From NCBI GenBank assembly GCA_001899205.1, contig MKVL01000005.1:245335-309334 (forward strand): a stretch of 64,000 bases of DNA, written 5' to 3'. The notes under the pieces were generated by a model. That model searched no databases. It was not told the origin of the DNA and saw only the letters and a list, made by a program, of their open reading frames with translations. The DNA comes from Mesorhizobium sp. 65-26. Lineage in GTDB: Bacteria; Pseudomonadota; Alphaproteobacteria; Rhizobiales; Rhizobiaceae. Every line of letters starts with the position of its first letter. The first letter of the stretch is position 1. Positions 1 through 64,000 of this stretch are shown here, piece by piece. Made by a program: the position numbers and the translations under genes.

Positions 1-1431
1 CTTGTCGTGCCCGTTGCCGGACTGGCGATGGCCGCCCAGCGGCACCGTCAGATCGGAACCGCCATAGGTGTTGACGTGCACGATGCCGGCACGCACGGCG
101 CGGACCATGCGGTGCGCGGTGGAGAGGCTGGAGGTCCACACGGCCGACGCCAGCCCGTATTCGGTGGCGTTGGCAAGCCGCACGGCATCGGCCTCTTCAT
201 CGAAGGCGATGACCGCCAGCAGCGGACCGAACACCTCCTCGCGCGCCAGGGTCATCTCCTGCGACACGCGATCGAAGATCGCCGGGCGCTGATAGAAGCC
301 CCCGGTCTCCTCCAGGATACGCTCGCCGCCGGAGACCAGGCGCGCGCCCTCGTCCTCGGCCTGGCGGGCAAAGCGGAGGTTGCCGGCGAGCTGGGCCGCG
401 CTGGCGATGGCGCCGACATCGCTGGCAAGGTCGAGCGGATCGCCGACCTTGAGCGCGCCGGCGACGTGAGCCAGCCGCTCCACGAGTTCGTCATGAATGC
501 TCCGCTGGACCAGGAGACGGGAGCCCGCCACACAGACCTGGCCGGAGTTGCGGAAGATGCCGTTGGCCGAGACCTTGGCGACACGGTCCAGATCCGGCGC
601 ATCGGCAAAGACGATGTTGGGCGACTTGCCGCCCAGCTCGAGATAGACCCGTTTGAGGTTGGAGCGGGCCGAGTATTCGAGCAGGCGCCGGCCGACGGCG
701 TTGGAGCCGGTGAAGGCCAGCACGTCGACGTCCATATGCGTGGCGATCGCCTCGCCGACCTGCGAACCCGAGCCGGTGACGACGTTGAGCACGCCTTCGG
801 GCAATCCGGCCTCGGCGCAGATCGCGGCGAGCTGAAGCAGGCTGAGGGACGCGGCCTCGGCCGGCTTCAGCACCACCGAATTGCCGGCGGCGAGCGCGGG
901 CGCCAGCTTCCAGGCGCCGATCATCAGCGGCATGTTCCACGGCACGATGGCGCCGACGACCCCCACCGCCTCGCGGTGGATGAGGCCGAGCACGGTGTCG
1001 GCGGTCGGCGCGATCTCGCCATAGACCTTGTCGATGGCCTCGGCATAGTAGCGGAAGGTGGCGGCGGCGCTGCCCGGCTCGGCTTTCAGCGCCATGCCGA
1101 TCTCGGTGCCGTTGTCGCGAACGCCGAGCACGGCCAGTTCGAGCGCGCGCGCCTCGATGAGATCGGCGATGCGCAGCATGATCTTCTTGCGCCCGGCGGG
1201 CGCCATGCGCGACCAGGAACCACCTTCATAGGCCTTGCGCGCGGCCGTGACGGCAGCGTCCACGTCGTCGCGGCCGGCGCGCGCGATGCGGGCGAACGGC
1301 TTGCCGTCGATGGGCGATATGACGTCGATCTCCTCGCCCGCGGCGGCCGGGCGCCAGCGGCCGGCGATGAACAGCGACTGCGGCGTCACCGGCAGGGTGC
1401 GCAGGGAGTCGATCTTCGACTGATCGAGCAA
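1..1431 (-). CDS. Aldehyde dehydrogenase, gamma-glutamyl-aminobutyraldehyde dehydrogenase-like (C-terminus off window)
   Basis: NAD(P)-dependent aldehyde dehydrogenase that would oxidise an aldehyde to the acid in the cytosol. 477 codons lie in the window and the frame is still open at base 1, so the last residues are missing. Seen: the catalytic cysteine motif NSGQVCVAG with Cys300, the general-base glutamate in LELGGKSPN near residue 266, the cofactor-site segment VPWNMP, and EEVFGPLL near the C-terminus. The text resembles the PuuC branch (inference). A TTG start at 1431 is chosen because GGAGG lies 5 nt upstream; a GTG at 1389 is the alternative. It diverges from the IclR gene. With the class III aminotransferase beyond it, it suggests transamination of an amine followed by aldehyde oxidation. 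Substrate unproven. Confidence 0.88.
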   Translation of the reverse strand, partial: MLDQSKIDSLRTLPVTPQSLFIAGRWRPAAAGEEIDVISPIDGKPFARIARAGRDDVDAAVTAARKAYEGGSWSRMAPAGRKKIMLRIADLIEARALELAVLGVRDNGTEIGMALKAEPGSAAATFRYYAEAIDKVYGEIAPTADTVLGLIHREAVGVVGAIVPWNMPLMIGAWKLAPALAAGNSVVLKPAEAASLSLLQLAAICAEAGLPEGVLNVVTGSGSQVGEAIATHMDVDVLAFTGSNAVGRRLLEYSARSNLKRVYLELGGKSPNIVFADAPDLDRVAKVSANGIFRNSGQVCVAGSRLLVQRSIHDELVERLAHVAGALKVGDPLDLASDVGAIASAAQLAGNLRFARQAEDEGARLVSGGERILEETGGFYQRPAIFDRVSQEMTLAREEVFGPLLAVIAFDEEADAVRLANATEYGLASAVWTSSLSTAHRMVRAVRAGIVHVNTYGGSDLTVPLGGHRQSGNGHDK

Positions 1432-1582
1432 CAGAACCTCCAATGCAGGGACGGCCGCGACAGTTCGCGGCCCGACGGCTGCCTTCCGTTTCCGGATTCG
1501 GCCTCACAATGGGCTTCCGCGCGGGCAGGAACAAAGACCCGTGAAAGGTGACATGTCTCGCCTTATATGGCTTTCACTATTA

Positions 1583-1604
1583 TCAAATTGATTTGTGATT
1601 TTGA
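1583..1604. promoter_or_regulatory. Possible IclR operator in an AT-rich divergent promoter
   Basis: An unusually AT-rich patch in GC-rich surroundings lies between the divergent aldehyde dehydrogenase and IclR genes. It holds an imperfect inverted repeat, TCAAAT at 1583-1588 and ATTTTGA at 1598-1604. IclR regulators normally bind palindromes in such divergent regions. Assignment is by position only. Confidence 0.3.
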
Positions 1605-1625
1605 AATGATCTAGCTTTCGTGACC

Positions 1626-2429
1626 ATGCGGACGGTCGCCAAGGCACTCACGATCCTGGACCTTTTCACGGAGCAGCGGCCATCGCTGAGCCTGACGGAG
1701 GTCGCGCGCGCCACCGGCATCGACACCGCGACCTGCCATCGCATGCTGAAGGTGCTCGAGGGGCACGGCTACGTGTTCAGGACGGCCGCGACCAAGCACT
1801 ACAGCCTGGGTGCCACCGTGCTGCGGCTGGCGCGCACACGCGAGATGACGACGCCGGTCAGCGCCACGCTCCAGGCGATCGTGGACGCGCTGACGGAGAC
1901 GGTGGCGGAGACGTCGCACGCTTCGGTGATCGCCGGCTTCCAGGTGGCCACGGTCGCGGCGCGCGAAGGACTGCGCAGCAACCGGGTCCACGTCGAATAC
2001 GGCGCGCGCATGGAGCTCCACGCCACCGCCACCGGGCTCGCCTGCCTTGCCTACGCGGACACCGCCTTTGCCGAGCATGCGTTCGCCGCGCCGATGACGC
2101 GGTTCACGGCAACGACGGTGACGACGGCGCAGGGCCTCAGGGAGGCGCTCTCCCTGACACGCTCGCGCGGCTATAGCGTGGCCGACTGCAGCTTCGATGC
2201 CGACGTGGTCGGTGTCGGCGCTCCCTTTTTCAATCCCGACGGCATGGCCATGGGCGCGATCGCCATCGCGACGCCGGCCAACCGGATGGACAAGCCCAAC
2301 CTGGCCAGGGCGGCCTTCTGCGTCATGGCGGCGGCCATGGACGCCACCGCCCGGCTGAGCGGAACGGCGCCCCGGGATTTTATCGACTGCTACCAGCAAC
2401 TCACCGCGGCCCAGGGCCAGGCGGCCTGA
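1626..2429 (+). CDS. IclR family transcriptional regulator
   Basis: DNA-binding regulator of about 267 residues, the usual IclR size. The N-terminal winged helix-turn-helix spans roughly residues 5-65 (LSLTEVARATGIDTATCHRM, then a wing ending KHYSLG). The remainder is the IclR effector-binding domain, with YGARMELHATATG and the C-terminal GAIAIATPANR segment. No good ribosome site is visible; ATG 1626 is chosen, with an in-frame GTG at 1620 as alternative. It sits between the divergent aldehyde dehydrogenase and the downstream aminotransferase (31 nt gap), so it probably controls both in response to the amine or its product. The ligand cannot be read from sequence. Confidence 0.9.
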   Translation: MRTVAKALTILDLFTEQRPSLSLTEVARATGIDTATCHRMLKVLEGHGYVFRTAATKHYSLGATVLRLARTREMTTPVSATLQAIVDALTETVAETSHASVIAGFQVATVAAREGLRSNRVHVEYGARMELHATATGLACLAYADTAFAEHAFAAPMTRFTATTVTTAQGLREALSLTRSRGYSVADCSFDADVVGVGAPFFNPDGMAMGAIAIATPANRMDKPNLARAAFCVMAAAMDATARLSGTAPRDFIDCYQQLTAAQGQAA

Positions 2430-2460
2430 CCGCAAACAGACCGGACTGAAAGGACCTCCC

Positions 2461-3831
2461 ATGCGCGACACGAACTTCCTGATCGGAAACAACGCCAAGC
2501 ATGTGTGGCACCCAATGGCGCATCCCGGCGAGATGCGCGCCAACCCGCCGCGTATCGTCGAGCAGGGCGAAGGCGTGGAGATCGTCGATATCCACGGCCA
2601 CCGCACGCTGGACGGCGTCGGCGGCCTGTGGAACGTCAACCTCGGCTATTCCTGCGACCCTGTTAAGGACGCAATGACCGCCCAGCTCCACAAGCTGCCC
2701 TACTACAACGCCTTTCGCGGCACGACGACCTCGCCGCTGATCGAGCTTTCCTACGAGCTGTGCGAGTTCTTCAAGCCGGAAGGCATGGCGCGTACTTTCC
2801 TGACCTCGGGCGGTTCCGACTCGGTGGAGACCTGCCTGCGCCTTGCGCGGCAGTTCCACAGGGCGAACGGTCAGCCGGAGCGCACCAAGTTCGTGTCGCT
2901 GAAGAAGGGCTACCACGGCACGCATTTCGGCGGCGCCTCGGTCAACGGCAACCCCAACTTCCGCCGCAACTACGAGCCGATGCTGGCGGGCGTCATCCAC
3001 CTGCCGGCGCCATTCACCTATCGCAACCCGTTCGACACGGACGACGGCGCGATCATCGCGCGCAAGATCGGCGCCGCCTTCGAGGAAGAGATCGCCTTCC
3101 ACGGAGCCGACACGATCGCCGCGCTGATCATGGAGCCGGTGCTCGGTTCCGGCGGGGTCATCGTGCCGCACGAAAGCTTCTTCCCGATCATGCGCGAGAT
3201 CTGCGACCGCCACGGCATCCTGCTCATCGCCGACGAGGTCATCACCGGCTTCGGCCGCGCCGGCTCGGAATGCGGCTCGCGCCTGTGGGGCATCAAGCCC
3301 GACATGATGTCGACCGCCAAGGGCATCACCAACGGCTACTTCCCGCTCGGCGCGGCCATGATCGGCGAGAAGCTGGTCAGCGCGTTCGAGGACGCCAAGG
3401 GCCCCGTCGGCACGATCAGCCATGGCTACACCTATTCGGGACATCCGATCGGCGCGGCGGCGGCGCTGGCGACGCTGGCCGAGGTCAAGCGCCTCGACGT
3501 CGCGGCCAACGCGGCGGCGCGCGGCGAGGAGTTGCTGGCCGGGCTGCACGAACTGGCGAGCCGCCACGAGATCGTCGGCGACGCGCGCGGCAAGGGCCTG
3601 ATGGCGGCGCTGGAGCTGGTGAGCGACCGCGAAAAGAAGACGCCGGCCGCCAAGGACGTGGTGCAGGCCCTCTACGACAAGACCTACGAGGAAGGCGTCA
3701 TGGTGCGCACGTCGGGCAACAACGTCATCATCTCGCCCTGCCTCATCATCGACAACAGCCATGTGGCCCGCATCCTGTCGGCGCTGGACGCCGGACTTGC
3801 CGCTGCCGCCCGCAAGATGAAGGGCCATTGA
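2461..3831 (+). CDS. Class III (omega) aminotransferase, PLP-dependent
   Basis: 456 residues, typical for fold-type I class III aminotransferases that move an amino group from an amine or omega-amino acid to pyruvate. The PLP lysine is Lys287 in STAKGITNGYFPLG. Also present are the cofactor-contacting LTSGGSDSVET, ADEVITGFGRAG with its PLP-pyridine aspartate, and SHGYTYSGHP. The overall text is closest to putrescine-, taurine- or beta-alanine-pyruvate transaminases; I cannot choose among them. The start has AAGGAC a few bases upstream. Coupled with the flanking aldehyde dehydrogenase and IclR regulator it would turn an amine into an aldehyde for oxidation to the acid. Confidence 0.9.
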   Translation: MRDTNFLIGNNAKHVWHPMAHPGEMRANPPRIVEQGEGVEIVDIHGHRTLDGVGGLWNVNLGYSCDPVKDAMTAQLHKLPYYNAFRGTTTSPLIELSYELCEFFKPEGMARTFLTSGGSDSVETCLRLARQFHRANGQPERTKFVSLKKGYHGTHFGGASVNGNPNFRRNYEPMLAGVIHLPAPFTYRNPFDTDDGAIIARKIGAAFEEEIAFHGADTIAALIMEPVLGSGGVIVPHESFFPIMREICDRHGILLIADEVITGFGRAGSECGSRLWGIKPDMMSTAKGITNGYFPLGAAMIGEKLVSAFEDAKGPVGTISHGYTYSGHPIGAAAALATLAEVKRLDVAANAAARGEELLAGLHELASRHEIVGDARGKGLMAALELVSDREKKTPAAKDVVQALYDKTYEEGVMVRTSGNNVIISPCLIIDNSHVARILSALDAGLAAAARKMKGH

Positions 3832-3919
3832 CCCGACAGGCGTCGGGGCTTCGCCGGCCCCGACGCCACTTCTCGAAACAAGATCTCACCAGACAGGGGA
3901 ACAGACGGGAGATTCCGAA

Positions 3920-4735
3920 ATGGACGTTCAAAGCGTGATCCAGCCAGTCGGGGACATGGTCTCCCTCATCGGCAAGAACGAATTCAGCCAGGGCTTCTTT
4001 CGCGCCATGGATCGGCTGATCGGCATCGACCATTGCACCGTCTTCATGGCTGACGAAAGCGCCATGCGGACGCTGGTGGCCGAGGCCAACACCGAGGAAA
4101 CCTCAGGCCAGGCGCGGCTGCTGGCGGAGAGCTACATAAGGGAAGGCCACCGCAGCGATCCCGTCTGGAGCATGTGCGAGAGCCTGTCGGACGCGCCCTG
4201 CAAGGTGCTGATCTCGCCAGCCGATCGCGCCAACGACAGCTACCGCCAGGAGTTTTACGTCAAGCCCCGGATCCGGCACGAGCTCGCCATCACCTCGACG
4301 GTCAACGAGAAGCGGATTTACGCCGGTTTCTATCGTGAGGAGGGCCGCGACGATTTCTCCCGCGCCTCGATGGACTTCCTCCAGAACTGCGGCTCGGCGA
4401 TCATCCAGATCCTGCACAAGCATGGCGAGGTCCACCGCTACATGGACACCGGCCGGCCGCGCGTGCTCAGCCAGAAAGCGCTTCTGGAACGCGTGCAGGC
4501 GGCGATCAACGCCGACAACAACACACTGACCGCGCGCGAGGCCGAGATCTGCGCCTCGATCGTGCTCGGCTATACGGTGCTCGGCATCAGCCTGAATCTC
4601 GGCATCAGCATCAACACGGTGGCGACGCATCGCAAGCGCGCCTACGCCAAGCTGCGCGTGTCGAGTCAGAACGAGCTGTTCGCGCGCTACTTCTCGATCG
4701 TCGAGCACAATATCGACCTGATGCGCCATCACTGA
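3920..4735 (+). CDS. LuxR-type helix-turn-helix regulator
   Basis: 271-residue regulator. The C-terminal LuxR/GerE DNA-binding domain lies at about residues 203-262 (LTAREAEICASIVLGYTVLG and NTVATHRKRAYAKL). The N-terminal part, about 190 residues, has no canonical acyl-homoserine-lactone-domain or receiver motifs that I can recognise; it may be a GAF-like sensor. GGGAG sits 8 nt before the ATG. No luxI-type synthase is in the window, so this is an orphan. Its place between the aminotransferase and the aromatic-type genes suggests a role for one of them. A similar LuxR protein is at 12007-12918. Confidence 0.82.
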   Translation: MDVQSVIQPVGDMVSLIGKNEFSQGFFRAMDRLIGIDHCTVFMADESAMRTLVAEANTEETSGQARLLAESYIREGHRSDPVWSMCESLSDAPCKVLISPADRANDSYRQEFYVKPRIRHELAITSTVNEKRIYAGFYREEGRDDFSRASMDFLQNCGSAIIQILHKHGEVHRYMDTGRPRVLSQKALLERVQAAINADNNTLTAREAEICASIVLGYTVLGISLNLGISINTVATHRKRAYAKLRVSSQNELFARYFSIVEHNIDLMRHH

Positions 4736-4908
4736 TCCCATCCGCGGAGCCAGCCGCGCCGGGGCACTCCTCATCGCGATAGAGGCGGTGATCAGATCGG
4801 CCGGCGCCCTTGCACGGCCGCGTTTCCGGCCATCCAAGGCGATTTGCGATCCACATGTCCTGTTTCAAGGGCAGGCGAGTCCGCACTCGACCAGTTGTCG
4901 GAAATACC

Positions 4909-4954
4909 GTTCTCTATTATCGTTCGATTTATGAACTATACTGTTCTATAATCG
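4909..4954. promoter_or_regulatory. AT-rich promoter region with a direct repeat upstream of the VOC operon
   Basis: GTTCTCTATTATCG at 4909-4922 recurs as GTTCTATAATCG at 4943-4954, just upstream of the VOC gene's ribosome site. The stretch is markedly AT-rich against its surroundings. It could be a pair of activator or repressor sites on a shared helical face. Candidate only. Confidence 0.35.
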
Positions 4955-4967
4955 ATCAGAGGAAACC

Positions 4968-5531
4968 ATGCAGACAAGGGTAGCCAGGCTGGGCCACATC
5001 GGCCTCACCGTGCGGGACATCGATCGCACCGTCGCGTTCTACGAGCGCTATCTGGGGATGCGGCTGACAGAGAAGTTCGAATATCCAGAGGAAAAGATCG
5101 GTCACGGCGTCGCCGTCGCCGCCGGCGCCTTCATCCGTTGCGACGTCACGCATCACGAACTGTCGATCTTCCGCATGCGCAAGGATATCCTACCGGACGA
5201 CGCGCCGGACGCGCCGCGCTTCGGCTTCGGCCTGCACCACATCGCCTTCGAGCTGGCCACTCCGCAGGACCTGCTCGCGCTCTTCGTCAAGATGCGCGAC
5301 GACGGCGTCGAGATCGTCAACTGCCGCAAGGGCGGCCCCGGCAATCAGCCGCGCTTCTATGCCCGCGATCCCGACGGCAATCTGCTGGAATTCTACTGGG
5401 GCATCGACAAGATCGGCTGGGAAGGCAAGCCGCGCCCGTACGACCCCATCCAGGAGATCGACCTGCTCGCCTTCAACTTCGACGCCTTCGTCGAGCAGCG
5501 CGAGGCCGCCGCCAGGCGTGAGCAGGCCTAG
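4968..5531 (+). CDS. VOC family protein, extradiol-dioxygenase-like
   Basis: 187 residues of the vicinal-oxygen-chelate fold (two beta-alpha-beta-beta-beta modules). Candidate metal ligands are His10 (LGHIGLTV), His90/His91 (GLHHIAFEL) and Glu141 (NLLEFYWG), the His-His-Glu set of type I extradiol dioxygenases. It is shorter than two-domain catechol 2,3-dioxygenases (about 300 residues), so it is a single-domain enzyme or a non-dioxygenase relative such as a lyase or isomerase. GAGG lies 5 nt before the ATG. With the flavin monooxygenase and fumarylacetoacetase-family genes that follow it suggests hydroxylation, ring cleavage and C-C hydrolysis of an aromatic compound (inference). Confidence 0.82.
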   Translation: MQTRVARLGHIGLTVRDIDRTVAFYERYLGMRLTEKFEYPEEKIGHGVAVAAGAFIRCDVTHHELSIFRMRKDILPDDAPDAPRFGFGLHHIAFELATPQDLLALFVKMRDDGVEIVNCRKGGPGNQPRFYARDPDGNLLEFYWGIDKIGWEGKPRPYDPIQEIDLLAFNFDAFVEQREAAARREQA

Positions 5532-5660
5532 ACCCGGGTGACCATCGTGGGAAGGCGCGCGGCGCCTTTCCGCAGGCCCCGGTCCACCCTTCCTTCTCCC
5601 GGCATGATCCCGGACCCTGCGGCGCCGGGAGCGTGTCCCGACAGACGCAGGAGCGCAGCC

Positions 5661-6884
5661 ATGAATGCAGTCACTTCAAACGGCGTCGGGATCACCGTCG
5701 GCGAACTCGTCGCGCGGGCCGAGCGCCTGCGGCCCCTGCTGCGCGAGGAGCAGCCGGCGACCGAGGCCAACCGCTTCCCGACGCGCAGGGTCTATGACGC
5801 GCTGTCGGAGGCCGGACTGTTCCACATCCTCAAGCCGAAGCGGTTCGGCGGCTACGAAATGAACCTCGACGACTTCTATCGCGTCGTCATCGAGGTGGCG
5901 CGTGGCTGCCCGGACACCGGCTGGTGGTTCGCGCTGGGCACCGGCCACGCGGCGCAGATCGGCTCCTATTTCAGCGAGCGCGCGCAGGCCGAGATCTTCG
6001 GGCTGCGCCCGAATTTCCAGGCGCCGTGGTCCTTCGTCGCCAACAAGCCGACGGCCGAGAAGGTGGAGGGCGGATACCGGGTCGCCGGCACCTGGTACTA
6101 TTGCTCGGGCATACCCTACGCCAGCCATTTCATGGGCAACATGGCCCTGCCTGCAGCCGAGGACGGCCAGGGCCAGCCGATGCTCACCGTCGTCGTGCCC
6201 GAAGGCAGCTTCACGCGCCTCGACAACTGGGGCGAGCTGATGGGCATGAAGGGCAGCGGCTCGCATGGCGTCGTCCTCGACGACGTGTTCGTGCCCGACC
6301 ACATGACTTTCCGCTTCGACGGGGCGGCCGGCATCGAAGGGCCTACCGTGGGCGCCTCGCTGCACGGCAACCCGCTCTATGGCGGCCTGTTCGCGGCTTT
6401 CGCTGAGGGCGGCCTCGCCGCCATGGCGACCGGCCTCGCCTATGCGGCGCTCGACGAATACGAGGAGCTCATCGCCACCAAGACCACGCCGGGCACGGCC
6501 ACGCTCAGGGCCTACAACCCCGACTATCAGCGCTCCTACGGCCAGGCCGTGGCGCTGGCCGACAGCGCCCGCGCGATTACCTTGCAGGGCGGAGCGCTCT
6601 ATCTCGAGCATGCGGCGCGCTGCGTGAAGGGGGAAGCACCCTTCACCCCTGAGAAGGCGGCCCGCATGGACGGCATGTATCACATGGCCGAGCGGCTCGC
6701 CTACGAGGCGGTCGAGCTGCTGGTAAGGACGGCCTCCTCCGCGGCGCTCAAGGACGGCGCGCGGCTGCCGCGCTACCTGCGCGACATCATCATGTGCGTC
6801 AGCCGCGGTCACGACCAGTTCGAGTTCCGCGCTCCCAACATTGCCAAGGAGATGCTGGCGCGCACGCGTGGCTTCGCCTTCTGA
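5661..6884 (+). CDS. Flavin-dependent monooxygenase of the acyl-CoA dehydrogenase fold (HsaA/HpaH-C2-like)
   Basis: 407 residues, alpha-beta-alpha acyl-CoA-dehydrogenase architecture. The family's flavin-site segments include WYYCSGIPYA and MGMKGSGSHGVVLDDVFVP, and the helical C-terminus ends with RGHDQFEF. The text is closer to two-component aromatic hydroxylases (HsaA, HpaH-C2, DszC) than to true acyl-CoA dehydrogenases, because the usual catalytic glutamate context is absent. ATG 5661 is chosen for its AGGAG ribosome site; the frame extends upstream to 5538 without one. Such enzymes need a separate flavin reductase, and none is seen in this window. Likely role: hydroxylation ahead of ring cleavage by the preceding VOC enzyme. 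Confidence 0.82.
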   Translation: MNAVTSNGVGITVGELVARAERLRPLLREEQPATEANRFPTRRVYDALSEAGLFHILKPKRFGGYEMNLDDFYRVVIEVARGCPDTGWWFALGTGHAAQIGSYFSERAQAEIFGLRPNFQAPWSFVANKPTAEKVEGGYRVAGTWYYCSGIPYASHFMGNMALPAAEDGQGQPMLTVVVPEGSFTRLDNWGELMGMKGSGSHGVVLDDVFVPDHMTFRFDGAAGIEGPTVGASLHGNPLYGGLFAAFAEGGLAAMATGLAYAALDEYEELIATKTTPGTATLRAYNPDYQRSYGQAVALADSARAITLQGGALYLEHAARCVKGEAPFTPEKAARMDGMYHMAERLAYEAVELLVRTASSAALKDGARLPRYLRDIIMCVSRGHDQFEFRAPNIAKEMLARTRGFAF

Positions 6885-6946
6885 GCCGCCGGCGCTAAAC
6901 CGGGCGCCTGCATCCCGACCACAATTCGACCAACGGAGCCAAGACC

Positions 6947-7867
6947 ATGCGACTTGTCAGTTATGAGGAAAACGGCCGCCCACGCTTCGGCGCCATCGTC
7001 GGCGACGTCGTGCTCGACCTCGCACGGGCGAGCGAGGCCTATGCCGCCTCGGATTCCTCGATCCTGAAGATCCCCTCGCGCATCGAGCATTTCTTCGAGG
7101 ATTGCGGGGCGCTGTCGGCCTCGGCGCGGACCGTCATCGCGCGGTTCGAGGCATCGCCTGGCGCGACGCCCGGCCTTTCGAAACCGCTCGCCGACGCCAA
7201 ACTGCTGCCGCCGATCCAGCGGCCGCCGAAGATCGTCTGCGTGGCGCGCAACTATGCCGAACACGCCAGGGAGGCGGGGCTGGAGATCTCGCCGATCCCC
7301 ATCATGTTCGCCCGCTTCTCCCGGACGCTGGTCGCCGACGGCGACCAGGTGCTGGTGCCGGCCGTCTCGAACCAGCTCGACTGGGAGGGCGAGCTCGCCG
7401 TGATCATCGGCAAGGACACCAAGGGCAAGCGCATCGGCAAGGCCGAGGCGATGGACTATGTGTTCGGCTATTCGATCTTCAACGACGTGACGGTACGCGA
7501 CTACCAGTTCCGCATCACCCAGTACACCGCCGGCAAGAACTTCCGGGCGTCGGGCCCGTTCGGGCCGGTCATCGTCACCGCCGACGAGATCGCCGACCCG
7601 CACAAGCTCGACATCAGGACGATGCTCAACGGTGAGGTCGTGCAGTCCGCCAACACCGACACCATGATCTACGACATCCCGACGATCCTGGAGAACATCG
7701 CCGAGTTCATCGACCTCGAGGCGGGCGACGTGATCCCGACCGGGACGCCGGCCGGCGTCGGCTTCAAGCGCAAGCCACCGGTGTTCCTCAGGGACGGCGA
7801 CACGATCGCCGTGGAAATCCCTGGCATCGGCGTGCTCTCCAATCCCGTCCGCAACGAGACCGTCTGA
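6947..7867 (+). CDS. Fumarylacetoacetate hydrolase family protein
   Basis: 306 residues of the FAH fold. Candidate divalent-metal ligands are Glu147 and Glu149 in LDWEGELAVIIG and Asp180 in FNDVTVRD; the C-terminal signature GDVIPTGTPAGVG is intact. The family hydrolyses or decarboxylates C-C bonds of beta-diketones and ring-cleavage products (fumarylpyruvate, acylpyruvates, 2-oxo-hept-3-ene-dioate). GGAG precedes the ATG by 8 nt. It lies 62 nt behind the flavin monooxygenase on the same strand, consistent with a hydroxylase, dioxygenase, hydrolase order. The exact substrate is not determinable here. Confidence 0.9.
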   Translation: MRLVSYEENGRPRFGAIVGDVVLDLARASEAYAASDSSILKIPSRIEHFFEDCGALSASARTVIARFEASPGATPGLSKPLADAKLLPPIQRPPKIVCVARNYAEHAREAGLEISPIPIMFARFSRTLVADGDQVLVPAVSNQLDWEGELAVIIGKDTKGKRIGKAEAMDYVFGYSIFNDVTVRDYQFRITQYTAGKNFRASGPFGPVIVTADEIADPHKLDIRTMLNGEVVQSANTDTMIYDIPTILENIAEFIDLEAGDVIPTGTPAGVGFKRKPPVFLRDGDTIAVEIPGIGVLSNPVRNETV

Positions 7868-8043
7868 CGCCGCAAGGCGGCGAGCGATGACGGGCCGCCG
7901 GACAGGCGGCTCGCCACCGGCCAGGCGGCAGGTCACCCTCGCGAGGTATGTTTGCCGGCGCCCCTGGTGGCTAGAACGGACCGGGTCGGCGCATCGAGAT
8001 CAATTCCGCCTGGCCCGGCCATTTCCAGCTCCGGAGAATCAGA

Positions 8044-8328
8044 ATGTCCGTCATGGTTGTCATCCGTTTTCCAGTCGCCCACAGCGCCGTCGTCGAGTGG
8101 GCTTCCAAGAACGGCGCCCTGCTGGCGCCGATCATCGACCTGTTCGAGAAGCATGGCCGCATCAGCCATCGCGCCGCGACCAGCGACACCGAATTCCTCG
8201 ACTTCGACGAGTGGCCGAGCGCCGAGGCCTATGCCGCGTTCAAGGCCGAGGCCGGTCCATACATCGAGAAGTTCGAGGCCGCCTTCGGCCACAGGTCGAC
8301 CGATACGGTCTACAAGACCGTCGAGTAA
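8044..8328 (+). CDS. Small ferredoxin-fold (Dabb/ABM-like) protein
   Basis: 94-residue protein with alternating strand and helix segments (MVVIRFPVAHSAVVEWA, then FDEWPSAEAYAAFKAEAGPYI), as in stress-responsive A/B barrel or antibiotic-biosynthesis-monooxygenase proteins. GGAG lies 9 nt upstream of the ATG. It is the last gene of the aromatic-type block and is followed by a clear intrinsic terminator. A role such as dimeric monooxygenase, isomerase or chaperone of the pathway is possible. Function unassigned. Confidence 0.7.
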   Translation: MSVMVVIRFPVAHSAVVEWASKNGALLAPIIDLFEKHGRISHRAATSDTEFLDFDEWPSAEAYAAFKAEAGPYIEKFEAAFGHRSTDTVYKTVE

Positions 8329-8369
8329 CGGCGCCCCGGGCGGGTGTCGCCCAGCCGGATCGAGAAGAG

Positions 8370-8401
8370 GGGTCGCGCCAGTCGCGGCCCTTTTGCTTTT
8401 T
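8370..8401 (+). terminator. Intrinsic terminator ending the VOC-to-Dabb block
   Basis: GGGTCGCG (8370-8377) pairs with CGCGGCCC (8383-8390) with one G-T wobble around loop CCAGT, followed by TTTTGCTTTTT. It lies 42 nt after the small protein gene. Confidence 0.85.
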
Positions 8402-8444
8402 GATGCCCGGTGGCGTCGCCACGGAGAGGGCGGGTCGTGGCGGG

Positions 8445-9320
8445 TTAAAAAACGACTATGTCGAAGAACCCATGGGCCGGCAACGGAACCCCGCCCAACT
8501 CAACTATCGGTCTTACCGTCAATTGTTCATCGCTCAGTACCGCGAATGAAGAATAGTGTGATGCAAGTTGGCCGCAGAACTCCGTCGTCTTCGCTTGCCC
8601 GTACTTCGCCGCGTTGAACTCCAGGACAAGAGGAACCGAGGCGTCCAGCATTCGTGGCATGCCACCGACGCAATCGATCTCGCTCCCCTCCGCATCGATC
8701 CACACCAGCCCGACATCCCCCGCGCCGAGGGCTTCGTGCGCCAGGACATCATCCAGCCTGACGACCGGCACGTCGACCGAGTGAAGCAAATCTCGCCGCT
8801 CCAGCGAATGCCCGCCGTGATTTATCTCGTCAAGGTAGAGTCTCGCCGTCCCACCGCTGGTGCCGGCTGCAGCCTCCTGGACCGCGACGCGACCGGTCAT
8901 GCCGTTCAACGCGACATTGGCACGCAGGAGAGCAACATTCCGAGGCGCGGGCTCGATCGCAATCACGCGCGTGAACAGGCCGGAACGAAGGGCGTAGACA
9001 GTGTGAGTGCCGATATTCGCGCCGACGTCGAGGAACGCAAGCTGTCCATGAAGGCGATCGTTACGCCGCAGCAACTCGATGGCTCGGTCAAACTCTCTTC
9101 GACCGTAGGAGCCCGAGGTCATGATAGAGCCCCCGATATATATGTCGGTGGCGTCCACGATGAGGGCGTGATCACCGCACCCTGTTGCGACCCAGCTCTG
9201 TCCGCCTCTCAGGTGTCGGGCGAGCGGCAATGCGAGTTGTATCGCCCGGGAAAGCGAGTGACGCGCCGCGACCCGGCGCAGCGAGCGCACAAGGCGCCGC
9301 GGATAGGAAAAGCGTGTCAC
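8445..9320 (-). CDS. FkbM family SAM-dependent methyltransferase
   Basis: 291 residues. The SAM-binding motif I is FLDVGANIGTHT at residues 96-107, followed by AIEPAPRNVALLRANV (motif II) and an acidic IDAEGSEIDCVGGMP segment typical of FkbM methyltransferases. These methylate sugars, polyketides or other small molecules. The start is GTG 9320 with AAGGA 6 nt upstream. It stands alone, without glycosyltransferases or polyketide genes nearby, and separates two catabolic blocks. A recent insertion or a moonlighting role is possible; the substrate is unknown. Confidence 0.88.
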   Translation of the reverse strand: MTRFSYPRRLVRSLRRVAARHSLSRAIQLALPLARHLRGGQSWVATGCGDHALIVDATDIYIGGSIMTSGSYGRREFDRAIELLRRNDRLHGQLAFLDVGANIGTHTVYALRSGLFTRVIAIEPAPRNVALLRANVALNGMTGRVAVQEAAAGTSGGTARLYLDEINHGGHSLERRDLLHSVDVPVVRLDDVLAHEALGAGDVGLVWIDAEGSEIDCVGGMPRMLDASVPLVLEFNAAKYGQAKTTEFCGQLASHYSSFAVLSDEQLTVRPIVELGGVPLPAHGFFDIVVF

Positions 9321-9462
9321 CAGGGATCCTTGTCGCTCGACCCAAGAAACGCGCTTCTTTCAATCACGAATTTCGACGCTGAGCCATAACGATCTCTGAC
9401 CCCGCGCGATGCGACCCGCATGGCGATCCATGCGGGCCTTGCCGTTTCGAGAGACGTTCGAA

Positions 9463-10644
9463 CTATGCCAGCTGCGGCAGGTTCTTCTCGCCGAGCAGCA
9501 GGCCGCCGGCGGCCTCCAGCGCCCGGCGCTGGTGGCTGATGTGGACCAGCAAGGTGTCGAGGTCGCGGCGGCGCCGCTCGAACGGACTGCGCGCATAGAT
9601 GGTCGATGCGCCCAGAAGCTCGATCGCCATGGTGCAGGCCTTCTTGATCTGGTGGCCGGCATTGACCGACGACAGCTCGGCCTCGGACTGCTCCTCCGGC
9701 GTCAGCATGGCACCGGAGAACAGACGGTCGCTGAGACGCGTGGCGACGGCGATGGAGAAGTCCCGCGCGGCGCGGTAGTTCATCTCCGCCTCGGCGTAGT
9801 TGATGCGCATGTAGCGATCGTTCGGCGAACGCTTGCGCAGCTCCTTGTTGACGTCGTCGAGGATACGGCGGCCGAGGCCGAGGATGACGCCCTGCAGCGA
9901 GATCGCGATCAGGCTGGCGTAGCGGGCGAGCGGCGGCAGATGCTCGGCCTCGCCTTCGAAATATTTGAAGACGTATTTGTCCGGCACCACCACGTCCTCG
10001 ACCTCGTAGTCGGTGCTGCCGGAGCCGCGCAGCCCGAGCGTGTACCAGGTGTCGAGCAGTGTCACCTTGTCCGGTGGCAGGTAGGCGACGCGGAACTCCG
10101 GCTTGCCGTCCGCGTCGCGCAGCAGCTCGCCATTTTCATGCAGGTGAATGCCGCAGACGATCCGGTCGGCGCTGTGGATGCCGGAGCCGAACGGCCAGCG
10201 GCCCTTCTTGATGTGCCAGCCGCCATCCACCCGGTCGGCCCGCTGCGGCGGGTAGTAGCCGCCGGCGGTGGCGAAATCCATCGACGTGTAGAGCTCACGC
10301 GCGACGGGCTCGGGAAACTGGGCGGCGTAGAAGCCGGTGTCGGACAGGATCTGCACGTTCCAGGCGACGGAGGCGTCGTGATAGGACAGTGCCTCGACGG
10401 CGCGGATCTGATCCTCGAAGCGCATTTCGGGGCCGCCCCAGGCGGCCGGCCAGGCGATGCGGAAGGCTCCCGCCTGCCGCAGCGCGTCCAGCACTTTCGG
10501 CGTCAGGTGCCGGCGACTGTCGATCTCGCCCGCCTCCTCCTCGATGAGGGGGCCGAGCGCCTTGAGCTTCTCGATGATTTCCTGCGGTGACATATGGGCT
10601 TCACTGGTGGTTTCGGTTTTCACGGTCTTGAGATGTGCCGTCAC
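9463..10644 (-). CDS. Second flavin monooxygenase of the acyl-CoA dehydrogenase fold
   Basis: 393 residues. Helical N-terminal domain, then GRWPFGSGIHSADRIVCG, TWYTLGLRGSGSTDYEVEDVVVP and a C-terminal helical domain ending RRALEAAGGLLLGEKNLPQLA. As with the gene at 5661 the pattern is that of HpaH-C2/HsaA-type hydroxylases or DszC-type oxygenases. The start is GTG 10644 with GAGG 7 nt upstream; ATG 10593 is an alternative without a good ribosome site. It lies 52 nt downstream of the DapB-like gene on the same strand, so the two are probably an operon. The electron-donating flavin reductase is not in the window. Confidence 0.82.
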   Translation of the reverse strand: MTAHLKTVKTETTSEAHMSPQEIIEKLKALGPLIEEEAGEIDSRRHLTPKVLDALRQAGAFRIAWPAAWGGPEMRFEDQIRAVEALSYHDASVAWNVQILSDTGFYAAQFPEPVARELYTSMDFATAGGYYPPQRADRVDGGWHIKKGRWPFGSGIHSADRIVCGIHLHENGELLRDADGKPEFRVAYLPPDKVTLLDTWYTLGLRGSGSTDYEVEDVVVPDKYVFKYFEGEAEHLPPLARYASLIAISLQGVILGLGRRILDDVNKELRKRSPNDRYMRINYAEAEMNYRAARDFSIAVATRLSDRLFSGAMLTPEEQSEAELSSVNAGHQIKKACTMAIELLGASTIYARSPFERRRRDLDTLLVHISHQRRALEAAGGLLLGEKNLPQLA

Positions 10645-10696
10645 GGGTGAACCTCGGGTTCGGTTGCGTATGCACGGGCGCCTGTCGGCGCGCCGG

Positions 10697-11704
10697 TCAG
10701 TTGCGGCGGGCGAGCGCCGGCTGGTAGCGCGGTGCGCGAAGCTGATCGACGGAGAGGAAGCCTGGCTCGGCGTCCATCACGTCGCGGACACGGTTGACGA
10801 GCGAAGCGCAGGTGATCACGTCGCCGTGGAAATTGTCGGTGCGCATGTTCATGCCCGGCAGGCCCTCGACGACCCACTCGTTGAAAGCGCCCTCGCCCTC
10901 CGGCAGGAAGCGCATGATGAATTGCCCTTCGGCGACGACGCCGCCCTGCAGCTCGAACACAACCCGTTCCATCATGCCGCAGGTCGTCCCCTTGCGGATC
11001 GTGCGGCCGAGCCTGGCGACCGGCATGTCGGCTTCGGCAAGCACCGGTTCGTTGGTGACCTTGGTCGACAGGACGGCGAGCCCCAGCGCCCGGCAGAGCG
11101 GGCGCAGGGCCACCTCGAATATGCCGCGGTGATCCGACACGGCTCCATGGCCCTGGGCGTGGAATTCGTCGGCGGTCAGCCCCATCTGGCCGGCGTGCTG
11201 CCCGGCCGATCCGAAGGCGGACAGGTCGCATATGTTGCGGCCGATGATGCGGTCGAGACGCTGCACGGAGGCCAGGAAGGACAGCGGCTGGGCGAACCAG
11301 AACGTATCCTGCACGCCGACGCTGGCGAGCGTCCTGCCATTGGCACGGAAGATGGCGTCGAGCTCGCGCGCCCTGGCGGTCTCGCTGTCGATGTAGAAGG
11401 GCTCGAACGCGTCCTCGGCGATGGTGAGGACATCGAGGCCGGCCCTTGCTGCCTTCGCCGCCGGCTCGAACAGGTCGGCCAGGCGCGAGCAATGGGTCAT
11501 CAGCGCGATGTCGGCGCCGAACGGCTCGAAGGGCTCGTCCGGCCGGCAGATGCGCACGCCCTGCAATTCCGGCGCGGAGAAATCCTTGCCCTCGGTGGTG
11601 CGTACATAGGCCGCCACCACATCGACGCCCTTCTCGCGCAGGTATTTCGTGGTCATCCTGCCCATGGTGCCCAGTCCATAGACGATTGCCCTGATGGGTC
11701 TCAT
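10697..11704 (-). CDS. DapB-like / 2,4-diaminopentanoate dehydrogenase-like NAD(P)-binding protein
   Basis: 335 residues with an N-terminal Rossmann motif GLGTMG at residues 10-15. The C-terminal domain is of the dihydrodipicolinate-reductase / amine-dehydrogenase-like type (HAGQMGLTADEFH and the long substrate domain). The true lysine-biosynthesis DapB is shorter (about 270) and has its own HxxxK motif, which I do not see, so a catabolic oxidoreductase acting on an amine or imine is more likely. First gene of a two-gene minus-strand operon with the flavin monooxygenase. It diverges from the LuxR gene at 12007. Substrate unknown. Confidence 0.68.
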   Translation of the reverse strand: MRPIRAIVYGLGTMGRMTTKYLREKGVDVVAAYVRTTEGKDFSAPELQGVRICRPDEPFEPFGADIALMTHCSRLADLFEPAAKAARAGLDVLTIAEDAFEPFYIDSETARARELDAIFRANGRTLASVGVQDTFWFAQPLSFLASVQRLDRIIGRNICDLSAFGSAGQHAGQMGLTADEFHAQGHGAVSDHRGIFEVALRPLCRALGLAVLSTKVTNEPVLAEADMPVARLGRTIRKGTTCGMMERVVFELQGGVVAEGQFIMRFLPEGEGAFNEWVVEGLPGMNMRTDNFHGDVITCASLVNRVRDVMDAEPGFLSVDQLRAPRYQPALARRN

Positions 11705-12006
11705 CCGTCGCTCCCCGTGATCGGCCGCAGGCTGCGCGGCTCAAGCTCGATCGAGGATCACCCGCCGGGAGCGGCGGGGATATACCCCTCTAAGGTGAAG
11801 TCGACGGCGACAGGCTGGCCCGCCGCACGGTCTCGATACCGCTGCAATCCAAAGGGTTGCGGTCGTCCTTTTGCCGGCCAATCAGGATTTGACACAGAAA
11901 GGGGTTGGCATAGAGTCGAGCCGGAATATCGCGTCTTGCGGCGTCGATTTGCCGTCAATCTCGCCGGAAAAAGGCCGCGGGATAGAGGTTCGGAAAAGAA
12001 AAACGG
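11705..12006. other. Divergent intergenic region of 302 bp
   Basis: Separates the DapB-like gene (leftward) from the LuxR gene (rightward). Apart from the sigma70-like promoter at 11889-11916, I see no conserved gene or RNA here. Confidence 0.5.
11889..11916 (+). promoter_or_regulatory. Candidate sigma70 promoter for the LuxR gene at 12007
   Basis: A perfect -35 TTGACA (11889-11894) is followed by a 16-bp spacer and TAGAGT (11911-11916), which matches four of six -10 positions. It would leave a leader of about 85 nt. Confidence 0.4.
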
Positions 12007-12918
12007 GTGTCGAACACACGAAACCAGGAACCGCTCCCTGTCCTCGCCGAGGATTTCCGCGGGGATGTTTTTGCCACGCAGCGACGGTTGCGGACCCGGC
12101 TTCTTGACCGAGGCGCTATCCGCTACGGCCACGCACGCGATCTGGCCGCCCATATGCTTCTTCATCTCGACGACCTGCCGGGCTGCTGGTCCATCGCCAC
12201 CAACTGGCTGCGGGCCGAGCTTCGATGCCAGCGCGTCGACACCGGGTTCGGGATGCGCGAGGCGAAGGACTATTTCCCCGGCTTCGCGGAAGCCAAGGAT
12301 GCGAATTACGACGTTCCCTCTTTCGGTTGCGGCAGGGCGGTCGACAACCGCGACATCGCGATGCAGGCCATGTGGCTGGATCCCCGCCCGCTGATCTTTG
12401 CCGACATCAAGCAGGACAACCGCATCAAGATGCGCCTGAGGCAAAGGCTTTCCGGAGCCCGGACGAAATCGAAGTTCGCCTGGGCGCTTCGGACCGGACG
12501 CGGTACCTATGGCCTGATCTGCGCCGACTGGACCGAGCACCTGGTCCCTTGGGAATCCGGCCTCTACGACTGCTTCGAGCAGACGGTGGCCGATGTGCTG
12601 AGCCCGATTATCGCCGTCGCCAAACAGATTGCCGACCAAGACCCCTCGGGTCGGAACATGCAGAGGCGCGACGGCTATCCCTTGACGCCAACTCAGGGCC
12701 TTTCCAGCGAAGGCTCACCGGCGAGGCTGACGGATTCGGAGATTGCTGTCGCCAGGCTGGTCGCGAAGGGCCTCAGCTACAAGGAGATCGCCAGAATTCG
12801 CGGCAGGTCGCTTTCCACAATCGACCATCAGCTCAGGAGCATCCGGGAGAAGACCGGGGTTTCAAGCACATCCGCTCTGGTCAGCCTGCTTGCGAGAGCA
12901 GACTTCCCCTCGGCCTGA
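12007..12918 (+). CDS. LuxR-type helix-turn-helix regulator
   Basis: 303 residues. The C-terminal LuxR/GerE domain occupies about residues 240-298 (LTDSEIAVARLVAKGLSYKE, then STIDHQLRSIREKTGV). The N-terminal two thirds show no recognisable sensor signature and resemble other orphan LuxR proteins of rhizobia. GTG 12007 is the first start in a frame without a strong ribosome site, so the true start may lie further in. It is divergent from the DapB-like/monooxygenase operon and upstream of the MetX-like/ABC/DHA-kinase unit; it could regulate either. Confidence 0.8.
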   Translation: MSNTRNQEPLPVLAEDFRGDVFATQRRLRTRLLDRGAIRYGHARDLAAHMLLHLDDLPGCWSIATNWLRAELRCQRVDTGFGMREAKDYFPGFAEAKDANYDVPSFGCGRAVDNRDIAMQAMWLDPRPLIFADIKQDNRIKMRLRQRLSGARTKSKFAWALRTGRGTYGLICADWTEHLVPWESGLYDCFEQTVADVLSPIIAVAKQIADQDPSGRNMQRRDGYPLTPTQGLSSEGSPARLTDSEIAVARLVAKGLSYKEIARIRGRSLSTIDHQLRSIREKTGVSSTSALVSLLARADFPSA

Positions 12919-13123
12919 ACAATGGCGGGCGCTGCGGCCGCGACTGCCGCATCCGCAAGCCCGGAGGCGAACGTCATCCCTCAGCGAAAACAAGCATCTC
13001 CGGATATCCAGGCCGGCCAGGATGCGCTTTCCCGCCTTCTGCCGGCATAGCGAATCTTCGCGATAGATGACCCCGCGCGGTCCCGAGTAGCCTTGAATGG
13101 CATGAGGATCATCGTGCAAGGCC

Positions 13124-13145
13124 GAACCACCTCGATGCGTGGTTC
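13124..13145. promoter_or_regulatory. Inverted repeat ahead of the MetX-like operon
   Basis: GAACCAC (13124-13130) and GTGGTTC (13139-13145) form a perfect 7-bp inverted repeat around 8 bp. It lies 17 bp before a tiny ORF coupled to the hydrolase gene and could be an operator or a leader hairpin. Confidence 0.4.
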
Positions 13146-13162
13146 CGCCGAGGGGAGTCGAG

Positions 13163-13243
13163 ATGATGATGATGGCCTGCTGGCTCGCGCCCGGCGTGAA
13201 TGCCGGACTGACAGCCGCCTTTGAAGCGAGGGCGGCCCGGTGA
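13163..13243 (+). CDS. Putative 26-residue leader peptide coupled to the MetX-like gene
   Basis: Four consecutive ATG codons (13163-13174) open a 26-codon frame with GGGGAG about 5 nt upstream. Its TGA (13241-13243) overlaps the GTG start of the next gene in a GTGA junction. That arrangement is typical of translational coupling. The peptide begins MMMMACWLAPGV and has no known domain. It could be a leader controlling entry to the downstream operon, or simply a re-initiation device for a gene whose own GTG lacks a strong ribosome site. No homology was checked. Confidence 0.45.
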   Translation: MMMMACWLAPGVNAGLTAAFEARAAR

Positions 13244-14289
13244 TCGAGAATCCGTTCTATGGCGTCGAGACACAGGGCGACTTCAAGCTCTACGATCTCG
13301 GCAACCTCGTTCTCGAAAGCGGCGAAACGCTGCGTGGCGCAAGGCTGGCCTACCGCACGTTCGGCAAGCTGAACCCGGACAAGTCCAATGCCATACTGGT
13401 GACCACCTGGTTCTCGGGAACCGGCAAGGTGATGCAGGATGTGTATGTCGGTTCGGGTCACGCGCTCGATCCGGACCGCTACTTCATCATCATCGTGGAT
13501 CAGCTCGGCAGCGGGGTATCGTCTTCGCCACAGAACACGCCCGCGCCCCAGGCGATGGCGAAATTCCCCAAGCTCGGCATAGGCGACGACGTCCGCGCGC
13601 AGCATAGGATGCTGACGGACCTCTTCGGGATCGAGCGGCTGGCCCTCGTGGTGGGCGGCTCGATGGGCGGGCAGCAGGTCTATGAATGGGCGGTCGCGTA
13701 TCCGCGAATGCTCGAACGAGCGGCGCCGATCGCCGCGACGGCCCGCATTTCGATGCACCAGCAGATCTTCGTCGAAACGCTGAAGGAGGCGATCACCTCC
13801 GATCCGCGCTGGAATGGCGGCTGGTACGCCTCGGGTCTGGTCGTGCGCGAAGGCATGGACCGGATGGCCAGGATCGTGGCGACGCTCGGCTGGTCCACGC
13901 GGTTCTACCAGGAGGAACGGTGGCGCAGCGTGGTCGGCATGTCGTCGCTGGATGATTTCATCAACGGCGTGATGAAGGCCTATTTCGAGCCGATGGACCC
14001 CAATGTGCTGCTGTGTGAAATGCACAAATGGCAGCGGGCCGACGTGTCGCGCCATGCTGGCGGCGACCTAGCGCAAGCGCTGGGACGCATCGAAGCCCGG
14101 ACAATGGTGATGCCCATCAGCCACGACGGCTTCTTCCCGCCGCATGAGTGCGAGGCGGATAGCCGACTTATCCCGGGCGCATTGTTTCGGGTGATCGAGT
14201 CGCCCGAGGGTCACATGGGTCTCAACGGGTTCGAGCCCGGATACATGGAACAGGTGGATCGCCACCTCGGCGAACTGTTAGCCGCCTAA
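13240..14289 (+). CDS. Alpha/beta hydrolase, homoserine O-acetyltransferase (MetX)-like
   Basis: 349 residues with a complete putative triad: Ser141 in the elbow GGSMGGQQ, Asp296 in SHDGFFPP and His325 in EGHMGLNG. The N-terminus (FGKLNPDKSNAILVTTWFSG) follows the MetX fold. Canonical MetX proteins carry a GPTDP-type substrate loop and a longer lid; here the corresponding segment differs, so a general esterase, thioesterase or acyltransferase is as likely as methionine synthesis. The start is GTG 13240, overlapping the tiny upstream frame. Genomic context (importer and DHA kinase behind it) favours a catabolic hydrolase over biosynthesis. Confidence 0.75.
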   Translation: MIENPFYGVETQGDFKLYDLGNLVLESGETLRGARLAYRTFGKLNPDKSNAILVTTWFSGTGKVMQDVYVGSGHALDPDRYFIIIVDQLGSGVSSSPQNTPAPQAMAKFPKLGIGDDVRAQHRMLTDLFGIERLALVVGGSMGGQQVYEWAVAYPRMLERAAPIAATARISMHQQIFVETLKEAITSDPRWNGGWYASGLVVREGMDRMARIVATLGWSTRFYQEERWRSVVGMSSLDDFINGVMKAYFEPMDPNVLLCEMHKWQRADVSRHAGGDLAQALGRIEARTMVMPISHDGFFPPHECEADSRLIPGALFRVIESPEGHMGLNGFEPGYMEQVDRHLGELLAA

Positions 14290-14381
14290 CCAATAACTGA
14301 GCCGATGACGACCCCGAGGCGCCGCCGCCTCGGGGAACGGACGGGCATGTCCTGACCACCGCGCCGGAGGACGCGAGCAAG

Positions 14382-15188
14382 ATGCAACAGACCATGGGCA
14401 AGGCGCTGAACGTCCGGGGCGCCACCAAGACCTACCGGACGCAATCGGGCGAAGTCCACGCGCTGAAGGACGTCGACCTGACCGTCCGGCAGGGCGAATT
14501 CATCGCTGTGGTCGGCCCCTCGGGCTGCGGCAAGACCACGCTGCTGTGGTCGATCGCCGGGCTGCACAGGCTGACCTCGGGCGCCATCGCGCTTGGCGAG
14601 GAATGGATCACCGGTCCGCATCCCAGCATCGGGATGATGTTTCAGGAGGCCAATCTCCTGCCCTGGCGGACGGTCCGCAAGAACATCGATCTCCCCTTCG
14701 AGATCCGGGGGCATCGCCCTGAAGAGGCGCGGATCCAAACGCTCCTCCAAAGGGTGGGGCTGGACGGTTTCGGCGACAAGATGCCCCGCGAGCTGTCGGG
14801 CGGCATGCAGCAGCGGGCGTCCATCGTGCGCGCCCTGGCCAGCGATCCATCGGTCCTTCTGATGGACGAGCCCTTCGGCGCGCTCGACGCCTTCACCCGC
14901 GACGAGATGAACAAGCTGGTCGAGGAAATCTGGCTGGAGGCTCGCAAGACGGTGATCCTGATCACCCACTCCATCGCCGAGGCAGTGTTCCTGGCCGACA
15001 AGGTCTACATCATGAGCGCGCGCCCGGGCCGGATCGCGCGGGTGGTCGACATTCCCTTTCCGAGGCCGAGATCGCTCGACCTGATGGAAACGCGCGAGTT
15101 CTTCGACCTCGTCAACAGGATCAAGCACGACATCCAGCACCAGCCGGCGGCGTTGCCCGCCATGGCGAGATCGGGAGCGACGTCATGA
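14382..15188 (+). CDS. ABC transporter ATP-binding protein (SsuB/TauB/NitD type)
   Basis: 268 residues. Walker A GPSGCGKT at 45-52, signature LSGGMQQR near 142 and Walker B LLMDEPFGALD near 160 are all intact, so ATPase activity is expected. The family powers uptake of sulfonates, taurine, nitrate, thiamine precursors and similar organic anions. The ATG start sits 10 nt after GGAGG. Its stop overlaps the permease start in an ATGA junction, and the binding protein follows, making a complete importer on the inner membrane. Confidence 0.93.
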   Translation: MQQTMGKALNVRGATKTYRTQSGEVHALKDVDLTVRQGEFIAVVGPSGCGKTTLLWSIAGLHRLTSGAIALGEEWITGPHPSIGMMFQEANLLPWRTVRKNIDLPFEIRGHRPEEARIQTLLQRVGLDGFGDKMPRELSGGMQQRASIVRALASDPSVLLMDEPFGALDAFTRDEMNKLVEEIWLEARKTVILITHSIAEAVFLADKVYIMSARPGRIARVVDIPFPRPRSLDLMETREFFDLVNRIKHDIQHQPAALPAMARSGATS

Positions 15189-16000
15189 GCGAGACAAGCC
15201 AGGCCGGCGCCAGGATCATGGGCGCAACGGGGATTGCCAGCGGGCTCGGTGACCAGGGCGCCAGGGAAACGGCGGCTATCGTCGCGGTGGCTTTGCTCGT
15301 CATCGGCGGAGCAGAACTGCTTCTACGCCTGTTCCAGGTGCCGCAATACATCCTGCCCGCGCCGTCGGCCATCGCCGGCGTTTTCGTCTCGCACGAAATC
15401 CCGACCATCCTGCAGCACTACGCCTACACGCTGGTCGAACTCCTGGCCGGCTATGCCATCGGCGCGTCGATCGGACTGGCCCTGGCGGCCGTCATCACGC
15501 AATTCCCCTTCGTGGAGAAGGTGATCACGCCCTACATACTCCTGCTGGTGACGACGCCGATGCTGGCGCTGGTGCCGCTTCTGATCCTGAATTTCGGCTT
15601 CGGATTCACGCCGAGGATCATCGCGGTCGCTCTGGCTTCCGGCCCGATGGTGATGATCAACGCGGCCACGGGCTTCAGGCGCGTCGACACGATGAAGATC
15701 GCGCTCGCGCGGTCCTGCGGGGCGTCGACCCTGCAGATCTTCACCAAGATCCGCATTCCGATGGCCATGCCGATGGTGATCGTCGGCCTGATGATCGGGG
15801 CGATCTTCGGCATGATCACCGCGGTCGGCGCGGAGATGTCCGGCGGCGGGTTCGGCCTGGGCAGCCGCCTGACGACCTATTCCTCGACCCTGCGGATGCC
15901 GGAGTTCTTCGCCTGCATCGTGATCCTCGCCGTCACCGGCATCACGATCTACGCCTTCTTCTTTTGGCTCGGAAAGAGACTGGCCGGCTGGGAAAGCTGA
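15185..16000 (+). CDS. ABC transporter permease (SsuC/TauC type)
   Basis: 271 residues with about six hydrophobic helices. The BPD-transporter coupling region lies in the second half (KIALARSCGASTLQIFTKIRIPMAMP), which contacts the ATPase. Starts within the ATPase gene's stop (4-bp overlap), so translation is coupled. It would form the homodimeric channel for the substrate captured by the protein encoded at 16074. Confidence 0.92.
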   Translation: MSETSQAGARIMGATGIASGLGDQGARETAAIVAVALLVIGGAELLLRLFQVPQYILPAPSAIAGVFVSHEIPTILQHYAYTLVELLAGYAIGASIGLALAAVITQFPFVEKVITPYILLLVTTPMLALVPLLILNFGFGFTPRIIAVALASGPMVMINAATGFRRVDTMKIALARSCGASTLQIFTKIRIPMAMPMVIVGLMIGAIFGMITAVGAEMSGGGFGLGSRLTTYSSTLRMPEFFACIVILAVTGITIYAFFFWLGKRLAGWES

Positions 16001-16073
16001 CCGGAAGCGGGCGAAGCGCCGCGTTCGGCCCGGAACATAAACCAGCGGCTCAACGGAGATGGGAGGAGACCCT

Positions 16074-17228
16074 ATGGTTCACCAAATGATGACACGTCGC
16101 CGCCTGCTGCAAGTCAGCGCCACCGGGCTGGTGACAGCCACTGTCCTGGGCGGCCTGCCGGGCACGGCACGGGCCAAGCCCTACAATTCGCCCTTCACCT
16201 GGATTTCGCCGCGTGGCACGATCGAGGTGATGGACGACTACCCCTACTGGGTCGCCAAGGAGATGGGCTATTTCGGCGACCTCGGCGTGGAAACGGACAT
16301 GGAGCCCGGCCCCTCGGACGGTACCGCGGTGGTGAAGTTCCTGGCGGTGCAGCAGGCCGATATCGGCTTTCCCTCGCCCGGCGTCCTTTCCTTCGCGGTG
16401 AACGCGGGGATGGATCTCGTCTCGGTCTTCGGCAGCGGCTTCCTCGATCTTTTCAACATCGCCTTCCGCAAGGGCGAAGGGGTCAAGAACCTGAAGCAGC
16501 TGGAGGGCAAGACCGTGCTTCTGGGATCGGCCGCCTGGCAGTCGATCTGCGATCCGATGTTCGCTGCCGTCGGCGTCGATCCGAGGAAGATCACCTATGT
16601 CGAGGCCGGCTGGCCGACCTGGACGACGGCGCTTGCCGGCGGCCAGGGCAATGCCTGCCTCGCCTGGGAAGGCCTGCGCGCCGACCTCGGCGCAAAGGGT
16701 CTCGATTTCGACTACTGGCTGGGCATGCGCGGATCGCCGCTGCCGTCAAACTCGCTGGTGGTGCGGCGGGCCGACCTGGCCGATCCCGACCGGCTCGCAT
16801 TCCTGAAGAAGTATCTCAGGGGCTGGGCCATGGGCAGCGAGTTCGCCGACCGCAACCCACGCGCCGCCGCCAACATCGTGTTCAAGGCCCTGCCGACCAC
16901 CAAGGCCAATTACGGCCCCCGCGCTGGCACGGAAAGCCTGATGCAGATCCATCGCACCTTCAAGGGCGACATGGCCACGCGTGCCGGCTGGGGCGAGCAC
17001 AACATCCCGGCCTGGGACAATTTCTTCAAGATTCTCAGGACCATCGGCCAGTCCAGCATCGACATCGACACCGCCCGCTACGTCACCAACGAATTCATCG
17101 CCGGGGCGAATGATTTCGACAAGGCGAAAGTCCATGCCGATGCGGACGCCTATGCGTTGCCCCCGGACCTCGCGGCTGTCGATATGGCCGACGTGGAGGC
17201 GAAGTTCTACAAGAACGCAATCAACTGA
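16074..17228 (+). CDS. ABC transporter substrate-binding protein (SsuA/THI5-like), Tat-type signal
   Basis: 384 residues. The N-terminus has a twin-arginine-like signal (TRRRLLQV followed by a hydrophobic stretch and cleavage near GTARAKP), pointing to periplasmic export in folded form. The mature part follows the NMT1/THI5-SsuA fold with DYPYWVAKEMGYF and VQQADIGFPSPGVL. ATG 16074 is chosen because GGGAGGAG lies just ahead; ATG 16059 contains that ribosome site. Family ligands include sulfonates, thiamine pyrimidines and aromatic acids. The downstream DHA kinase hints at a C3-yielding substrate, which is speculative. Confidence 0.9.
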   Translation: MVHQMMTRRRLLQVSATGLVTATVLGGLPGTARAKPYNSPFTWISPRGTIEVMDDYPYWVAKEMGYFGDLGVETDMEPGPSDGTAVVKFLAVQQADIGFPSPGVLSFAVNAGMDLVSVFGSGFLDLFNIAFRKGEGVKNLKQLEGKTVLLGSAAWQSICDPMFAAVGVDPRKITYVEAGWPTWTTALAGGQGNACLAWEGLRADLGAKGLDFDYWLGMRGSPLPSNSLVVRRADLADPDRLAFLKKYLRGWAMGSEFADRNPRAAANIVFKALPTTKANYGPRAGTESLMQIHRTFKGDMATRAGWGEHNIPAWDNFFKILRTIGQSSIDIDTARYVTNEFIAGANDFDKAKVHADADAYALPPDLAAVDMADVEAKFYKNAIN

Positions 17229-17379
17229 GGAGCGCGCGGCGCGCAACTCAGGGCACGGCACAGGCCCGGCCACCAAGAGGCCGAGTGCATCCATTGCGGT
17301 CACATCACATCGCCGGGCACCCTCTCGTGCCCGGCGACACATTGCGATCGGACCCATGCCCCAGACGGAGACGACCAGA

Positions 17380-19011
17380 ATGGCGCAATTCATCAACTCC
17401 AAGGAAGACATCGTTCAGGAGGCGCTTGACGGCATGGTCGCCGTGTCCGGTGGCCGGCTCGTCAGGCTGGACGGGTATCCCTTCATCCGCGTAATCACCC
17501 GGTCGGATTGGGACCGGTCCCGCGTGGCGGTGATTTCCGGAGGCGGGTCCGGGCATGAGCCGGCGCATGCAGGCTTCGTCGGACCGGGCATGCTGACGGC
17601 CGCCGTCTGCGGCGACGTCTTTGCCTCGCCATCCGTCGAGGCGGTCCTGGCGGGGATCCTTGCGGTCACCGGAGACGCCGGCTGCGTGCTGATCGTCAAG
17701 AACTACACCGGCGACCGGCTGAATTTCGGCCTTGCCGCGGAAAGGGCCCGCGCCCTCGGCAAGAAAGTCAGCATGGTCATCGTCCAGGACGACATCGCCC
17801 TGCCGGACATCAGCCGCCCGCGCGGCGTCGCGGGGACCCTCTTCGTGCACAAGCTCGCCGGGGCGGTGTCCGAAAGCGGCGGCGACCTGGATGCCGTGAC
17901 AGCCGCCGCGCGCCGGGCGGCCTCCAACATCATGAGCATCGGCATGTCCCTGGATACCTGTACCGTGCCCGGTTCGCGCAAGGAAAGCCGTATCCGCGCG
18001 GGAGAGATCGAACTGGGGCTCGGCATCCATGGCGAGCCCGGCGCCTCGCACATTCCCTATCGCGGAGCGCGCCAGGCCATGGCCGACGCCGTCGCGAATT
18101 TCCTTCCGAGACTGAACGGCGGCAGCTATGCGGCGCTCCTGAACAATCTCGGTTCCACGACGGAGCTCGAGATGTCGATCCTCGCCGGCGAATTGCGGCA
18201 ATCGGCGATCGGCTCGGCGATCTCGCATATCGTAGGACCTGCCTCGATGATGACGGCGCTCGACATGCACGGCTTTTCATTGACGCTCTACGCGTTGAAC
18301 GCCGAAGACATGAACCTGCTGGCCAGGGAAACGCCGCTGCGCGCGTGGCCGGGGCTGAAGCCTTTCGCCGCGCCCGGCATCGTGCCCCTGCCCGAGGGCC
18401 TGGCTTCCAGGCGACCGACCGCGTCCGCCGATCCGGCCATCGAGGCGTTGCTTGTCAGGTGCTGCAACGCGCTGATAGCCGCCGAAGCCGATCTCAACGC
18501 GCTTGATGCCAGGTCCGGAGATGGCGATACCGGAACGACCCTCGCCACCGCGGCGAGGGCCCTGGTGCGGAACATCGGTCAGCTTCCGCTGTCGGATCCC
18601 ACGCAGCTCTATGGCGCGCTGGGGCAGGAACTCAGCCAGACCATGGGAGGCTCCTCGGGCGTCCTGCTGGCAATCTGCTTCACCGCAGCCGGAGACGCGG
18701 CTTCGAACGGACACACGCCTATCGGCGCGCTCAAGGCTGGACTGGCAAGGATGCAGGAGGTGGGCGGCGCGCAGCCGGGCGACAGAACCATGATCGACGC
18801 GCTGCTGCCCGCGCTCGATGCCCTGCCGCAGGGTCTGCCCGACGCCGCCCGGGCAGCGAGGGAAGGCGCGAACGGCACCGCCACCATGTCCAGGGCGCGC
18901 GCCGGAAGAGCGACCTACATCGGCGCGGAACAATTGCGTGGACATGCCGACCCCGGCGCCGAGGCAGTTGCGAGACTGTTTGAGAGTCTGTGCCAAGTCG
19001 ACGCTGAATGA
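17380..19011 (+). CDS. dhaKL: Fused dihydroxyacetone kinase (DhaK-DhaL), ATP-dependent
   Basis: 543 residues in two domains. DhaK (about 1-330) has GGGSGHEP with His59 and the substrate-binding His217 in GIHGEPGA. DhaL (about 350-543) has the Mg-ATP aspartates Asp376, Asp381 and Asp383 in DARSGDGDTG, and GGSSG. This is the single-chain ATP-dependent type, phosphorylating dihydroxyacetone (or a related C3/C4 ketose) to its phosphate; no PTS partner DhaM is needed. GGAG precedes ATG 17380 by 9 nt; ATG 17356 is in frame but less well placed. It follows an SsuABC-type importer, an unusual neighbourhood, so a non-DHA substrate is possible. Confidence 0.92.
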   Translation: MAQFINSKEDIVQEALDGMVAVSGGRLVRLDGYPFIRVITRSDWDRSRVAVISGGGSGHEPAHAGFVGPGMLTAAVCGDVFASPSVEAVLAGILAVTGDAGCVLIVKNYTGDRLNFGLAAERARALGKKVSMVIVQDDIALPDISRPRGVAGTLFVHKLAGAVSESGGDLDAVTAAARRAASNIMSIGMSLDTCTVPGSRKESRIRAGEIELGLGIHGEPGASHIPYRGARQAMADAVANFLPRLNGGSYAALLNNLGSTTELEMSILAGELRQSAIGSAISHIVGPASMMTALDMHGFSLTLYALNAEDMNLLARETPLRAWPGLKPFAAPGIVPLPEGLASRRPTASADPAIEALLVRCCNALIAAEADLNALDARSGDGDTGTTLATAARALVRNIGQLPLSDPTQLYGALGQELSQTMGGSSGVLLAICFTAAGDAASNGHTPIGALKAGLARMQEVGGAQPGDRTMIDALLPALDALPQGLPDAARAAREGANGTATMSRARAGRATYIGAEQLRGHADPGAEAVARLFESLCQVDAE

Positions 19012-19047
19012 GCTCTGGTCGGCGCCACGCCACCGTCTCACACCGTT

Positions 19048-20025
19048 CTATGAAGCCATCCCGGCGAAGCGTTTGCGATATTCCGCCGGCGTCACGCCGA
19101 CATGGCGTGAGAAGGCGCGGCGCAGCGTGTCGGCATCGGCAAAGCCGCAATGCGCCGCCACCTGCTTGGGCGCCTCATGACCCTGTTCGAGCAGCCGGCG
19201 CGCCGCGCCGACACGCGCCTCCTCGACCCAGGTCGCCGGCGTGATGCCGACCTCGGAGCGGAACAACCGCGCGAAATGGCGCGCGCTCAGGTCCATGCGG
19301 CGGGCAAGGCTCGCCACGCTGTGATCGAGCGCCGGATTGGCCGCCACCCAGCGCTGGAGTTCCTGAAGCGCGGCGCGCCCCGCGGGCACAGCTTCGCCCT
19401 TGCGACTGAACTGCATCTGCCCGCCCGGCCGCTTGAAGAACATGACCAACTGGCTCGCCACGCGCATGGCGATGTCGCGGCCAAGATCCTCCTCGACCAG
19501 CGCCAGGGCGAGGTCGAGCCCCGCCGTAACGCCCGCCGCCGTGCGCACCGGTCCGTCGGCGACCTGGATCGCGTCCTCGTCCACCGTAACCTCGGGAAAC
19601 CGGCCGGCGAGCTCTTCGGCGACAGCCCAGTGCGTGGTCACGCGCCGGCCGTCGAGCAGACCTGCGGCGGCGAGGAAGAAAGCACCGCTGCACACAGAGC
19701 CATAGCGCCGGACCCTAGGGGCCTGCCGCCGCAGCCAGCCGACGACGACACGATCGGCGGGCATCCCGGCCGCGTTCGGGCAGCCCGCGACGAGAAGCGT
19801 GTCGATGGGCTCATCGAGATCGCGATCGATGATGCGGTCCGGCATCAGCCGCACGCCTGACGAGCTGCGGATCGGGCCAGGCTCCGCAGACGCGACGAGG
19901 AGCCGGTAGGCTTCATGGCCGGCCTGGGCATTGGCCTCGGCGAAGACGTCGAGGGGGCCAGAGACGTCGAGAAGCTGCACACCCGGCAGCGCCACCATCA
20001 CGATCGTCCTCATCCCGCCACGCAT
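19048..20025 (-). CDS. GlxA-type AraC family regulator (DJ-1/PfpI domain plus HTH)
   Basis: 325 residues. The N-terminal DJ-1/PfpI-like domain (about 1-190) keeps the nucleophile-elbow cysteine Cys112 in YGSVCSGAFFL. The C-terminal AraC/XylS domain (about 220-320) has two helix-turn-helix units, ending with RAFSRHVGVTPAEYRKRF. Such proteins are transcription activators with an amidotransferase-like sensor. An alternative start is ATG 20013. It is divergent from the HD-domain gene, with a large symmetric palindrome between them, and GlxA-type regulator plus HD hydrolase is a plausible regulator-target pair. Confidence 0.9.
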   Translation of the reverse strand: MRGGMRTIVMVALPGVQLLDVSGPLDVFAEANAQAGHEAYRLLVASAEPGPIRSSSGVRLMPDRIIDRDLDEPIDTLLVAGCPNAAGMPADRVVVGWLRRQAPRVRRYGSVCSGAFFLAAAGLLDGRRVTTHWAVAEELAGRFPEVTVDEDAIQVADGPVRTAAGVTAGLDLALALVEEDLGRDIAMRVASQLVMFFKRPGGQMQFSRKGEAVPAGRAALQELQRWVAANPALDHSVASLARRMDLSARHFARLFRSEVGITPATWVEEARVGAARRLLEQGHEAPKQVAAHCGFADADTLRRAFSRHVGVTPAEYRKRFAGMAS

Positions 20026-20050
20026 TCGCGTCCGCCTCGATCCGGATTTG

Positions 20051-20081
20051 TCTGCTTTTGACGTATTACGTCGATTGCAGA
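20051..20081. promoter_or_regulatory. Extended symmetric palindrome, candidate operator of the GlxA-type regulator
   Basis: TCTGC (20051-20055), GACGTA (20060-20065), one central T, TACGTC (20067-20072) and GCAGA (20077-20081) are arranged in perfect two-fold symmetry. The outer and inner arms are separated by TTTT and GATT. It sits midway between the divergent GlxA-type and HD-domain genes. Confidence 0.6.
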
Positions 20082-20134
20082 CATGACTAGCTGATTTCTA
20101 TCCTCCCGGCGCGTGAAAACAACAGGAGAAAATC

Positions 20135-20776
20135 ATGTCATTCATCGTCAAGGACGCGGCGATTCCCGATAGCAAGCTCGCGAAAGCAATCACCCAGTAC
20201 ATTCGCGACAACGAGACGGATCTGCTCTTCAACCATTCGAGCCGCGTCTATCATTTCGGCGCGATGGCCGGCATCCATCGCGGCCTGAAGTTCGATCGCG
20301 AGCTGCTTTACGCCGGCGCGATGTTCCACGACATCGGCCTGATGCCAGGGCACAGCAGCAGGGACGAGCGCTTCGAGGTCGACGGCGCCCATGCCGCGCG
20401 CGACTTCCTGCGCAGCCACGGCATTCCGGAGGACGATGCCTACACGGTGTGGACGGCGATCGCGCTGCACACCACGCCGGGCGTGCCGCAACACATGCAC
20501 CCCGTGGTCGCGCTGGTGACGGCCGGCGTCGAGATGGATGTGCTCGGCCTCACCTACGATCAATATTCGGACGACGAGCGCGGCGCCGTGGTCCGCGCCT
20601 TTCCGCGCACACCACGGTTCAAGGAAGACATCATCCAGGCCTTCTACGACGGCATCAGGCACAAGCCGGACAGCACCTTCGGCAACGTCAAGGCCGACGT
20701 GATCGCCGACAAGGAGCCGCATTTCCATCGCGGCAATTTCTGCAGCGTCATACGCTGCTCGCACTGGCACGGCTGA
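20135..20776 (+). CDS. HD domain metal-dependent phosphohydrolase (cyanamide-hydratase-like)
   Basis: 213 residues. The HD pair His65-Asp66 lies in AMFHDIGLMPGH, with a preceding metal-ligand candidate His34 (NHSSRVYHFG) and later histidines in AIALHTTPGVPQHMHP. The pattern (LFNHSSRVYHFG, FDRELLYAGAMFHD) resembles the cyanamide hydratase / HD family rather than nucleotide-alarmone hydrolases. AGGAG lies 7 nt before the ATG. Controlled, by position, by the divergent GlxA-type regulator. Substrate unknown. Confidence 0.83.
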   Translation: MSFIVKDAAIPDSKLAKAITQYIRDNETDLLFNHSSRVYHFGAMAGIHRGLKFDRELLYAGAMFHDIGLMPGHSSRDERFEVDGAHAARDFLRSHGIPEDDAYTVWTAIALHTTPGVPQHMHPVVALVTAGVEMDVLGLTYDQYSDDERGAVVRAFPRTPRFKEDIIQAFYDGIRHKPDSTFGNVKADVIADKEPHFHRGNFCSVIRCSHWHG

Positions 20777-20894
20777 ACCGAAATCGGGACAGGCCACGCG
20801 GCCGCACTTCGAGAGATTTCTTCGATCACCGGAGACAGCCACCTCCGACACGTGCCGTCGGCGCTCTTGTCGGCGACATCATGGCATCATGACC

Positions 20895-20923
20895 AAAAGG
20901 GCCGCGCAGCGAACGCGCGCGGC
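20895..20923 (-). terminator. Intrinsic terminator of the ATPase-less ABC operon
   Basis: On the minus strand GCCGCGC (20923-20917) pairs with GCGCGGC (20907-20901) and is followed by CC and a TTTT run (20898-20895). It lies just past the solute-binding-protein stop at 20948. Confidence 0.65.
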
Positions 20924-20947
20924 TCTCATGACTGCATTTTCGCGCGA

Positions 20948-21997
20948 TCAGCCGGCGATCTTGTTCCAGCCGTCGACGATCGCCTTGACCGCCGTCGAGA
21001 AGCCCTTCAGGTCGCTCGGGAAGTGAACCTTGCCGTACTGGTCCTGCGGCAGCATCTTTGCGCGCGTGGCCTCGGACAGTTCGACGTCGCGGGTCGGATG
21101 GGCGTAGCCCTCGGCCAGCATCTTCTGTCCCTCATCGGAGAACAGGAAATCGAGCGCGCCCTTGGCCGCGTTCGGATGCGGCGCGTTGGCACTGACATAT
21201 TGCGCGAACAGCATGCCCACCGTGCCATCGGACGGAATGACGACCTGGAGCGGCAGGCCGGTAGCGTCGCGCTTGGCCATGCCGTCGAAGTCGTAGACGA
21301 TCGAGATGGGGCATTCGCCCTTCTGGATCGAGGCGACGTTGAGCACCACGCCCTGGCGCAGATTGCCGCTGTCGCGCAGCGACTTGAACCAGTCGAGGCC
21401 CGGCTGCACATTTTCCTCGCTGCCGCCATTGGCGAGCGCGGCGGCGAGCACCGAGGCCGTGGCATAGGTCGAGACGCGCGGGTCGCGACTGCAAACCATG
21501 TCCTTGTAAGCCGGCTTCAGAAGGTCGTTCCAGGTGGCCGGCATTTCCTTGACCTGATCCTTGTTGACCAGGAAGGCGATGGCGCCCCAGTAGGCCGAAG
21601 CCCAGCGGCCTTCCTCGTCCTTGAACCGCGGCTCGATCTTGTCCCAGCTGGCATTGCGATAGGCACCGGCCAGCTTCTCGTCGAGCAGGCGGCCGAGGAA
21701 GTCGTAGCCGATGTCGGCGATGTCCATCACCGGCGCGTCCTTCTCGGCCAGCAGATGAGTGATCTGCTCGGCCGAGGTCATGTCCGTGTCGGCGTGCTCG
21801 ACCTTGTACTTGTCCTCGATCTTGCCGAAGATCGCGCCGAGATTGACCCAGTCGTCGGACATTCCGTAGGAGACGAGCTTGCCTTCCGCGGCGGCCCCGG
21901 CGGCGATGGCTTCGGCATCCTGTGCATGCGCGGCGGCGGCGGCAAGGCCGCAGAGCGCGATGGCGCTGAGTGTATACTTCAAAGTCCTGGTAGGCAT
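20948..21997 (-). CDS. Extracellular solute-binding protein of an ABC importer (PotD/AfuA-like)
   Basis: 349 residues with a Sec signal peptide (residues 1-25, TLKYTLSAIALCGLAAAAAH, cleavage after AHA-Q). The mature protein has the type 2 periplasmic-binding fold of polyamine/thiamine/iron/phosphonate binders (AYWGAIAFLVNKDQV, ISIVYDFDGMA, HPNAAKGALDFLFSDEGQ). ATG 21997 is chosen because the signal peptide begins there; the open frame extends upstream through the permease gene. Third gene of the operon after two permeases; no ATPase gene is adjacent. Ligand not determinable. Confidence 0.88.
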   Translation of the reverse strand: MPTRTLKYTLSAIALCGLAAAAAHAQDAEAIAAGAAAEGKLVSYGMSDDWVNLGAIFGKIEDKYKVEHADTDMTSAEQITHLLAEKDAPVMDIADIGYDFLGRLLDEKLAGAYRNASWDKIEPRFKDEEGRWASAYWGAIAFLVNKDQVKEMPATWNDLLKPAYKDMVCSRDPRVSTYATASVLAAALANGGSEENVQPGLDWFKSLRDSGNLRQGVVLNVASIQKGECPISIVYDFDGMAKRDATGLPLQVVIPSDGTVGMLFAQYVSANAPHPNAAKGALDFLFSDEGQKMLAEGYAHPTRDVELSEATRAKMLPQDQYGKVHFPSDLKGFSTAVKAIVDGWNKIAG

Positions 21998-22001
21998 CGT
22001 G

Positions 22002-22865
22002 TCATCCCTCGTGTGGGTGGTTGGGCTTGGGGGTGGCACCGGGGCGGGCGCGCCTGCGCTTGCCCCCGGATCTGGAAAGCAGGACGAGCGAGATGGCCCA
22101 GGCGCAGACGAAGCTGATGAGGGCGAGCGCGCTGGCCTGCCGGGCGTCGAACCGGGTGAACTCGACGAGGTAGATCGGGAAGGTCTTGAAACGGGTTCCG
22201 ACGAGCAGGTTGGCGAGGGCGAACTCGGCAAAGGCGGCGGAGAAGACAAGCAGGCTGCCGTTGACGAGGCCATGGCGGATGTTCGGCACGATGACCGTCA
22301 GGAATATCCTCAGGTCGCCGGCGCCGAGGCTCTGCGCCGCCTCCGACAGAACGCGGATGTCGATCGCCTCCAGCGCGTTCATGGTCGGGCGATACATAAA
22401 GGGAAGCGTGACCACGACATAGGCGGCCACGAGCAGGACCGTGGTGCCGAACAACGGAAAGCCGATGCCCGCGTAGAGACGCAGCAGACCGAGTGCCAGC
22501 ACCACGGCGGGGAAGCCGAACGGCAGCACGGCGAGGATTTCCATAACCGGTTTGAAGCGCGGCAGGCGCGAATGCACGAGGTAGGCGGCAGGCGCCACCA
22601 GCAGCAGCGAAGCGGCCACGGTCGCGACGGAAACCGCGAGGGAATTGCAGAAGACCGTCCTGAAGGCGCGTTTCGAGGTGACCTTGATCCACCAGTCGAG
22701 CGTGTAGCCCTCCGGCCACAGCGTCCTGTCCCAGCGGACCGACACCGAAAACAACGCGGTTGCGACGAGGGGTACGATCATGAACACCAGGAAGGCGGCG
22801 ACGATCCCGTAGCGCACGGCGGTCGAGAGGCCAGACCGCCCGGGCATGTCGGCGGCGGCCATCAC
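22002..22865 (-). CDS. ABC transporter permease (second subunit)
   Basis: 287 residues, about six membrane helices. It starts with a hydrophobic segment after residue 18 and carries the coupling motif EAAQSLGAGDLRIFLTVIVPNIRHG. It overlaps the upstream permease gene by 4 bp and ends 5 nt before the binding-protein ATG. The type matches PotC/PhnV/ThiP-like heterodimeric permeases working with the partner at 22862. Confidence 0.9.
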   Translation of the reverse strand: MMAAADMPGRSGLSTAVRYGIVAAFLVFMIVPLVATALFSVSVRWDRTLWPEGYTLDWWIKVTSKRAFRTVFCNSLAVSVATVAASLLLVAPAAYLVHSRLPRFKPVMEILAVLPFGFPAVVLALGLLRLYAGIGFPLFGTTVLLVAAYVVVTLPFMYRPTMNALEAIDIRVLSEAAQSLGAGDLRIFLTVIVPNIRHGLVNGSLLVFSAAFAEFALANLLVGTRFKTFPIYLVEFTRFDARQASALALISFVCAWAISLVLLSRSGGKRRRARPGATPKPNHPHEG

Positions 22866-23752
22866 GCGCGCCGCCTTCCCGACGAGACCAGGATCTGGTG
22901 GAGCGCTACCGACACCATCATGATGACCAGCGACAGGGCCGCGATGGCGTCGGCGAGCGCGGGATCGAGCTGCACCTCGCCCCGGATAAGCGCCGCGATT
23001 TGCACCGTCACGAGGTTCACCGACGAGCCGGTCAGGGTCCAGGCGGTCGCATAGGCGCCGAAGGCATTGGCAAAGAGCAGGAGGAAGCCGCCGAGCAGGC
23101 CGGGGCGCAGAATGGGCAGCGCGATATACTGCCAGTACTGGCGCTCATCGGCGCCAAGGACGGCCGCCGCCTCCTGCCACTCGCGGCGCAGCCCCTGGAA
23201 ACAGGGAATGAGCAGCAGTACGGCCAGGGGTATCTCGAAATAGAGATAGGCCAGCACCAGCCCTTCCATCGAATAGATGCGGAAGCCGGGATAGAGCGCG
23301 ATGCCGGCCTGCTTCAGCAGCAGCGTGATGACCCCGGTGGAGCCCAGCGTGATGATGAAGGCGAAGGCGAGCGGCGCGCCGCCGAAATTGGCGCAGACGT
23401 CGGCCAGCGCGGTCAGCGCGTGGCGCAGGCGGTCGCCACGGCTAGTGACGATGACATAGGCGAGGATCGCCCCCGCCACCGTCCCTACGGCCGCCACGAG
23501 CAGGGACAGCCAAAGGCTGTTGGCGAAAGCCTCCACCATCGACGGCCGCATGGCCCGGGCAAGATTCCCAAGCGATATCCGGCCATCGACGACGAGCGCC
23601 GATTTCAGCAGGCCGAGCAGCGGCAGGACTTCGAAGGCGACTATGAAGAGCAGGAATGGCGCGAGATAAAGCCAGTTACCGCCGAAGCGGATGGCCGGCC
23701 GAGTTGCTCGCGAGCCGGTACGGGAGACCTCGCCGGACGCGGCGCTCAACAT
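22862..23752 (-). CDS. ABC transporter permease (first subunit)
   Basis: 296 residues, about six membrane helices (the first from residue 27, WLYLAPFLLFIVAFEVLPLL). The ATPase-coupling loop is EAAAVLGADERQYWQYIALPILRP. First gene of the three-gene operon, overlapping the next by 4 bp. PotB/PhnU-like. Without an adjacent ATPase the complex must borrow one encoded elsewhere. Confidence 0.9.
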   Translation of the reverse strand: MLSAASGEVSRTGSRATRPAIRFGGNWLYLAPFLLFIVAFEVLPLLGLLKSALVVDGRISLGNLARAMRPSMVEAFANSLWLSLLVAAVGTVAGAILAYVIVTSRGDRLRHALTALADVCANFGGAPLAFAFIITLGSTGVITLLLKQAGIALYPGFRIYSMEGLVLAYLYFEIPLAVLLLIPCFQGLRREWQEAAAVLGADERQYWQYIALPILRPGLLGGFLLLFANAFGAYATAWTLTGSSVNLVTVQIAALIRGEVQLDPALADAIAALSLVIMMVSVALHQILVSSGRRRA

Positions 23753-24147
23753 CGGGTTACCGTCACGCGGGCGCGGCCGGGAACGCTCTTGCCTATCCTG
23801 TTGCCAGCCATTGTTGACGCCCCCGCAAACGCTTTGTCGACGGGACGCCAGTAGTCAGGGCCGATGACAGGCACATGACAATCGTATTATTATTCGTATG
23901 ATATTATTTTTCAGCGAGAGCTAATGTCGAAGGGCCATTCAAGAACGCGCGGCGCCGGCGCGACGCGCCTCGCCATGACCATGGGCCATGAGCGCGACAG
24001 GCATTTCTCAGGCCTGGGAGCGCGCGAGGAGAGAGATGCCTCCGCTTCAGGAGTTCGCGGCACCAGCGACCGCGTCATCGCTGCATGGAAGGAGACGCGG
24101 TCTGTGGACGAAAACCGCAGTCTCTCTTCCTGGGAGGACGCGCCGCG
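23753..24147. other. 395-bp region without a supported gene
   Basis: Lies between the ABC operon start and the VIT1/CCC1 stop. It contains an AT-rich patch near 23880-23915 in which CGTAT occurs twice (ATCGTATTATTATTCGTATGAT), a plausible promoter or operator for the ABC operon. An open frame at 23924-24151 has no recognisable protein features. Confidence 0.4.
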
Positions 24148-24843
24148 CTAAACCGCCTTGCCTATAAGCGCGCCGATGACGGCCGTCGTTGCCATGGCGA
24201 CGGTGCCCCAGAACATGACCCGCAGCGTCGGCTTGAGGATGCTGGCCCCTCCCGCCCGCGCGCCAATGGCGCCCAGCGCGGCCAGTCCGACGAGGCAGGC
24301 GAGCGATACGCTCCAGACAACCGTTCCCGCCGGCGAAAGCAGCGCGACGATCAGCGGCAACGCGGCGCCCGACGCGAAGGTCGCCGCTGACGTGATCGCG
24401 GCCTGGACCGGCCTGGCCATCACATGACTGGCAAGCCCAAGCTCATCGCGCGCATGGGCCGCGAAAGCGTCCTTCGCCATCATCTGCTCGGCAACCCGGC
24501 GCGCCAGATCCGGCTCGACGCCGCGCTGTTCATAGATTGCCGCGAGTTCGGCAAGCTCGGCTTCGGGCTGGGTGGCCAGTTCGTGGCGTTCACGCGCCAT
24601 GTCGGCTTCTTCCGTGTCGGCCTGCGAGCTCACCGACACATATTCGCCCGCGGCCATCGACATTGCGCCCGCGACGAGCCCGGCGACGCCGGCGACCAGG
24701 ATTTCGTGCTGCGCCGTCGTCGCGACACCCACGCCCACGATCAGGCTGGACGTCGAGATCAATCCATCGTTGGCGCCAAGCACCGCCGCCCGAAGCCAGC
24801 CTATACGCTCGATCAGGTGGTTTTCTTGATGGAGGGCGCGCAT
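24148..24843 (-). CDS. VIT1/CCC1 family transporter (Fe/Mn)
   Basis: 231 residues, the usual size. Begins MRALHQENHLIERIGWLRAA, followed by the family hallmark GANDGLISTSSLIVGV (first helix) and MAAGEYVSVSSQAD (second helix), a cytosolic helical segment rich in Glu and Met (TEEADMARERHEL to MMAKDAFAAH), and three C-terminal helices. The family moves ferrous iron or manganese out of the cytosol. ATG 24843 is chosen for its AGGAG ribosome site, not the upstream in-frame start at 24891. Monocistronic by position. Confidence 0.93.
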   Translation of the reverse strand: MRALHQENHLIERIGWLRAAVLGANDGLISTSSLIVGVGVATTAQHEILVAGVAGLVAGAMSMAAGEYVSVSSQADTEEADMARERHELATQPEAELAELAAIYEQRGVEPDLARRVAEQMMAKDAFAAHARDELGLASHVMARPVQAAITSAATFASGAALPLIVALLSPAGTVVWSVSLACLVGLAALGAIGARAGGASILKPTLRVMFWGTVAMATTAVIGALIGKAV

Positions 24844-25048
24844 GAAATGCTCCTGGCTCGAGACTTGGTATCGCTTCTCGCAGAAAAGCATGCCCAGGCA
24901 TCCGAGCCAACAATGCTGTTGGCCATGTTCACGCGAAAGGAAGCGGGATTTCCGCTGTGGGGAACAGCCACCCCATGCCGTAGACTATTCTCGACAGTCG
25001 AGTGGCCAGCATCGCTTCGATTTGGGGATCGCGGTTCAGGGGAGAGGA

Positions 25049-25125
25049 TGGCGCGCCCGAAGAGATTCGAACTCCTGACCCCCAGATTCGTAGTCTGGTG
25101 CTCTATCCAGCTGAGCTACGGGCGC
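25049..25125 (-). tRNA. tRNA-Arg (anticodon ACG)
   Basis: Read on the minus strand, 77 nt including an encoded CCA. The acceptor GCGCCCG pairs with CGGGCGC. The D-arm begins GCTCAGCTGG. The anticodon stem CCAGA/TCTGG encloses loop CTACGAA, giving anticodon ACG. The T-arm has the TTCGAAT loop. All four arms close; one G-T wobble occurs in the T stem. Confidence 0.97.
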
Positions 25126-25272
25126 GCAGTGGTCATGTTTTGCATGACCCGCGATCCGGTCGAAGTGGCCGGCCGCGAATGTGAGCAGTTCCCTAACGAC
25201 TGAATTTTGGAAAAGCAAGCCGATCCAGCAAAAGTTTTATCAGTCATGTGACAAGAGGCGGTTTTGCCGCCC

Positions 25273-25307
25273 GCCGGCCAGGGCATGACAACGGCCGGCC
25301 AGGGCAT
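25273..25307. repeat. 14-bp direct repeat between tRNA-Arg and the histidine kinase
   Basis: GCCGGCCAGGGCAT occurs at 25273-25286 and again at 25294-25307, 21 bp apart, just past the histidine kinase stop. No gene or element boundary is associated with it. Confidence 0.6.
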
Positions 25308-25335
25308 TTGAGTGGCTGCCCATGCAATCGGTGCC

Positions 25336-26823
25336 TCACGCGGGGCGGCGCAGGCTGCCTCGGGCCTGGTCCAGCCTGACCGGCTGGTCGGGGATGGTAA
25401 CCGCGAAGGTGGTGCGCCCGCCGATCGATTCGACGAGTTCCACCGTGCCGCCATGGGCGCGCACCAGTTCGTGGGCGATCGCCAGGCCAAGGCCGGTGCC
25501 GCCGCTGCGGGCGGAGCCACGGAAGGCCGCGAAGAGGTTCTCGCGCGCCTTGGGCGGCAGGCCGGGGCCGGTGTCGGTGACGACGATGCGGCTGACGCTG
25601 CCCTGCCTTTCAGCCGAAACCGCCAGGCGGCGCACCAGGGCGCTTTCCGTGTCGGCGGCCATCGCCTGCACGGCGTTGCGGCACAGATTGGTGAGCACGC
25701 GGAAGAGCTGGTCGGAATCGGCGTCGACCTCGAAGGCGCTCTCGACGGCGTTGACGAACTCTATGCCCTCCTCGATGTCGAGCAGGCCGTGCACGTCCTC
25801 GACCAGCTGGTAGAGCCGCAGGCGACGTCGGGACGGCGGCGCTTCCTGCGCGCGGCCGTAGGAGAGCACGCCTTCGGAATAAGCCACGGCTCGGTCGAGC
25901 GCGCGCAGCAGCTTAGGCGCGAAGGACTGCACGGTCGGGTCCTTCACCTGCCGCAGCCTGTCGGACATCAGTTGCGCGGAAGCCAGGATGTTGCGCATGT
26001 CGTGGTTGATCTTCGACACGGCGAGGCCGAGATCGGCCAGATGCTTCTGCTCGGCCAGCATCTTCTGCAGCCGTTGCTGCATCAGGGAAAGTTCGCGCTC
26101 GGCGACGCCGATCTCGTCGGAGCGCGCGGCCGGATGGATGATGCGCGCCGGCTCGTCCGGCGCCTCGGAGAAAGACAGCATGGAGCGGGTCATGGCGCGG
26201 ATCGGCCCGATCATGATGAGGTCGATCGCCGCATAGACCAGCATGGCGGTGAAGACGGAAATCAGCAGCGAGACGAAGGCGACGTTGCGCGAGTAGATGA
26301 GCATGGCCTCGCGCAGCCGATAGTCCGGCATGATCAGCTCGAACTCCTTGTCGCTCTCGCCGACCGGCCCGAAGACGCGCAGCATGCGGTCGCCGCCGAA
26401 GAACAGCGTGTCGAGCGCCCCCGTCATCCCCTCGAGCATGCTGGTGTTGGCGATGTCGATGTGCTCGTCGACGTTGGGCGGCATGTCGGCCACGACGAGC
26501 AGGCGCGAGACGCCGCCGTCGCGCACGGCGATCGCCTTGGCGCCGATCGCCATCAGCACGTCGTTCTGGGCGGCGCGCGAGAGCGATGCCGGCTCGCCCT
26601 GCACCAGCACGATCGACACGGCGGCTGCGGTGTTGAGCCGTTCCTTCAGCCAGCTCAGCCGGTAGCTTGCGATCCAGGGCAGGAAGATGAGCACTTCGGC
26701 CAGCAGCACGAAGACGATGGTGAGCAGCAGAAGCTTGGTCGACAGGCCGCGCGACAAGGGCACCCGCCGGCCGGCAGCCTTGGCCGTGCCCGTGCCTTCA
26801 TTCGCTGGTGAGGCTTCGCTCAT
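25336..26823 (-). CDS. Membrane sensor histidine kinase
   Basis: About 495 residues. TM1 is at about 28-52 (KLLLLTIVFVLLAEVLIFLP), then a periplasmic sensor region of about 125 residues, TM2 at about 181-203, and a HAMP-like linker with GPIRAMTRSML. The dimerisation helix has the phospho-acceptor His274 in KINHDMRNILASAQ. The ATP domain has LTNLCRNAVQAM (N box), DTGPGLPP (G1) and GTGLGLAI (G2). All catalytic boxes are intact. ATG 26823 (MSEASPA) is preferred to the GTG at 26835. No response regulator is adjacent, so it is an orphan kinase here; the signal is unknown. Confidence 0.93.
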   Translation of the reverse strand: MSEASPANEGTGTAKAAGRRVPLSRGLSTKLLLLTIVFVLLAEVLIFLPWIASYRLSWLKERLNTAAAVSIVLVQGEPASLSRAAQNDVLMAIGAKAIAVRDGGVSRLLVVADMPPNVDEHIDIANTSMLEGMTGALDTLFFGGDRMLRVFGPVGESDKEFELIMPDYRLREAMLIYSRNVAFVSLLISVFTAMLVYAAIDLIMIGPIRAMTRSMLSFSEAPDEPARIIHPAARSDEIGVAERELSLMQQRLQKMLAEQKHLADLGLAVSKINHDMRNILASAQLMSDRLRQVKDPTVQSFAPKLLRALDRAVAYSEGVLSYGRAQEAPPSRRRLRLYQLVEDVHGLLDIEEGIEFVNAVESAFEVDADSDQLFRVLTNLCRNAVQAMAADTESALVRRLAVSAERQGSVSRIVVTDTGPGLPPKARENLFAAFRGSARSGGTGLGLAIAHELVRAHGGTVELVESIGGRTTFAVTIPDQPVRLDQARGSLRRPA

Positions 26824-26949
26824 GCCGGTCTTCACAATCGCTTGATGAGTCTGAACTTATGCGATTATGGGCTTTTTGCCAATTTCGCCGTTCGCCTGAT
26901 ATGCCTTGGTATAGAAAAGGCGGCTCCGTAACTCGTGAAACGGGGCCGA

Positions 26950-26978
26950 TTGACTTCCAAAACCCTTCTTTCTATAAG
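26950..26978 (+). promoter_or_regulatory. Sigma70 promoter of the rpmH-rnpA-yidC operon
   Basis: TTGACT (26950-26955), a 17-bp spacer, and TATAAG (26973-26978). Spacing is ideal and both hexamers match the consensus at five of six positions. The leader to rpmH is about 115 nt. Confidence 0.7.
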
Positions 26979-27098
26979 CCCGCTCACGTTCGGGCCATGC
27001 ATCCCGGCGCGGTTTCGGTCGCGCCAAAACAGCCCGGCGCAGCTCCTGTTACAAAGTGACAGAATCAAGAAGGGCCGCACCCCGCGGTATTTAAACAA

Positions 27099-27233
27099 AT
27101 GAAGCGTACCTACCAACCGTCCAAACTCGTCCGCAAGCGCCGGCACGGTTTCCGTGCCCGTATGGCCACCAAGGGTGGTCGTGGCGTCGTCGCCGCCCGC
27201 CGCAACCGCGGCCGCAAGCGGCTCAGCGCCTAA
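27099..27233 (+). CDS. rpmH: 50S ribosomal protein L34
   Basis: 44 residues, the full bacterial length, beginning [18 protein letters not shown] and ending [10 protein letters not shown]. Very basic, a small protein of the large ribosomal subunit that contacts 23S rRNA. No strong ribosome site precedes the ATG (AT-rich TATTTAAACAA). It is followed 16 nt later by rnpA, the near-universal bacterial arrangement. Confidence 0.98.
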
Positions 27234-27249
27234 CCGGAAGACGAGATCG

Positions 27250-27603
27250 TTGCCCGCACCCGGCAAGCCAGCGGGAACACTTCCCAAGCGGCTTCTGAAA
27301 CGAGCGGACTTCCTGGCTGTGCGCGGCGGTGAAAAACGCCGCGGGCGGCTTTTTCTCGTCGAGGTTCTCGACCGTGGCGACATCGATGCGCCACGCGTCG
27401 GCTATACTGTCACCAAGAAGGTGGGCAACGCCGTGGTGCGCAACCGCGTCCGGCGGCGGCTGAGGGAAGCCGTCCGCACGCATGCCGCCGATGACATGGC
27501 GCCTGGCAATGACTATGTCATCGTCGGGCGCGAAGACGTGCTTGCCATTCCGTTCGGCCAGTTGAAGGCCGAGTTGTCGCGCAGGCTGCGCGGAACACGA
27601 TAG
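27250..27603 (+). CDS. rnpA: Ribonuclease P protein component
   Basis: 117 residues from TTG 27250, which has GGAAG 9 nt upstream; no ATG lies in the right place. Core: [20 protein letters not shown], then [27 protein letters not shown], which carries the RNR motif that binds the RNase P RNA. The protein helps the catalytic RNA mature tRNA 5' ends. Co-transcribed with rpmH and, 14 nt downstream, yidC. Confidence 0.96.
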
Positions 27604-27617
27604 GCCAAGGGCTAGCG

Positions 27618-29432
27618 ATGGAAAACAACCGCAATTTCTTCATCACCATCGCCTTGTCGGTGATGATCCTGGCGCTCTGGCAGTATTTCTACGTGCTGCC
27701 GCGCAGCGAGGCGCAGCGCGAGGCGGCCCGCATCGAGGAGCAGCGCGCGGCGGAGCAGAAGAAGGCGGCTGAAGGCGCCAATCCGGGCACCGCCGGAACA
27801 CCGCAGCCACAGGGCGCCGTTCCAGGCGCGGCCGGCAGCATCGCCGTCACTGCGGCCAGCCGCGACCAGGCGCTGGCCAAGACCAACCGCGTCAAGATCG
27901 ACACGCCGAGCCTGGAAGGCTCGATCAACCTGACCGGCGCCCGGCTCGACGACCTGAAGCTCAAGCACTACACGGAAACGGTCGACAAGAACTCGCCGAA
28001 GATCCAGTTGCTCAACCCGGCGGAGCTGTCGACGGGCTACTTCGCCGAGCTCGGCTATATCGGCAACACCGACACCGGTACGGTTCCCGACGGCGCCACC
28101 GTCTGGAAAGTGGACGGCAACGCGACGCTGACGTCGTCAACGCCGGTGACGCTGACCTTCACCAACGAAAAGGGGCTGATCTTCAAGCGCAGCTTCAAGC
28201 TCGACGACGACTACATGTTCGACATCGTCGACACCGTCGAGAACCCCGGCCAGAAGCCCGTTTCGCTCTTCAACTACGGCCGCGTGACCCGCTTCGACAA
28301 GCCGGCGATCGCAAGCACCTACGTGCTGCACGAGGGCCTCATCGGCGCCACCCCGGAAAACGGGCTGATGGAGCACAAATACGCCGATATGGAGAAGAGC
28401 AAGCAGTACAAGCCCGCCATATCCACCGAAGGCTGGCTCGGCATCACCGACAAATACTGGGCCGTCACGCTCATTCCGGCCAAGAACCAGCCGTTCCAGC
28501 CGACCTTCTCCTTCTCCGACAATGGACGTCCGAGCTACCAGTCGGATTTCATGTCCAACGCAATCACGGTCGACGCCGGAAAGTCGGTGACGGTCGAGAG
28601 CCAGCTTTTCGCCGGCGCCAAGGAAGTGCGCATCATCAACGCGTACGCCGAGAACCGGAACATCTTCCTGTTCGACCGCCTGATCGACTGGGGCTGGTTC
28701 CGCTTCATCACCAAGCCGATGTTCTGGCTGATCGACACGCTGTACAAATTCCTCGGCAATTTCGGCCTGGCCATCCTCGCCACCACCGTGGTCGTCAAGG
28801 CCATCTTCTTCCCGCTCGCCAACAAATCCTACGCCTCGATGGCGAAGATGAAGAAGGTGCAGCCGAAGATGCTGGAGATCCGCGAGAAATACGCGGACGA
28901 CAAGATGAAGCAGCAGCAGGCGATGATGGAGCTCTACAAGACGGAGAAGATCAATCCGCTTGCCGGCTGCTGGCCGGTGGCGCTGCAGATCCCCGTCTTC
29001 TTCTCGCTCTACAAGGTGCTCTACATCACCATCGAGATGCGGCACGCGCCGTTCTTCGGCTGGATCCAGGACCTGGCCGCGCCGGACCCGACGTCGATCT
29101 TCAACCTGTTCGGCCTGCTGCCGTTCGCCCCGCCGGCATTCCTGCCGCATATGGGCGTCTGGGCGGTGGTGATGGGCATCACCATGTTCCTGCAGATGCG
29201 CATGAACCCGGCGCCGCCGGATCCGACGCAGGCAATGATCTTCAACTGGATGCCCATCATCTTCACCTTCATGATGGGCAGCTTCCCGGCCGGCCTGGTC
29301 ATCTACTGGGCCTGGAACAACACGCTGTCGATCCTGCAGCAGGGCGTGATCATGAAGCGCCAGGGCGCCAAGATCGAATTGTGGGACAATCTGATAGCGC
29401 TGTTCCGAAAGAAACCATCGCCGGCGGAATAG
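27618..29432 (+). CDS. yidC: Membrane protein insertase YidC
   Basis: 604 residues, usual for Gram-negative YidC. TM1 at about 5-24 (FFITIALSVMILALWQYFYV), a large periplasmic beta domain to about 370, then five helices of the conserved insertase core, including LAILATTVVVKAIFFPLANK and a cytosolic loop with MLEIREKYADDKMKQQ. C-terminal helices cover WMPIIFTFMMGSFPAGLVIYW. It inserts membrane proteins alone or with SecYEG. Followed by an intrinsic terminator. Confidence 0.98.
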   Translation: MENNRNFFITIALSVMILALWQYFYVLPRSEAQREAARIEEQRAAEQKKAAEGANPGTAGTPQPQGAVPGAAGSIAVTAASRDQALAKTNRVKIDTPSLEGSINLTGARLDDLKLKHYTETVDKNSPKIQLLNPAELSTGYFAELGYIGNTDTGTVPDGATVWKVDGNATLTSSTPVTLTFTNEKGLIFKRSFKLDDDYMFDIVDTVENPGQKPVSLFNYGRVTRFDKPAIASTYVLHEGLIGATPENGLMEHKYADMEKSKQYKPAISTEGWLGITDKYWAVTLIPAKNQPFQPTFSFSDNGRPSYQSDFMSNAITVDAGKSVTVESQLFAGAKEVRIINAYAENRNIFLFDRLIDWGWFRFITKPMFWLIDTLYKFLGNFGLAILATTVVVKAIFFPLANKSYASMAKMKKVQPKMLEIREKYADDKMKQQQAMMELYKTEKINPLAGCWPVALQIPVFFSLYKVLYITIEMRHAPFFGWIQDLAAPDPTSIFNLFGLLPFAPPAFLPHMGVWAVVMGITMFLQMRMNPAPPDPTQAMIFNWMPIIFTFMMGSFPAGLVIYWAWNNTLSILQQGVIMKRQGAKIELWDNLIALFRKKPSPAE

Positions 29433-29456
29433 CCGGCGCCAGGATGGACAACCTCG

Positions 29457-29486
29457 AAAGCCCGGGACATTCCCGGGCTTTTTGTT
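29457..29486 (+). terminator. Intrinsic terminator after yidC
   Basis: AAAGCCCGGGA (29457-29467) pairs perfectly with TCCCGGGCTTT (29471-29481) around loop CAT, and the T-run continues past the stem. It ends the rpmH-rnpA-yidC transcript, 25 nt after yidC. Confidence 0.92.
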
Positions 29487-29520
29487 TGACCATCGTCATC
29501 TTCACGTTTCCGTGAACGCC

Positions 29521-29545
29521 GAAACTGACGGCCGCCCGCGGGCGT
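29521..29545 (+). promoter_or_regulatory. Candidate ECF-type promoter of the first fasciclin gene
   Basis: GAAACT (29521-29526), 16 bp, CGT (29543-29545). GAAAC-type -35 and CGT-type -10 elements are typical of ECF sigma promoters. A matching GAAACT-N15-CGT lies in front of the second fasciclin gene at 54548-54571. Confidence 0.4.
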
Positions 29546-29607
29546 GACTGCGTGTGCATTTCCAAAAGGCGATCAATACCGATCAGCCCTCACACGGAGG
29601 AGAAGAC

Positions 29608-30168
29608 ATGCGTTTGCCTTCAATCAGGACAGTGGTGGCTTCGGCGCTTCTTGCGTCGTCCGTCGCGCTTGCCCCGGCCTATGCCAAGGACCCGATGGTC
29701 GGCGGCGCGGCGATGTACGCCACCAAGAACATCATCCAGAACGCCATTCATTCGAAGGACCACACGACGCTCGTTGCCGCCGTCAAGGCCGCTGGACTTG
29801 TCGACACGCTGCAGGGGCCGGGACCGTTCACTGTGTTCGCGCCGACCAACGAGGCCTTCGCAGCGCTGCCCAAGGGCACGGTCGACACGTTGCTGAAGCC
29901 GGAAAACAAGGACAAGCTCACCAAGATCCTCACCGCGCATGTCGTCGCCGGCAAGCTGTCGGGCGCGGAGCTGATGAAAAAGGCCAGTGCGATGGGCGGC
30001 AAGTACGAGATGAAGACCGTCTCGGGCGACACGCTCACCGCCGAGGTCAAGCAGGGCAAGCTCTACATCGTGGACGAGTCCGGTGGCGAGGCCAGGGTGA
30101 CCATCGCCGACGTGAACCAGTCGAACGGCGTCATCCATGTCGTGAACAAGGTGCTGTTGCCGAAGTAG
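29608..30168 (+). CDS. Secreted fasciclin (FAS1) domain protein
   Basis: 186 residues from ATG 29608, which has GGAGGAG upstream. Signal peptide at about 1-26 (TVVASALLASSVALAPAYA-K), then one FAS1 domain: box H1 [19 protein letters not shown] and box H2 NGVIHVVNKVLLPK. FAS1 proteins are extracellular adhesion or surface proteins. A close paralogue lies at 53939-54496, next to an ECF sigma/anti-sigma pair; both share [10 protein letters not shown] and [20 protein letters not shown]. Monocistronic, between two terminators. Confidence 0.95.
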   Translation: MRLPSIRTVVASALLASSVALAPAYAKDPMVGGAAMYATKNIIQNAIHSKDHTTLVAAVKAAGLVDTLQGPGPFTVFAPTNEAFAALPKGTVDTLLKPENKDKLTKILTAHVVAGKLSGAELMKKASAMGGKYEMKTVSGDTLTAEVKQGKLYIVDESGGEARVTIADVNQSNGVIHVVNKVLLPK

Positions 30169-30254
30169 CTCCCGGCAAGGGCTGGCCCGCTGGCTTCCGG
30201 GCCCGCCTGCCTGGCGAAGGCGCCGTGTTTCTTGGGGAGCCGTCTCGGCACGAT

Positions 30255-30295
30255 CGGGCCTCGTGAAACCAGTTTTCACGGGGCCCGGTTTTTTT
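30255..30295 (+). terminator. Strong intrinsic terminator after the fasciclin gene
   Basis: CGGGCCTCGTGAAA (30255-30268) pairs with TTTCACGGGGCCCG (30274-30287), 14 bp with one T-G wobble, loop CCAGT, followed by GG and seven T residues. It separates the rightward fasciclin gene from the leftward-ending efflux operon. Confidence 0.9.
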
Positions 30296-30331
30296 GCTGC
30301 CTGGGGCGCGAAAGCAGTGCGCCCGCGCGCC

Positions 30332-31879
30332 TCACTCCATGACGGCGCTGTGATCGACCTTGGCCGGCGTCGACGGCTTGCGCAGCAGCAATACCAGCGG
30401 GATCGCGGCGAGCGACAGGATCATCATCAGCTTGAAGTCGTTCATGTAGCTGATGATCGTCGCCTGCAGCGTCACCACCCCGTCCAGCGCGGCGCGGCCG
30501 GCGAGCGTATAGGGGCTCATCGCCTGGGCGATCGCCGGATTGGAGAGCGCCTGGTTATACGGCGTCACATAGGTGGCGATGTTGGCGTGGTTGATCTGGA
30601 TGTTCTGCGTCAGCAGGGCGGTGACGACCGAGATGCCGACGCTGGAGCCGATGTTGCGCGACAGGTTGTAGAGGCCGGTGCCCTCGGAGCGCATCTGCGG
30701 CGGCAGCGTGGCGAAGGTGATGGTGGTCAGCGGCACGAACAGGAAGCCCAGCCCGGCGCCCTGGATGAAGCCGGTGCTGATGATCGTCCATTGCGAGACG
30801 TCGGGCGTCCAGCCGGTCATATCGTACATCGCCCAGGCTGTGATCAGCAGGCCGGCAAGCAGCAGCCAGCGCGTGTCGACCTTGCCGACCAGCCGACCGA
30901 CAAGGAACATGCAGGCCATCGTGCCCAGCCCGCGCGGGCCCATGACGATGCCCGCGGTGACGACGGGATAGCCCATCAGCGTCTGCAGGTAGGGGGTCAT
31001 CAGAGCCAGAGAGGCAAGGTAGGTGATGCCGATGATGAAGATGAACACCATGCCGACGGCGAAGTTCCTGTCCAGGAAAAGCCTCGGATTGACGAAGGTG
31101 CCCTTGGCCGTGAAGGTGTGGACGATGAAGATGTAGAAGGCCGACGCGCAGATCAGCGCCTCGACGATGATCTCCGACGAGGAGAACCAGTTGAGCTGCT
31201 CGCCACGGTCGAGGAACATCTGCAGCGAGGCGATAGCGATGCTGAGCATACCGAAGCCCAGCCAGTCCAGCCGCGCCATCATGTCCACCTTGGTTTCCTG
31301 CACGAACATGGAGACGCCCGCGAAGGCCAGCGCGCCGATCGGCACGTTGATGTAGAACACCCAGCGCCAGCTCACATTCTCGGTGAGCCAGCCGCCGATG
31401 ACGGGACCGAGCACCGGCCCCACCATCACCGAGACGCCGAACAGCGCCATGGCCGAGCCGCGCTCCTCGACGGTGTAGATGTCGAGCAGGATGCTCTGCG
31501 ACAACGGCACCAACGCCGCGCCGAACAGGCCCTGCATCAGGCGGAAGCCGACGATCTGCGGCAGCGACTGGGCAAAACCGCACAGCACGGAGGCGACGAC
31601 GAAGCCGGTGATGGCGACCAGCAGGATGCGCTTGCGGCCGAAGCGATTGGCGAGGTAGCCGGACGGCGGGGTCATGACGGCCGCGGCGACGATGTAGGAG
31701 GTGAGCACCCAGTTGATCTGGTCGGCGCTCGCCGACACGCTGCCCTGGATATAGGGAAGCGCAACGTTGGCGATGGTGGTGTCCAGCGCCTGCATGATGA
31801 CGGCCAGGATGACGCAAGCCGTGATGGCGCCGCGATTGGCGACCACCGACGTGCCACCCGCCGCGGACGCGCTGGTCAT
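30332..31879 (-). CDS. DHA2 family MFS drug exporter (EmrB-like), MarR-linked
   Basis: 515 residues, about 14 membrane helices as in EmrB/FarB. Motif A region YLANRFGRKRILL follows helix 2; helix 5 carries the antiporter motif VMVGPVLGPVIGGWL. The family uses the proton gradient to expel hydrophobic drugs, working with an EmrA-type adaptor and an outer-membrane channel (no TolC-like gene here). Its ATG overlaps the EmrA stop (ATGA). Last gene of the marR-emrA-emrB operon. Confidence 0.94.
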   Translation of the reverse strand: MTSASAAGGTSVVANRGAITACVILAVIMQALDTTIANVALPYIQGSVSASADQINWVLTSYIVAAAVMTPPSGYLANRFGRKRILLVAITGFVVASVLCGFAQSLPQIVGFRLMQGLFGAALVPLSQSILLDIYTVEERGSAMALFGVSVMVGPVLGPVIGGWLTENVSWRWVFYINVPIGALAFAGVSMFVQETKVDMMARLDWLGFGMLSIAIASLQMFLDRGEQLNWFSSSEIIVEALICASAFYIFIVHTFTAKGTFVNPRLFLDRNFAVGMVFIFIIGITYLASLALMTPYLQTLMGYPVVTAGIVMGPRGLGTMACMFLVGRLVGKVDTRWLLLAGLLITAWAMYDMTGWTPDVSQWTIISTGFIQGAGLGFLFVPLTTITFATLPPQMRSEGTGLYNLSRNIGSSVGISVVTALLTQNIQINHANIATYVTPYNQALSNPAIAQAMSPYTLAGRAALDGVVTLQATIISYMNDFKLMMILSLAAIPLVLLLRKPSTPAKVDHSAVME

Positions 31880-33153
31880 GACTTCTGCTCGAACCGCTTG
31901 ACGAGGTTGGTGACGAAATCGGGCAGCCCGCGCGCATGGCCGGTATCGACGTCGACGACGACGCTCATGCCGCCACGCAGCGGCGGCTTGCCTTGCGGAT
32001 CGTCGACCGTCACGCGCATCGGAATGCGCTGCACGACCTTGACCCAGTTACCGGTGGTGTTCTGCGCCGGCAGCAGCGAGAAGCTCGACGACGAGGCGGG
32101 GCTGATGCTGGCGACGGTGCCGTGCCAGACGACGCCCGGATAGGTGTCGACGCTGATCGTCGCCGTCTGGCCCGGGCGGACATAGGTCAGCTCGGTTTCC
32201 TTCGGCTCGGCCGCGATCCACAGATCGGTCGACGACACCAGGGCGAATGCCGGCTGCGAGGCCGGCAGGTACTTGCCAACCTGGAGGGCATCGACATTGG
32301 CGACGATACCGTCGAACGGCGCCTTGACGATGGAATCGTTGAGGTTGCGCTGGGCGTCGTCCACGCCCGACAAGGCCTGCAGATAGAAGGGGTTTTTCTC
32401 GACCGGCTGATCGGCATCGCCGCCGAGCTGGGCGAGCGTCGCCTGAGCCTGCGCCTGGGCGACGGAAACCTTCTGCCGCGCGGCGGTCAAGTCATGCTGG
32501 GCGGAATCGAAGGTGGCCTTCGACGCCGTCGAGGTCTTGAGCAGATCCTGCTGGCGCTGGAAGGCGGCCTCGTAGAAAGGGATGTCGGCCTGCGCCTGGT
32601 CGATCTGGGCGAGCGACTGCTTGTAGCTCGCCTGCAGGGTCAGCACCTGGTTGCGCACCGTGCCAAGCTGGGCCTGGGCGGCGGCAAGCGCGGTTTCGAA
32701 GGAGGCCGGCCGCAGGCGGAAGAGGACCTGGCCCTTCTTCACCGCCTCGTTCTCATGCACGTCGATCTCCTGCACGGTGCCGGAGACGTCGGTGGAAACA
32801 CCCAGCGCCTGGGCCTGGATATAGGCGTTGTCGGTGCTCATGATCTGGCCGCCGATCACGTAGTAATAGCCGCCCACGACGAGCGCGACCGGCAGCAGCG
32901 CAAAGAGGATCGGCCGCGTCAGGCTGCGCCTCGGCTTCACCGGCGCCGGCGGCGCAACGGCCACCGCGGCCGGCTGCGGCTGTGCTGAAGGCGCCTCCAG
33001 CACCGCGGGTTCCGGCGCGGCGGGAGCTTCCAGCCGCCTGTGCTCCCGCTCGCTGTCCAACCGGATGATCTGGTCGCCCGTCTTCTGGTCACTTCCCTTT
33101 TCCGGGGCGACCTGATCTTCCGCCGGCTTCCTGGGTGAGGTGGATTCAGCCAT
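31876..33153 (-). CDS. HlyD family membrane-fusion protein (EmrA-like), MarR-linked
   Basis: 425 residues. Cytosolic tail rich in Glu/Pro, one TM helix near 94-116 (ILFALLPVALVVGGYYYVIG), then the lipoyl/barrel-sandwich half (STDNAYIQAQALGVSTDVSG), a coiled-coil hairpin of about 150 residues, the second half FDGIVANVDALQVGKYLPA, and a beta-barrel domain. It bridges EmrB to an outer-membrane channel. Overlaps MarR upstream by 8 bp and EmrB downstream by 4 bp. The cytosolic tail is longer than usual. Confidence 0.94.
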   Translation of the reverse strand: MAESTSPRKPAEDQVAPEKGSDQKTGDQIIRLDSEREHRRLEAPAAPEPAVLEAPSAQPQPAAVAVAPPAPVKPRRSLTRPILFALLPVALVVGGYYYVIGGQIMSTDNAYIQAQALGVSTDVSGTVQEIDVHENEAVKKGQVLFRLRPASFETALAAAQAQLGTVRNQVLTLQASYKQSLAQIDQAQADIPFYEAAFQRQQDLLKTSTASKATFDSAQHDLTAARQKVSVAQAQAQATLAQLGGDADQPVEKNPFYLQALSGVDDAQRNLNDSIVKAPFDGIVANVDALQVGKYLPASQPAFALVSSTDLWIAAEPKETELTYVRPGQTATISVDTYPGVVWHGTVASISPASSSSFSLLPAQNTTGNWVKVVQRIPMRVTVDDPQGKPPLRGGMSVVVDVDTGHARGLPDFVTNLVKRFEQKS

Positions 33154-33610
33154 GTACTTTCTCCGGGTCGACGGCTGGCTGGGTGCAAGCCTCGAGCAGA
33201 TTGGACTTGATCAGACACAGGGTTTGCAGCAGTTGCTGCTGCGCTTCCTCCGAAAGCCCGGCAAAGGCCTCGTCGCGCGTCTTCTGACCGTTGGCGCGCA
33301 TGATTTCGATCAGCGGATGGGCCGCCGGTTTCAGGTAGAGGAGCCAGGCCCGGCGATCCGCCGGATTGGGCCTGCGCTCGATGAAGCCGCGCGCCTCCAT
33401 CTTGTCGAGCAGCCGCGCAAGCGTGATCGGCATGATCTCGATCAGGTCGGCGAGCTTGTTCTGGTGGATGCCCTCATGCAGCGAAAGATAAGCCAGGACC
33501 TGCCATTGGGCCCGGGTCAGCCCCGACGCCCGCGACCGTTGCTCGAACCGCTTCCTGAGAAGGCGCGCAACGTCGTGCAGCACGAAGCTGATATTGGGCG
33601 AGGAGGACAT
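33146..33610 (-). CDS. MarR family repressor of the EmrAB operon
   Basis: 154 residues with a winged helix fold: LTRAQWQVLAYLSLHEGIHQ, recognition region NKLADLIEIMPITLARLLDKM and a wing with PADRRAWLLYL (the DxR motif). First gene of the operon, so autoregulation plus drug-relieved repression of emrAB is expected. Upstream, 33647-33675 is AT-rich with repeated ATCATG/ATTAT elements that may be its operator. Confidence 0.93.
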   Translation of the reverse strand: MSSSPNISFVLHDVARLLRKRFEQRSRASGLTRAQWQVLAYLSLHEGIHQNKLADLIEIMPITLARLLDKMEARGFIERRPNPADRRAWLLYLKPAAHPLIEIMRANGQKTRDEAFAGLSEEAQQQLLQTLCLIKSNLLEACTQPAVDPEKVHG

Positions 33611-33646
33611 TGAAGGGAACCGGGGACGGCGAGCAACTTTTCGTGA

Positions 33647-33675
33647 GCATGCTTATTATCATCATGCACATAATC
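33647..33675. promoter_or_regulatory. Possible MarR operator region
   Basis: AT-rich interval between the divergent MarR operon and the small secreted-protein gene, with TTAT and ATAA arms (TTATTATCATCATGCACATAA). The symmetry is imperfect, and assignment rests mainly on position. Confidence 0.3.
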
Positions 33676-33778
33676 CCGCTGGACGGAGCGCACAAGACGG
33701 ATTAATCCGCTTGGCAAAAATGTCGCATGTGTTGCGACGCAACGAATTCGGCGGTGATCCGCCGGCGAAAGCGTGACG

Positions 33779-34093
33779 ATGAACTGGCTGAAAATCACTG
33801 CCGTGGCAGCCCTGGCGGCATATGCGGCGCCCGCCGCCGCGAAGGAAGCGGTAAGCTGCGGCGGCGCGGCGATGCTGGGTGGCGCGCAGCTCAACTGCAG
33901 TCACGTCGACCCCAAGGCGCCGCCGCAATTGTGCACCTTTAGCTGGGCTTTGCACACGATGGCGGGGGAGCAGAAGGTCGTCGAGGGAAGCTTCATGCTG
34001 CCGCCCGGCGCGTCCAACGTCCAGGTCTACCAGGGCAGCGGTTTCGACAGCGCCCTCTCCAATCCGATCGTGATCTGTCGCGGCAGTCACTGA
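33779..34093 (+). CDS. Small secreted four-cysteine protein, unknown function
   Basis: 104 residues from ATG 33779 (a GTG at 33773 is in frame). Signal peptide at about 1-21 (LKITAVAALAAYAAPAAA-K), leaving a mature protein of about 80 residues with four cysteines (VSCGG, LNCSH, QLCTF, VICRG) that could form two disulfides in the periplasm. I recognise no domain. It diverges from the MarR-EmrAB operon and precedes engB by about 270 nt. Possibly an envelope-stress or adaptor protein; no evidence beyond position. Confidence 0.65.
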   Translation: MNWLKITAVAALAAYAAPAAAKEAVSCGGAAMLGGAQLNCSHVDPKAPPQLCTFSWALHTMAGEQKVVEGSFMLPPGASNVQVYQGSGFDSALSNPIVICRGSH

Positions 34094-34361
34094 GCCTGGC
34101 CGGCCATGCATGGTCCTCTCGCGGCTGGTTGGCACCATGGCGGGGATCACGCTATTTTGATCGGAGGAACGTTGGATCCGGATCGCGAGGCGTGTCCGCG
34201 ACCAACGGAACTCGCCGTGGCCAGACCCGGCATCGAGCCTCCGATCCCGGCTCATAATCTGGCAAGGATCGGCGATGGCGCCAGAAGCGTCGTAAAATCG
34301 GTTGTGACGCACGACGCGCCGGCCTATGCCATCGATATTTCGTTTCCGGAGGCCCGGCCTG

Positions 34362-35018
34362 ATGCCAGCCGATTCGACCACCATCGTGCCCGAACTGTTC
34401 ACCAAGGGCTGGATCTTCATCCGGGGCGTTCCGGCCATGAAGTTCCTGCCGCCGGAAGGACCGCCCGAGATCGCTTTCGCCGGCCGCTCGAACGTCGGCA
34501 AGTCGTCGCTGATCAACGCACTGGTCGCGCAGAAGGGGCTGGCGCGGACCTCCAACACGCCGGGGCGCACGCAAGAGCTCAACTACTTCGTGCCGGACGG
34601 ATTTTCCGGCGAGGGCGCCGACCTGCCACCGATGGCTCTGATCGACATGCCCGGCTACGGCTACGCCAGCGCGCCGAAGGACAAGGTCGATGCCTGGACG
34701 AAACTCGTCTTCGACTATCTCAAGGGACGCGTCACGCTGAAGCGAGTCTATGTGCTGATCGACGCCCGCCATGGCATCAAGGCCAAGGACGAGGAGGTGC
34801 TGTCGCTGCTCGACAAGGCGGCCGTCTCCTACCAGATCGTGCTGACCAAGACCGACAAGATCAAGGCCGCCGGCGTGCCGCGGCTGATCGAGGAGACGCT
34901 GGCCAAGATCAAGAAGCGGCCGGCCGCCTTTCCTACCGTGCTCGCAACCTCGTCGGAAAAGGCCGAGGGCCTGGACGCCCTGCGCGAGGCGATCGTGCTC
35001 GTCGCCAATGGCGGCTAG
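34362..35018 (+). CDS. engB: Ribosome-biogenesis GTPase EngB (YihA/YsxC)
   Basis: 218 residues. GTPase motifs: G1 GRSNVGKS at 41-48, G3 DMPG at 95-98, G4 TKTD at 162-165. Also the family's [14 protein letters not shown] switch I region. Needed for late 50S subunit assembly. ATG 34362 is preceded by GGAGG. In many Rhizobiales engB follows yidC directly and is followed by argB (from memory). Here about 5 kb separates it from yidC and about 23 kb from argB. Convergent with the FAD oxidoreductase, 2 nt apart. Confidence 0.96.
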
Positions 35019-35020
35019 AG

Positions 35021-36307
35021 CTAAGCCGCCCTGCTCTCGTCGAGGCGGTCCTGCAGCATGCTCCAGGGAAGCAGCGCGTTCGGCGCGTGCTTGAGCAGGG
35101 CATGGAAGGGTATGCTGCCCGGAGCTGCATAGGGGATGGGCAGGCTGTCCGGATCAGCGCCCGCCGCCCAGTCGGCGACGACGCCACCCATCACGGTCGT
35201 CATCGCTATGCCGCGCGCGTTGCAGGCGAAGCCGGCTATCATGCCGGGTCCGAGCTCGACGAGATGCGGCAGGAAGTCGGGCGCGACGGCGGCCATGCCG
35301 GACCAGGCATATTCGATCGGCGGGATTTCAGGCAGGTCGAGCTTCTCGGCAAGCCGCCGATGGATGGCGCGCGGCACACGCCGTTCGGCGCCCGGGCTGA
35401 AAATATGCATGCCGCCGGTGATCAGCCGGTTCGCCGCATCGAAGCGGAAGGTGAAGAGGTTGCGCCTCGTGTCGGAGACGCACTGATTTCCAGGTAGCAG
35501 GCGGCGGCGCACCGACGCCGGCAGCGGCTTTGTCGCCAGCTGGAAGACCCGCAGCGGAAAATATGTGCGCGCCAATTGCGGAAAGAGATCGCCGCCGTAG
35601 GCGTTGGTCGCCACGAAGACCTTGCCGGCACGGATCGATCCGCTCCCCGTCGTCAAACGGTAGCCGTCGGCCTCGCGACCGATCCCTTCCACGCGCGTGT
35701 TCTCGAATATCCGCGCGCCCTGGGCCTCGGCGGCGTCGGCCAGGCCGCGCGCGTATTCGACCGGATTGATCACGCCGCCGGAGCGATCCATCCAGCCGCC
35801 TGCGTAGCCTTCGGCGCCGGTCAGGGCCTTCACCGCGTCGCGATCCAGAATGACGGCCGGGCGCCCCCTGGCCGCCCATTGCCGGGCGCGCGCCTGCACC
35901 TTCGCGAAAGCCTGCGCCGTCGGCGCGGGCTGTATCCAGCCGCTCTGGTCGGCCGCGCAATCGATCGCGTGCCGCCGGACCAGTTCGAAGACGAGGTCGC
36001 CGCTGCCGCAGGCAAGGTTTATCAGCCTTTCGCCGCGCTCGGCGCCGAGTTGCGCCACGATGTCGTCCGGATCCTTCTTGGCAAAGTTCGGCACGACGAA
36101 GCCGGCATTGCGGCCCGTCGCGCCCCAGGCCACGACCTCCGCCTCGAGGACAGCCACCGAGAGCCCCTTGCCGGCCGCGTGCAACGCCGTCGACAGGCCG
36201 GAGAAGCCGCCGCCAACGATCACCAGATCGACATCGAGCGCGCCATCCAGGGTGGGCCGGCGCCGCTGGTTGCGCGCGACCGCGTGCCAAAGCGAGATGT
36301 CTTTCAT
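35021..36307 (-). CDS. FAD-dependent amine/D-amino-acid oxidoreductase (DadA/PuuB-like)
   Basis: 428 residues of the DAO family. The FAD-binding motif VIVGGGFSGLS has its glycines at 32-37, followed by VVAWGATGRNAGF; the C-terminal FAD segment is AGFACNARGIAMTT. Such enzymes oxidise D-amino acids, sarcosine, hydroxyproline isomers or gamma-glutamyl-amines. ATG 36307 overlaps the livM stop (ATGA), so it is translationally coupled to the importer. It likely performs the first oxidation of the imported compound or of the product of the epimerase at 44315. Substrate not determined. Confidence 0.9.
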   Translation of the reverse strand: MKDISLWHAVARNQRRRPTLDGALDVDLVIVGGGFSGLSTALHAAGKGLSVAVLEAEVVAWGATGRNAGFVVPNFAKKDPDDIVAQLGAERGERLINLACGSGDLVFELVRRHAIDCAADQSGWIQPAPTAQAFAKVQARARQWAARGRPAVILDRDAVKALTGAEGYAGGWMDRSGGVINPVEYARGLADAAEAQGARIFENTRVEGIGREADGYRLTTGSGSIRAGKVFVATNAYGGDLFPQLARTYFPLRVFQLATKPLPASVRRRLLPGNQCVSDTRRNLFTFRFDAANRLITGGMHIFSPGAERRVPRAIHRRLAEKLDLPEIPPIEYAWSGMAAVAPDFLPHLVELGPGMIAGFACNARGIAMTTVMGGVVADWAAGADPDSLPIPYAAPGSIPFHALLKHAPNALLPWSMLQDRLDESRAA

Positions 36308-37266
36308 GATGGCTTTCGTTGTCCGAGCCGGATGCGACGGCGCTGCGTCATGTTGCCGAACAGTCCGTTGGGCCGGAACAGCAGGATCAGGCACAGCATG
36401 ACGCCGATCGCGACGATCTGCAGGGAGGCGGCGCGCGCCTGCTGTTCGGGGGCGAAGAGCGTGGCGGTGAGCGCGCCCGATCCGGCCCAGATCGCCCAGA
36501 CGAGGATCGAGCCGACAATGGCGCCGATGTTGCTGCCGGAGCCGCCGACGATCAGCATGACCCAGACCTGGAAGGTCAGCATGGGCGCGTAATTGTCGGG
36601 CGCGATGAAGCCGATGAAATGCGCCTGCACGGCGCCGGCGAGGCCCATCAGCGCGCCGCCGACGGCAAATGCCTGGACGCGGTAGAAGCGGGCGCTCTTG
36701 CCGAGCGAAATTGCGGCGCGCTCATCCTCGCGCAACGCCTTCAACACCCTGCCCCACGGGCTTTTCGACAGATGCTGGAGCGCCAGATAGGCAACCAGCG
36801 TCACCGCGGCGACGATCGCGACGTTGGACAGATTGAACAGGAGCGGTGTTTCGGCGAGCGCCGCGAAGGGCCGTGGAATGAAGCCGATGCCAAAGGCACC
36901 GCCGGTCAGCGATTGCGCGTTGAGCGCGACGAGCTGCACCACCACCGCCACGCCGAAGGTGGTGATGGCGAGATAGTCCGACTTCAGCCGCAGCGTGGCG
37001 AAGCCGGTGATGGCAGCGGCGACGCCGGCGACAAGCATGGCGCCGAGCCAGCCGGCGAGGATCGGCAGCTCGAATCCGCCGAAGCGGGCAGCGTCGTGCG
37101 GCGTCGTCAGCAGGGCCGAGACATAGGCGCCGATGGCCACGAAGCCGGCGACGCCGACATTGAACAGGCCGGTCAGTCCCCATTGCAGATTCAGCCCGAG
37201 GCTGATGAGGCTGAAGATCAGGGCCGTGGTGAGGAAGAAGGCGCCGTAGCCGATCAGGTCGATCAT
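36304..37266 (-). CDS. livM: Branched-chain-type ABC importer permease LivM
   Basis: 320 residues, 8-10 hydrophobic segments, LivM signature LKSDYLAITTFGVAVVVQLV and the ATPase-coupling loop WGRVLKALREDERAAISLGKS. Overlaps LivH upstream and the FAD oxidoreductase downstream by 4 bp each. The family imports branched-chain amino acids but also many other amino acids, urea, amides and aromatic acids. The neighbouring catabolic genes suggest a specialised ligand. Confidence 0.93.
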   Translation of the reverse strand: MIDLIGYGAFFLTTALIFSLISLGLNLQWGLTGLFNVGVAGFVAIGAYVSALLTTPHDAARFGGFELPILAGWLGAMLVAGVAAAITGFATLRLKSDYLAITTFGVAVVVQLVALNAQSLTGGAFGIGFIPRPFAALAETPLLFNLSNVAIVAAVTLVAYLALQHLSKSPWGRVLKALREDERAAISLGKSARFYRVQAFAVGGALMGLAGAVQAHFIGFIAPDNYAPMLTFQVWVMLIVGGSGSNIGAIVGSILVWAIWAGSGALTATLFAPEQQARAASLQIVAIGVMLCLILLFRPNGLFGNMTQRRRIRLGQRKPS

Positions 37267-38171
37267 CTTTCGCGTCTCCCGAAAAGACCAATTGGCCGGA
37301 CGAACAGCACCGCCATGAGGATGACGAAGGAGACCGCCGCGCGCCATTCGGCGCCGATGAACTGCACCGCGGCCGCTTCGGCCAGGCCGATGATCAGGCC
37401 GCCCAGCACGGCGCCCGGAACGCTGCCAATGCCACCGAGAATGGCGGCGGCAAACATCGGCAGCAGCATATCGAAGCCCATCAGCGGCCGGATCTGCACC
37501 AGTATGCCGACCATGACGCCGGCGACGCAGGCCAGCGCGCCGCCGAGCAGCCATGTGGCGCGGACCACCCTGGCAACATCGATGCCGACGACGCGCGCCA
37601 GCGCCGGATTCTGGCTGACCGCCTGCATCGAGCGGCCGATATGGGTGCGTGTCATCAGAAGATGCGTGGCGCTCACCAGAAGCACGGTCAGGACCAGCAG
37701 GGCGATCTGGTCCGGCGTGACGCGGATGCCGAACCCGACCGGCATGGCGATCTGGATCGCACGCGAGAAATAGGTCGGCCGCGACGTGAAGATGAACTCC
37801 AGCAGGCTGCGCAGCGCCATCGAGGCGCCGAAGCTCGCCATCACCACGATGATGGCCTGGCCCTTCTCCCGCAGGCGCGAGAACAGCACGAAGTCGAGCA
37901 GCAGCGCCATCAGGCCCGTCAGGGCGCAGCCGATGATGACGGCGATGATGAGCGGCCAGCCGAAGGACAGCGCGCCGATGGGCGCCACCTTGCCGAACAT
38001 GGCGCCAATGGCGCCGACCACGACCAGCGTGGCATAGGCGCCCCAGGCCATGAAATCGCCATGAGCGAAGTTGGAGAAGCGCAGGATCGAATAGGTCAAC
38101 GTCACGCCGATGGCGCCGAGCCCGATCATCGAGCCGGTCAGCAGGCCATCGACAAGGAACTGCAGGCTCAT
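37263..38171 (-). CDS. livH: Branched-chain-type ABC importer permease LivH
   Basis: 302 residues, about eight membrane helices. LivH signature near the N-terminus (LTGSMIGLGAIGVTLTYSILRFSNFAHGDFM) and coupling loop LMTRTHIGRSMQAVSQNPALARVVGID. Overlaps LivF and LivM genes by 4 bp on each side, a tight operon. Forms the channel with LivM. Confidence 0.94.
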   Translation of the reverse strand: MSLQFLVDGLLTGSMIGLGAIGVTLTYSILRFSNFAHGDFMAWGAYATLVVVGAIGAMFGKVAPIGALSFGWPLIIAVIIGCALTGLMALLLDFVLFSRLREKGQAIIVVMASFGASMALRSLLEFIFTSRPTYFSRAIQIAMPVGFGIRVTPDQIALLVLTVLLVSATHLLMTRTHIGRSMQAVSQNPALARVVGIDVARVVRATWLLGGALACVAGVMVGILVQIRPLMGFDMLLPMFAAAILGGIGSVPGAVLGGLIIGLAEAAAVQFIGAEWRAAVSFVILMAVLFVRPIGLFGRRER

Positions 38172-38914
38172 GCGTCGCCTCCCCTTGGCGCGTGCGGACG
38201 CTGGCCGAGATAGAGCTCGGCCACCACGGGATCGTCCCAGAGCCGGGAGGCGACGCCCTCATGCGCGTCCTTGCCCTCGACCAGCACATAGGCGCGGTCG
38301 CCGATGGCGAGCGCCGCCTTGGCGTTCTGCTCCACCAGCAGGATGGTGACGCCCGACTTGCGGATGTCGCTCAGCATCGAGAACACCATCGAGACGAATT
38401 TCGGCGACAGCCCCGCCGAGGGCTCGTCCAGTACCAACAATTTCGGATCGACGATCAGGGCGCGGGCGACCGCCAGCATCTGGCGCTGACCGCCCGACAG
38501 ATTGCCGGCGCTGACCCGGCGAAACGCCTTGAGATCGGGGAACGTCTCGTACATGCGCGCGATGCGCTCGGCGGCCTCCCTCGGCTTCAGGATGCCGCCG
38601 GCTGTCTTGAGATTGTCCTCGACGCTCATCAGCGGAAAGATGTTCTCGGTCTGCGGCACGAAGGCCAGGCCCATGCCGACCATCTTGTGGGCGGGAACGG
38701 CGGTGATGTCGCGGCCATCGAGCATGACCCGGCCGGCCGAGACCGGCACCAGCCCGGCGATGGCCTTGATGAAGCTCGACTTGCCGGCCCCGTTGGGGCC
38801 CAGGACGACGACGATCTCGCCACGGTCGACGCGAATCGAGGCGCCGCGAACGATCGGTACGCCGGGCTCGTAGCCGGCGACGAGATCGCGTACTTCCAGC
38901 ACGGGCTCGCTCAT
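38168..38914 (-). CDS. livF: ABC importer ATPase LivF
   Basis: 248 residues. Walker A GPNGAGKSS, signature LSGGQRQMLAVARAL, Walker B LLVLDEPSAGLSP and a switch histidine-like VEQNAKAAL. The order and length fit LivF. Overlaps livG and livH by 4 bp. Confidence 0.94.
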   Translation of the reverse strand: MSEPVLEVRDLVAGYEPGVPIVRGASIRVDRGEIVVVLGPNGAGKSSFIKAIAGLVPVSAGRVMLDGRDITAVPAHKMVGMGLAFVPQTENIFPLMSVEDNLKTAGGILKPREAAERIARMYETFPDLKAFRRVSAGNLSGGQRQMLAVARALIVDPKLLVLDEPSAGLSPKFVSMVFSMLSDIRKSGVTILLVEQNAKAALAIGDRAYVLVEGKDAHEGVASRLWDDPVVAELYLGQRPHAPRGGDA

Positions 38915-39720
38915 GCGTCGCCTCCCGGATCGGCCGCGCCGCCAAGATAGGCTTCGATGACACGCGGGTCGCGCGCGACCTCGCTCGCGGTTCCCTCGCA
39001 GATGAGCTGGCCGCTCGCCATGACCAGCACGCGGTGGCAGAGCCGGGTCACCATGTCGATGTTGTGCTCGATGAGCAGGAAGGTCACACCGCGATCGTTG
39101 ATGCCGCGAATGCGGTCCATGATGACCTCCAGCAGCGTCGCGTTGACGCCGGCCGCCGGTTCGTCGAGCAGGATGATGGCGGGATCGGCCATCATGACGC
39201 GCGCGAGTTCGAGAAGCTTGCGCTGGCCACCGGAAAGAACCCGTGCTGGCTCGTGCGCCAGCCGCGACAGGGAGACGAGGTCGAGCAGGTCCATAGCCTT
39301 GTCCTCCGCCGCCCTTTCCTCGGCAGCGACGCGGAGCGGACGCAGGAAGTTGGCAAGCAGGCTCTCGCCCGTTTGTCCCTGCCGCGCAAGCATGACGTTC
39401 TCGAGCAGGCTGAGATTGGCGAGTGGCCTGGGGATCTGGAAAGTACGGCCAAGACCCCGGCTGAGGCGACGATGGGCGGATTCGCCGGAAACGTTGACGC
39501 CGTTCAGCACGATGTCGCCGCCGCTCGGCGGAAGGCTGCCGGCCAGCAGATCGAACATGGTGGTCTTGCCGGCGCCGTTGGGGCCGATCAGGCCGAGGAT
39601 CTCGCCGCGACGCACGTCGAAGGACACGTCGTTGACCGCCAGCAGCCCGCCAAAACGACGAACGACGTGCTTCGCGGTGAGCACGGGGGCGCCAACAGCC
39701 ACCTCGCCGGTTGAAACCAA
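38911..39720 (-). CDS. livG: ABC importer ATPase LivG
   Basis: 269 residues. Walker A GPNGAGKTT, LivG-type insert and GLGRTFQIPRPLANLSLLENV (Q loop), signature LSGGQRKLLELARVM, Walker B IILLDEPAAGVN, switch LLIEHNIDMV. The start is TTG 39720 with AGGGA 8 nt upstream; the nearby ATG at 39728 is out of frame. First gene of the left arm, divergent from GntR across a TGATCA-rich operator. Confidence 0.92.
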   Translation of the reverse strand: MVSTGEVAVGAPVLTAKHVVRRFGGLLAVNDVSFDVRRGEILGLIGPNGAGKTTMFDLLAGSLPPSGGDIVLNGVNVSGESAHRRLSRGLGRTFQIPRPLANLSLLENVMLARQGQTGESLLANFLRPLRVAAEERAAEDKAMDLLDLVSLSRLAHEPARVLSGGQRKLLELARVMMADPAIILLDEPAAGVNATLLEVIMDRIRGINDRGVTFLLIEHNIDMVTRLCHRVLVMASGQLICEGTASEVARDPRVIEAYLGGAADPGGDA

Positions 39721-39769
39721 GTCCTCATTCCCTCTGGCCAGGGGCGGTCGGATCCGCCCTCTTCAATTT

Positions 39770-39797
39770 TGATCAGTGATCACACTTGCGATGATCA
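39770..39797. promoter_or_regulatory. TGATCA triple-repeat operator between livG and GntR
   Basis: The palindrome TGATCA occurs at 39770-39775, 39777-39782 and 39792-39797 (centre spacings 7 and 15 bp) in the only divergent promoter region of the locus. Regulators of the GntR/FCD family bind short palindromes in such positions. Confidence 0.6.
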
Positions 39798-39831
39798 CAA
39801 TATTGGGCTTAGGATATTTCGCAAGCTAAAA

Positions 39832-40581
39832 ATGGAACGGGGCATGCTGAGGTCGACCGCCGAGAAGAACGATGGCTTTGCCGCCCAGCTCGCGCCGGTG
39901 GGGCGCGAAACGGTGCAGGACCGCGTCTACAGCGAGCTGCGACGCGCGCTGATCAGCGGCCTGTTCGAGCCGAGCCAGGTGCTGACCATCCGCACGCTCG
40001 CCGATGCGCTGGCCACCAGCACCATGCCGGTTCGCGAGGCGCTTAGCCGGCTGGTGACCGAGAAGGCGCTGGAGGCCCTGCCCAATCGCTCGGCGCGCGT
40101 TCCGCCGATCACGCCCGAGCGCATGGACGACCTCCTGCGGGCGCGGATCCTGATCGAGGGCGAGGCCATCACGCTGGCCGCCACCCGCATGACGCCCAGC
40201 CAGGTCGCCACCGTCGACGCGATGCTGGCCGAATGGGACGAGATCCGCGAACTGGTCGACGAGAAGGATGTGGACCAGGAGCTGGTGCTCAACCAGCGCT
40301 TCCACTTCGATATCTACCGCGCCTGCGGATCATCCGTGCTGATGCCGATGATCGAGAGCCTGTGGCTGCAGTCGGGCCCATGCATACGCGTGGCGATCTA
40401 CGCTTTCTCGGAAGCCCGCCAGGTCGACACGGCACACTATCACCGACGCATCGTCGCGGCGCTCCAGGCCAAGGACCCGCAGGCGGCGCGCGAGGCGCTG
40501 GTCGCCGACATCAGCCGGCCCTTCGCCTATCTGCGCGACAAGCTGAGCGCCAGGACCAACACACCGGAGCCCGCCAAATGA
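39832..40581 (+). CDS. GntR family (FCD domain) transcriptional regulator
   Basis: About 249 residues. The winged helix at about 28-90 includes VQDRVYSELRRALISGLFEP and TIRTLADALATSTMPVREALSRL. The FCD effector domain has candidate metal ligands in LNQRFHFDIYRACGS and HYHRRIVAAL. ATG 39832 is chosen, with ATG 39844 as alternative; the frame upstream runs through the operator, so an earlier start is unlikely. Its stop overlaps the next gene (ATGA). Position in the middle of a bidirectional catabolic locus makes it the likely local repressor. Confidence 0.92.
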   Translation: MERGMLRSTAEKNDGFAAQLAPVGRETVQDRVYSELRRALISGLFEPSQVLTIRTLADALATSTMPVREALSRLVTEKALEALPNRSARVPPITPERMDDLLRARILIEGEAITLAATRMTPSQVATVDAMLAEWDEIRELVDEKDVDQELVLNQRFHFDIYRACGSSVLMPMIESLWLQSGPCIRVAIYAFSEARQVDTAHYHRRIVAALQAKDPQAAREALVADISRPFAYLRDKLSARTNTPEPAK

Positions 40582-41066
40582 CGACGCGCGCGATACGCAT
40601 CACCGAACCCAAGTCCGGCCTCGCGGTCTCGGCGCCCCTGCTTGACGGCAAGGCGCCCGAGAATGCCGCCTTCCTGTGGGACTATCTCAAGGAGCCACGC
40701 ATCGTGGGCGGCATCCACGCCATGTGGACGGGTCCGGAGATCTCCTGCCCGATACCGGCCGACCACCTCAAGGACGCGTCCTACGCCAGGCCGCTGCCGC
40801 CGGAGAACGCGACGCTTACGCCGCAGCCCGGCGACATCGTGCTTTCCTACGTGCCGCCGCGCATGTGGGGCGGCAATCCCAACGCCATCTTCGACATCGG
40901 CCTGTTTTACGGCGCGGGAGCGCGCCTGCTTTTCCCGATCGGCTGGCTGGCGGGCAGCATCGTGGCCCAGGTGCAGGCGCATGAGCGCGACGCGCTGGCC
41001 GCCGCCTGCGGGGTCATCCGCAGGAACGGCGCCTGCGACGTCACCTTCGCGCGAACCGAGGTCTGA
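40578..41066 (+). CDS. DUF3830 family protein
   Basis: 162 residues, matching the cyclophilin-like DUF3830 family from memory (WGGNPNAIFDIGLFYG near the C-terminal half). Members accompany amidase, hydantoinase and amino-acid catabolic genes; no reaction is established that I know of. Overlaps GntR by 4 bp and is 1 nt from the next gene, so co-translated. It may bind or hydrolyse a small amide or cyclic intermediate (speculation). Confidence 0.72.
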   Translation: MTTRAIRITEPKSGLAVSAPLLDGKAPENAAFLWDYLKEPRIVGGIHAMWTGPEISCPIPADHLKDASYARPLPPENATLTPQPGDIVLSYVPPRMWGGNPNAIFDIGLFYGAGARLLFPIGWLAGSIVAQVQAHERDALAAACGVIRRNGACDVTFARTEV

Positions 41067-41067
41067 G

Positions 41068-41415
41068 ATGGACGACGACAGTTTCGAACTCTACGATCTG
41101 CGCGTCGAAGCCGTCATTCCCGAGGGCAAGCCGATCTATTGCGGCGCCAGGGAGGGCGACTATTTCGAGCTGCGCGGCGAGATGCTGACATTGCCGCCGG
41201 GCCAGGGCTTTTCCATCTATTCCCTGTCCGCCGTGCTGCCGCTGCTGGCCGCCAAGCAGCGACCCACCCACAAGAACGACTGGATGACCTCGGACGCCGA
41301 GATCGCCTGCCCGGATCCGAACTGCGCCAGCCGGCTAAGGATCGTGAGGCTCGGCAAGCGCCGCTTCAGCCATGCCGACACGACAGCAGTACCATTGCCG
41401 AAAGAGGGCGCGTAG
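41068..41415 (+). CDS. TIGR04076-family small protein
   Basis: 115 residues. Pattern ELYDLRVEAVI near the N-terminus, GDYFELRGEMLTLPPGQGFSIYSL, a central segment LPLLAAKQR, then DWMTSDAEIACPDPNCASRLRI with two cysteines in a CPDPNC motif that may bind metal. This resembles TIGR04076 proteins of unknown function found in catabolic loci. 1 nt from the genes on both sides, so in the same transcript. Confidence 0.7.
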   Translation: MDDDSFELYDLRVEAVIPEGKPIYCGAREGDYFELRGEMLTLPPGQGFSIYSLSAVLPLLAAKQRPTHKNDWMTSDAEIACPDPNCASRLRIVRLGKRRFSHADTTAVPLPKEGA

Positions 41416-41416
41416 C

Positions 41417-42469
41417 ATGACCCGAACCTTCGAACTCACGCCGGGCTATGCCATTTCCCGCGTCATCCGGGGCGGCTGGCAACTGGCCGGAGGCCACGGC
41501 GCGATCGATCGCGGGCAGGCCGTGACGGACCTCGTCGCGGCCTTCGACGCCGGTATCACCACCTATGACTGCGCCGATATCTATACCGGCGTCGAGGAGC
41601 TGATCGGCGCGGCGCGGCAGCGGCTGGCCAATGAGTGCGGCGCCGACGCGGCGGCGCGGATGAAAGTTCACACCAAGCTGGTGCCGGACCTGGAGGTGCT
41701 GCCGAAGATCAGCCGGCAATATATCAGGGGCATCGTCGAAACCTCGCTACGGCGACTGGGCGCCGAACGGCTCGACCTCGTGCAGTTCCATTGGTGGGAC
41801 TATTCGCAGCCGGCCTATGTCGACGCCATGGGCTGGCTCAACGAGATGCACCTGGAAGGCCGCATCCGCAACGTCGGCGTCACCAATTTCGACGTGCCGC
41901 GCCTCGCCGAGATCGTCGCCGCCGGCGTGCCGCTGGTCAGCGAGCAACTGCAATACTCCGTGCTCGACCAGCGGCCGGCCGGCGCGCTGACCGATTTCGC
42001 CCGCGCGAACGACATGACGTTCCTCTGCTACGGCACCGTTGCCGGCGGCTTCCTCAGCGAGAAATGGCTCGGCGCCCCGGATCCCGAAATGCGCGTCGAG
42101 AACCGTTCGCTGGTCAAATACAAGCTGATCATCGATGATTTCGGCGGCTGGGCGTTGTTCCAGGAGATGTTGCGCACCCTGAAGGCGGTCGGCGACAGGC
42201 ACGGCGCTGACATAGCCAGCGTCGCCAGCGCCTGGGTACTGCGCCAGCCACTGGTCGGCGCCGTCATCGTCGGCGCGCGCAACCAGCAGCACGCGCTGGC
42301 CAACGCTGCGATCATGGACCTCGAGCTCGACAAGGACGACCTCGCCGTCATCCAGGCGGTGATCGACAAGAGCAGCGGGCTGGAAGGCGACGTCTACACG
42401 CTGGAGCGCGACCGCGCCGGCCGGCATGGCTCGATCATGCACTACAATCTGAACGCGGGTAAGAAATGA
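41417..42469 (+). CDS. Aldo/keto reductase
   Basis: 350 residues of the (beta/alpha)8 aldo/keto reductase family. Catalytic tetrad candidates are Asp51, Tyr56, Lys87 and His125 (TTYDCADIYTG, VHTKL, VQFHWW). The NADP-binding segment near VIVGARNQQHALANA is retained. Would interconvert a carbonyl and an alcohol in the pathway. GAGGGC lies 7 nt before the ATG; overlaps the next gene by 4 bp. Confidence 0.9.
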   Translation: MTRTFELTPGYAISRVIRGGWQLAGGHGAIDRGQAVTDLVAAFDAGITTYDCADIYTGVEELIGAARQRLANECGADAAARMKVHTKLVPDLEVLPKISRQYIRGIVETSLRRLGAERLDLVQFHWWDYSQPAYVDAMGWLNEMHLEGRIRNVGVTNFDVPRLAEIVAAGVPLVSEQLQYSVLDQRPAGALTDFARANDMTFLCYGTVAGGFLSEKWLGAPDPEMRVENRSLVKYKLIIDDFGGWALFQEMLRTLKAVGDRHGADIASVASAWVLRQPLVGAVIVGARNQQHALANAAIMDLELDKDDLAVIQAVIDKSSGLEGDVYTLERDRAGRHGSIMHYNLNAGKK

Positions 42470-42900
42470 GCCTGTTCCACAAGGCCAGCGCGGAAATCGT
42501 GGCCCTCCACCGTTTCTTCGTCGAGTGGTACGATAAGGCGACGGCGGACAGTGCCGATTTCGGCCTTTTCGAGCGTGCGATGGGAGCCGGCATGCGGATG
42601 ATCCCACCCTCGGGCGCCATTCTCGACCGTGAGGCGGTCGTCGGCTACGTGCGCGCCAACAAGGGCGCCTTCGACGGCGACTTCGACATCGAGATCACCG
42701 ACATCCATCCCGTCTGGGAAGACGGCCACACCGTGCTTGTCACTTACGTCGAGCGGCAGCAGCGCGCCGGCGCAAGAACGGCGCGGCTGGCCTCGGCATT
42801 CTTCATTGAAAATCCATCGGCGCCGAACGGCGTCGAATGGCGCCACCTGCATGAGACCTGGATGCAGGAAGGTGACAGCGGACGACTGGGTTCAAACTAG
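42466..42900 (+). CDS. NTF2-like / SnoaL-DUF4440-type protein
   Basis: 144 residues, cone-shaped NTF2-like fold pattern (VALHRFFVEWYDKATADSADF, then FDIEITDIHPVWEDGHTVLVTYVE and WRHLHETWMQ). The fold serves as an isomerase, dehydratase or binding protein for small molecules. ATGA overlap with the aldo/keto reductase places it in the same operon. No catalytic residues assigned. Confidence 0.7.
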   Translation: MSLFHKASAEIVALHRFFVEWYDKATADSADFGLFERAMGAGMRMIPPSGAILDREAVVGYVRANKGAFDGDFDIEITDIHPVWEDGHTVLVTYVERQQRAGARTARLASAFFIENPSAPNGVEWRHLHETWMQEGDSGRLGSN

Positions 42901-42927
42901 AGATCAAACGCAGAATGGGGAACCAAA

Positions 42928-44190
42928 ATGAAGACAACCATGCTTAAGCTAACCGCCGCCCTGCTGCTTGCCGGCACGGCGAGCGTCGCACACGCCGCCG
43001 ACTGCAAGATCACTGTTGGCGTGGTGATGGAACTGACCGGCCCGGCGGGCGAATACGGCCAGGCCGGCGCCAAGTCCGTTGAGATGGCCTTCAAGGACAT
43101 CAACGACGCCGGCGGCGTCGACGGCTGCACCCTGGCGACCGACACGCGCGACAGCCAGAGCACGGGCAATGTCGCGGTCGACGCCGCCACCCAGCTCGTC
43201 CAGGTCAAGAAGGTGCCGGCCATCATCGGCGGCATCATCTCCTCGGTGACGATCCCGATCCTCACCTCCGTCACCGCGCCGGCCAAGATCGTCCAGGTCT
43301 CGCCCGCCGCCTCCTCGCCGACGCTGACCCAGCTCGGCCGTGACGGCAAGACCAACGGCATCTTCTTCCGCACCATCACGTCGGATGCGCTGCAGGGCGT
43401 CGCGGCGGCCAAATACGCCATCGACAGCGGTTTCAAGAAGCTGTCGATCATCCACGTCAACAACGACTTCGGCGTCAACATGTCGGCCGAATTCACCAGC
43501 GCCTACAAGGCTCTGGGCGGCACCATCATCTCCGACACGCCCTATAACGAGAAGCAGTCGACCTATGCCTCCGAGGTCACAGCCGCCATGGCGGGCAGCC
43601 CGGACGCGCTCTACCTGATCAGCACGCCGGTGGATGGCGCGACCATCGCCCGCACCTGGATCTCGCAGGGCGGCGTGCAGAAGTTTCTGCTCAATGACGG
43701 CATGAACAACCCCGACTTCATCGAATCCGTCGGCGCCGAATATCTCAACAATGCCTACGGCACCTCGTCCGGCACCAGCCCGACCAAGTCGACGGAGTAT
43801 TTCAACGCCAACTACAAGGCTTTCTCCGGCGGTATCGAGCCGACCAACCCGGCCGCCGACCGCGCCTATGACGCCGGCGCCATCGTCGGCCTGGCGATCG
43901 CGGTTGCCGGCGGGCCGGACCCGGCCAAGATCAAGGATGCCGTCTACAAGGTGGTCGATCCCAAGGGCGAGCCTATCTTTGCCGGCAAGGAGGAGTTCGC
44001 CAAGGCGCTCAAGCTGATCAAGGAAGGCAAGCCGATCCGCTACGAAGGCGTCATCGGGCCCGTCAACTTCGACCAGTATGGCGACATCACCGGCCCGTTC
44101 CGGCTGTGGAAGATCACCGACGGCAAGGTTACGACCGCCGGCGAGATGTCGATGGAAGACGTCGCGGCGCTCAAGGCCAAGATCAAGTAG
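42928..44190 (+). CDS. Periplasmic binding protein of the Liv-type ABC importer
   Basis: 420 residues. Signal peptide 1-23 (KLTAALLLAGTASVAHA-A), then a type I periplasmic-binding (LivJ-like) fold: VGVVMELTGPAGEYGQAGAKS, AIIGGIISSVTIPILTSVTAP, IIHVNNDFGVNMSAEF. Its permeases and ATPases (livGFHM) are on the opposite arm of the locus. Ends with a strong hairpin that may protect the mRNA so that more binding protein than other subunits is made. Confidence 0.94.
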   Translation: MKTTMLKLTAALLLAGTASVAHAADCKITVGVVMELTGPAGEYGQAGAKSVEMAFKDINDAGGVDGCTLATDTRDSQSTGNVAVDAATQLVQVKKVPAIIGGIISSVTIPILTSVTAPAKIVQVSPAASSPTLTQLGRDGKTNGIFFRTITSDALQGVAAAKYAIDSGFKKLSIIHVNNDFGVNMSAEFTSAYKALGGTIISDTPYNEKQSTYASEVTAAMAGSPDALYLISTPVDGATIARTWISQGGVQKFLLNDGMNNPDFIESVGAEYLNNAYGTSSGTSPTKSTEYFNANYKAFSGGIEPTNPAADRAYDAGAIVGLAIAVAGGPDPAKIKDAVYKVVDPKGEPIFAGKEEFAKALKLIKEGKPIRYEGVIGPVNFDQYGDITGPFRLWKITDGKVTTAGEMSMEDVAALKAKIK

Positions 44191-44214
44191 CACGCGGCCC
44201 GATCCCGCATACGC

Positions 44215-44245
44215 ACCAGCCGGGCGCGCCTCGCGCCCGGCTGGT
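44215..44245 (+). terminator. Perfect 14-bp hairpin after the binding-protein gene
   Basis: ACCAGCCGGGCGCG (44215-44228) pairs with CGCGCCCGGCTGGT (44232-44245) around a CCT loop, without a following T-run. More likely an mRNA-stabilising or attenuating structure inside the operon than a full terminator. Confidence 0.6.
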
Positions 44246-44314
44246 AGATACCACAAGCCAGCGCGGCGGAGCCGCCGCGCCGGCGCCCGTCAAAACCCGA
44301 ACCATCCCGTGCCG

Positions 44315-45361
44315 ATGCAAACCGCCCTCGATCTGTTGCGCTCCCGAAACCCGGCCTTCCGCTCCCTCGAAGTGGTCGATTCGCACACCTGCGGCCAGCC
44401 GACCCGGGTTATCCTTTCGGGCCACGGCCTGGCGCCCGGCACCGATCCGGCCGCCGCCCGCGAAACGCTTCGCGGCGAGCGCGACTGGGTGCGCACCGTC
44501 TCGGTGATGGAGCCGCGCGGGCATCGCTCGATGTTTTCCGTCGCGCTGATCAAGCCGACGCGCGAGGGCGAGGAGTTCGGCGTCGTCTTCATGGACGCCT
44601 CGACCTATCCCGACATGTGCGGCCACGCCACGATCGGCACGGCGACGACGCTGCTGGAGCTGGGACTCGTGACGCCGCCGCGCGACCGCTTCTCCGGTCC
44701 GTTCGAGTTCGGCCTGAGGACGCCGGCCGGCCGCATCGCGCTGCGCGCCACGCTGGAAGACGGCCGCTGCAAGGCGGTCGCCTTCGCATTCGACGGCGCC
44801 TACTTCCTCGGAAGCTTCGACATTGCCCCGTCCGGCGACGCCCCGCTCGCCGTCGACGTCGCCTATGCCGGCCAGTGGTACGCCTTCATTCCGGTTTCGG
44901 TAGCCCGCTCCGCTATCGAGGCCGCCAATATCGGCGACCTGATCGCAGCCGCGGTTCCGGTGCGGGAAGCGCTGGCGGCGCGAATGGCCGTTTCGGGCTC
45001 GGCCGACGCACCCGCGCCCATCGTCGGCAACATCGTTTGGACCGGCCTTCCCAGCCATCCGGCCGCCCGGCACAGGAACGTGCCGATCTCGTCTTCGGGA
45101 TCGTTCGACCGCTCGCCTTGCGGCACCGCGACCTGCGCGCGCATGGCTACGCTTGTCGCCAAGGGCGAGCTGGGGGTCGGCGAAACCTTCGTCAACGAGG
45201 GCCTGCTCGGCACCATCTATCGCGGCGTGCCGCTGCGCGAAGCCACGCGGGAAGGACATCAGGCCATCGTCGCCGAGGTCGAGGGCAGCGCATGGATTTC
45301 GGCCTGCGGCACGCTGCTGGTCGACCCGACCGACCCGCTCGGCACCGGCTACCTCGCGTAG
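44315..45361 (+). CDS. Proline racemase family protein (hydroxyproline 2-epimerase-like)
   Basis: 348 residues. Both catalytic cysteines are present: Cys102 in PDMCGHATIG and Cys269 in DRSPCGTATCA. Members with two cysteines racemise or epimerise proline or hydroxyproline; those with threonine at the second place are dehydratases. That argues for epimerase activity here. No clear ribosome site precedes ATG 44315 (GTG 44309 also in frame). Together with the FAD oxidoreductase (35021) it would invert an imino/amino acid to the D-form for oxidation. Exact substrate unproven. Confidence 0.87.
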   Translation: MQTALDLLRSRNPAFRSLEVVDSHTCGQPTRVILSGHGLAPGTDPAAARETLRGERDWVRTVSVMEPRGHRSMFSVALIKPTREGEEFGVVFMDASTYPDMCGHATIGTATTLLELGLVTPPRDRFSGPFEFGLRTPAGRIALRATLEDGRCKAVAFAFDGAYFLGSFDIAPSGDAPLAVDVAYAGQWYAFIPVSVARSAIEAANIGDLIAAAVPVREALAARMAVSGSADAPAPIVGNIVWTGLPSHPAARHRNVPISSSGSFDRSPCGTATCARMATLVAKGELGVGETFVNEGLLGTIYRGVPLREATREGHQAIVAEVEGSAWISACGTLLVDPTDPLGTGYLA

Positions 45362-45404
45362 CGCCAGGCCCAGCGATCGAACCCGCTCGAACAGGAGACC
45401 CGCC

Positions 45405-46574
45405 ATGTCGTATCTCGCCCGACGCATCACCCAGGGTCGCAAGAAGTCCTACGGCATGTTCGCCAAGGCGGCGGCAATCACCGAGCCCGGCCGCGATCTT
45501 ATCCACATGGAGCTCGGCAGCCCGCATGCCGACACGCCCCTGCCGGTCAAGCAGGCGACGATCGACGCCCTGCTTGCCGGCAACGTGCATTATTCGCATT
45601 TCCAGGGGCTGCCGAAGCTGCGCGCGGCGCTCGCCGACAAGCTGCGCGCCAAGAACGGCCTCGACATCGACGCTTCGGAAATCGTGGTGACCAACGGCCT
45701 GACCCACGCATCGTTCGCGTCCATCATGGCGCTCGTCGATCCGGGCGACGAGGTGATCCTGCTCGAGCCCTACTATCCGCAGCATCTTGGCAAGATCGAA
45801 CTGGCCGGCGGCAAGGCGGTGTTCGCCGAGCTGGACGCCGCCAACAATTTCTCGATCGACCCTAAGCGGATCGAGGCCAGGATCACGCCCGCCAGCAAGA
45901 TGCTGTGCCTGGTCAACCCCTGCAATCCGACAGGGCGCGTCTACAGCCGCGCCGAGCTGGAGGCGCTGGCCGACATCGCCATCCGCCACGACCTGGTGGT
46001 GATCTCGGACGAGGTCTACGAGGAGATTCTGTTCGACGGCGCCAGGCATATATCCATCGCCTCTTTGCCGGGCATGCGCGAGCGCACCGTGTCCATGTTC
46101 GCCTTCACCAAGAGCTTCGCCATGGATGGATGGCGCATCGGCTACCTGGCGGCCCCGAAGGAAATGATCGAGGGCATCCTCAAGATCACCACCAACGACG
46201 TCACCCACGTCAACACCTTCATCCAGGAAGGCGCCCTCGCGGCGGTGACGGGGCCGGACAGCATCCTGGCCGAGCTGGTGCATGAGGACAAGATGAAGCG
46301 CGACCTGGTCGTGTCGCGCCTCAACCAGATGGCGGGCGTCACCTGCGAATGGCCGCAAGGCACGATCTACGCCTTCCCCAGGATCGCGGAGCTCGGCCTG
46401 CCGGCGCAGCAACTGGCCGAGCTCATCCTCGAAAAGACCGGTGTCGTCGTCGAAGCCGGCAGTTTCTACGGTCCCGCCGGCGAGGGCCATCTGCGGGTGT
46501 GCTTCGGATCGCAGTCGATCGAGCGGATATCCGAGGCGATGGATCGCCTGCAAAGGTTCTTCGGCTCGCTTTAG
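45405..46574 (+). CDS. Class I/II PLP aminotransferase
   Basis: 389 residues of aspartate-aminotransferase fold type I. PLP lysine Lys236 in TKSFAMDGWRIG, NPCNPTG, the pyridine-contacting SDEVYEEILF with Asp202, and the C-terminal carboxylate arginine in GHLRVCFG. AGGAG precedes ATG 45405. Last gene of the right arm. Ends convergent with ftsK, separated by a hairpin. Confidence 0.92.
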   Translation: MSYLARRITQGRKKSYGMFAKAAAITEPGRDLIHMELGSPHADTPLPVKQATIDALLAGNVHYSHFQGLPKLRAALADKLRAKNGLDIDASEIVVTNGLTHASFASIMALVDPGDEVILLEPYYPQHLGKIELAGGKAVFAELDAANNFSIDPKRIEARITPASKMLCLVNPCNPTGRVYSRAELEALADIAIRHDLVVISDEVYEEILFDGARHISIASLPGMRERTVSMFAFTKSFAMDGWRIGYLAAPKEMIEGILKITTNDVTHVNTFIQEGALAAVTGPDSILAELVHEDKMKRDLVVSRLNQMAGVTCEWPQGTIYAFPRIAELGLPAQQLAELILEKTGVVVEAGSFYGPAGEGHLRVCFGSQSIERISEAMDRLQRFFGSL

Positions 46575-46611
46575 AGGGCAACGTTCGGAACAGCTGGCAT
46601 CGCGCAACGCG

Positions 46612-46632
46612 GCGGGCCGGAACGGCCCGCCA
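46612..46632. terminator. Hairpin between the convergent aminotransferase and ftsK genes
   Basis: GGCGGGCC (46612-46619) pairs with GGCCCGCC (46625-46632), 5-nt loop. No T-run on either side, so it is probably a weak or bidirectional terminator. Confidence 0.45.
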
Positions 46633-46644
46633 GAACGCCGGCGC

Positions 46645-49233
<2,589 letters not shown>

Positions 49234-49457
49234 AGGAACTGATGGTTAACAGGCCCTTCCGAAGAGCCCTCCGCGAGGGGCGAGAAATCAAGTTTTCCGG
49301 ATGAAGTTTCGCGCGCCCGCGCCGGATGATTCCGTGTTGAATCAGGCTGGAATCCGAATCCGGTCCCGGATCTAAGAAATAGAGTGGGATGACGTCCGAA
49401 AACTTTTGGCATCTGTCGGAACAGACTCAGTCCCGCCACCGACCGCGAATGGCGGTA

Positions 49458-49480
49458 CCGCGCGTCGCCAGGACGCGCGG
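49458..49480 (-). terminator. Hairpin after the TetR gene
   Basis: CCGCGCGTC (49458-49466) pairs with GACGCGCGG (49472-49480), 9 bp, 5-nt loop, 10 bp past the TetR stop. No T-run. Confidence 0.5.
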
Positions 49481-49489
49481 CACGATCGT

Positions 49490-50206
49490 TCAGGTGGATT
49501 GCGCGGCCTGTTCCTCTGCGGCGAGCTTGTCGGTGCCGTAGGCCTTCAGGAAAACGGTCACGCCCGAGCGGACCACATGCTCGATCTCGGCCTGCGTCGG
49601 CGCCTTGGTGCGGTAGGCGAAGATGCACTGGCGGAAAAGACCTGACAGGCAGAGCTCCGTGAACTGGTAGGCGGCAAGCTCGACATCCTCGATCTCGAGC
49701 AGGCCGCGCTCGGCGGCTTCCCTGAGAAAGATCACGACCTTGTCGTGGCCACGCTTCGGACCGCGCTCGTAGAATCGCGAGCCGAGCTCGGGAATGCGCT
49801 CGGAGGCGCCGATGACGGTGCGCTGCGCCAGAATGACCTTGGCCGACGTGATCTTGGCCGAAAGCACCATGCCGAACTTCACCAGCGTCTCGCGCAGATG
49901 GTCGAAATGGTCGAGCACGTCATACATGTTCTTGAAGATCGTGCCGCGCTCTTCCTCGATCAGCGCCTCGAACAGCTCTTCCTTGTTGGCGAAGTAGACA
50001 TAGATCGTGCCCTTGGAGACGCCGGCCTCGCGCGTGATGTCGTTCATCGACGCGGCCTCGAAGCCCTTGTCGATGAAGACGCGCCGGGCGCCCTCTATGA
50101 TCTGCGCTCGCTTGACAGGGTCCTGGCCGGCGGCCGGACGGCCGCGGCGGAGGCTTTCAAGCAGTTCACATTCTTCCTTTTCCGTATCGGCTGCGGGATT
50201 ACCCAT
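49490..50206 (-). CDS. TetR family repressor of the second EmrAB pump
   Basis: 238 residues. HTH at about 34-80 (QIIEGARRVFIDKGFEAASM and ITREAGVSKGTIYVYFANKEELF). The rest is an all-helical ligand-binding domain. ATG 50206 is chosen because GAGGCG lies 8 nt upstream; GTG 50215 is an alternative. Divergent from emrA across two identical-type palindromes, so it most likely represses both itself and the pump until a drug binds. Confidence 0.94.
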   Translation of the reverse strand: MGNPAADTEKEECELLESLRRGRPAAGQDPVKRAQIIEGARRVFIDKGFEAASMNDITREAGVSKGTIYVYFANKEELFEALIEEERGTIFKNMYDVLDHFDHLRETLVKFGMVLSAKITSAKVILAQRTVIGASERIPELGSRFYERGPKRGHDKVVIFLREAAERGLLEIEDVELAAYQFTELCLSGLFRQCIFAYRTKAPTQAEIEHVVRSGVTVFLKAYGTDKLAAEEQAAQST

Positions 50207-50230
50207 GAAAGTCACGCCTCGAAAATAATT

Positions 50231-50246
50231 CGAACCACTCGGTTCG
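50231..50246. promoter_or_regulatory. TetR operator 1: CGAACC-N4-GGTTCG
   Basis: Perfect 6-bp inverted repeat, arms 50231-50236 and 50241-50246, close to the TetR start codon. The GAACC-N4-GGTTC core recurs at operator 2, centre to centre 64 bp away. Confidence 0.8.
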
Positions 50247-50295
50247 ATTTCCCCTTGATATGGTCCTCTTTACGCGCTATGTCAACGCTCAATTC

Positions 50296-50309
50296 GAACC
50301 GAACGGTTC
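50296..50309. promoter_or_regulatory. TetR operator 2: GAACC-N4-GGTTC
   Basis: Arms 50296-50300 and 50305-50309, 35 bp before the emrA-type gene. Together with operator 1 it brackets the divergent promoter, consistent with one TetR protein blocking both directions. Confidence 0.8.
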
Positions 50310-50343
50310 AGTATGTTTTCAGAGATCGCCTCAGAGATCACCC

Positions 50344-51522
50344 ATGTCCACCAACGCGTCCAACACCGCCGAAGTTCGCCCCTTTCCCGCAGCCAAGGTC
50401 GCGCCGGCCACCGAAGCGCCCAGCGCCCCGGTCGAACCGGCCGTCGTCCCCGCCGAAGCCCCGGCCAGGAAGAAGCGTTCGGCACGCTCCTTCATGCTGC
50501 CCATCATCGCGCTTGCGCTGCTCGGTGGCGGCGCCTGGTACGGCTACGAATACTGGACCAACGGACGCTTCATGATCTCAACGGACGACGCCTATGTCCA
50601 GGCCGACATGGCGTTCGTCTCGCCGAAGATTTCCGGCTATGTCGACCAGGTCAAGGTCAGCGAGAACCAGCTCGTCAAGGCCGGCGACCCGCTGCTGACC
50701 GTGGATGACGGCGACTACAGGATCGCGCTTGCCCAGGCGGAGGCGCAGATAGCCACGCTGGGCAAGACGCTCGACCGCATCGACGCGCAGACGGAAGCCG
50801 CCCGCGCCTCGCTGAAGCAGGCGCAGGCGCAGAAGACGGCCGACCAGTCGGCGGCCGAAAACGCGGCCCGCGTCCAGCAGCGCGCCTCCCAGCTTCTCAA
50901 GACGCATGTCGGCACGCAGGCGCAGCTCGACGACGCGCAGACCGCGCTCGACCAGGCGAATGCCGCTCTCGTCGGCGCCGACGCGCAGATCGCCGCCGCC
51001 CAGGCCAATATCGGCGTCCTGCAGGCGCAGCGCGCGGAATCGGCCAGCACGCTGGCTTCCCTCGAGCTCGCCCGCGACAAGGCCCAGCGCGATCTTTCCT
51101 TCACCGTGCTCAAGGCGCCCTATGACGGCGTCGTCGGCAACCGCTCGGTCGAGCAGGGCGACCTCGTCAGCCCCGGTCAGAAGCTCGCCGTGATCGTGCC
51201 CATGGACAAGCTCTACATCGTCGCCAACTTCAAGGAGACGCAGCTTGCCAGGCTGGTGCCCGGCGAGAAGGTCAAGATTTCGGTCGACGCCATGAACGGG
51301 CAGGACTTCGAAGGCACGGTCTCGTCGCTGGCCCCGGCCTCCGGCGCGGTGTTCTCACTGCTGCCGCCGGAAAACGCCACCGGCAACTTCACCAAGGTGG
51401 TGCAGCGCGTTCCCGTGCGCATCGACGTGCCGGCCGACGTGCTGAAGACCGGCAAGCTGCGCGCGGGCCTGAGCGTCATCGTCGACGTCGACAGCCGCAC
51501 CGCTCCCTCGGGCTCCAACTAA
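50344..51522 (+). CDS. HlyD family membrane-fusion protein (EmrA-like), TetR-linked
   Basis: 392 residues. TM helix near 50-70 (FMLPIIALALLGGGAWYGYEYW), barrel-sandwich half STDDAYVQADMAFVSPKISG, a long Ala/Gln-rich coiled-coil hairpin, second half APYDGVVGNRSVEQGDLV, then the beta-barrel. Adaptor between the MFS exporter (14 nt downstream) and an outer-membrane channel not found here. Second EmrA in the window, with a shorter cytosolic tail than the one at 31876. Confidence 0.94.
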   Translation: MSTNASNTAEVRPFPAAKVAPATEAPSAPVEPAVVPAEAPARKKRSARSFMLPIIALALLGGGAWYGYEYWTNGRFMISTDDAYVQADMAFVSPKISGYVDQVKVSENQLVKAGDPLLTVDDGDYRIALAQAEAQIATLGKTLDRIDAQTEAARASLKQAQAQKTADQSAAENAARVQQRASQLLKTHVGTQAQLDDAQTALDQANAALVGADAQIAAAQANIGVLQAQRAESASTLASLELARDKAQRDLSFTVLKAPYDGVVGNRSVEQGDLVSPGQKLAVIVPMDKLYIVANFKETQLARLVPGEKVKISVDAMNGQDFEGTVSSLAPASGAVFSLLPPENATGNFTKVVQRVPVRIDVPADVLKTGKLRAGLSVIVDVDSRTAPSGSN

Positions 51523-51536
51523 GGCGGAGAGCCGCC

Positions 51537-53126
51537 ATGGCCACCGCAGCAACCCTGACGGCCGGAGCACCTCCGGCCCTGCCGGCCGACCATATCGAGC
51601 CGCGCCGCATCATCGCCTTCCTGGCGATGGTGTTCGGCATGTTCATGGCGATCCTGGACATCCAGATCGTCTCGGCCTCGCTGTCCGAGATCCAGGCCGG
51701 CCTGAGCGCCAGCTCGGACGAGATTCCGTGGGTTCAGACCGCCTACCTGATCGCCGAGGTGATCATGATCCCGCTATCCGGCTTCCTCAGCCGGATGCTG
51801 TCGACCAGGGTGCTGTTCACGGTCTCGGCCGCCGGCTTCACGGCGGCAAGCGCGCTCGCCGCCACCGCCACCAACATCGACCAGATGATCGTCTACCGCG
51901 CCATCCAGGGCTTCATCGGCGGCGGCATGATCCCCAGCGTCTTCGCGGCCGCCTTCACCATCTTCCCGCCGTCGCGCCGCGCCGTGGTCTCGCCGATGAT
52001 CGGCCTTGTCGCGACGCTGGCGCCGACCATCGGCCCGACGGTCGGCGGCTACATCAGCCATGCCATGTCGTGGCACTGGCTGTTCCTGATCAACGTCATC
52101 CCCGGCATACTGGTGACGACGGCCGCCTGGGCGCTGATCGACTTCGACAAGCCCAACCTCAAGCTGTTCAGCAAGTTCGACTGGTGGGGCCTTGCCGGCA
52201 TGGCGGCCATGCTCGGCTCGCTCGAATATGTGCTGGAGGAAGGCCCGAACAATGACTGGCTGCAGGACCAGGCGGTGTTCATCTGCGCCGTGCTGATGGT
52301 GGTCGGCGCGCTGATGTTCTTCTGGCGCGCCTTCACGGCCGAGGAGCCGATCGTCGACCTCAAGGCGTTCAGCAACGTCAACTTCGCCTTCGGCTCGCTG
52401 TTTTCGTTCGTGATCGGCATTGGCCTCTATGGCTTGACCTATCTCTACCCGGTGTTCCTCGGCCGCATCCGTGGCTACGATTCCATGATGATCGGCGAGG
52501 CGCTGTTCGTCAGCGGCCTGGCGATGTTCTTCACGGCGCCGATTTCAGGCGTGCTCTCGCGCAAGATGGACCCGCGCCTGATGATGATGATCGGGTTCCT
52601 CGGCTTTGCCGCGGGCACCTGGCGCATGACGTATCTGACCGCCGACTGGGATTTCTGGGAGCTCCTCGTGCCGCAGATCCTGCGCGGCTCCTCGATGATG
52701 CTGTGCATGGTGCCGATCAACAACATCGCGCTCGGCACCTTGCCGCCGGAACGGCTGAAGAATGCCTCGGGCCTGTTCAACCTGACCCGCAACCTCGGCG
52801 GCGCGGTCGGCCTCGCCATCATCAACACGGTGCTGATCGACCGCAACGCCTTCCACTACGCCAGGCTCTCCGAGCATGTTCAGTGGGGCAGCGCGGCGGC
52901 GCAGACCAAGCTGCAGAACATGACGCTGAATTTCGAGCAGACGGCGGGTCTCGATGCCCACAAGGCGGCGATCTCGAAGCTGTCGGGCATGGTTCAGCAG
53001 CAGGCGACGCTGCTGTCCTTCATGGACGTGTTCACGATGCTGACGGTGCTGTTCGCCACGCTGGCGGTCTTCGCCATGGTTATCCGCAAGCCAGCTGCGG
53101 CGGCGGGCGGAGGCGGAGGCCACTAG
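51537..53126 (+). CDS. DHA2 family MFS drug exporter (EmrB-like), TetR-linked
   Basis: 529 residues, about 14 helices. Motif C-like VATLAPTIGPTVGGYIS in helix 5. The N-terminal cytosolic stretch is unusually long for the family (about 20 residues before helix 1). GGAGAG lies 5 nt before the ATG. Partner of the adaptor just upstream; together a second multidrug efflux pump under TetR control. No outer-membrane channel gene follows; a pair of palindromes does. Confidence 0.94.
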   Translation: MATAATLTAGAPPALPADHIEPRRIIAFLAMVFGMFMAILDIQIVSASLSEIQAGLSASSDEIPWVQTAYLIAEVIMIPLSGFLSRMLSTRVLFTVSAAGFTAASALAATATNIDQMIVYRAIQGFIGGGMIPSVFAAAFTIFPPSRRAVVSPMIGLVATLAPTIGPTVGGYISHAMSWHWLFLINVIPGILVTTAAWALIDFDKPNLKLFSKFDWWGLAGMAAMLGSLEYVLEEGPNNDWLQDQAVFICAVLMVVGALMFFWRAFTAEEPIVDLKAFSNVNFAFGSLFSFVIGIGLYGLTYLYPVFLGRIRGYDSMMIGEALFVSGLAMFFTAPISGVLSRKMDPRLMMMIGFLGFAAGTWRMTYLTADWDFWELLVPQILRGSSMMLCMVPINNIALGTLPPERLKNASGLFNLTRNLGGAVGLAIINTVLIDRNAFHYARLSEHVQWGSAAAQTKLQNMTLNFEQTAGLDAHKAAISKLSGMVQQQATLLSFMDVFTMLTVLFATLAVFAMVIRKPAAAAGGGGGH

Positions 53127-53131
53127 TTGCC

Positions 53132-53165
53132 GCATGATCCCATCGGCGAGGGCCAGGGATCATGC
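53132..53165. repeat. REP-like palindrome 1 after emrB
   Basis: GCATGATCCC (53132-53141) and GGGATCATGC (53156-53165), perfect 10-bp arms, 14-nt loop. Related in sequence to the larger palindrome 43 bp further on. The half-site also occurs alone at 5602-5611. Confidence 0.65.
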
Positions 53166-53207
53166 TCGAACCTCCAGGGACGCCAGACCCCCTGCTCGGC
53201 GTCCCAT

Positions 53208-53249
53208 CCGCGCGTGATCCCAAGGGGCGATCCCTGGGATCACGCGCGG
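53208..53249. repeat. REP-like palindrome 2 between convergent emrB and msrB
   Basis: CCGCGCGTGATCCCA (53208-53222) and TGGGATCACGCGCGG (53235-53249) are perfect 15-bp arms around a 12-nt loop. It shares the GATCCC/GGGATCA core with palindrome 1, so the two form a tandem pair. Could serve as a bidirectional terminator or be a mobile palindromic element. Confidence 0.7.
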
Positions 53250-53277
53250 GTCTTCAATCCTGGAAGCGCTTAGCGTT

Positions 53278-53781
<504 letters not shown>

Positions 53782-53868
53782 GAGAAGCAGCCTCCATCTT
53801 CCGATCTTGCCTGGATTCTCCGTCACACGGAACTCAAATGCCGGTGACGGCCGGCCCCTGCCAAACCG

Positions 53869-53890
53869 CACCGCGCCGTGCGGCGCGGTG
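53869..53890 (-). terminator. Hairpin between the fasciclin and msrB genes
   Basis: CACCGCGCCG (53869-53878) pairs with CGGCGCGGTG (53881-53890) with a tight loop. On the minus strand it lies after the fasciclin stop and before msrB. The following bases (CGGTTTGG) give only a weak T-run, so partial read-through into msrB is possible. Confidence 0.55.
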
Positions 53891-53938
53891 CTTTCGACAG
53901 GGGCATCCGAGGCAGGTTCGCTGCCGACAGCCGGTTCG

Positions 53939-54496
53939 TTACATCTTCGGCAGAAGCACCTTGTCGATGACATGGATGACGCCGTTCGACTGCGCCACAT
54001 CGGCGATCGTCACATTGGCGACATTGCCATTCTCGTCGGTCACAGTCACCTTGCCGCCGTCGGCCTTGAGCGCCAGTTCGCAACCGCCGACGGTCTTGAC
54101 CTTGTGGGTCCCGCCATCGTCCTTGGCCATTTTTTCGACATCGGCCGCCATCGCCTTGGCGACGATGACATGGCAGGTCAGGATCTTGACGAGCTTGTCC
54201 TTGTTCTCAGGCTTGAGCAGGGTTTCGACCGTGCCCGCCGGCAAGGCGGCGAAGGCTTCATTGGTCGGGGCAAAGACGGTGAACGGGCCCGCTCCCTGCA
54301 ACGTGTCGACGAGCCCGGCGGCCTTGACCGCCGCGACCAGCGTGGTGTGATCCTTCGAATTGACGGCGTTCTCGACGATGTTCTTGCTGGCGTACATGGC
54401 GGCGCCGCCGACCATCGGATTTTCCGCGTAGGCGAGTGTGGCCACGGCGGAAATGGCGACCGCGCCGGCAAGAATAAGGGGTACGAATTTACGCAT
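53939..54496 (-). CDS. Secreted fasciclin (FAS1) domain protein, second copy
   Basis: 185 residues from ATG 54496 (GAGG upstream). Signal peptide about 1-23 ([22 protein letters not shown]), FAS1 box H1 [19 protein letters not shown] and H2 [15 protein letters not shown]. Strongly similar to the copy at 29608. Two extra cysteines ([14 protein letters not shown]) could form a disulfide absent in the paralogue. Located directly downstream of the RskA/ECF pair, suggesting control by it. Confidence 0.95.
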
Positions 54497-54547
54497 GACT
54501 TGATTTCCTCTGGTTTTATTTTCCCACCCTCGGGGACCTGAGGAGAT

Positions 54548-54571
54548 ACGCAAGGCGTCAAGCTTAGTTTC
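54548..54571 (-). promoter_or_regulatory. Candidate ECF-type promoter of the second fasciclin gene
   Basis: On the minus strand GAAACT (54571-54566), 15 bp, CGT (54550-54548), about 50 nt before the ATG. Nearly the same as the element before the other fasciclin gene. Confidence 0.45.
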
Positions 54572-54710
54572 ATCCGCCTATTTATTTTATGATTTCGATC
54601 TACGCATCTTTTATGAAACTCGTGCAGATCTCCGTATATTTCGACAATCGCTCTCCGTGCGGAGATGGATTTCGATCCACCCGCGATATATGCCAACAAT
54701 AGTTGTAAAA

Positions 54711-55433
54711 TCAGATACCCTTGAGATCGCCCGCTGCGACCACCGGTCCGGTCGGTTGCCCCGTCGGCGAACCACCCGCCGGCTCGAGGCTGACAGCGAG
54801 CACCGCGCCCTGAGCGAGCTTCTGCTGAACGGCCGGCGAAACAGCCATATGGGCGGTCTGGCCGGCGGGAATGACGCCCATCGAGACCGGGGCGTTCTTG
54901 CCCTCGATCATCCACAGTTCGAAATCTTTTCCAGCGGCGCGCTGGCCCGACACCAGCGACAAGCCGACCTCGCGGTGCGCGGCATCGTACACGGCAAGAT
55001 ACTTCACGTCGCTGCCATCCGCCGCCAGCGATGCGACCAGTTGCTGGCGAGGCGCCGGCGCGGGCGGATTGACGTAGGGCAGCGCGATGTAGATCGCGAG
55101 TGCCGCTACCGCGACGGCGGCAAGCCCGCGCCAGAAGGCGAGGCTCGACCACAAGCCGGCGCGCCCTTGCTCTGACGCGGTGGTGGTCGAGGCGAAGAGA
55201 CGACGGTCGACCGCCGCCTTGACCGTGGCCGGCGGCTCGACTTCGGCATAGGCGGCAGCCAGCGGCGAGAAATGGACTTCCCAGCCGTCCACCAGCCGCG
55301 CGAAAGCGGGCTCGGCATCGACACGGCGCGCCACGATCTGGCGTTCGTCCGCCGGCAGCACGCCGAGGACGTATTCGGCGGCGATGATGTCGTCGCCTCC
55401 GCGTTCCGCTCCCGTGTCCTCAGCCAGTGTCAT
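54711..55433 (-). CDS. RskA-type anti-sigma factor
   Basis: 240 residues. N-terminal cytosolic part (about 1-98; AAEYVLGVLPADERQIVARR as in RskA/ChrR-type anti-sigma domains) binds the sigma factor. One TM helix at about 103-121 (RGLAAVAVAALAIYIALPYV), then the periplasmic anti-sigma-K domain with FELWMIEGKNAPVSMGVIPA. Starts within the sigma gene's stop (ATGA), so sigma and anti-sigma are coupled. In Mycobacterium, RskA holds SigK until regulated proteolysis. Confidence 0.92.
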   Translation of the reverse strand: MTLAEDTGAERGGDDIIAAEYVLGVLPADERQIVARRVDAEPAFARLVDGWEVHFSPLAAAYAEVEPPATVKAAVDRRLFASTTTASEQGRAGLWSSLAFWRGLAAVAVAALAIYIALPYVNPPAPAPRQQLVASLAADGSDVKYLAVYDAAHREVGLSLVSGQRAAGKDFELWMIEGKNAPVSMGVIPAGQTAHMAVSPAVQQKLAQGAVLAVSLEPAGGSPTGQPTGPVVAAGDLKGI

Positions 55434-55969
55434 CTTTCCAGGCACTCTCGCAATTTAAGCAGGCTGCGGCGCAGCCATGTACGCATCGTGTTGAGCGGAA
55501 CGCCATGGCGTTCCGCGAGTTCGGCATAGCTCTCGCCGTTGAGATAGGCGCCCCGCACGGCCGCCGCGCGATCCTGCTCGAGTTCCTCAAGACAGTGATG
55601 GATACGCTCGGATTCGTCGCCCGCGACCGCCATGGCTTCGGGCCCCGGAGCGGGGTCGGCCACCTCGAGCGCGGCGTCGATGTCGGCTGTCGGCTTCCGG
55701 CGTGCCCTGATGCGATCGATCGCATGGTTGCGCGCGATCGCCACCAGCCAGGAAATCGGACTGAGGTCCGACACGGCAAAGCGATCGGCCTTCGTCCAGA
55801 TCTTGACGAAGACTTCCTGCAGCGCTTCTTCCGCATCTCCCCGGTCATTCAAGACACGCAGGCAGACGCCGAAAAGTTTCGCGCTGGTCTGCCGGTAGAG
55901 CAGATCGAACGCGGCCCGGTCCTTCATCGAGGTCCGGACGATCAGCTTGCTGATGTCCTGCGGCGCCAT
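55430..55969 (-). CDS. ECF sigma-70 family sigma factor (SigK-like)
   Basis: 179 residues. Region 2: FDLLYRQTSAKLFGVCLRVL, DAEEALQEVFVKIW and AIARNHAIDRIRARR. Region 4: AYLNGESYAELAERHGVPLN then TMRTWLRRSLLKLRECL. Directs RNA polymerase to stress promoters. With the RskA-type anti-sigma and the adjacent fasciclin gene, the arrangement resembles the sigK-rskA and mpt70/mpt83 region of Mycobacterium. I did not find the GAAACT-CGT motif in front of this gene, so autoregulation is unproven. Confidence 0.94.
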   Translation of the reverse strand: MAPQDISKLIVRTSMKDRAAFDLLYRQTSAKLFGVCLRVLNDRGDAEEALQEVFVKIWTKADRFAVSDLSPISWLVAIARNHAIDRIRARRKPTADIDAALEVADPAPGPEAMAVAGDESERIHHCLEELEQDRAAAVRGAYLNGESYAELAERHGVPLNTMRTWLRRSLLKLRECLER

Positions 55970-56135
55970 GCGGGCAAATTAGAAGATCGCGATGTTTTTG
56001 CAATGGGATGGATGCGGCCATTGCGTGAACGCGCGGGGAGAGCTCCAAAGTGCTCGCTCCCGATCGCATTTGCCACGCCAGCTTTCCACCTGGCTGAAAA
56101 ATACTCTACCTTGGCGCCCGGTCGGGAGGACAGGC

Positions 56136-57632
56136 ATGTCGGTCGAACGGATTCTTTGGCAGCAGGACGCAACCGGGCTTGCCGCGATGGTGCGCAACGG
56201 CGAGGTTTCCCCGCAAGAACTGACCGAGGCGGCGATCGCCCGCGCCCAGGCCACCCGATCCGACATCAACGCCATCGCCGAGCCGCTTTTCGACGCCGCG
56301 CGCGAACGGGCAAGGACGGTCGACCGCGCCTTGCCGCTGGCCGGCGTGCCCTTCGCGATCAAGGATCTCGGCATCGCCATCAAGGGCGTGCCGTCGCATG
56401 GCGGCAGCCGCATTCCCGCCTGGGTGCCCAGCGTCAATTCCGTACTGACCGATCGCTACCTGGCGGCCGGGCTGATCCCGATCGCCACCAGCACCTCGCC
56501 CGAGCACGGGCTGCGGCTGATGACGGAATCGGCCGCCTTCGGCATCACCCGCAGTCCCTGGAACACCGGCCACACGACGGGCGGCTCGTCCGGGGGCGCG
56601 GCGGCGCTGGTGGCGGTGGGGGTGGTGCCCGTGGCGCACGCCTCCGATGGCGGCGGCTCGATCCGCGTGCCCTCGGCCTGCAGCGGTCTGGTGGGCTTGA
56701 AGACCTCGCGCGGCCGCACGCCATTGACGCCGCTGGTGAGCGAAAGCTGGTACGGCATGGTGGTCGACCACGTCGTCTCGCGCTCGGTGCGCGACACCGC
56801 GCTGCTGCTCGATCTCACCCATGGGCCGGACGCGCTCGCGCCCTATGACGCGCGGCCGCCAAAGGGGTCTTTCGCCGCAGCGGCGGCGCGCGACCCCGGC
56901 CGGCTGACGCTCGCCGTCTACAGGGGTTCACCCCTCGGCCTGCCGATCTCGGCCGATACGCTTGCCGCGCTGGACACCGCCGTCGCGCTGGCGCGGGAAG
57001 GCGGCCATACGGTGGAGGAAATCGACCTGCCCTATATCGGCCGCGACTTCGTCGCCGATTTCTGCAGGACGGTCGCCTCGGCCGTCGCCGGCACGATGCG
57101 CGCCGAGGCGCTGCGGCTCGGTCGCTCCGTTTCCGCCGATATCGAGCGCTCCACCCGCGTGCTCAAGCGACTCGGCGAACTGCTCTCGGCCGGCGAGGTC
57201 TATGCCGGCGTACAGCGCTTGCACACGACATCGCGCCGGCTGATCAGCGAGACCGCCCGCTTCGACGCGGTGCTGATGCCGATCATCGCCCACCCGCCGC
57301 TTGCCTGCGGCGCCATGAACCCGAAGGGCGTCGACGAACTGATCGAGAACCTGCTCGACAAGCTGCATCTGACGAGGCTGCTGAAGGTCGAGGCGCTGTT
57401 CGGCCAGTTGATGGACAAGAGCCTGTGGTTCACCCACTGGCCGGCAATCCAGAACGTCTCGGGGCAGCCCTCGATCGCGCTGCCGGTGCATGTGACCGCG
57501 GCCGGCCTGCCGCTTGGCATCCAGGCGGCCGGCCGGCCGGGCGACGAGGAGACGCTGCTGTCCTTCGCGGCGCAGATGGAAAGGATCTCCGGCTGGCCGG
57601 GCAGGCGGGCGCCGCTGAAGATGCCGTCGTGA
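56136..57632 (+). CDS. Amidase-signature family hydrolase
   Basis: 498 residues. Ser-cisSer-Lys triad: Lys76 in FAIKDLGIAIKG, cis-Ser151 in TGGSSGGAAA and nucleophile Ser175 in ASDGGGSIRVP. Cleaves an amide to acid and ammonia or amine in the cytosol. ATG 56136 has GGGAGGA upstream; the frame extends further but without a ribosome site. Divergent from the ECF sigma operon and separate from argB. Substrate unknown. Confidence 0.93.
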   Translation: MSVERILWQQDATGLAAMVRNGEVSPQELTEAAIARAQATRSDINAIAEPLFDAARERARTVDRALPLAGVPFAIKDLGIAIKGVPSHGGSRIPAWVPSVNSVLTDRYLAAGLIPIATSTSPEHGLRLMTESAAFGITRSPWNTGHTTGGSSGGAAALVAVGVVPVAHASDGGGSIRVPSACSGLVGLKTSRGRTPLTPLVSESWYGMVVDHVVSRSVRDTALLLDLTHGPDALAPYDARPPKGSFAAAAARDPGRLTLAVYRGSPLGLPISADTLAALDTAVALAREGGHTVEEIDLPYIGRDFVADFCRTVASAVAGTMRAEALRLGRSVSADIERSTRVLKRLGELLSAGEVYAGVQRLHTTSRRLISETARFDAVLMPIIAHPPLACGAMNPKGVDELIENLLDKLHLTRLLKVEALFGQLMDKSLWFTHWPAIQNVSGQPSIALPVHVTAAGLPLGIQAAGRPGDEETLLSFAAQMERISGWPGRRAPLKMPS

Positions 57633-57825
57633 TGACGAGCGTGTGAGACGCGTGAATATGACAGCAAAGCCATTTGCGGCCCGCGTCAATTCCCGCTAAG
57701 ACGCCGCCGTCTTTTACGTTGCACGTCGCTCCGGAGACCCGACGGTTTCGAGCGGCTTGCAAGAGCCAACTCGAAGCGCGCGGCGTTCCGGCCAGGACGC
57801 GCTTCCGAAGCCGGGAGCCATGCCT

Positions 57826-58713
57826 ATGACGGACGCCACCGCCGAGATGCAGGCCGCCCTGCTTTCCAGGGCGCTGCCCTACATGCAGCGCTACGAACAC
57901 AAGACGGTCGTGGTGAAATATGGCGGCCACGCCATGGGCGACACCGAGCTCGGCCGAGCTTTCGCCCGCGACATCGCGCTGCTCAAGCAGTCCGGCGTCA
58001 ACCCGATCGTGGTCCATGGCGGCGGTCCGCAGATCGGCGCCATGCTTTCCAAGATGGGCATCGAATCCAAGTTCGAGGGCGGCCTGCGCGTCACCGACCA
58101 GAAGACGGTCGAGATCGTCGAGATGGTGCTGGCCGGCTCGATCAACAAGGAGATCGTGGCGCTGATCAACGCCGAGGGTGAATGGGCGATCGGCCTGTGC
58201 GGCAAGGACGGCAACATGGTGTTCGCCGAAAAGGCGCGCAAGACCATGATCGACCCCGACTCCAACATCGAGCGCGTGCTCGATCTCGGCTTCGTCGGCG
58301 AGCCTGTCGAGGTCGACCGCACGCTGCTCGACCTGCTCGCGCGCTCCGAGATGATCCCGGTGCTGGCGCCGGTCGCGCCGGGCCGCGACGGCCATACCTA
58401 CAACATCAATGCAGATACGTTTGCGGGCGCCATCGCGGGTGCATGCCGCGCCTCGCGCCTGCTGTTCCTCACCGACGTGCCGGGCGTGCTCGACAAGGAC
58501 AAGAAGCTGATCGACGAGTTGACGGTCGCCGAGGCGAAAGCGCTGATCAAGGACGGCACGGTGTCCGGCGGCATGATCCCGAAGGTCGAGACCTGCATCG
58601 AGGCGATCGAGCGCGGCGTCGAGGGTGTCGTCATCCTCAACGGCAAGACACCGCACTCGGTGCTGCTTGAGCTGTTCACCGAGCACGGCGCCGGGACGCT
58701 GATCGTTCCCTGA
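57826..58713 (+). CDS. argB: Acetylglutamate kinase
   Basis: 295 residues, usual alphaproteobacterial length. Amino-acid-kinase fold: [20 protein letters not shown] and the C-terminal [15 protein letters not shown]. Phosphorylates N-acetylglutamate in arginine synthesis. ATG 57826 is preferred (GGGAG 8 nt upstream) over the in-frame ATGs at 57757 and 57820. In many Rhizobiales it directly follows engB (from memory); here it is some 23 kb away. Its stop is 6 nt from the convergent radical-SAM stop. Confidence 0.97.
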
Positions 58714-58719
58714 TAGTCG

Positions 58720-60276
58720 TCAGCCGGCTAATCTTCCCTCAGGCGCGTGCGGCGGAACGGGCACGCGCGGCCTGACAACCCGCGCGGCGATCATCGATTC
58801 TTCCTCGGCATCTTGCGGCGCGCCCCAGAACTTGGCGAGCGTCGGTCCGTCGCTCACGCGGTTGTCGCTGGTGAGAAAGCCCCAGACCTCGCGGAACCAG
58901 ACGCGGCGCCCCATCTTCGTGTACCAGCGCATCGAATGGCGCTGCTCGGGATCGGGATGAAACAGGATGCGCGCCAGCGCCTTCGGCCTCGATTGCACGG
59001 CGATTTCGATCAGCTTCACGGCGAAGAACAGCATCCAGGGCTGCAGCCGGGTCATCGCCAGCACCTGGTGCTTGTAGTCCCAGAGCCGCACGTCGCGCTG
59101 GATCACCTTGCGGTCGCTCGCCATGCGAAAGAACGGCGTCCAGCGATGCGGCGTCACGTAGAGCGCCTGGATCTGGTCGGGATCATAGGCGATGAGTTGG
59201 CGAAAGCCGCGCCAGAGATCGCGCAAGGTTTCGTCCTCGAAGCCGGCGACCCAGGTCGCCATCGACAGAATGCCATGCCGACGCAGCAGCCGGATCGCTT
59301 CGCGATCGGATTTCGTGCTGCCGCCCTTGCGGATCAGCGACAGTGTTTCCTCGTCGGTGTTTTCCATGCCGAGCAGCCAGCGGATGACGCCGGCCCTGCG
59401 GTAAAGATGCAGGATGTCGGCGTCGCGCACGATGTCGTCGGCGCGCGTCGAGCCGACGATCAGCACCGGCACGTTCTCGGCGATCATGGCGTCCAGGAAA
59501 GCGCGCCAGGCCTTCTTCGAGGAGGTCGGATTCTCGTCCGCCAGGTTGATCAGCTCGACGCCGTGCACGCGGTGCAGCCAGGCGATCTCCTTGGCGAACC
59601 TGACCGGGTCGCGGTGGCGCCAACGGGTCCAGAAGCCGCGCTGACCGCAATAGTTGCACAGATGCGGGCAGCCGCGCGAAAACTGCATGACGACCGCGCG
59701 CTTGCCGCCCCAGTAGGAATAGCGGCTGATATCGATCAGTTCCCAGCCGACGCGATAGGCGTCGAGATCCGAAATGGTCGCGGCGGGCTGTGTAGCAAAG
59801 GGACGTCCAAGGTCGTCGCGACAGGCGATGCCGGCCACGCTCGACACCGGTTGGCGCATCTCGACCGCCTCCACCAAGGCGGTCGCGGTCGCTTCGCCCT
59901 CGCCTCGCACGATGAAGTCGAACACATCCGTTTCCGCGAGGATGTCGCGCCAGTGATAGGTCGGGAAGACCCCGCCATAGATGATCAGGGGCGCCGGCGC
60001 CCGCGCCTTGATCATTCGCGCGATCTCCAGCGCGGTCGGATGCGCGGAGGTGGAGCCGGAATGACCGATCAGGACGAAATCGGGATCGTCGCGCAGGGCT
60101 TGCTCGACCAGCGTCGGAAGCGGCATCGGCCCGAACTCGGCGTCGACCAGTCGCACCTGATGGCCGGAATCGAGCAGCGGACCGCCGATCGCCAGCAGGC
60201 CGAGTGGCGGCAGATGATCGTCCGGGACGCGGCTGCCGATGGCCGTATGCGGCGGATTGATCAGGACGATATTCAT
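58720..60276 (-). CDS. B12-binding radical SAM protein, BchE-like
   Basis: 518 residues. N-terminal B12-binding-like Rossmann region (about 1-140: LPPLGLLAIGGPLLDSGHQV). The radical SAM core has the 4Fe-4S cysteines Cys203, Cys207 and Cys210 in RGCPHLCNYC, followed by GQRGFWTRWRHRDP, a text very like the oxygen-independent Mg-protoporphyrin cyclase BchE. No other bacteriochlorophyll genes are in the window, so a different methyl-transfer or cyclisation role is possible. GGAGG lies 6 nt before the ATG. Confidence 0.86.
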   Translation of the reverse strand: MNIVLINPPHTAIGSRVPDDHLPPLGLLAIGGPLLDSGHQVRLVDAEFGPMPLPTLVEQALRDDPDFVLIGHSGSTSAHPTALEIARMIKARAPAPLIIYGGVFPTYHWRDILAETDVFDFIVRGEGEATATALVEAVEMRQPVSSVAGIACRDDLGRPFATQPAATISDLDAYRVGWELIDISRYSYWGGKRAVVMQFSRGCPHLCNYCGQRGFWTRWRHRDPVRFAKEIAWLHRVHGVELINLADENPTSSKKAWRAFLDAMIAENVPVLIVGSTRADDIVRDADILHLYRRAGVIRWLLGMENTDEETLSLIRKGGSTKSDREAIRLLRRHGILSMATWVAGFEDETLRDLWRGFRQLIAYDPDQIQALYVTPHRWTPFFRMASDRKVIQRDVRLWDYKHQVLAMTRLQPWMLFFAVKLIEIAVQSRPKALARILFHPDPEQRHSMRWYTKMGRRVWFREVWGFLTSDNRVSDGPTLAKFWGAPQDAEEESMIAARVVRPRVPVPPHAPEGRLAG

Positions 60277-60394
60277 GGCGGACCTCCGATAATGATGGTC
60301 CGCTCGTCCTAGCCGCCGATCCCGATCCGGGCTGAGGCGTCGTTCAGCAGTTTCGGTGCAGCTTTCCCGTAGAATTGACCCCTGCCGGACCGAC

Positions 60395-60871
60395 TCACCG
60401 CTTCAGATGGGCGAGCGGCACATGCCCGGGCCCCTTGATGTTCTGCAGCACGAGCTGGGTATGCACGTCACGCACGCCGGGAAGCCGCATCAGCCGGTGC
60501 ATGACGAAGTCGTTGAGGTCGTCGACCGACGGCACCATGACATGCATGAGGAAGTCGTGGTCGCCCGTCATGGTCCAGCAGGAAGACACCTCGTCCATGC
60601 GCCGCACGGCATCGATGAAGGTCTCGGGCGAGCCGTCGCTGTGGCTCACCAGGCGCACCTGGATGAACACCTCGACCATGAGGCCGACGGCGCGGCGGCT
60701 GAGCACGGCGGTGAACCCCTTGACGATGCCGGCCGCCTGCAGCGCCTCGAAACGGCGGGCGCAAGGCGTGGTCGACAGGCCGATCTCCTGAGCGAGCTCG
60801 GAGACGGGCTTGCGGCCATCATGCTGCAAAATGTCGAGCATCTTGATCTCGAAGTCGTCAAAGTGAGGCAT
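60395..60871 (-). CDS. Lrp/AsnC family regulator
   Basis: 158 residues. HTH at about 6-55 (DDFEIKMLDILQHDGRKPVS, ELAQEIGLSTTPCARRFEAL), then the RAM ligand-binding domain (VEVFIQVRLVSHSDGSPETF, TMTGDHDFLMHVMVPS). ATG 60871 has GGAG 7 nt upstream. Divergent from phhA; a palindrome overlaps its own ribosome site, so it very likely regulates itself and phenylalanine hydroxylase in response to an aromatic amino acid. Confidence 0.94.
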   Translation of the reverse strand: MPHFDDFEIKMLDILQHDGRKPVSELAQEIGLSTTPCARRFEALQAAGIVKGFTAVLSRRAVGLMVEVFIQVRLVSHSDGSPETFIDAVRRMDEVSSCWTMTGDHDFLMHVMVPSVDDLNDFVMHRLMRLPGVRDVHTQLVLQNIKGPGHVPLAHLKR

Positions 60872-60874
60872 CTT

Positions 60875-60900
60875 CACTCTCCAAATGCATTCTGGGAGTG
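60875..60900. promoter_or_regulatory. Lrp-type palindrome between the Lrp gene and phhA
   Basis: CACTC (60875-60879) and GAGTG (60896-60900) are exactly symmetric about a central TGCA (60886-60889); 10 of 13 paired positions match. It overlaps the Lrp gene's translation start region. Confidence 0.6.
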
Positions 60901-61010
60901 TTTATTACCTCAAATCCCGCATCCGATCCATCATCGAGGCGAATTCCCCTCGGCCAGGCGCGCTAGCATGCCGGCAAGATACGCCATTCATGATTTGCGA
61001 GGAGAAAACC

Positions 61011-61847
61011 ATGACGACGATGAGCGTTGCCGAATATGCCCGCGACTGCGCGGCCCAGGGCCTGCGCGGCGATTATTCGGTGTGCCGAGCCGACTTCACC
61101 GTGGCGCAGGACTACAACTACTCGGCCGACGAACAGGCGGTGTGGCGCACGCTCTGCGACCGCCAGACGAAGCTGACACGGAAGCTTGCCCATCGCTCCT
61201 ATCTCGACGGCGTCGAGAGGCTCGGCCTGCTCGACCGCATTCCTGACTTCGACGACATCAGCGCGCGGCTGGAAAAACTGACCGGCTGGCGGATCGTCGC
61301 CGTGCCCGGGCTCATTCCCGCGGCGCCGTTCTTCGACCATCTGGCCAACCGGCGCTTTCCCGTCACCAACTGGCTGCGCAGCAAGGAAGAGCTCGACTAC
61401 ATCGTCGAGCCGGACATGTTTCACGACTTCTTCGGCCATGTGCCGATCCTGACGCAGCCGGTGTTCGCCGACTTCATGCAGATGTATGGGCAAAAGGCCG
61501 AGGACGTGATCGCGCTGGGCGGCGACGAGATGATCACGCGGCTCTACTGGTACACGGCCGAATACGGCCTGATCCAGGACGCAGGCCAGCCGCTGAAAGC
61601 GTTCGGCGCTGGATTGATGTCGTCCTTCACCGAACTGCAGTTCGCCGTTGAGGGCAAGGACGCGCACCACGTGCCGTTCGACCTCGAGACGGTGATGCGT
61701 ACCGGCTACGAGATCGACAAGTTCCAGCGCGCCTATTTCGTGCTGCCGTCGTTCGACGTGCTGCGCGATGCCTTTCAGCATGCCGATCTCGGCGCGATCG
61801 TCGCGCGCCGCAAGGGCCAGCCGGCGCTGGATCCGGCCACAGTCTAG
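61011..61847 (+). CDS. phhA: Phenylalanine 4-monooxygenase
   Basis: 278 residues, bacterial type. Iron ligands His138, His143 and Glu184 (FHDFFGHVP, YWYTAEYGLI). Converts L-Phe to L-Tyr with tetrahydropterin and O2, the entry to tyrosine catabolism. GAGGAG lies before ATG 61011. No pterin carbinolamine dehydratase (phhB) follows; the next gene is convergent. Probably controlled by the divergent Lrp protein. Confidence 0.97.
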   Translation: MTTMSVAEYARDCAAQGLRGDYSVCRADFTVAQDYNYSADEQAVWRTLCDRQTKLTRKLAHRSYLDGVERLGLLDRIPDFDDISARLEKLTGWRIVAVPGLIPAAPFFDHLANRRFPVTNWLRSKEELDYIVEPDMFHDFFGHVPILTQPVFADFMQMYGQKAEDVIALGGDEMITRLYWYTAEYGLIQDAGQPLKAFGAGLMSSFTELQFAVEGKDAHHVPFDLETVMRTGYEIDKFQRAYFVLPSFDVLRDAFQHADLGAIVARRKGQPALDPATV

Positions 61848-61966
61848 GATCTCATCCCAAGGCGCGACCGCATCCGGGCGGATGCCGGGCGCCAGGATAA
61901 CGGGAGCATGGCGCCGAATGCGGTTCCGGCGCCCTGCTTCAGGGTCGGTTTCGCCCGCCGACCTTC

Positions 61967-62003
61967 AGGACGGTCCGGTCGCTGCGGGCGGCCGGACCGT
62001 CCT
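61967..62003. terminator. 12-bp hairpin between convergent phhA and MarR genes
   Basis: AGGACGGTCCGG (61967-61978) pairs perfectly with CCGGACCGTCCT (61992-62003), 13-nt loop. Without a T-run, it is likely a weak bidirectional terminator. It lies 120 nt past phhA. Confidence 0.5.
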
Positions 62004-62050
62004 GGGTGCGAAGACCGCGACGATCGCTTCCGCCCGCCAGCGATCCGGGA

Positions 62051-62542
62051 TCAGTCAGGGCTTGCCGGTTCGGCCTTCAGCTTCCGAAGCTGCGCGTCCT
62101 GCAGATCGAGCGCGGCATTGATGAAGCGCAGCACAGTGGCCAGCTCGACATCATCGAAGCTCTCGAGAACCTTCTCGCCCTCTTGCGCGATGGCTCCGTA
62201 GTAGCGCGCCGAGAGCTCCCTCGTCAGTTCGGTCGCCTCGATCACGACCTTGCGCCTGTCCTCGAGGCTGCGGGTGCGCGTGACGAGCCCTCGTGCTTCC
62301 AGCCGGTCGATCAGCGCCGTCACGGCGGCCGGTGTCAAACCCGTCGCGGTCGCCACGGCGCCAGCGGATTGCGGGCCGCCATAGAGCAATCCCAGGCAAT
62401 GCCGCTCAGCGGGGATCAACCCCAGCTGTGCCCCGACCGCCTCGTCATAGGCTTGAGTCGCATCCTGCCAGCGCATCACTGCATGCCGCAGCGCCGCCTT
62501 TACGTCGAGCCGGCTTTCGCTTGACGAATTTATTTCGATCAT
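62051..62542 (-). CDS. MarR family regulator (second)
   Basis: 163 residues, winged-helix MarR fold: LIPAERHCLGLLYGGPQSAG, AVATATGLTPAAVTALIDRL and the wing LEDRRKVVIEAT with the DRR motif. Divergent from the 55-residue membrane protein across a perfect palindrome, its likely operator. Ligand unknown. Confidence 0.92.
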   Translation of the reverse strand: MIEINSSSESRLDVKAALRHAVMRWQDATQAYDEAVGAQLGLIPAERHCLGLLYGGPQSAGAVATATGLTPAAVTALIDRLEARGLVTRTRSLEDRRKVVIEATELTRELSARYYGAIAQEGEKVLESFDDVELATVLRFINAALDLQDAQLRKLKAEPASPD

Positions 62543-62564
62543 CTAAATATCATTTTGTCTAACA

Positions 62565-62579
62565 ATACGATTGTCGTAT
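62565..62579. promoter_or_regulatory. MarR operator candidate: ATACGA-N3-TCGTAT
   Basis: Perfect 6-bp inverted repeat, arms 62565-62570 and 62574-62579, midway between the divergent MarR and small membrane-protein genes. Confidence 0.65.
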
Positions 62580-62635
62580 GAATATGCGACCAAGCCCAGG
62601 CCAAGGCAAGGACGAAGTCGCCCAAGGAGCGAGAA

Positions 62636-62803
62636 ATGAGCATGATTGAACAGCGCGCCCCTCACTCGCACGAGGAGGAGTACAAATACGCAAAGCTGGC
62701 GATGGAATGGTATGGCTGGGGTTCTCCCATCGGCCTCGGCATTCTCCTGGTCGCGCTGGCCGCGGCCGCCGTGCTGGTGCGCATCGCCATCTACGGCCTG
62801 TAG
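62636..62803 (+). CDS. 55-residue single-helix membrane protein
   Basis: 55 residues from ATG 62636, with AAGGAG 7 nt upstream (ATG 62642 alternative). A charged N-terminus (EEEYKYAKLAMEWYGWG) is followed by one hydrophobic helix at about 32-54 (GLGILLVALAAAAVLVRIAI). No family recognised; not a typical oxidase or light-harvesting subunit. Controlled by the divergent MarR protein, by position. Possibly a stress-induced membrane peptide. Confidence 0.65.
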   Translation: MSMIEQRAPHSHEEEYKYAKLAMEWYGWGSPIGLGILLVALAAAAVLVRIAIYGL

Positions 62804-62918
62804 GCGGAGCTTCCCGGAAAGGCGCGCCATGGCGGCGCCGGCATGCCTCGTGTACGCCGGTGCCGCCGCTTTTCGAAACGGCGGCACTGCAACCGCCCTC
62901 CACCTTGCCTGAATCGCC

Positions 62919-64000
62919 TCAGTTGGCGATCACCTTGCCGAGATGCTCGCCCAACCGGCAGGCGAGCGCGGTGATCGTCGTCGTCGGATTGGCCTGGCCC
63001 GACGTGCAGAACACCGAGGACCCGCCGACGTAGAGATTGTCCATGCCGTGCACCTTGCAATCGGCATCGACCACGCTCGTGGTGACATCCGTGCCCATGC
63101 GCGTGCCGCCCATGTGATGGTTGCCCGCTGTCTCCTGGTTGGTCGGATAGTCCGCACCACTCAAGATCCAGTCGGCAATGCGGACCCGGCCGAGATTCTT
63201 GCGCGCCAGGGTGGCGCCGAACAGCCGCAATCCTTCGAGAAGGGTGCGGCGCTCGAGCTCCGATTTCCGCCAGTGCAGTTCGATGCGCGGCACGCCTGCA
63301 TGGTCCACATCCGTCCTCGACAGCTCAATGCGGTTCGAAGCGAGCGGCGCCTGCTCCCATGCGACATGAAGCTGAGCGGCGCAGCGCAGGTTCTGACTGA
63401 GCTGACTGGAAGTCCATTCGGCCATGTCGGGGGCGACGCAGGCGAGATCGGCGATTATGCGCTTGACGCCGGGGTAGGGCGTCTCGACCAGCCGGATGCC
63501 GAAATTCAGGATCCGCAGCCGCTCCATCGCCGAAAGCGTGGGCGAGAAGAAAGCCTCGTTGACGGCATCGACCTCGAACGCTCCGTAATCGGCCAGGATG
63601 GCGTTGCCGCCCTCGAATGTCGGATGTTCCATCCAGTAGCGGCCAAGCGCGGCCGCATTCGGCACGACGCCGCCGTTCGTGCGTTCATTCGACCATAGAA
63701 GCAGGCGGGAATTTTCCAGGCCGCCGGTGCAGACGATGAAATAGTCGACCGCGAGCGATCCAGCATCACGCCCGTTCGACCACAGCCTAGCGCCGGTGAC
63801 GCGCTTGCCATCTCCGGCGAGCTCGGTGACGTAGGTGTCGAGCACGACGGCGATGTTCCTGCTCCTGTCCAGCTCGTCGGCGAACTTGTCGGCGAAGCGC
63901 ACCGCCGGGCTCTTGATCAGTTGCACCCATCGCATCTCGTCCGAAACCGGCACGTCCGGACGGAACGCGGGAAGATCGAGGATGTCGCGAACGTCAGGCA
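62919..64000 (-). CDS. GMC family oxidoreductase (N-terminus off window)
   Basis: C-terminal about 360 residues of a flavin GMC oxidoreductase; the frame is open at base 64000, so the FAD-binding N-terminus is beyond the edge. Seen: CTGGLENSRLLLWSNE, AGNHHMGGTRMG (the active-site histidine region) and the C-terminal NPTTTITALACRLGEHLGKVI that closes the FAD site. Oxidises alcohols or sugars. Ends 115 bp from the convergent small membrane-protein gene. Confidence 0.92.
   Translation of the reverse strand, partial: PDVRDILDLPAFRPDVPVSDEMRWVQLIKSPAVRFADKFADELDRSRNIAVVLDTYVTELAGDGKRVTGARLWSNGRDAGSLAVDYFIVCTGGLENSRLLLWSNERTNGGVVPNAAALGRYWMEHPTFEGGNAILADYGAFEVDAVNEAFFSPTLSAMERLRILNFGIRLVETPYPGVKRIIADLACVAPDMAEWTSSQLSQNLRCAAQLHVAWEQAPLASNRIELSRTDVDHAGVPRIELHWRKSELERRTLLEGLRLFGATLARKNLGRVRIADWILSGADYPTNQETAGNHHMGGTRMGTDVTTSVVDADCKVHGMDNLYVGGSSVFCTSGQANPTTTITALACRLGEHLGKVIAN

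Follow-up and report, generated by a model that had tools for sequence, protein, structure and literature searches.

Loci that combine an importer with an oxidase are common, and Mesorhizobium sp. 65-26 is a member of a soil and root-nodule bacterial group. The locus at 35021-46574 of the window (the whole analysed stretch of 64,000 nucleotides from contig MKVL01000005.1) raises the question of which compound is imported and used, and what part is played by DUF3830 and TIGR04076, two protein families without known reaction. No description of the locus was found in the literature searched, outside which most subscription journals lay. The original prediction counted twelve genes. The gene-by-gene reading gave 13, in two divergent arms around one 111-bp gap, as follows (relatives are the best 80 of 158).

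35021..36307, minus strand: FAD-dependent oxidoreductase (DAO family); Pfam DAO over cut-off; in 79/80 relatives
36304..37266, minus strand: livM-type permease; Pfam BPD_transp_2 over cut-off
37263..38171, minus strand: livH-type permease; Pfam BPD_transp_2 over cut-off
38168..38914, minus strand: livF-type ATPase; NCBIfam UrtE/LivF-like, below cut-offs; synteny
38911..39720, minus strand: livG-type ATPase; ABC_tran, BCA_ABC_TP_C; TTG start assumed, later start possible
39721..39831, no strand: divergent promoter region; three TGATCA, the last two a conserved operator
39832..40581, plus strand: GntR (FCD) regulator; Pfam GntR and FCD over cut-off
40578..41066, plus strand: DUF3830 protein, cyclophilin-like fold; PF12903 over cut-off; candidate imine-handling enzyme
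41068..41415, plus strand: TIGR04076 protein; NCBIfam TIGR04076 over cut-off
41417..42469, plus strand: aldo/keto reductase AKR1; Pfam Aldo_ket_red over cut-off
42466..42900, plus strand: NTF2-like (DUF4440-like) small protein; DUF4440 just under cut-off; in 77/80 relatives
42928..44190, plus strand: LivJ-type substrate-binding protein; Pfam Peripla_BP_6 over cut-off
44188..44317, plus strand: two strong hairpins in the LivJ-racemase interval; fold z -3.9
44315..45361, plus strand: proline-racemase-family enzyme, accessory; Cys102, Cys269; in 4/80 relatives
45405..46574, plus strand: class I PLP aminotransferase-like enzyme, accessory; superfamily match; in 3/80 relatives

Apart from the count, the predicted layout stood. 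The left arm consists of livGFHM and the FAD oxidoreductase, with ATGA overlaps at all four junctions. The right arm runs in the order GntR, DUF3830, TIGR04076, aldo/keto reductase, NTF2-like protein, LivJ, racemase and aminotransferase; two of its junctions (GntR/DUF3830 and AKR/NTF2) are ATGA overlaps, and the others are two 1-bp gaps followed by gaps of 27, 124 and 43 bp. The transporter is split between the arms, with livGFHM on the left (minus strand) and LivJ on the right (plus strand), and its HAAT importer set is complete, comprising two BPD_transp_2 permeases, two ATPases and a Peripla_BP_6 binding protein. The racemase and aminotransferase are less tightly joined, because the hairpins lie in the 124-bp gap ahead of the racemase. 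The livF, racemase and aminotransferase products were scanned with NCBIfam only; they clearly matched their superfamilies, with no cut-off reached among the matches listed.

The gene block was confirmed to be genuine and conserved beyond chance. Of 158 named relatives, the best 80 were used to count conservation; these were picked by DUF3830, and many of them are closely related to one another. The genes for livG, GntR, DUF3830, TIGR04076, AKR and LivJ co-occurred in 79/80 relatives, and the sole exception, L073, begins at a contig end. Of DUF3830, TIGR04076 and the racemase, whose joint conservation had been proposed as a check, the first two recurred together, and the racemase was found in only 4/80. 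We also compared 98 fetched loci with a LivJ match of at least 59% (same-LivJ loci), which carry either the FAD enzyme and DUF3830 (type 1) or an AKR-Rid-like fusion (type 2). The two arms were largely not seen apart, as predicted: importer and LivJ were together in these loci, with separations at the contig-end loci L073 and L122 only. GntR was present except in L073, L174, L202 and L214. Genes do shift between arms: the FAD gene belongs to the left arm in 56 loci and lies downstream from LivJ in a further 23, and L169 and L214 have LivJ on the same arm as the importer genes.

The GntR protein contains both the GntR HTH and FCD domains (Pfam). The shared gap contains TGATCA at 39770, 39777 and 39792, the latter two 15 bp apart, and two TGATCA with this spacing were present in the gap of 79/79 relatives that allowed livG and GntR to be located, against a background of 0.11 per 200 bp. 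The motif was also found in 8 of 9 type-2 gaps examined, and was paired in those of Caballeronia L169 and Paroceanicella L175. Because the paired TGATCA is conserved in the gap, and the layout is kept in relatives, the predicted GntR-linked bidirectional promoter, apparently common to both arms, is well supported, and GntR would be expected to bind the paired sites. A promoter scan of 35000-46700 found no sigma-70-type site. The double site occurs seven times in the genome, once at this locus; three of the six others were examined, of which two lie within called genes and one in a gap, and none of their neighbours resembled a locus gene when judged by eye. On these three sites, a wider GntR regulon was set aside.

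As to the imported compound, the 65-26 LivJ is distant from solved binding proteins (best E 1.2e-19) and retains residues that align with their amino-acid contacts. Ser105, Ala127, Ser129 and Asp257 were retained in 32/32 rows of the LivJ clade, and the clade's Asp257 was found in 0/13 rows outside it. These alignments support an amino-acid-like ligand, as predicted. In 14/14 type-2 loci, LivJ was closer to the 65-26 protein than every permease and ATPase, whereas in the other TIGR04076-AKR loci with LivJ it was further than all permeases and ATPases (13/13). Type-1 and type-2 LivJ may therefore take the same ligand. LivJ also aligns with Agrobacterium Atu2422, which binds Pro, Ala and GABA.

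The Atu2422 alignment favors catabolism of the proline, hydroxyproline or pipecolate type, in which the substrate is epimerised, oxidised by the FAD enzyme and reduced. In the same direction, the NCBIfam model nearest to the FAD enzyme is L-pipecolate oxidase AmaA (285 bits, cut-off 600), and the racemase carries both catalytic cysteines, Cys102 and Cys269. Across 61 relatives, the close matches to it (E up to 1e-60) were the 65-26 racemase itself and one in the L095 genome, also beside the locus. However, its specificity residues are Phe74 (site 1, ProR-like), Asn239 (site 4) and Ser259 (site 5), and the same Phe, Asn and Ser were seen by eye in the alignment of L065, L068, L080 and L095. In the available text of PMC4364671, 4-hydroxyproline epimerases lack Phe at site 1 and carry His at site 4 and either Cys or Tyr at site 5, and proline racemases have Phe at sites 1 and 5. 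Going by alignment, the racemase matches neither enzyme at these sites; it scored 229 bits with the NCBIfam model of 4-hydroxyproline 2-epimerase (cut-off 376) and 221 bits with that of proline racemase (cut-off 556).

The neighbors of the racemase also argue against this catabolism. The available text of PMC4113996 describes DAAO, DHDPS and aldehyde dehydrogenase adjoining the epimerase as hydroxyproline pathway partners, and names DHDPS, ALDH, OCD and MLD2 for proline/hydroxyproline-type pathways. Of the former set the locus has the DAO-family gene only, and Pfam and NCBIfam scans of the locus genes gave no match to the DHDPS, aldehyde dehydrogenase, OCD or MLD2 families. Type-2 loci have no FAD-enzyme relative beside LivJ. 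The hydroxyproline pathway that had been proposed was set aside in view of the racemase residues, the absent enzymes and the rarity of the racemase, and catabolism of the proline, hydroxyproline or pipecolate type in general is highly improbable. Nor did epimerisation and transamination hold as core steps, with racemase and aminotransferase genes in so few relatives. The best NCBIfam model of the putative aminotransferase is GntC cyclodehydratase (317 bits, cut-off 415). Across 60 relatives, one further close match to it was found (E up to 1e-90), at 63% in G448 and far from the locus of that genome, and the enzyme was rejected as a bound locus member.

The surroundings of related genes could point to another type of substrate. 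Relatives of the FAD enzyme (about 40%) adjoin ATC-hydrolase-like genes and an M20 aminoacylase in three of the five regions examined (L227, L229 and L231; 38 records matched), HyuA/HyuB in L230 and an N-carbamoyl amino acid hydrolase in L228. Relatives of the TIGR04076-AKR pair accompany HyuA/HyuB in L215 and lie near an M14 peptidase in L208 and L209, Deinococcus DUF3830 is found with M24 peptidases, and a hydantoinase B gene lies some 3.5 kb past LivJ in the type-2 locus of Acuticoccus (L177). The substrate would then be derived from an amide, lactam or peptide, with the FAD enzyme and DUF3830 using the hydrolysis product or the importer carrying the amide itself. However, the scanned type-1 and type-2 core genes include no amidase, peptidase or hydantoinase, and LivJ is only 42% identical in L215 and without match in L208 and L209. 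An origin of this kind is unlikely.

DUF3830 matched PF12903 with 106 bits (gathering cut-off 26), and no paper on it was found in the literature searched. In a fold search, the best matches of its model after its own family were two Pictet-Spenglerases, enzymes that act on imines: KslB at E 1.1e-6 and McbB at E 6.2e-6. Cyclophilins followed, with E values from 6.8e-4 upward. TM scores of the matches at E up to 1e-3 were 0.57-0.68 by query, and KslB and McbB were matched over part of their length only (0.35-0.40 by target). A profile search did not find these two by sequence at E up to 10. The fold, with the module exchange described below, suggests that DUF3830, a candidate enzyme, may handle the reactive imine that FAD oxidation would yield. 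Outside these loci DUF3830 mostly has different neighbors: of 63 neighbor proteins scanned, 11 matched polysaccharide deacetylase and one matched DAO, and DUF3830-DAO pairing was rejected as a general rule.

TIGR04076 (54.6 bits, NCBIfam cut-off 33) has the highest median identity in the locus, 85-92%. Its AF2 model (pLDDT 78.8) matched no PDB fold at an E of 0.001 or lower, the best hit being at 0.25, and a sequence search gave nothing convincing (best E 0.34). The one paper found in the literature searched offers, in its available text, only a guess. A metal or disulfide role was set aside as a general rule because a haloarchaeal member lacks the PDP-motif cysteines. In AKR1 the D..Y motif is at 51, the K motif at 85 and the H motif at 123, and we take these to be catalytic. 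The NTF2-like protein scored 23.4 for DUF4440 (Pfam cut-off 25.2).

A further finding is that the FAD enzyme plus DUF3830 and the AKR-Rid-like fusion replace each other at same-LivJ loci. DUF3830 was present in 84 of the 98 loci (FAD in 83) and the fusion in 14, with none carrying both or neither. Among twenty plasmid records retrieved solely through LivJ (E up to 1e-100), five were of the DUF3830 type and 15 of the fusion type, again with both or neither near LivJ in none. The type-2 genomes G340 and G343 had no DUF3830 match genome-wide. The counts are not independent because type-1 loci are mostly one clade. The LivJ tree (45 rows) has three module changes, two resting on long branches; if the long rows L169 and L214 are left out, a single change would suffice on the drawn tree, by eye.

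So few independent swaps would also fit modules that are not equivalent, acting on different intermediates or on a co-imported compound, with their exclusivity due to lineage and chance. Caballeronia L169 has the FAD enzyme and DUF3830 without TIGR04076 and AKR. The Rid-like domain has Asn at the position of Rid deaminase Arg-105 and is therefore not a classical imine deaminase; a further Rid-family gene lies beside LivJ in the type-2 locus of Thioclava (L178). Against non-equivalence stand the absence of both or neither in the two locus sets and the rarity of the fusion (E up to 1e-80), found in three genomes among 61 relatives and in none of 25 with type-1-like AKR1 (24 at 75% or above, plus G485, whose locus is L151; the reading covered some of these 25 loci). 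Non-equivalence is rather unlikely.

We prefer a pathway of import, FAD oxidation to an imine, action of DUF3830 on the imine, and action of AKR1 and TIGR04076 on a carbonyl or hydroxyl, to which we give a probability of roughly 40%. GntR would bind the paired TGATCA, and both arms would be expressed together in the presence of the compound. LivJ would capture the amino-acid-like compound for import by LivGFHM, the FAD oxidase would turn a C-N bond into an imine, and DUF3830 would act on it, most simply by hydrolysis. The carbonyl or hydroxyl group so formed would then be reduced or oxidised by AKR1 with TIGR04076. The fusion would take over the job of the FAD enzyme and DUF3830 in type-2 loci. 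In strain 65-26, the racemase may make the other enantiomer usable as well, and the aminotransferase may move the amino group.

More boldly, DUF3830 could be a new imine-acting enzyme class on a Pictet-Spenglerase fold, partnered by an FAD amine oxidase in a module exchanged wholesale with the fusion, within a new amino-compound pathway whose most constant part is the TIGR04076-AKR pair. This is doubtful as a whole. The swap pattern and fold match give DUF3830 a concrete, testable job. If that job is right, DUF3830 genes found elsewhere next to amine or amide enzymes would be open to rereading, and one binding protein could reveal a compound that many Rhizobium and Mesorhizobium strains use.

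Among known systems, the Pictet-Spenglerases share the fold of the DUF3830 model, but they are nearly twice its length, biosynthetic and without sequence match. Rid (YjgF/UK114) imine deaminases resemble the C-terminal domain of the type-2 AKR2 fusion but differ at Arg-105, and the fusion is absent from the 65-26 locus. The FAD enzyme shares the DAO family and similarity across nearly full length with AmaA but fails its curated cut-off. The 4-hydroxyproline 2-epimerase pathway likewise pairs a racemase-family enzyme with two cysteines and a nearby DAO-family oxidase; here the specificity residues are other, a DHDPS-type deaminase and aldehyde dehydrogenase are lacking, and the racemase is accessory. 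The importer has all five subunits, and residues aligned with the amino-acid contacts, of HAAT/LivFGHMJ systems such as those of E. coli LivJ and Agrobacterium Atu2422, but its subunits are distributed over two arms.

We found that the locus at 35021-46574 comprises 13 genes in two arms, set between GTPase-like and ftsK-like genes (flanks named by eye); the genome is Mesorhizobium-like and spans 6.84 Mb. The observation of the locus as a whole was confirmed, and the gene families first named also held; the count of twelve genes became 13, and the NTF2-like gene scored narrowly under the Pfam cut-off. In the left arm ATGA overlaps occur at each of the four junctions, in the right arm at two. 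The closest match of LivJ was from Mesorhizobium composti (90%). Two very stable hairpins at 44188-44317 separate LivJ from the racemase, where they perhaps protect the LivJ mRNA or damp the last two genes.

The DUF3830 query gave relatives encoded on 158 named stretches, and the best 80 were fetched together with at most 10 kb of flank at either end. By tblastn with the window proteins, these best 80 of 158 contained LivJ, TIGR04076, AKR and, as selected for, DUF3830 in 80/80, GntR, livG and FAD in 79/80 each, livM, livH and livF in 78/80 each, and NTF2 in 77/80; contig ends (L073, L122) account for some missing genes. TIGR04076 had the highest median identity among the locus proteins, at 89% (85-92). 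In 56 loci the FAD gene was on the strand of the left arm; in 23 it lay 3' of LivJ, and these 23 copies had only 41-46% identity to the window FAD. At three loci of FAD-enzyme relatives (L227, L229, L231), the gene adjoins L-2-amino-thiazoline-4-carboxylic acid hydrolase-like and M20 aminoacylase genes.

Loci with DUF3830, nearly always together with FAD, are called type 1 here. Type-2 loci, reached via TIGR04076 or AKR relatives, have GntR-TIGR04076-AKR1-LivJ divergent from livGFHM and a second AKR of ~485 residues; this AKR carries a fused Ribonuc_L-PSP (Rid) domain and sits after LivJ in L174 and L202. One such fusion (L150:13385-14842), whose Rid-like domain lacks the deaminase arginine, matched 18 plasmid records, with one match being partial. 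LivJ of the 14 type-2 loci was 64-79% identical to the window LivJ and, in 14/14, matched its window counterpart better than any of the remaining four importer parts did; in a further 13 TIGR04076-AKR loci LivJ was the least similar of the five. LivJ Ser105, Ala127, Ser129 and Asp257 line up with ligand-contacting residues in amino-acid-binding proteins of known structure. All four occurred in 32/32 rows of the LivJ clade, and the Asp in 0/13 outside it. From this closeness of LivJ and its kept residues, the imported compound is probably of one kind in both types and in the Caballeronia locus (L169).

Among 98 fetched loci with LivJ of at least 59%, 80 of them chosen by DUF3830, DUF3830 was present in 84 (FAD in 83) and the fusion in 14; none had both and none neither. 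The DUF3830 locus L114 had no FAD within its 15 kb, and L147 had a 33% FAD-like stretch ~6.5 kb off LivJ. Since 80 loci were picked via DUF3830, a plasmid collection searched by LivJ was the fairer test. The 20 records found there showed DUF3830 and FAD near LivJ in five (two from one strain, three placed by coordinates only) and the fusion near LivJ in 15 (two from one strain, five placed by coordinates only), again with both in 0 and neither in 0. One fusion record had a 31% DUF3830 relative ~0.9 Mb off, and one a 41% FAD relative ~0.38 Mb off. DUF3830 had no match anywhere in the type-2 genomes G340 and G343. The fusion was found in three genomes among 61 relatives and in 0/25 with a type-1-like AKR1. 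A LivJ tree was drawn from 45 rows (18 of the 84 available type 1, 14 type 2, 13 other); on it the type label required three changes, and the starred branches force three. L169 and L214 lay on long branches, L214 with odd composition; without these two, one change would be enough, as read off the drawn tree.

The livG-GntR gap contained two TGATCA, spaced 15 bp, in 79/79 relatives with a placeable divergent pair, against a background of 0.11 per 200 bp across these loci; because the relatives share kinship, this count cannot serve as a probability. The window gap has three copies, including a pair with the 15 bp spacing. The gap consensus was TGTGATCACACTTGC.TTGATCAC. The relatives' exact 10-base TGTGATCACA was not in the window genome, whose own site is AGTGATCACA. 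Of nine type-2 gaps read, seven had one TTTGATCAAA. The TGATCA pair was spaced 15 bp in type-2 Paroceanicella (L175) and 16 bp in the Caballeronia gap; the deep type-1 locus L151 had one TGATCA, at the margin of the stretch read, and the type-2 Microvirga gap (L174), where GntR was not found, had none. The operator-like site outlasts the surrounding gap sequence. The paired TGATCA conserved in the divergent gap adds support to the original prediction of one shared GntR-linked regulation.

We also examined 27 distinct TIGR04076 loci beyond the type-1 and type-2 sets of the initial fetch; L136, a repeat of L148, was excluded, and L202 and L214 were counted although they are members of the LivJ clade. 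AKR adjoined TIGR04076 on the same strand in 25/27 (L148, L149, L152, L153, L170, L171, L181 and L202-L220 without L213), and this adjacent AKR was missing at Rhodococcus L173 and L213. The pair was accompanied by Liv, TRAP (L210) or MFS (L148) importers, and was close to peptide importers in L209 and the haloarchaeon L171. Because it occurs with several importer types, the pair looks like a portable two-gene module. HyuA/HyuB genes lie next to one TIGR04076-AKR locus in which AKR2 and Rid-like are separate genes (L215:11677-15430).

The racemase has both cysteines; at 45107-45136 its second-cysteine motif reads CGTATC, versus CGTGS and CGTGT in two aligned solved enzymes, with a third cysteine added. 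Its specificity sites 1, 4 and 5 are Phe, Asn and Ser, not a set given for ProR or HypE in the consulted passages of PMC4364671. The racemase was found in 4/80 best relatives by tblastn (L065, L068 and L080, obtained through the DUF3830 search, and L095 with opposite strand) and the aminotransferase in 3/80 (L076, L080, L086). Searches for close racemase relatives, at E up to 1e-60 (61 relatives), 1e-75 (385 class members) and 1e-70 (plasmids), returned only the window's and one in the L095 genome, beside the locus. The aminotransferase has no fixed tie to the locus. The substrate had been proposed to be hydroxyproline- or D-amino-acid-like, and the hydroxyproline part of this reading loses support.

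We infer the reactions of the locus enzymes. DUF3830 would replace the Rid-like domain of the fusion. That domain is without Arg-105, which PMC5619798 treats as the hallmark of deaminase activity, and this absence counts against the imine-handling role proposed for DUF3830. The many kinds of DUF3830 neighbours outside these loci also weigh against it. A different DUF3830 locus, on a Deinococcus plasmid (L172), has M24 peptidases, a class V aminotransferase, an FAD oxidoreductase and DUF3830 in succession. The predicted DUF3830 model (pLDDT 81.8) best matched a solved DUF3830 protein, 3kop (E 3.4e-11). DUF3830 His47, Glu54 and Glu76 were invariant in a 38-sequence alignment, aligned with 3kop, and were present in 10/10 divergent members aligned. 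The next structural matches were the Pictet-Spenglerases KslB (E from 1.1e-6) and McbB (6.2e-6), with cyclophilins ranking below; condensation by McbB proceeds via an imine. McbB is described in a passage of PMC7024544 as condensing tryptophan with an aldehyde.
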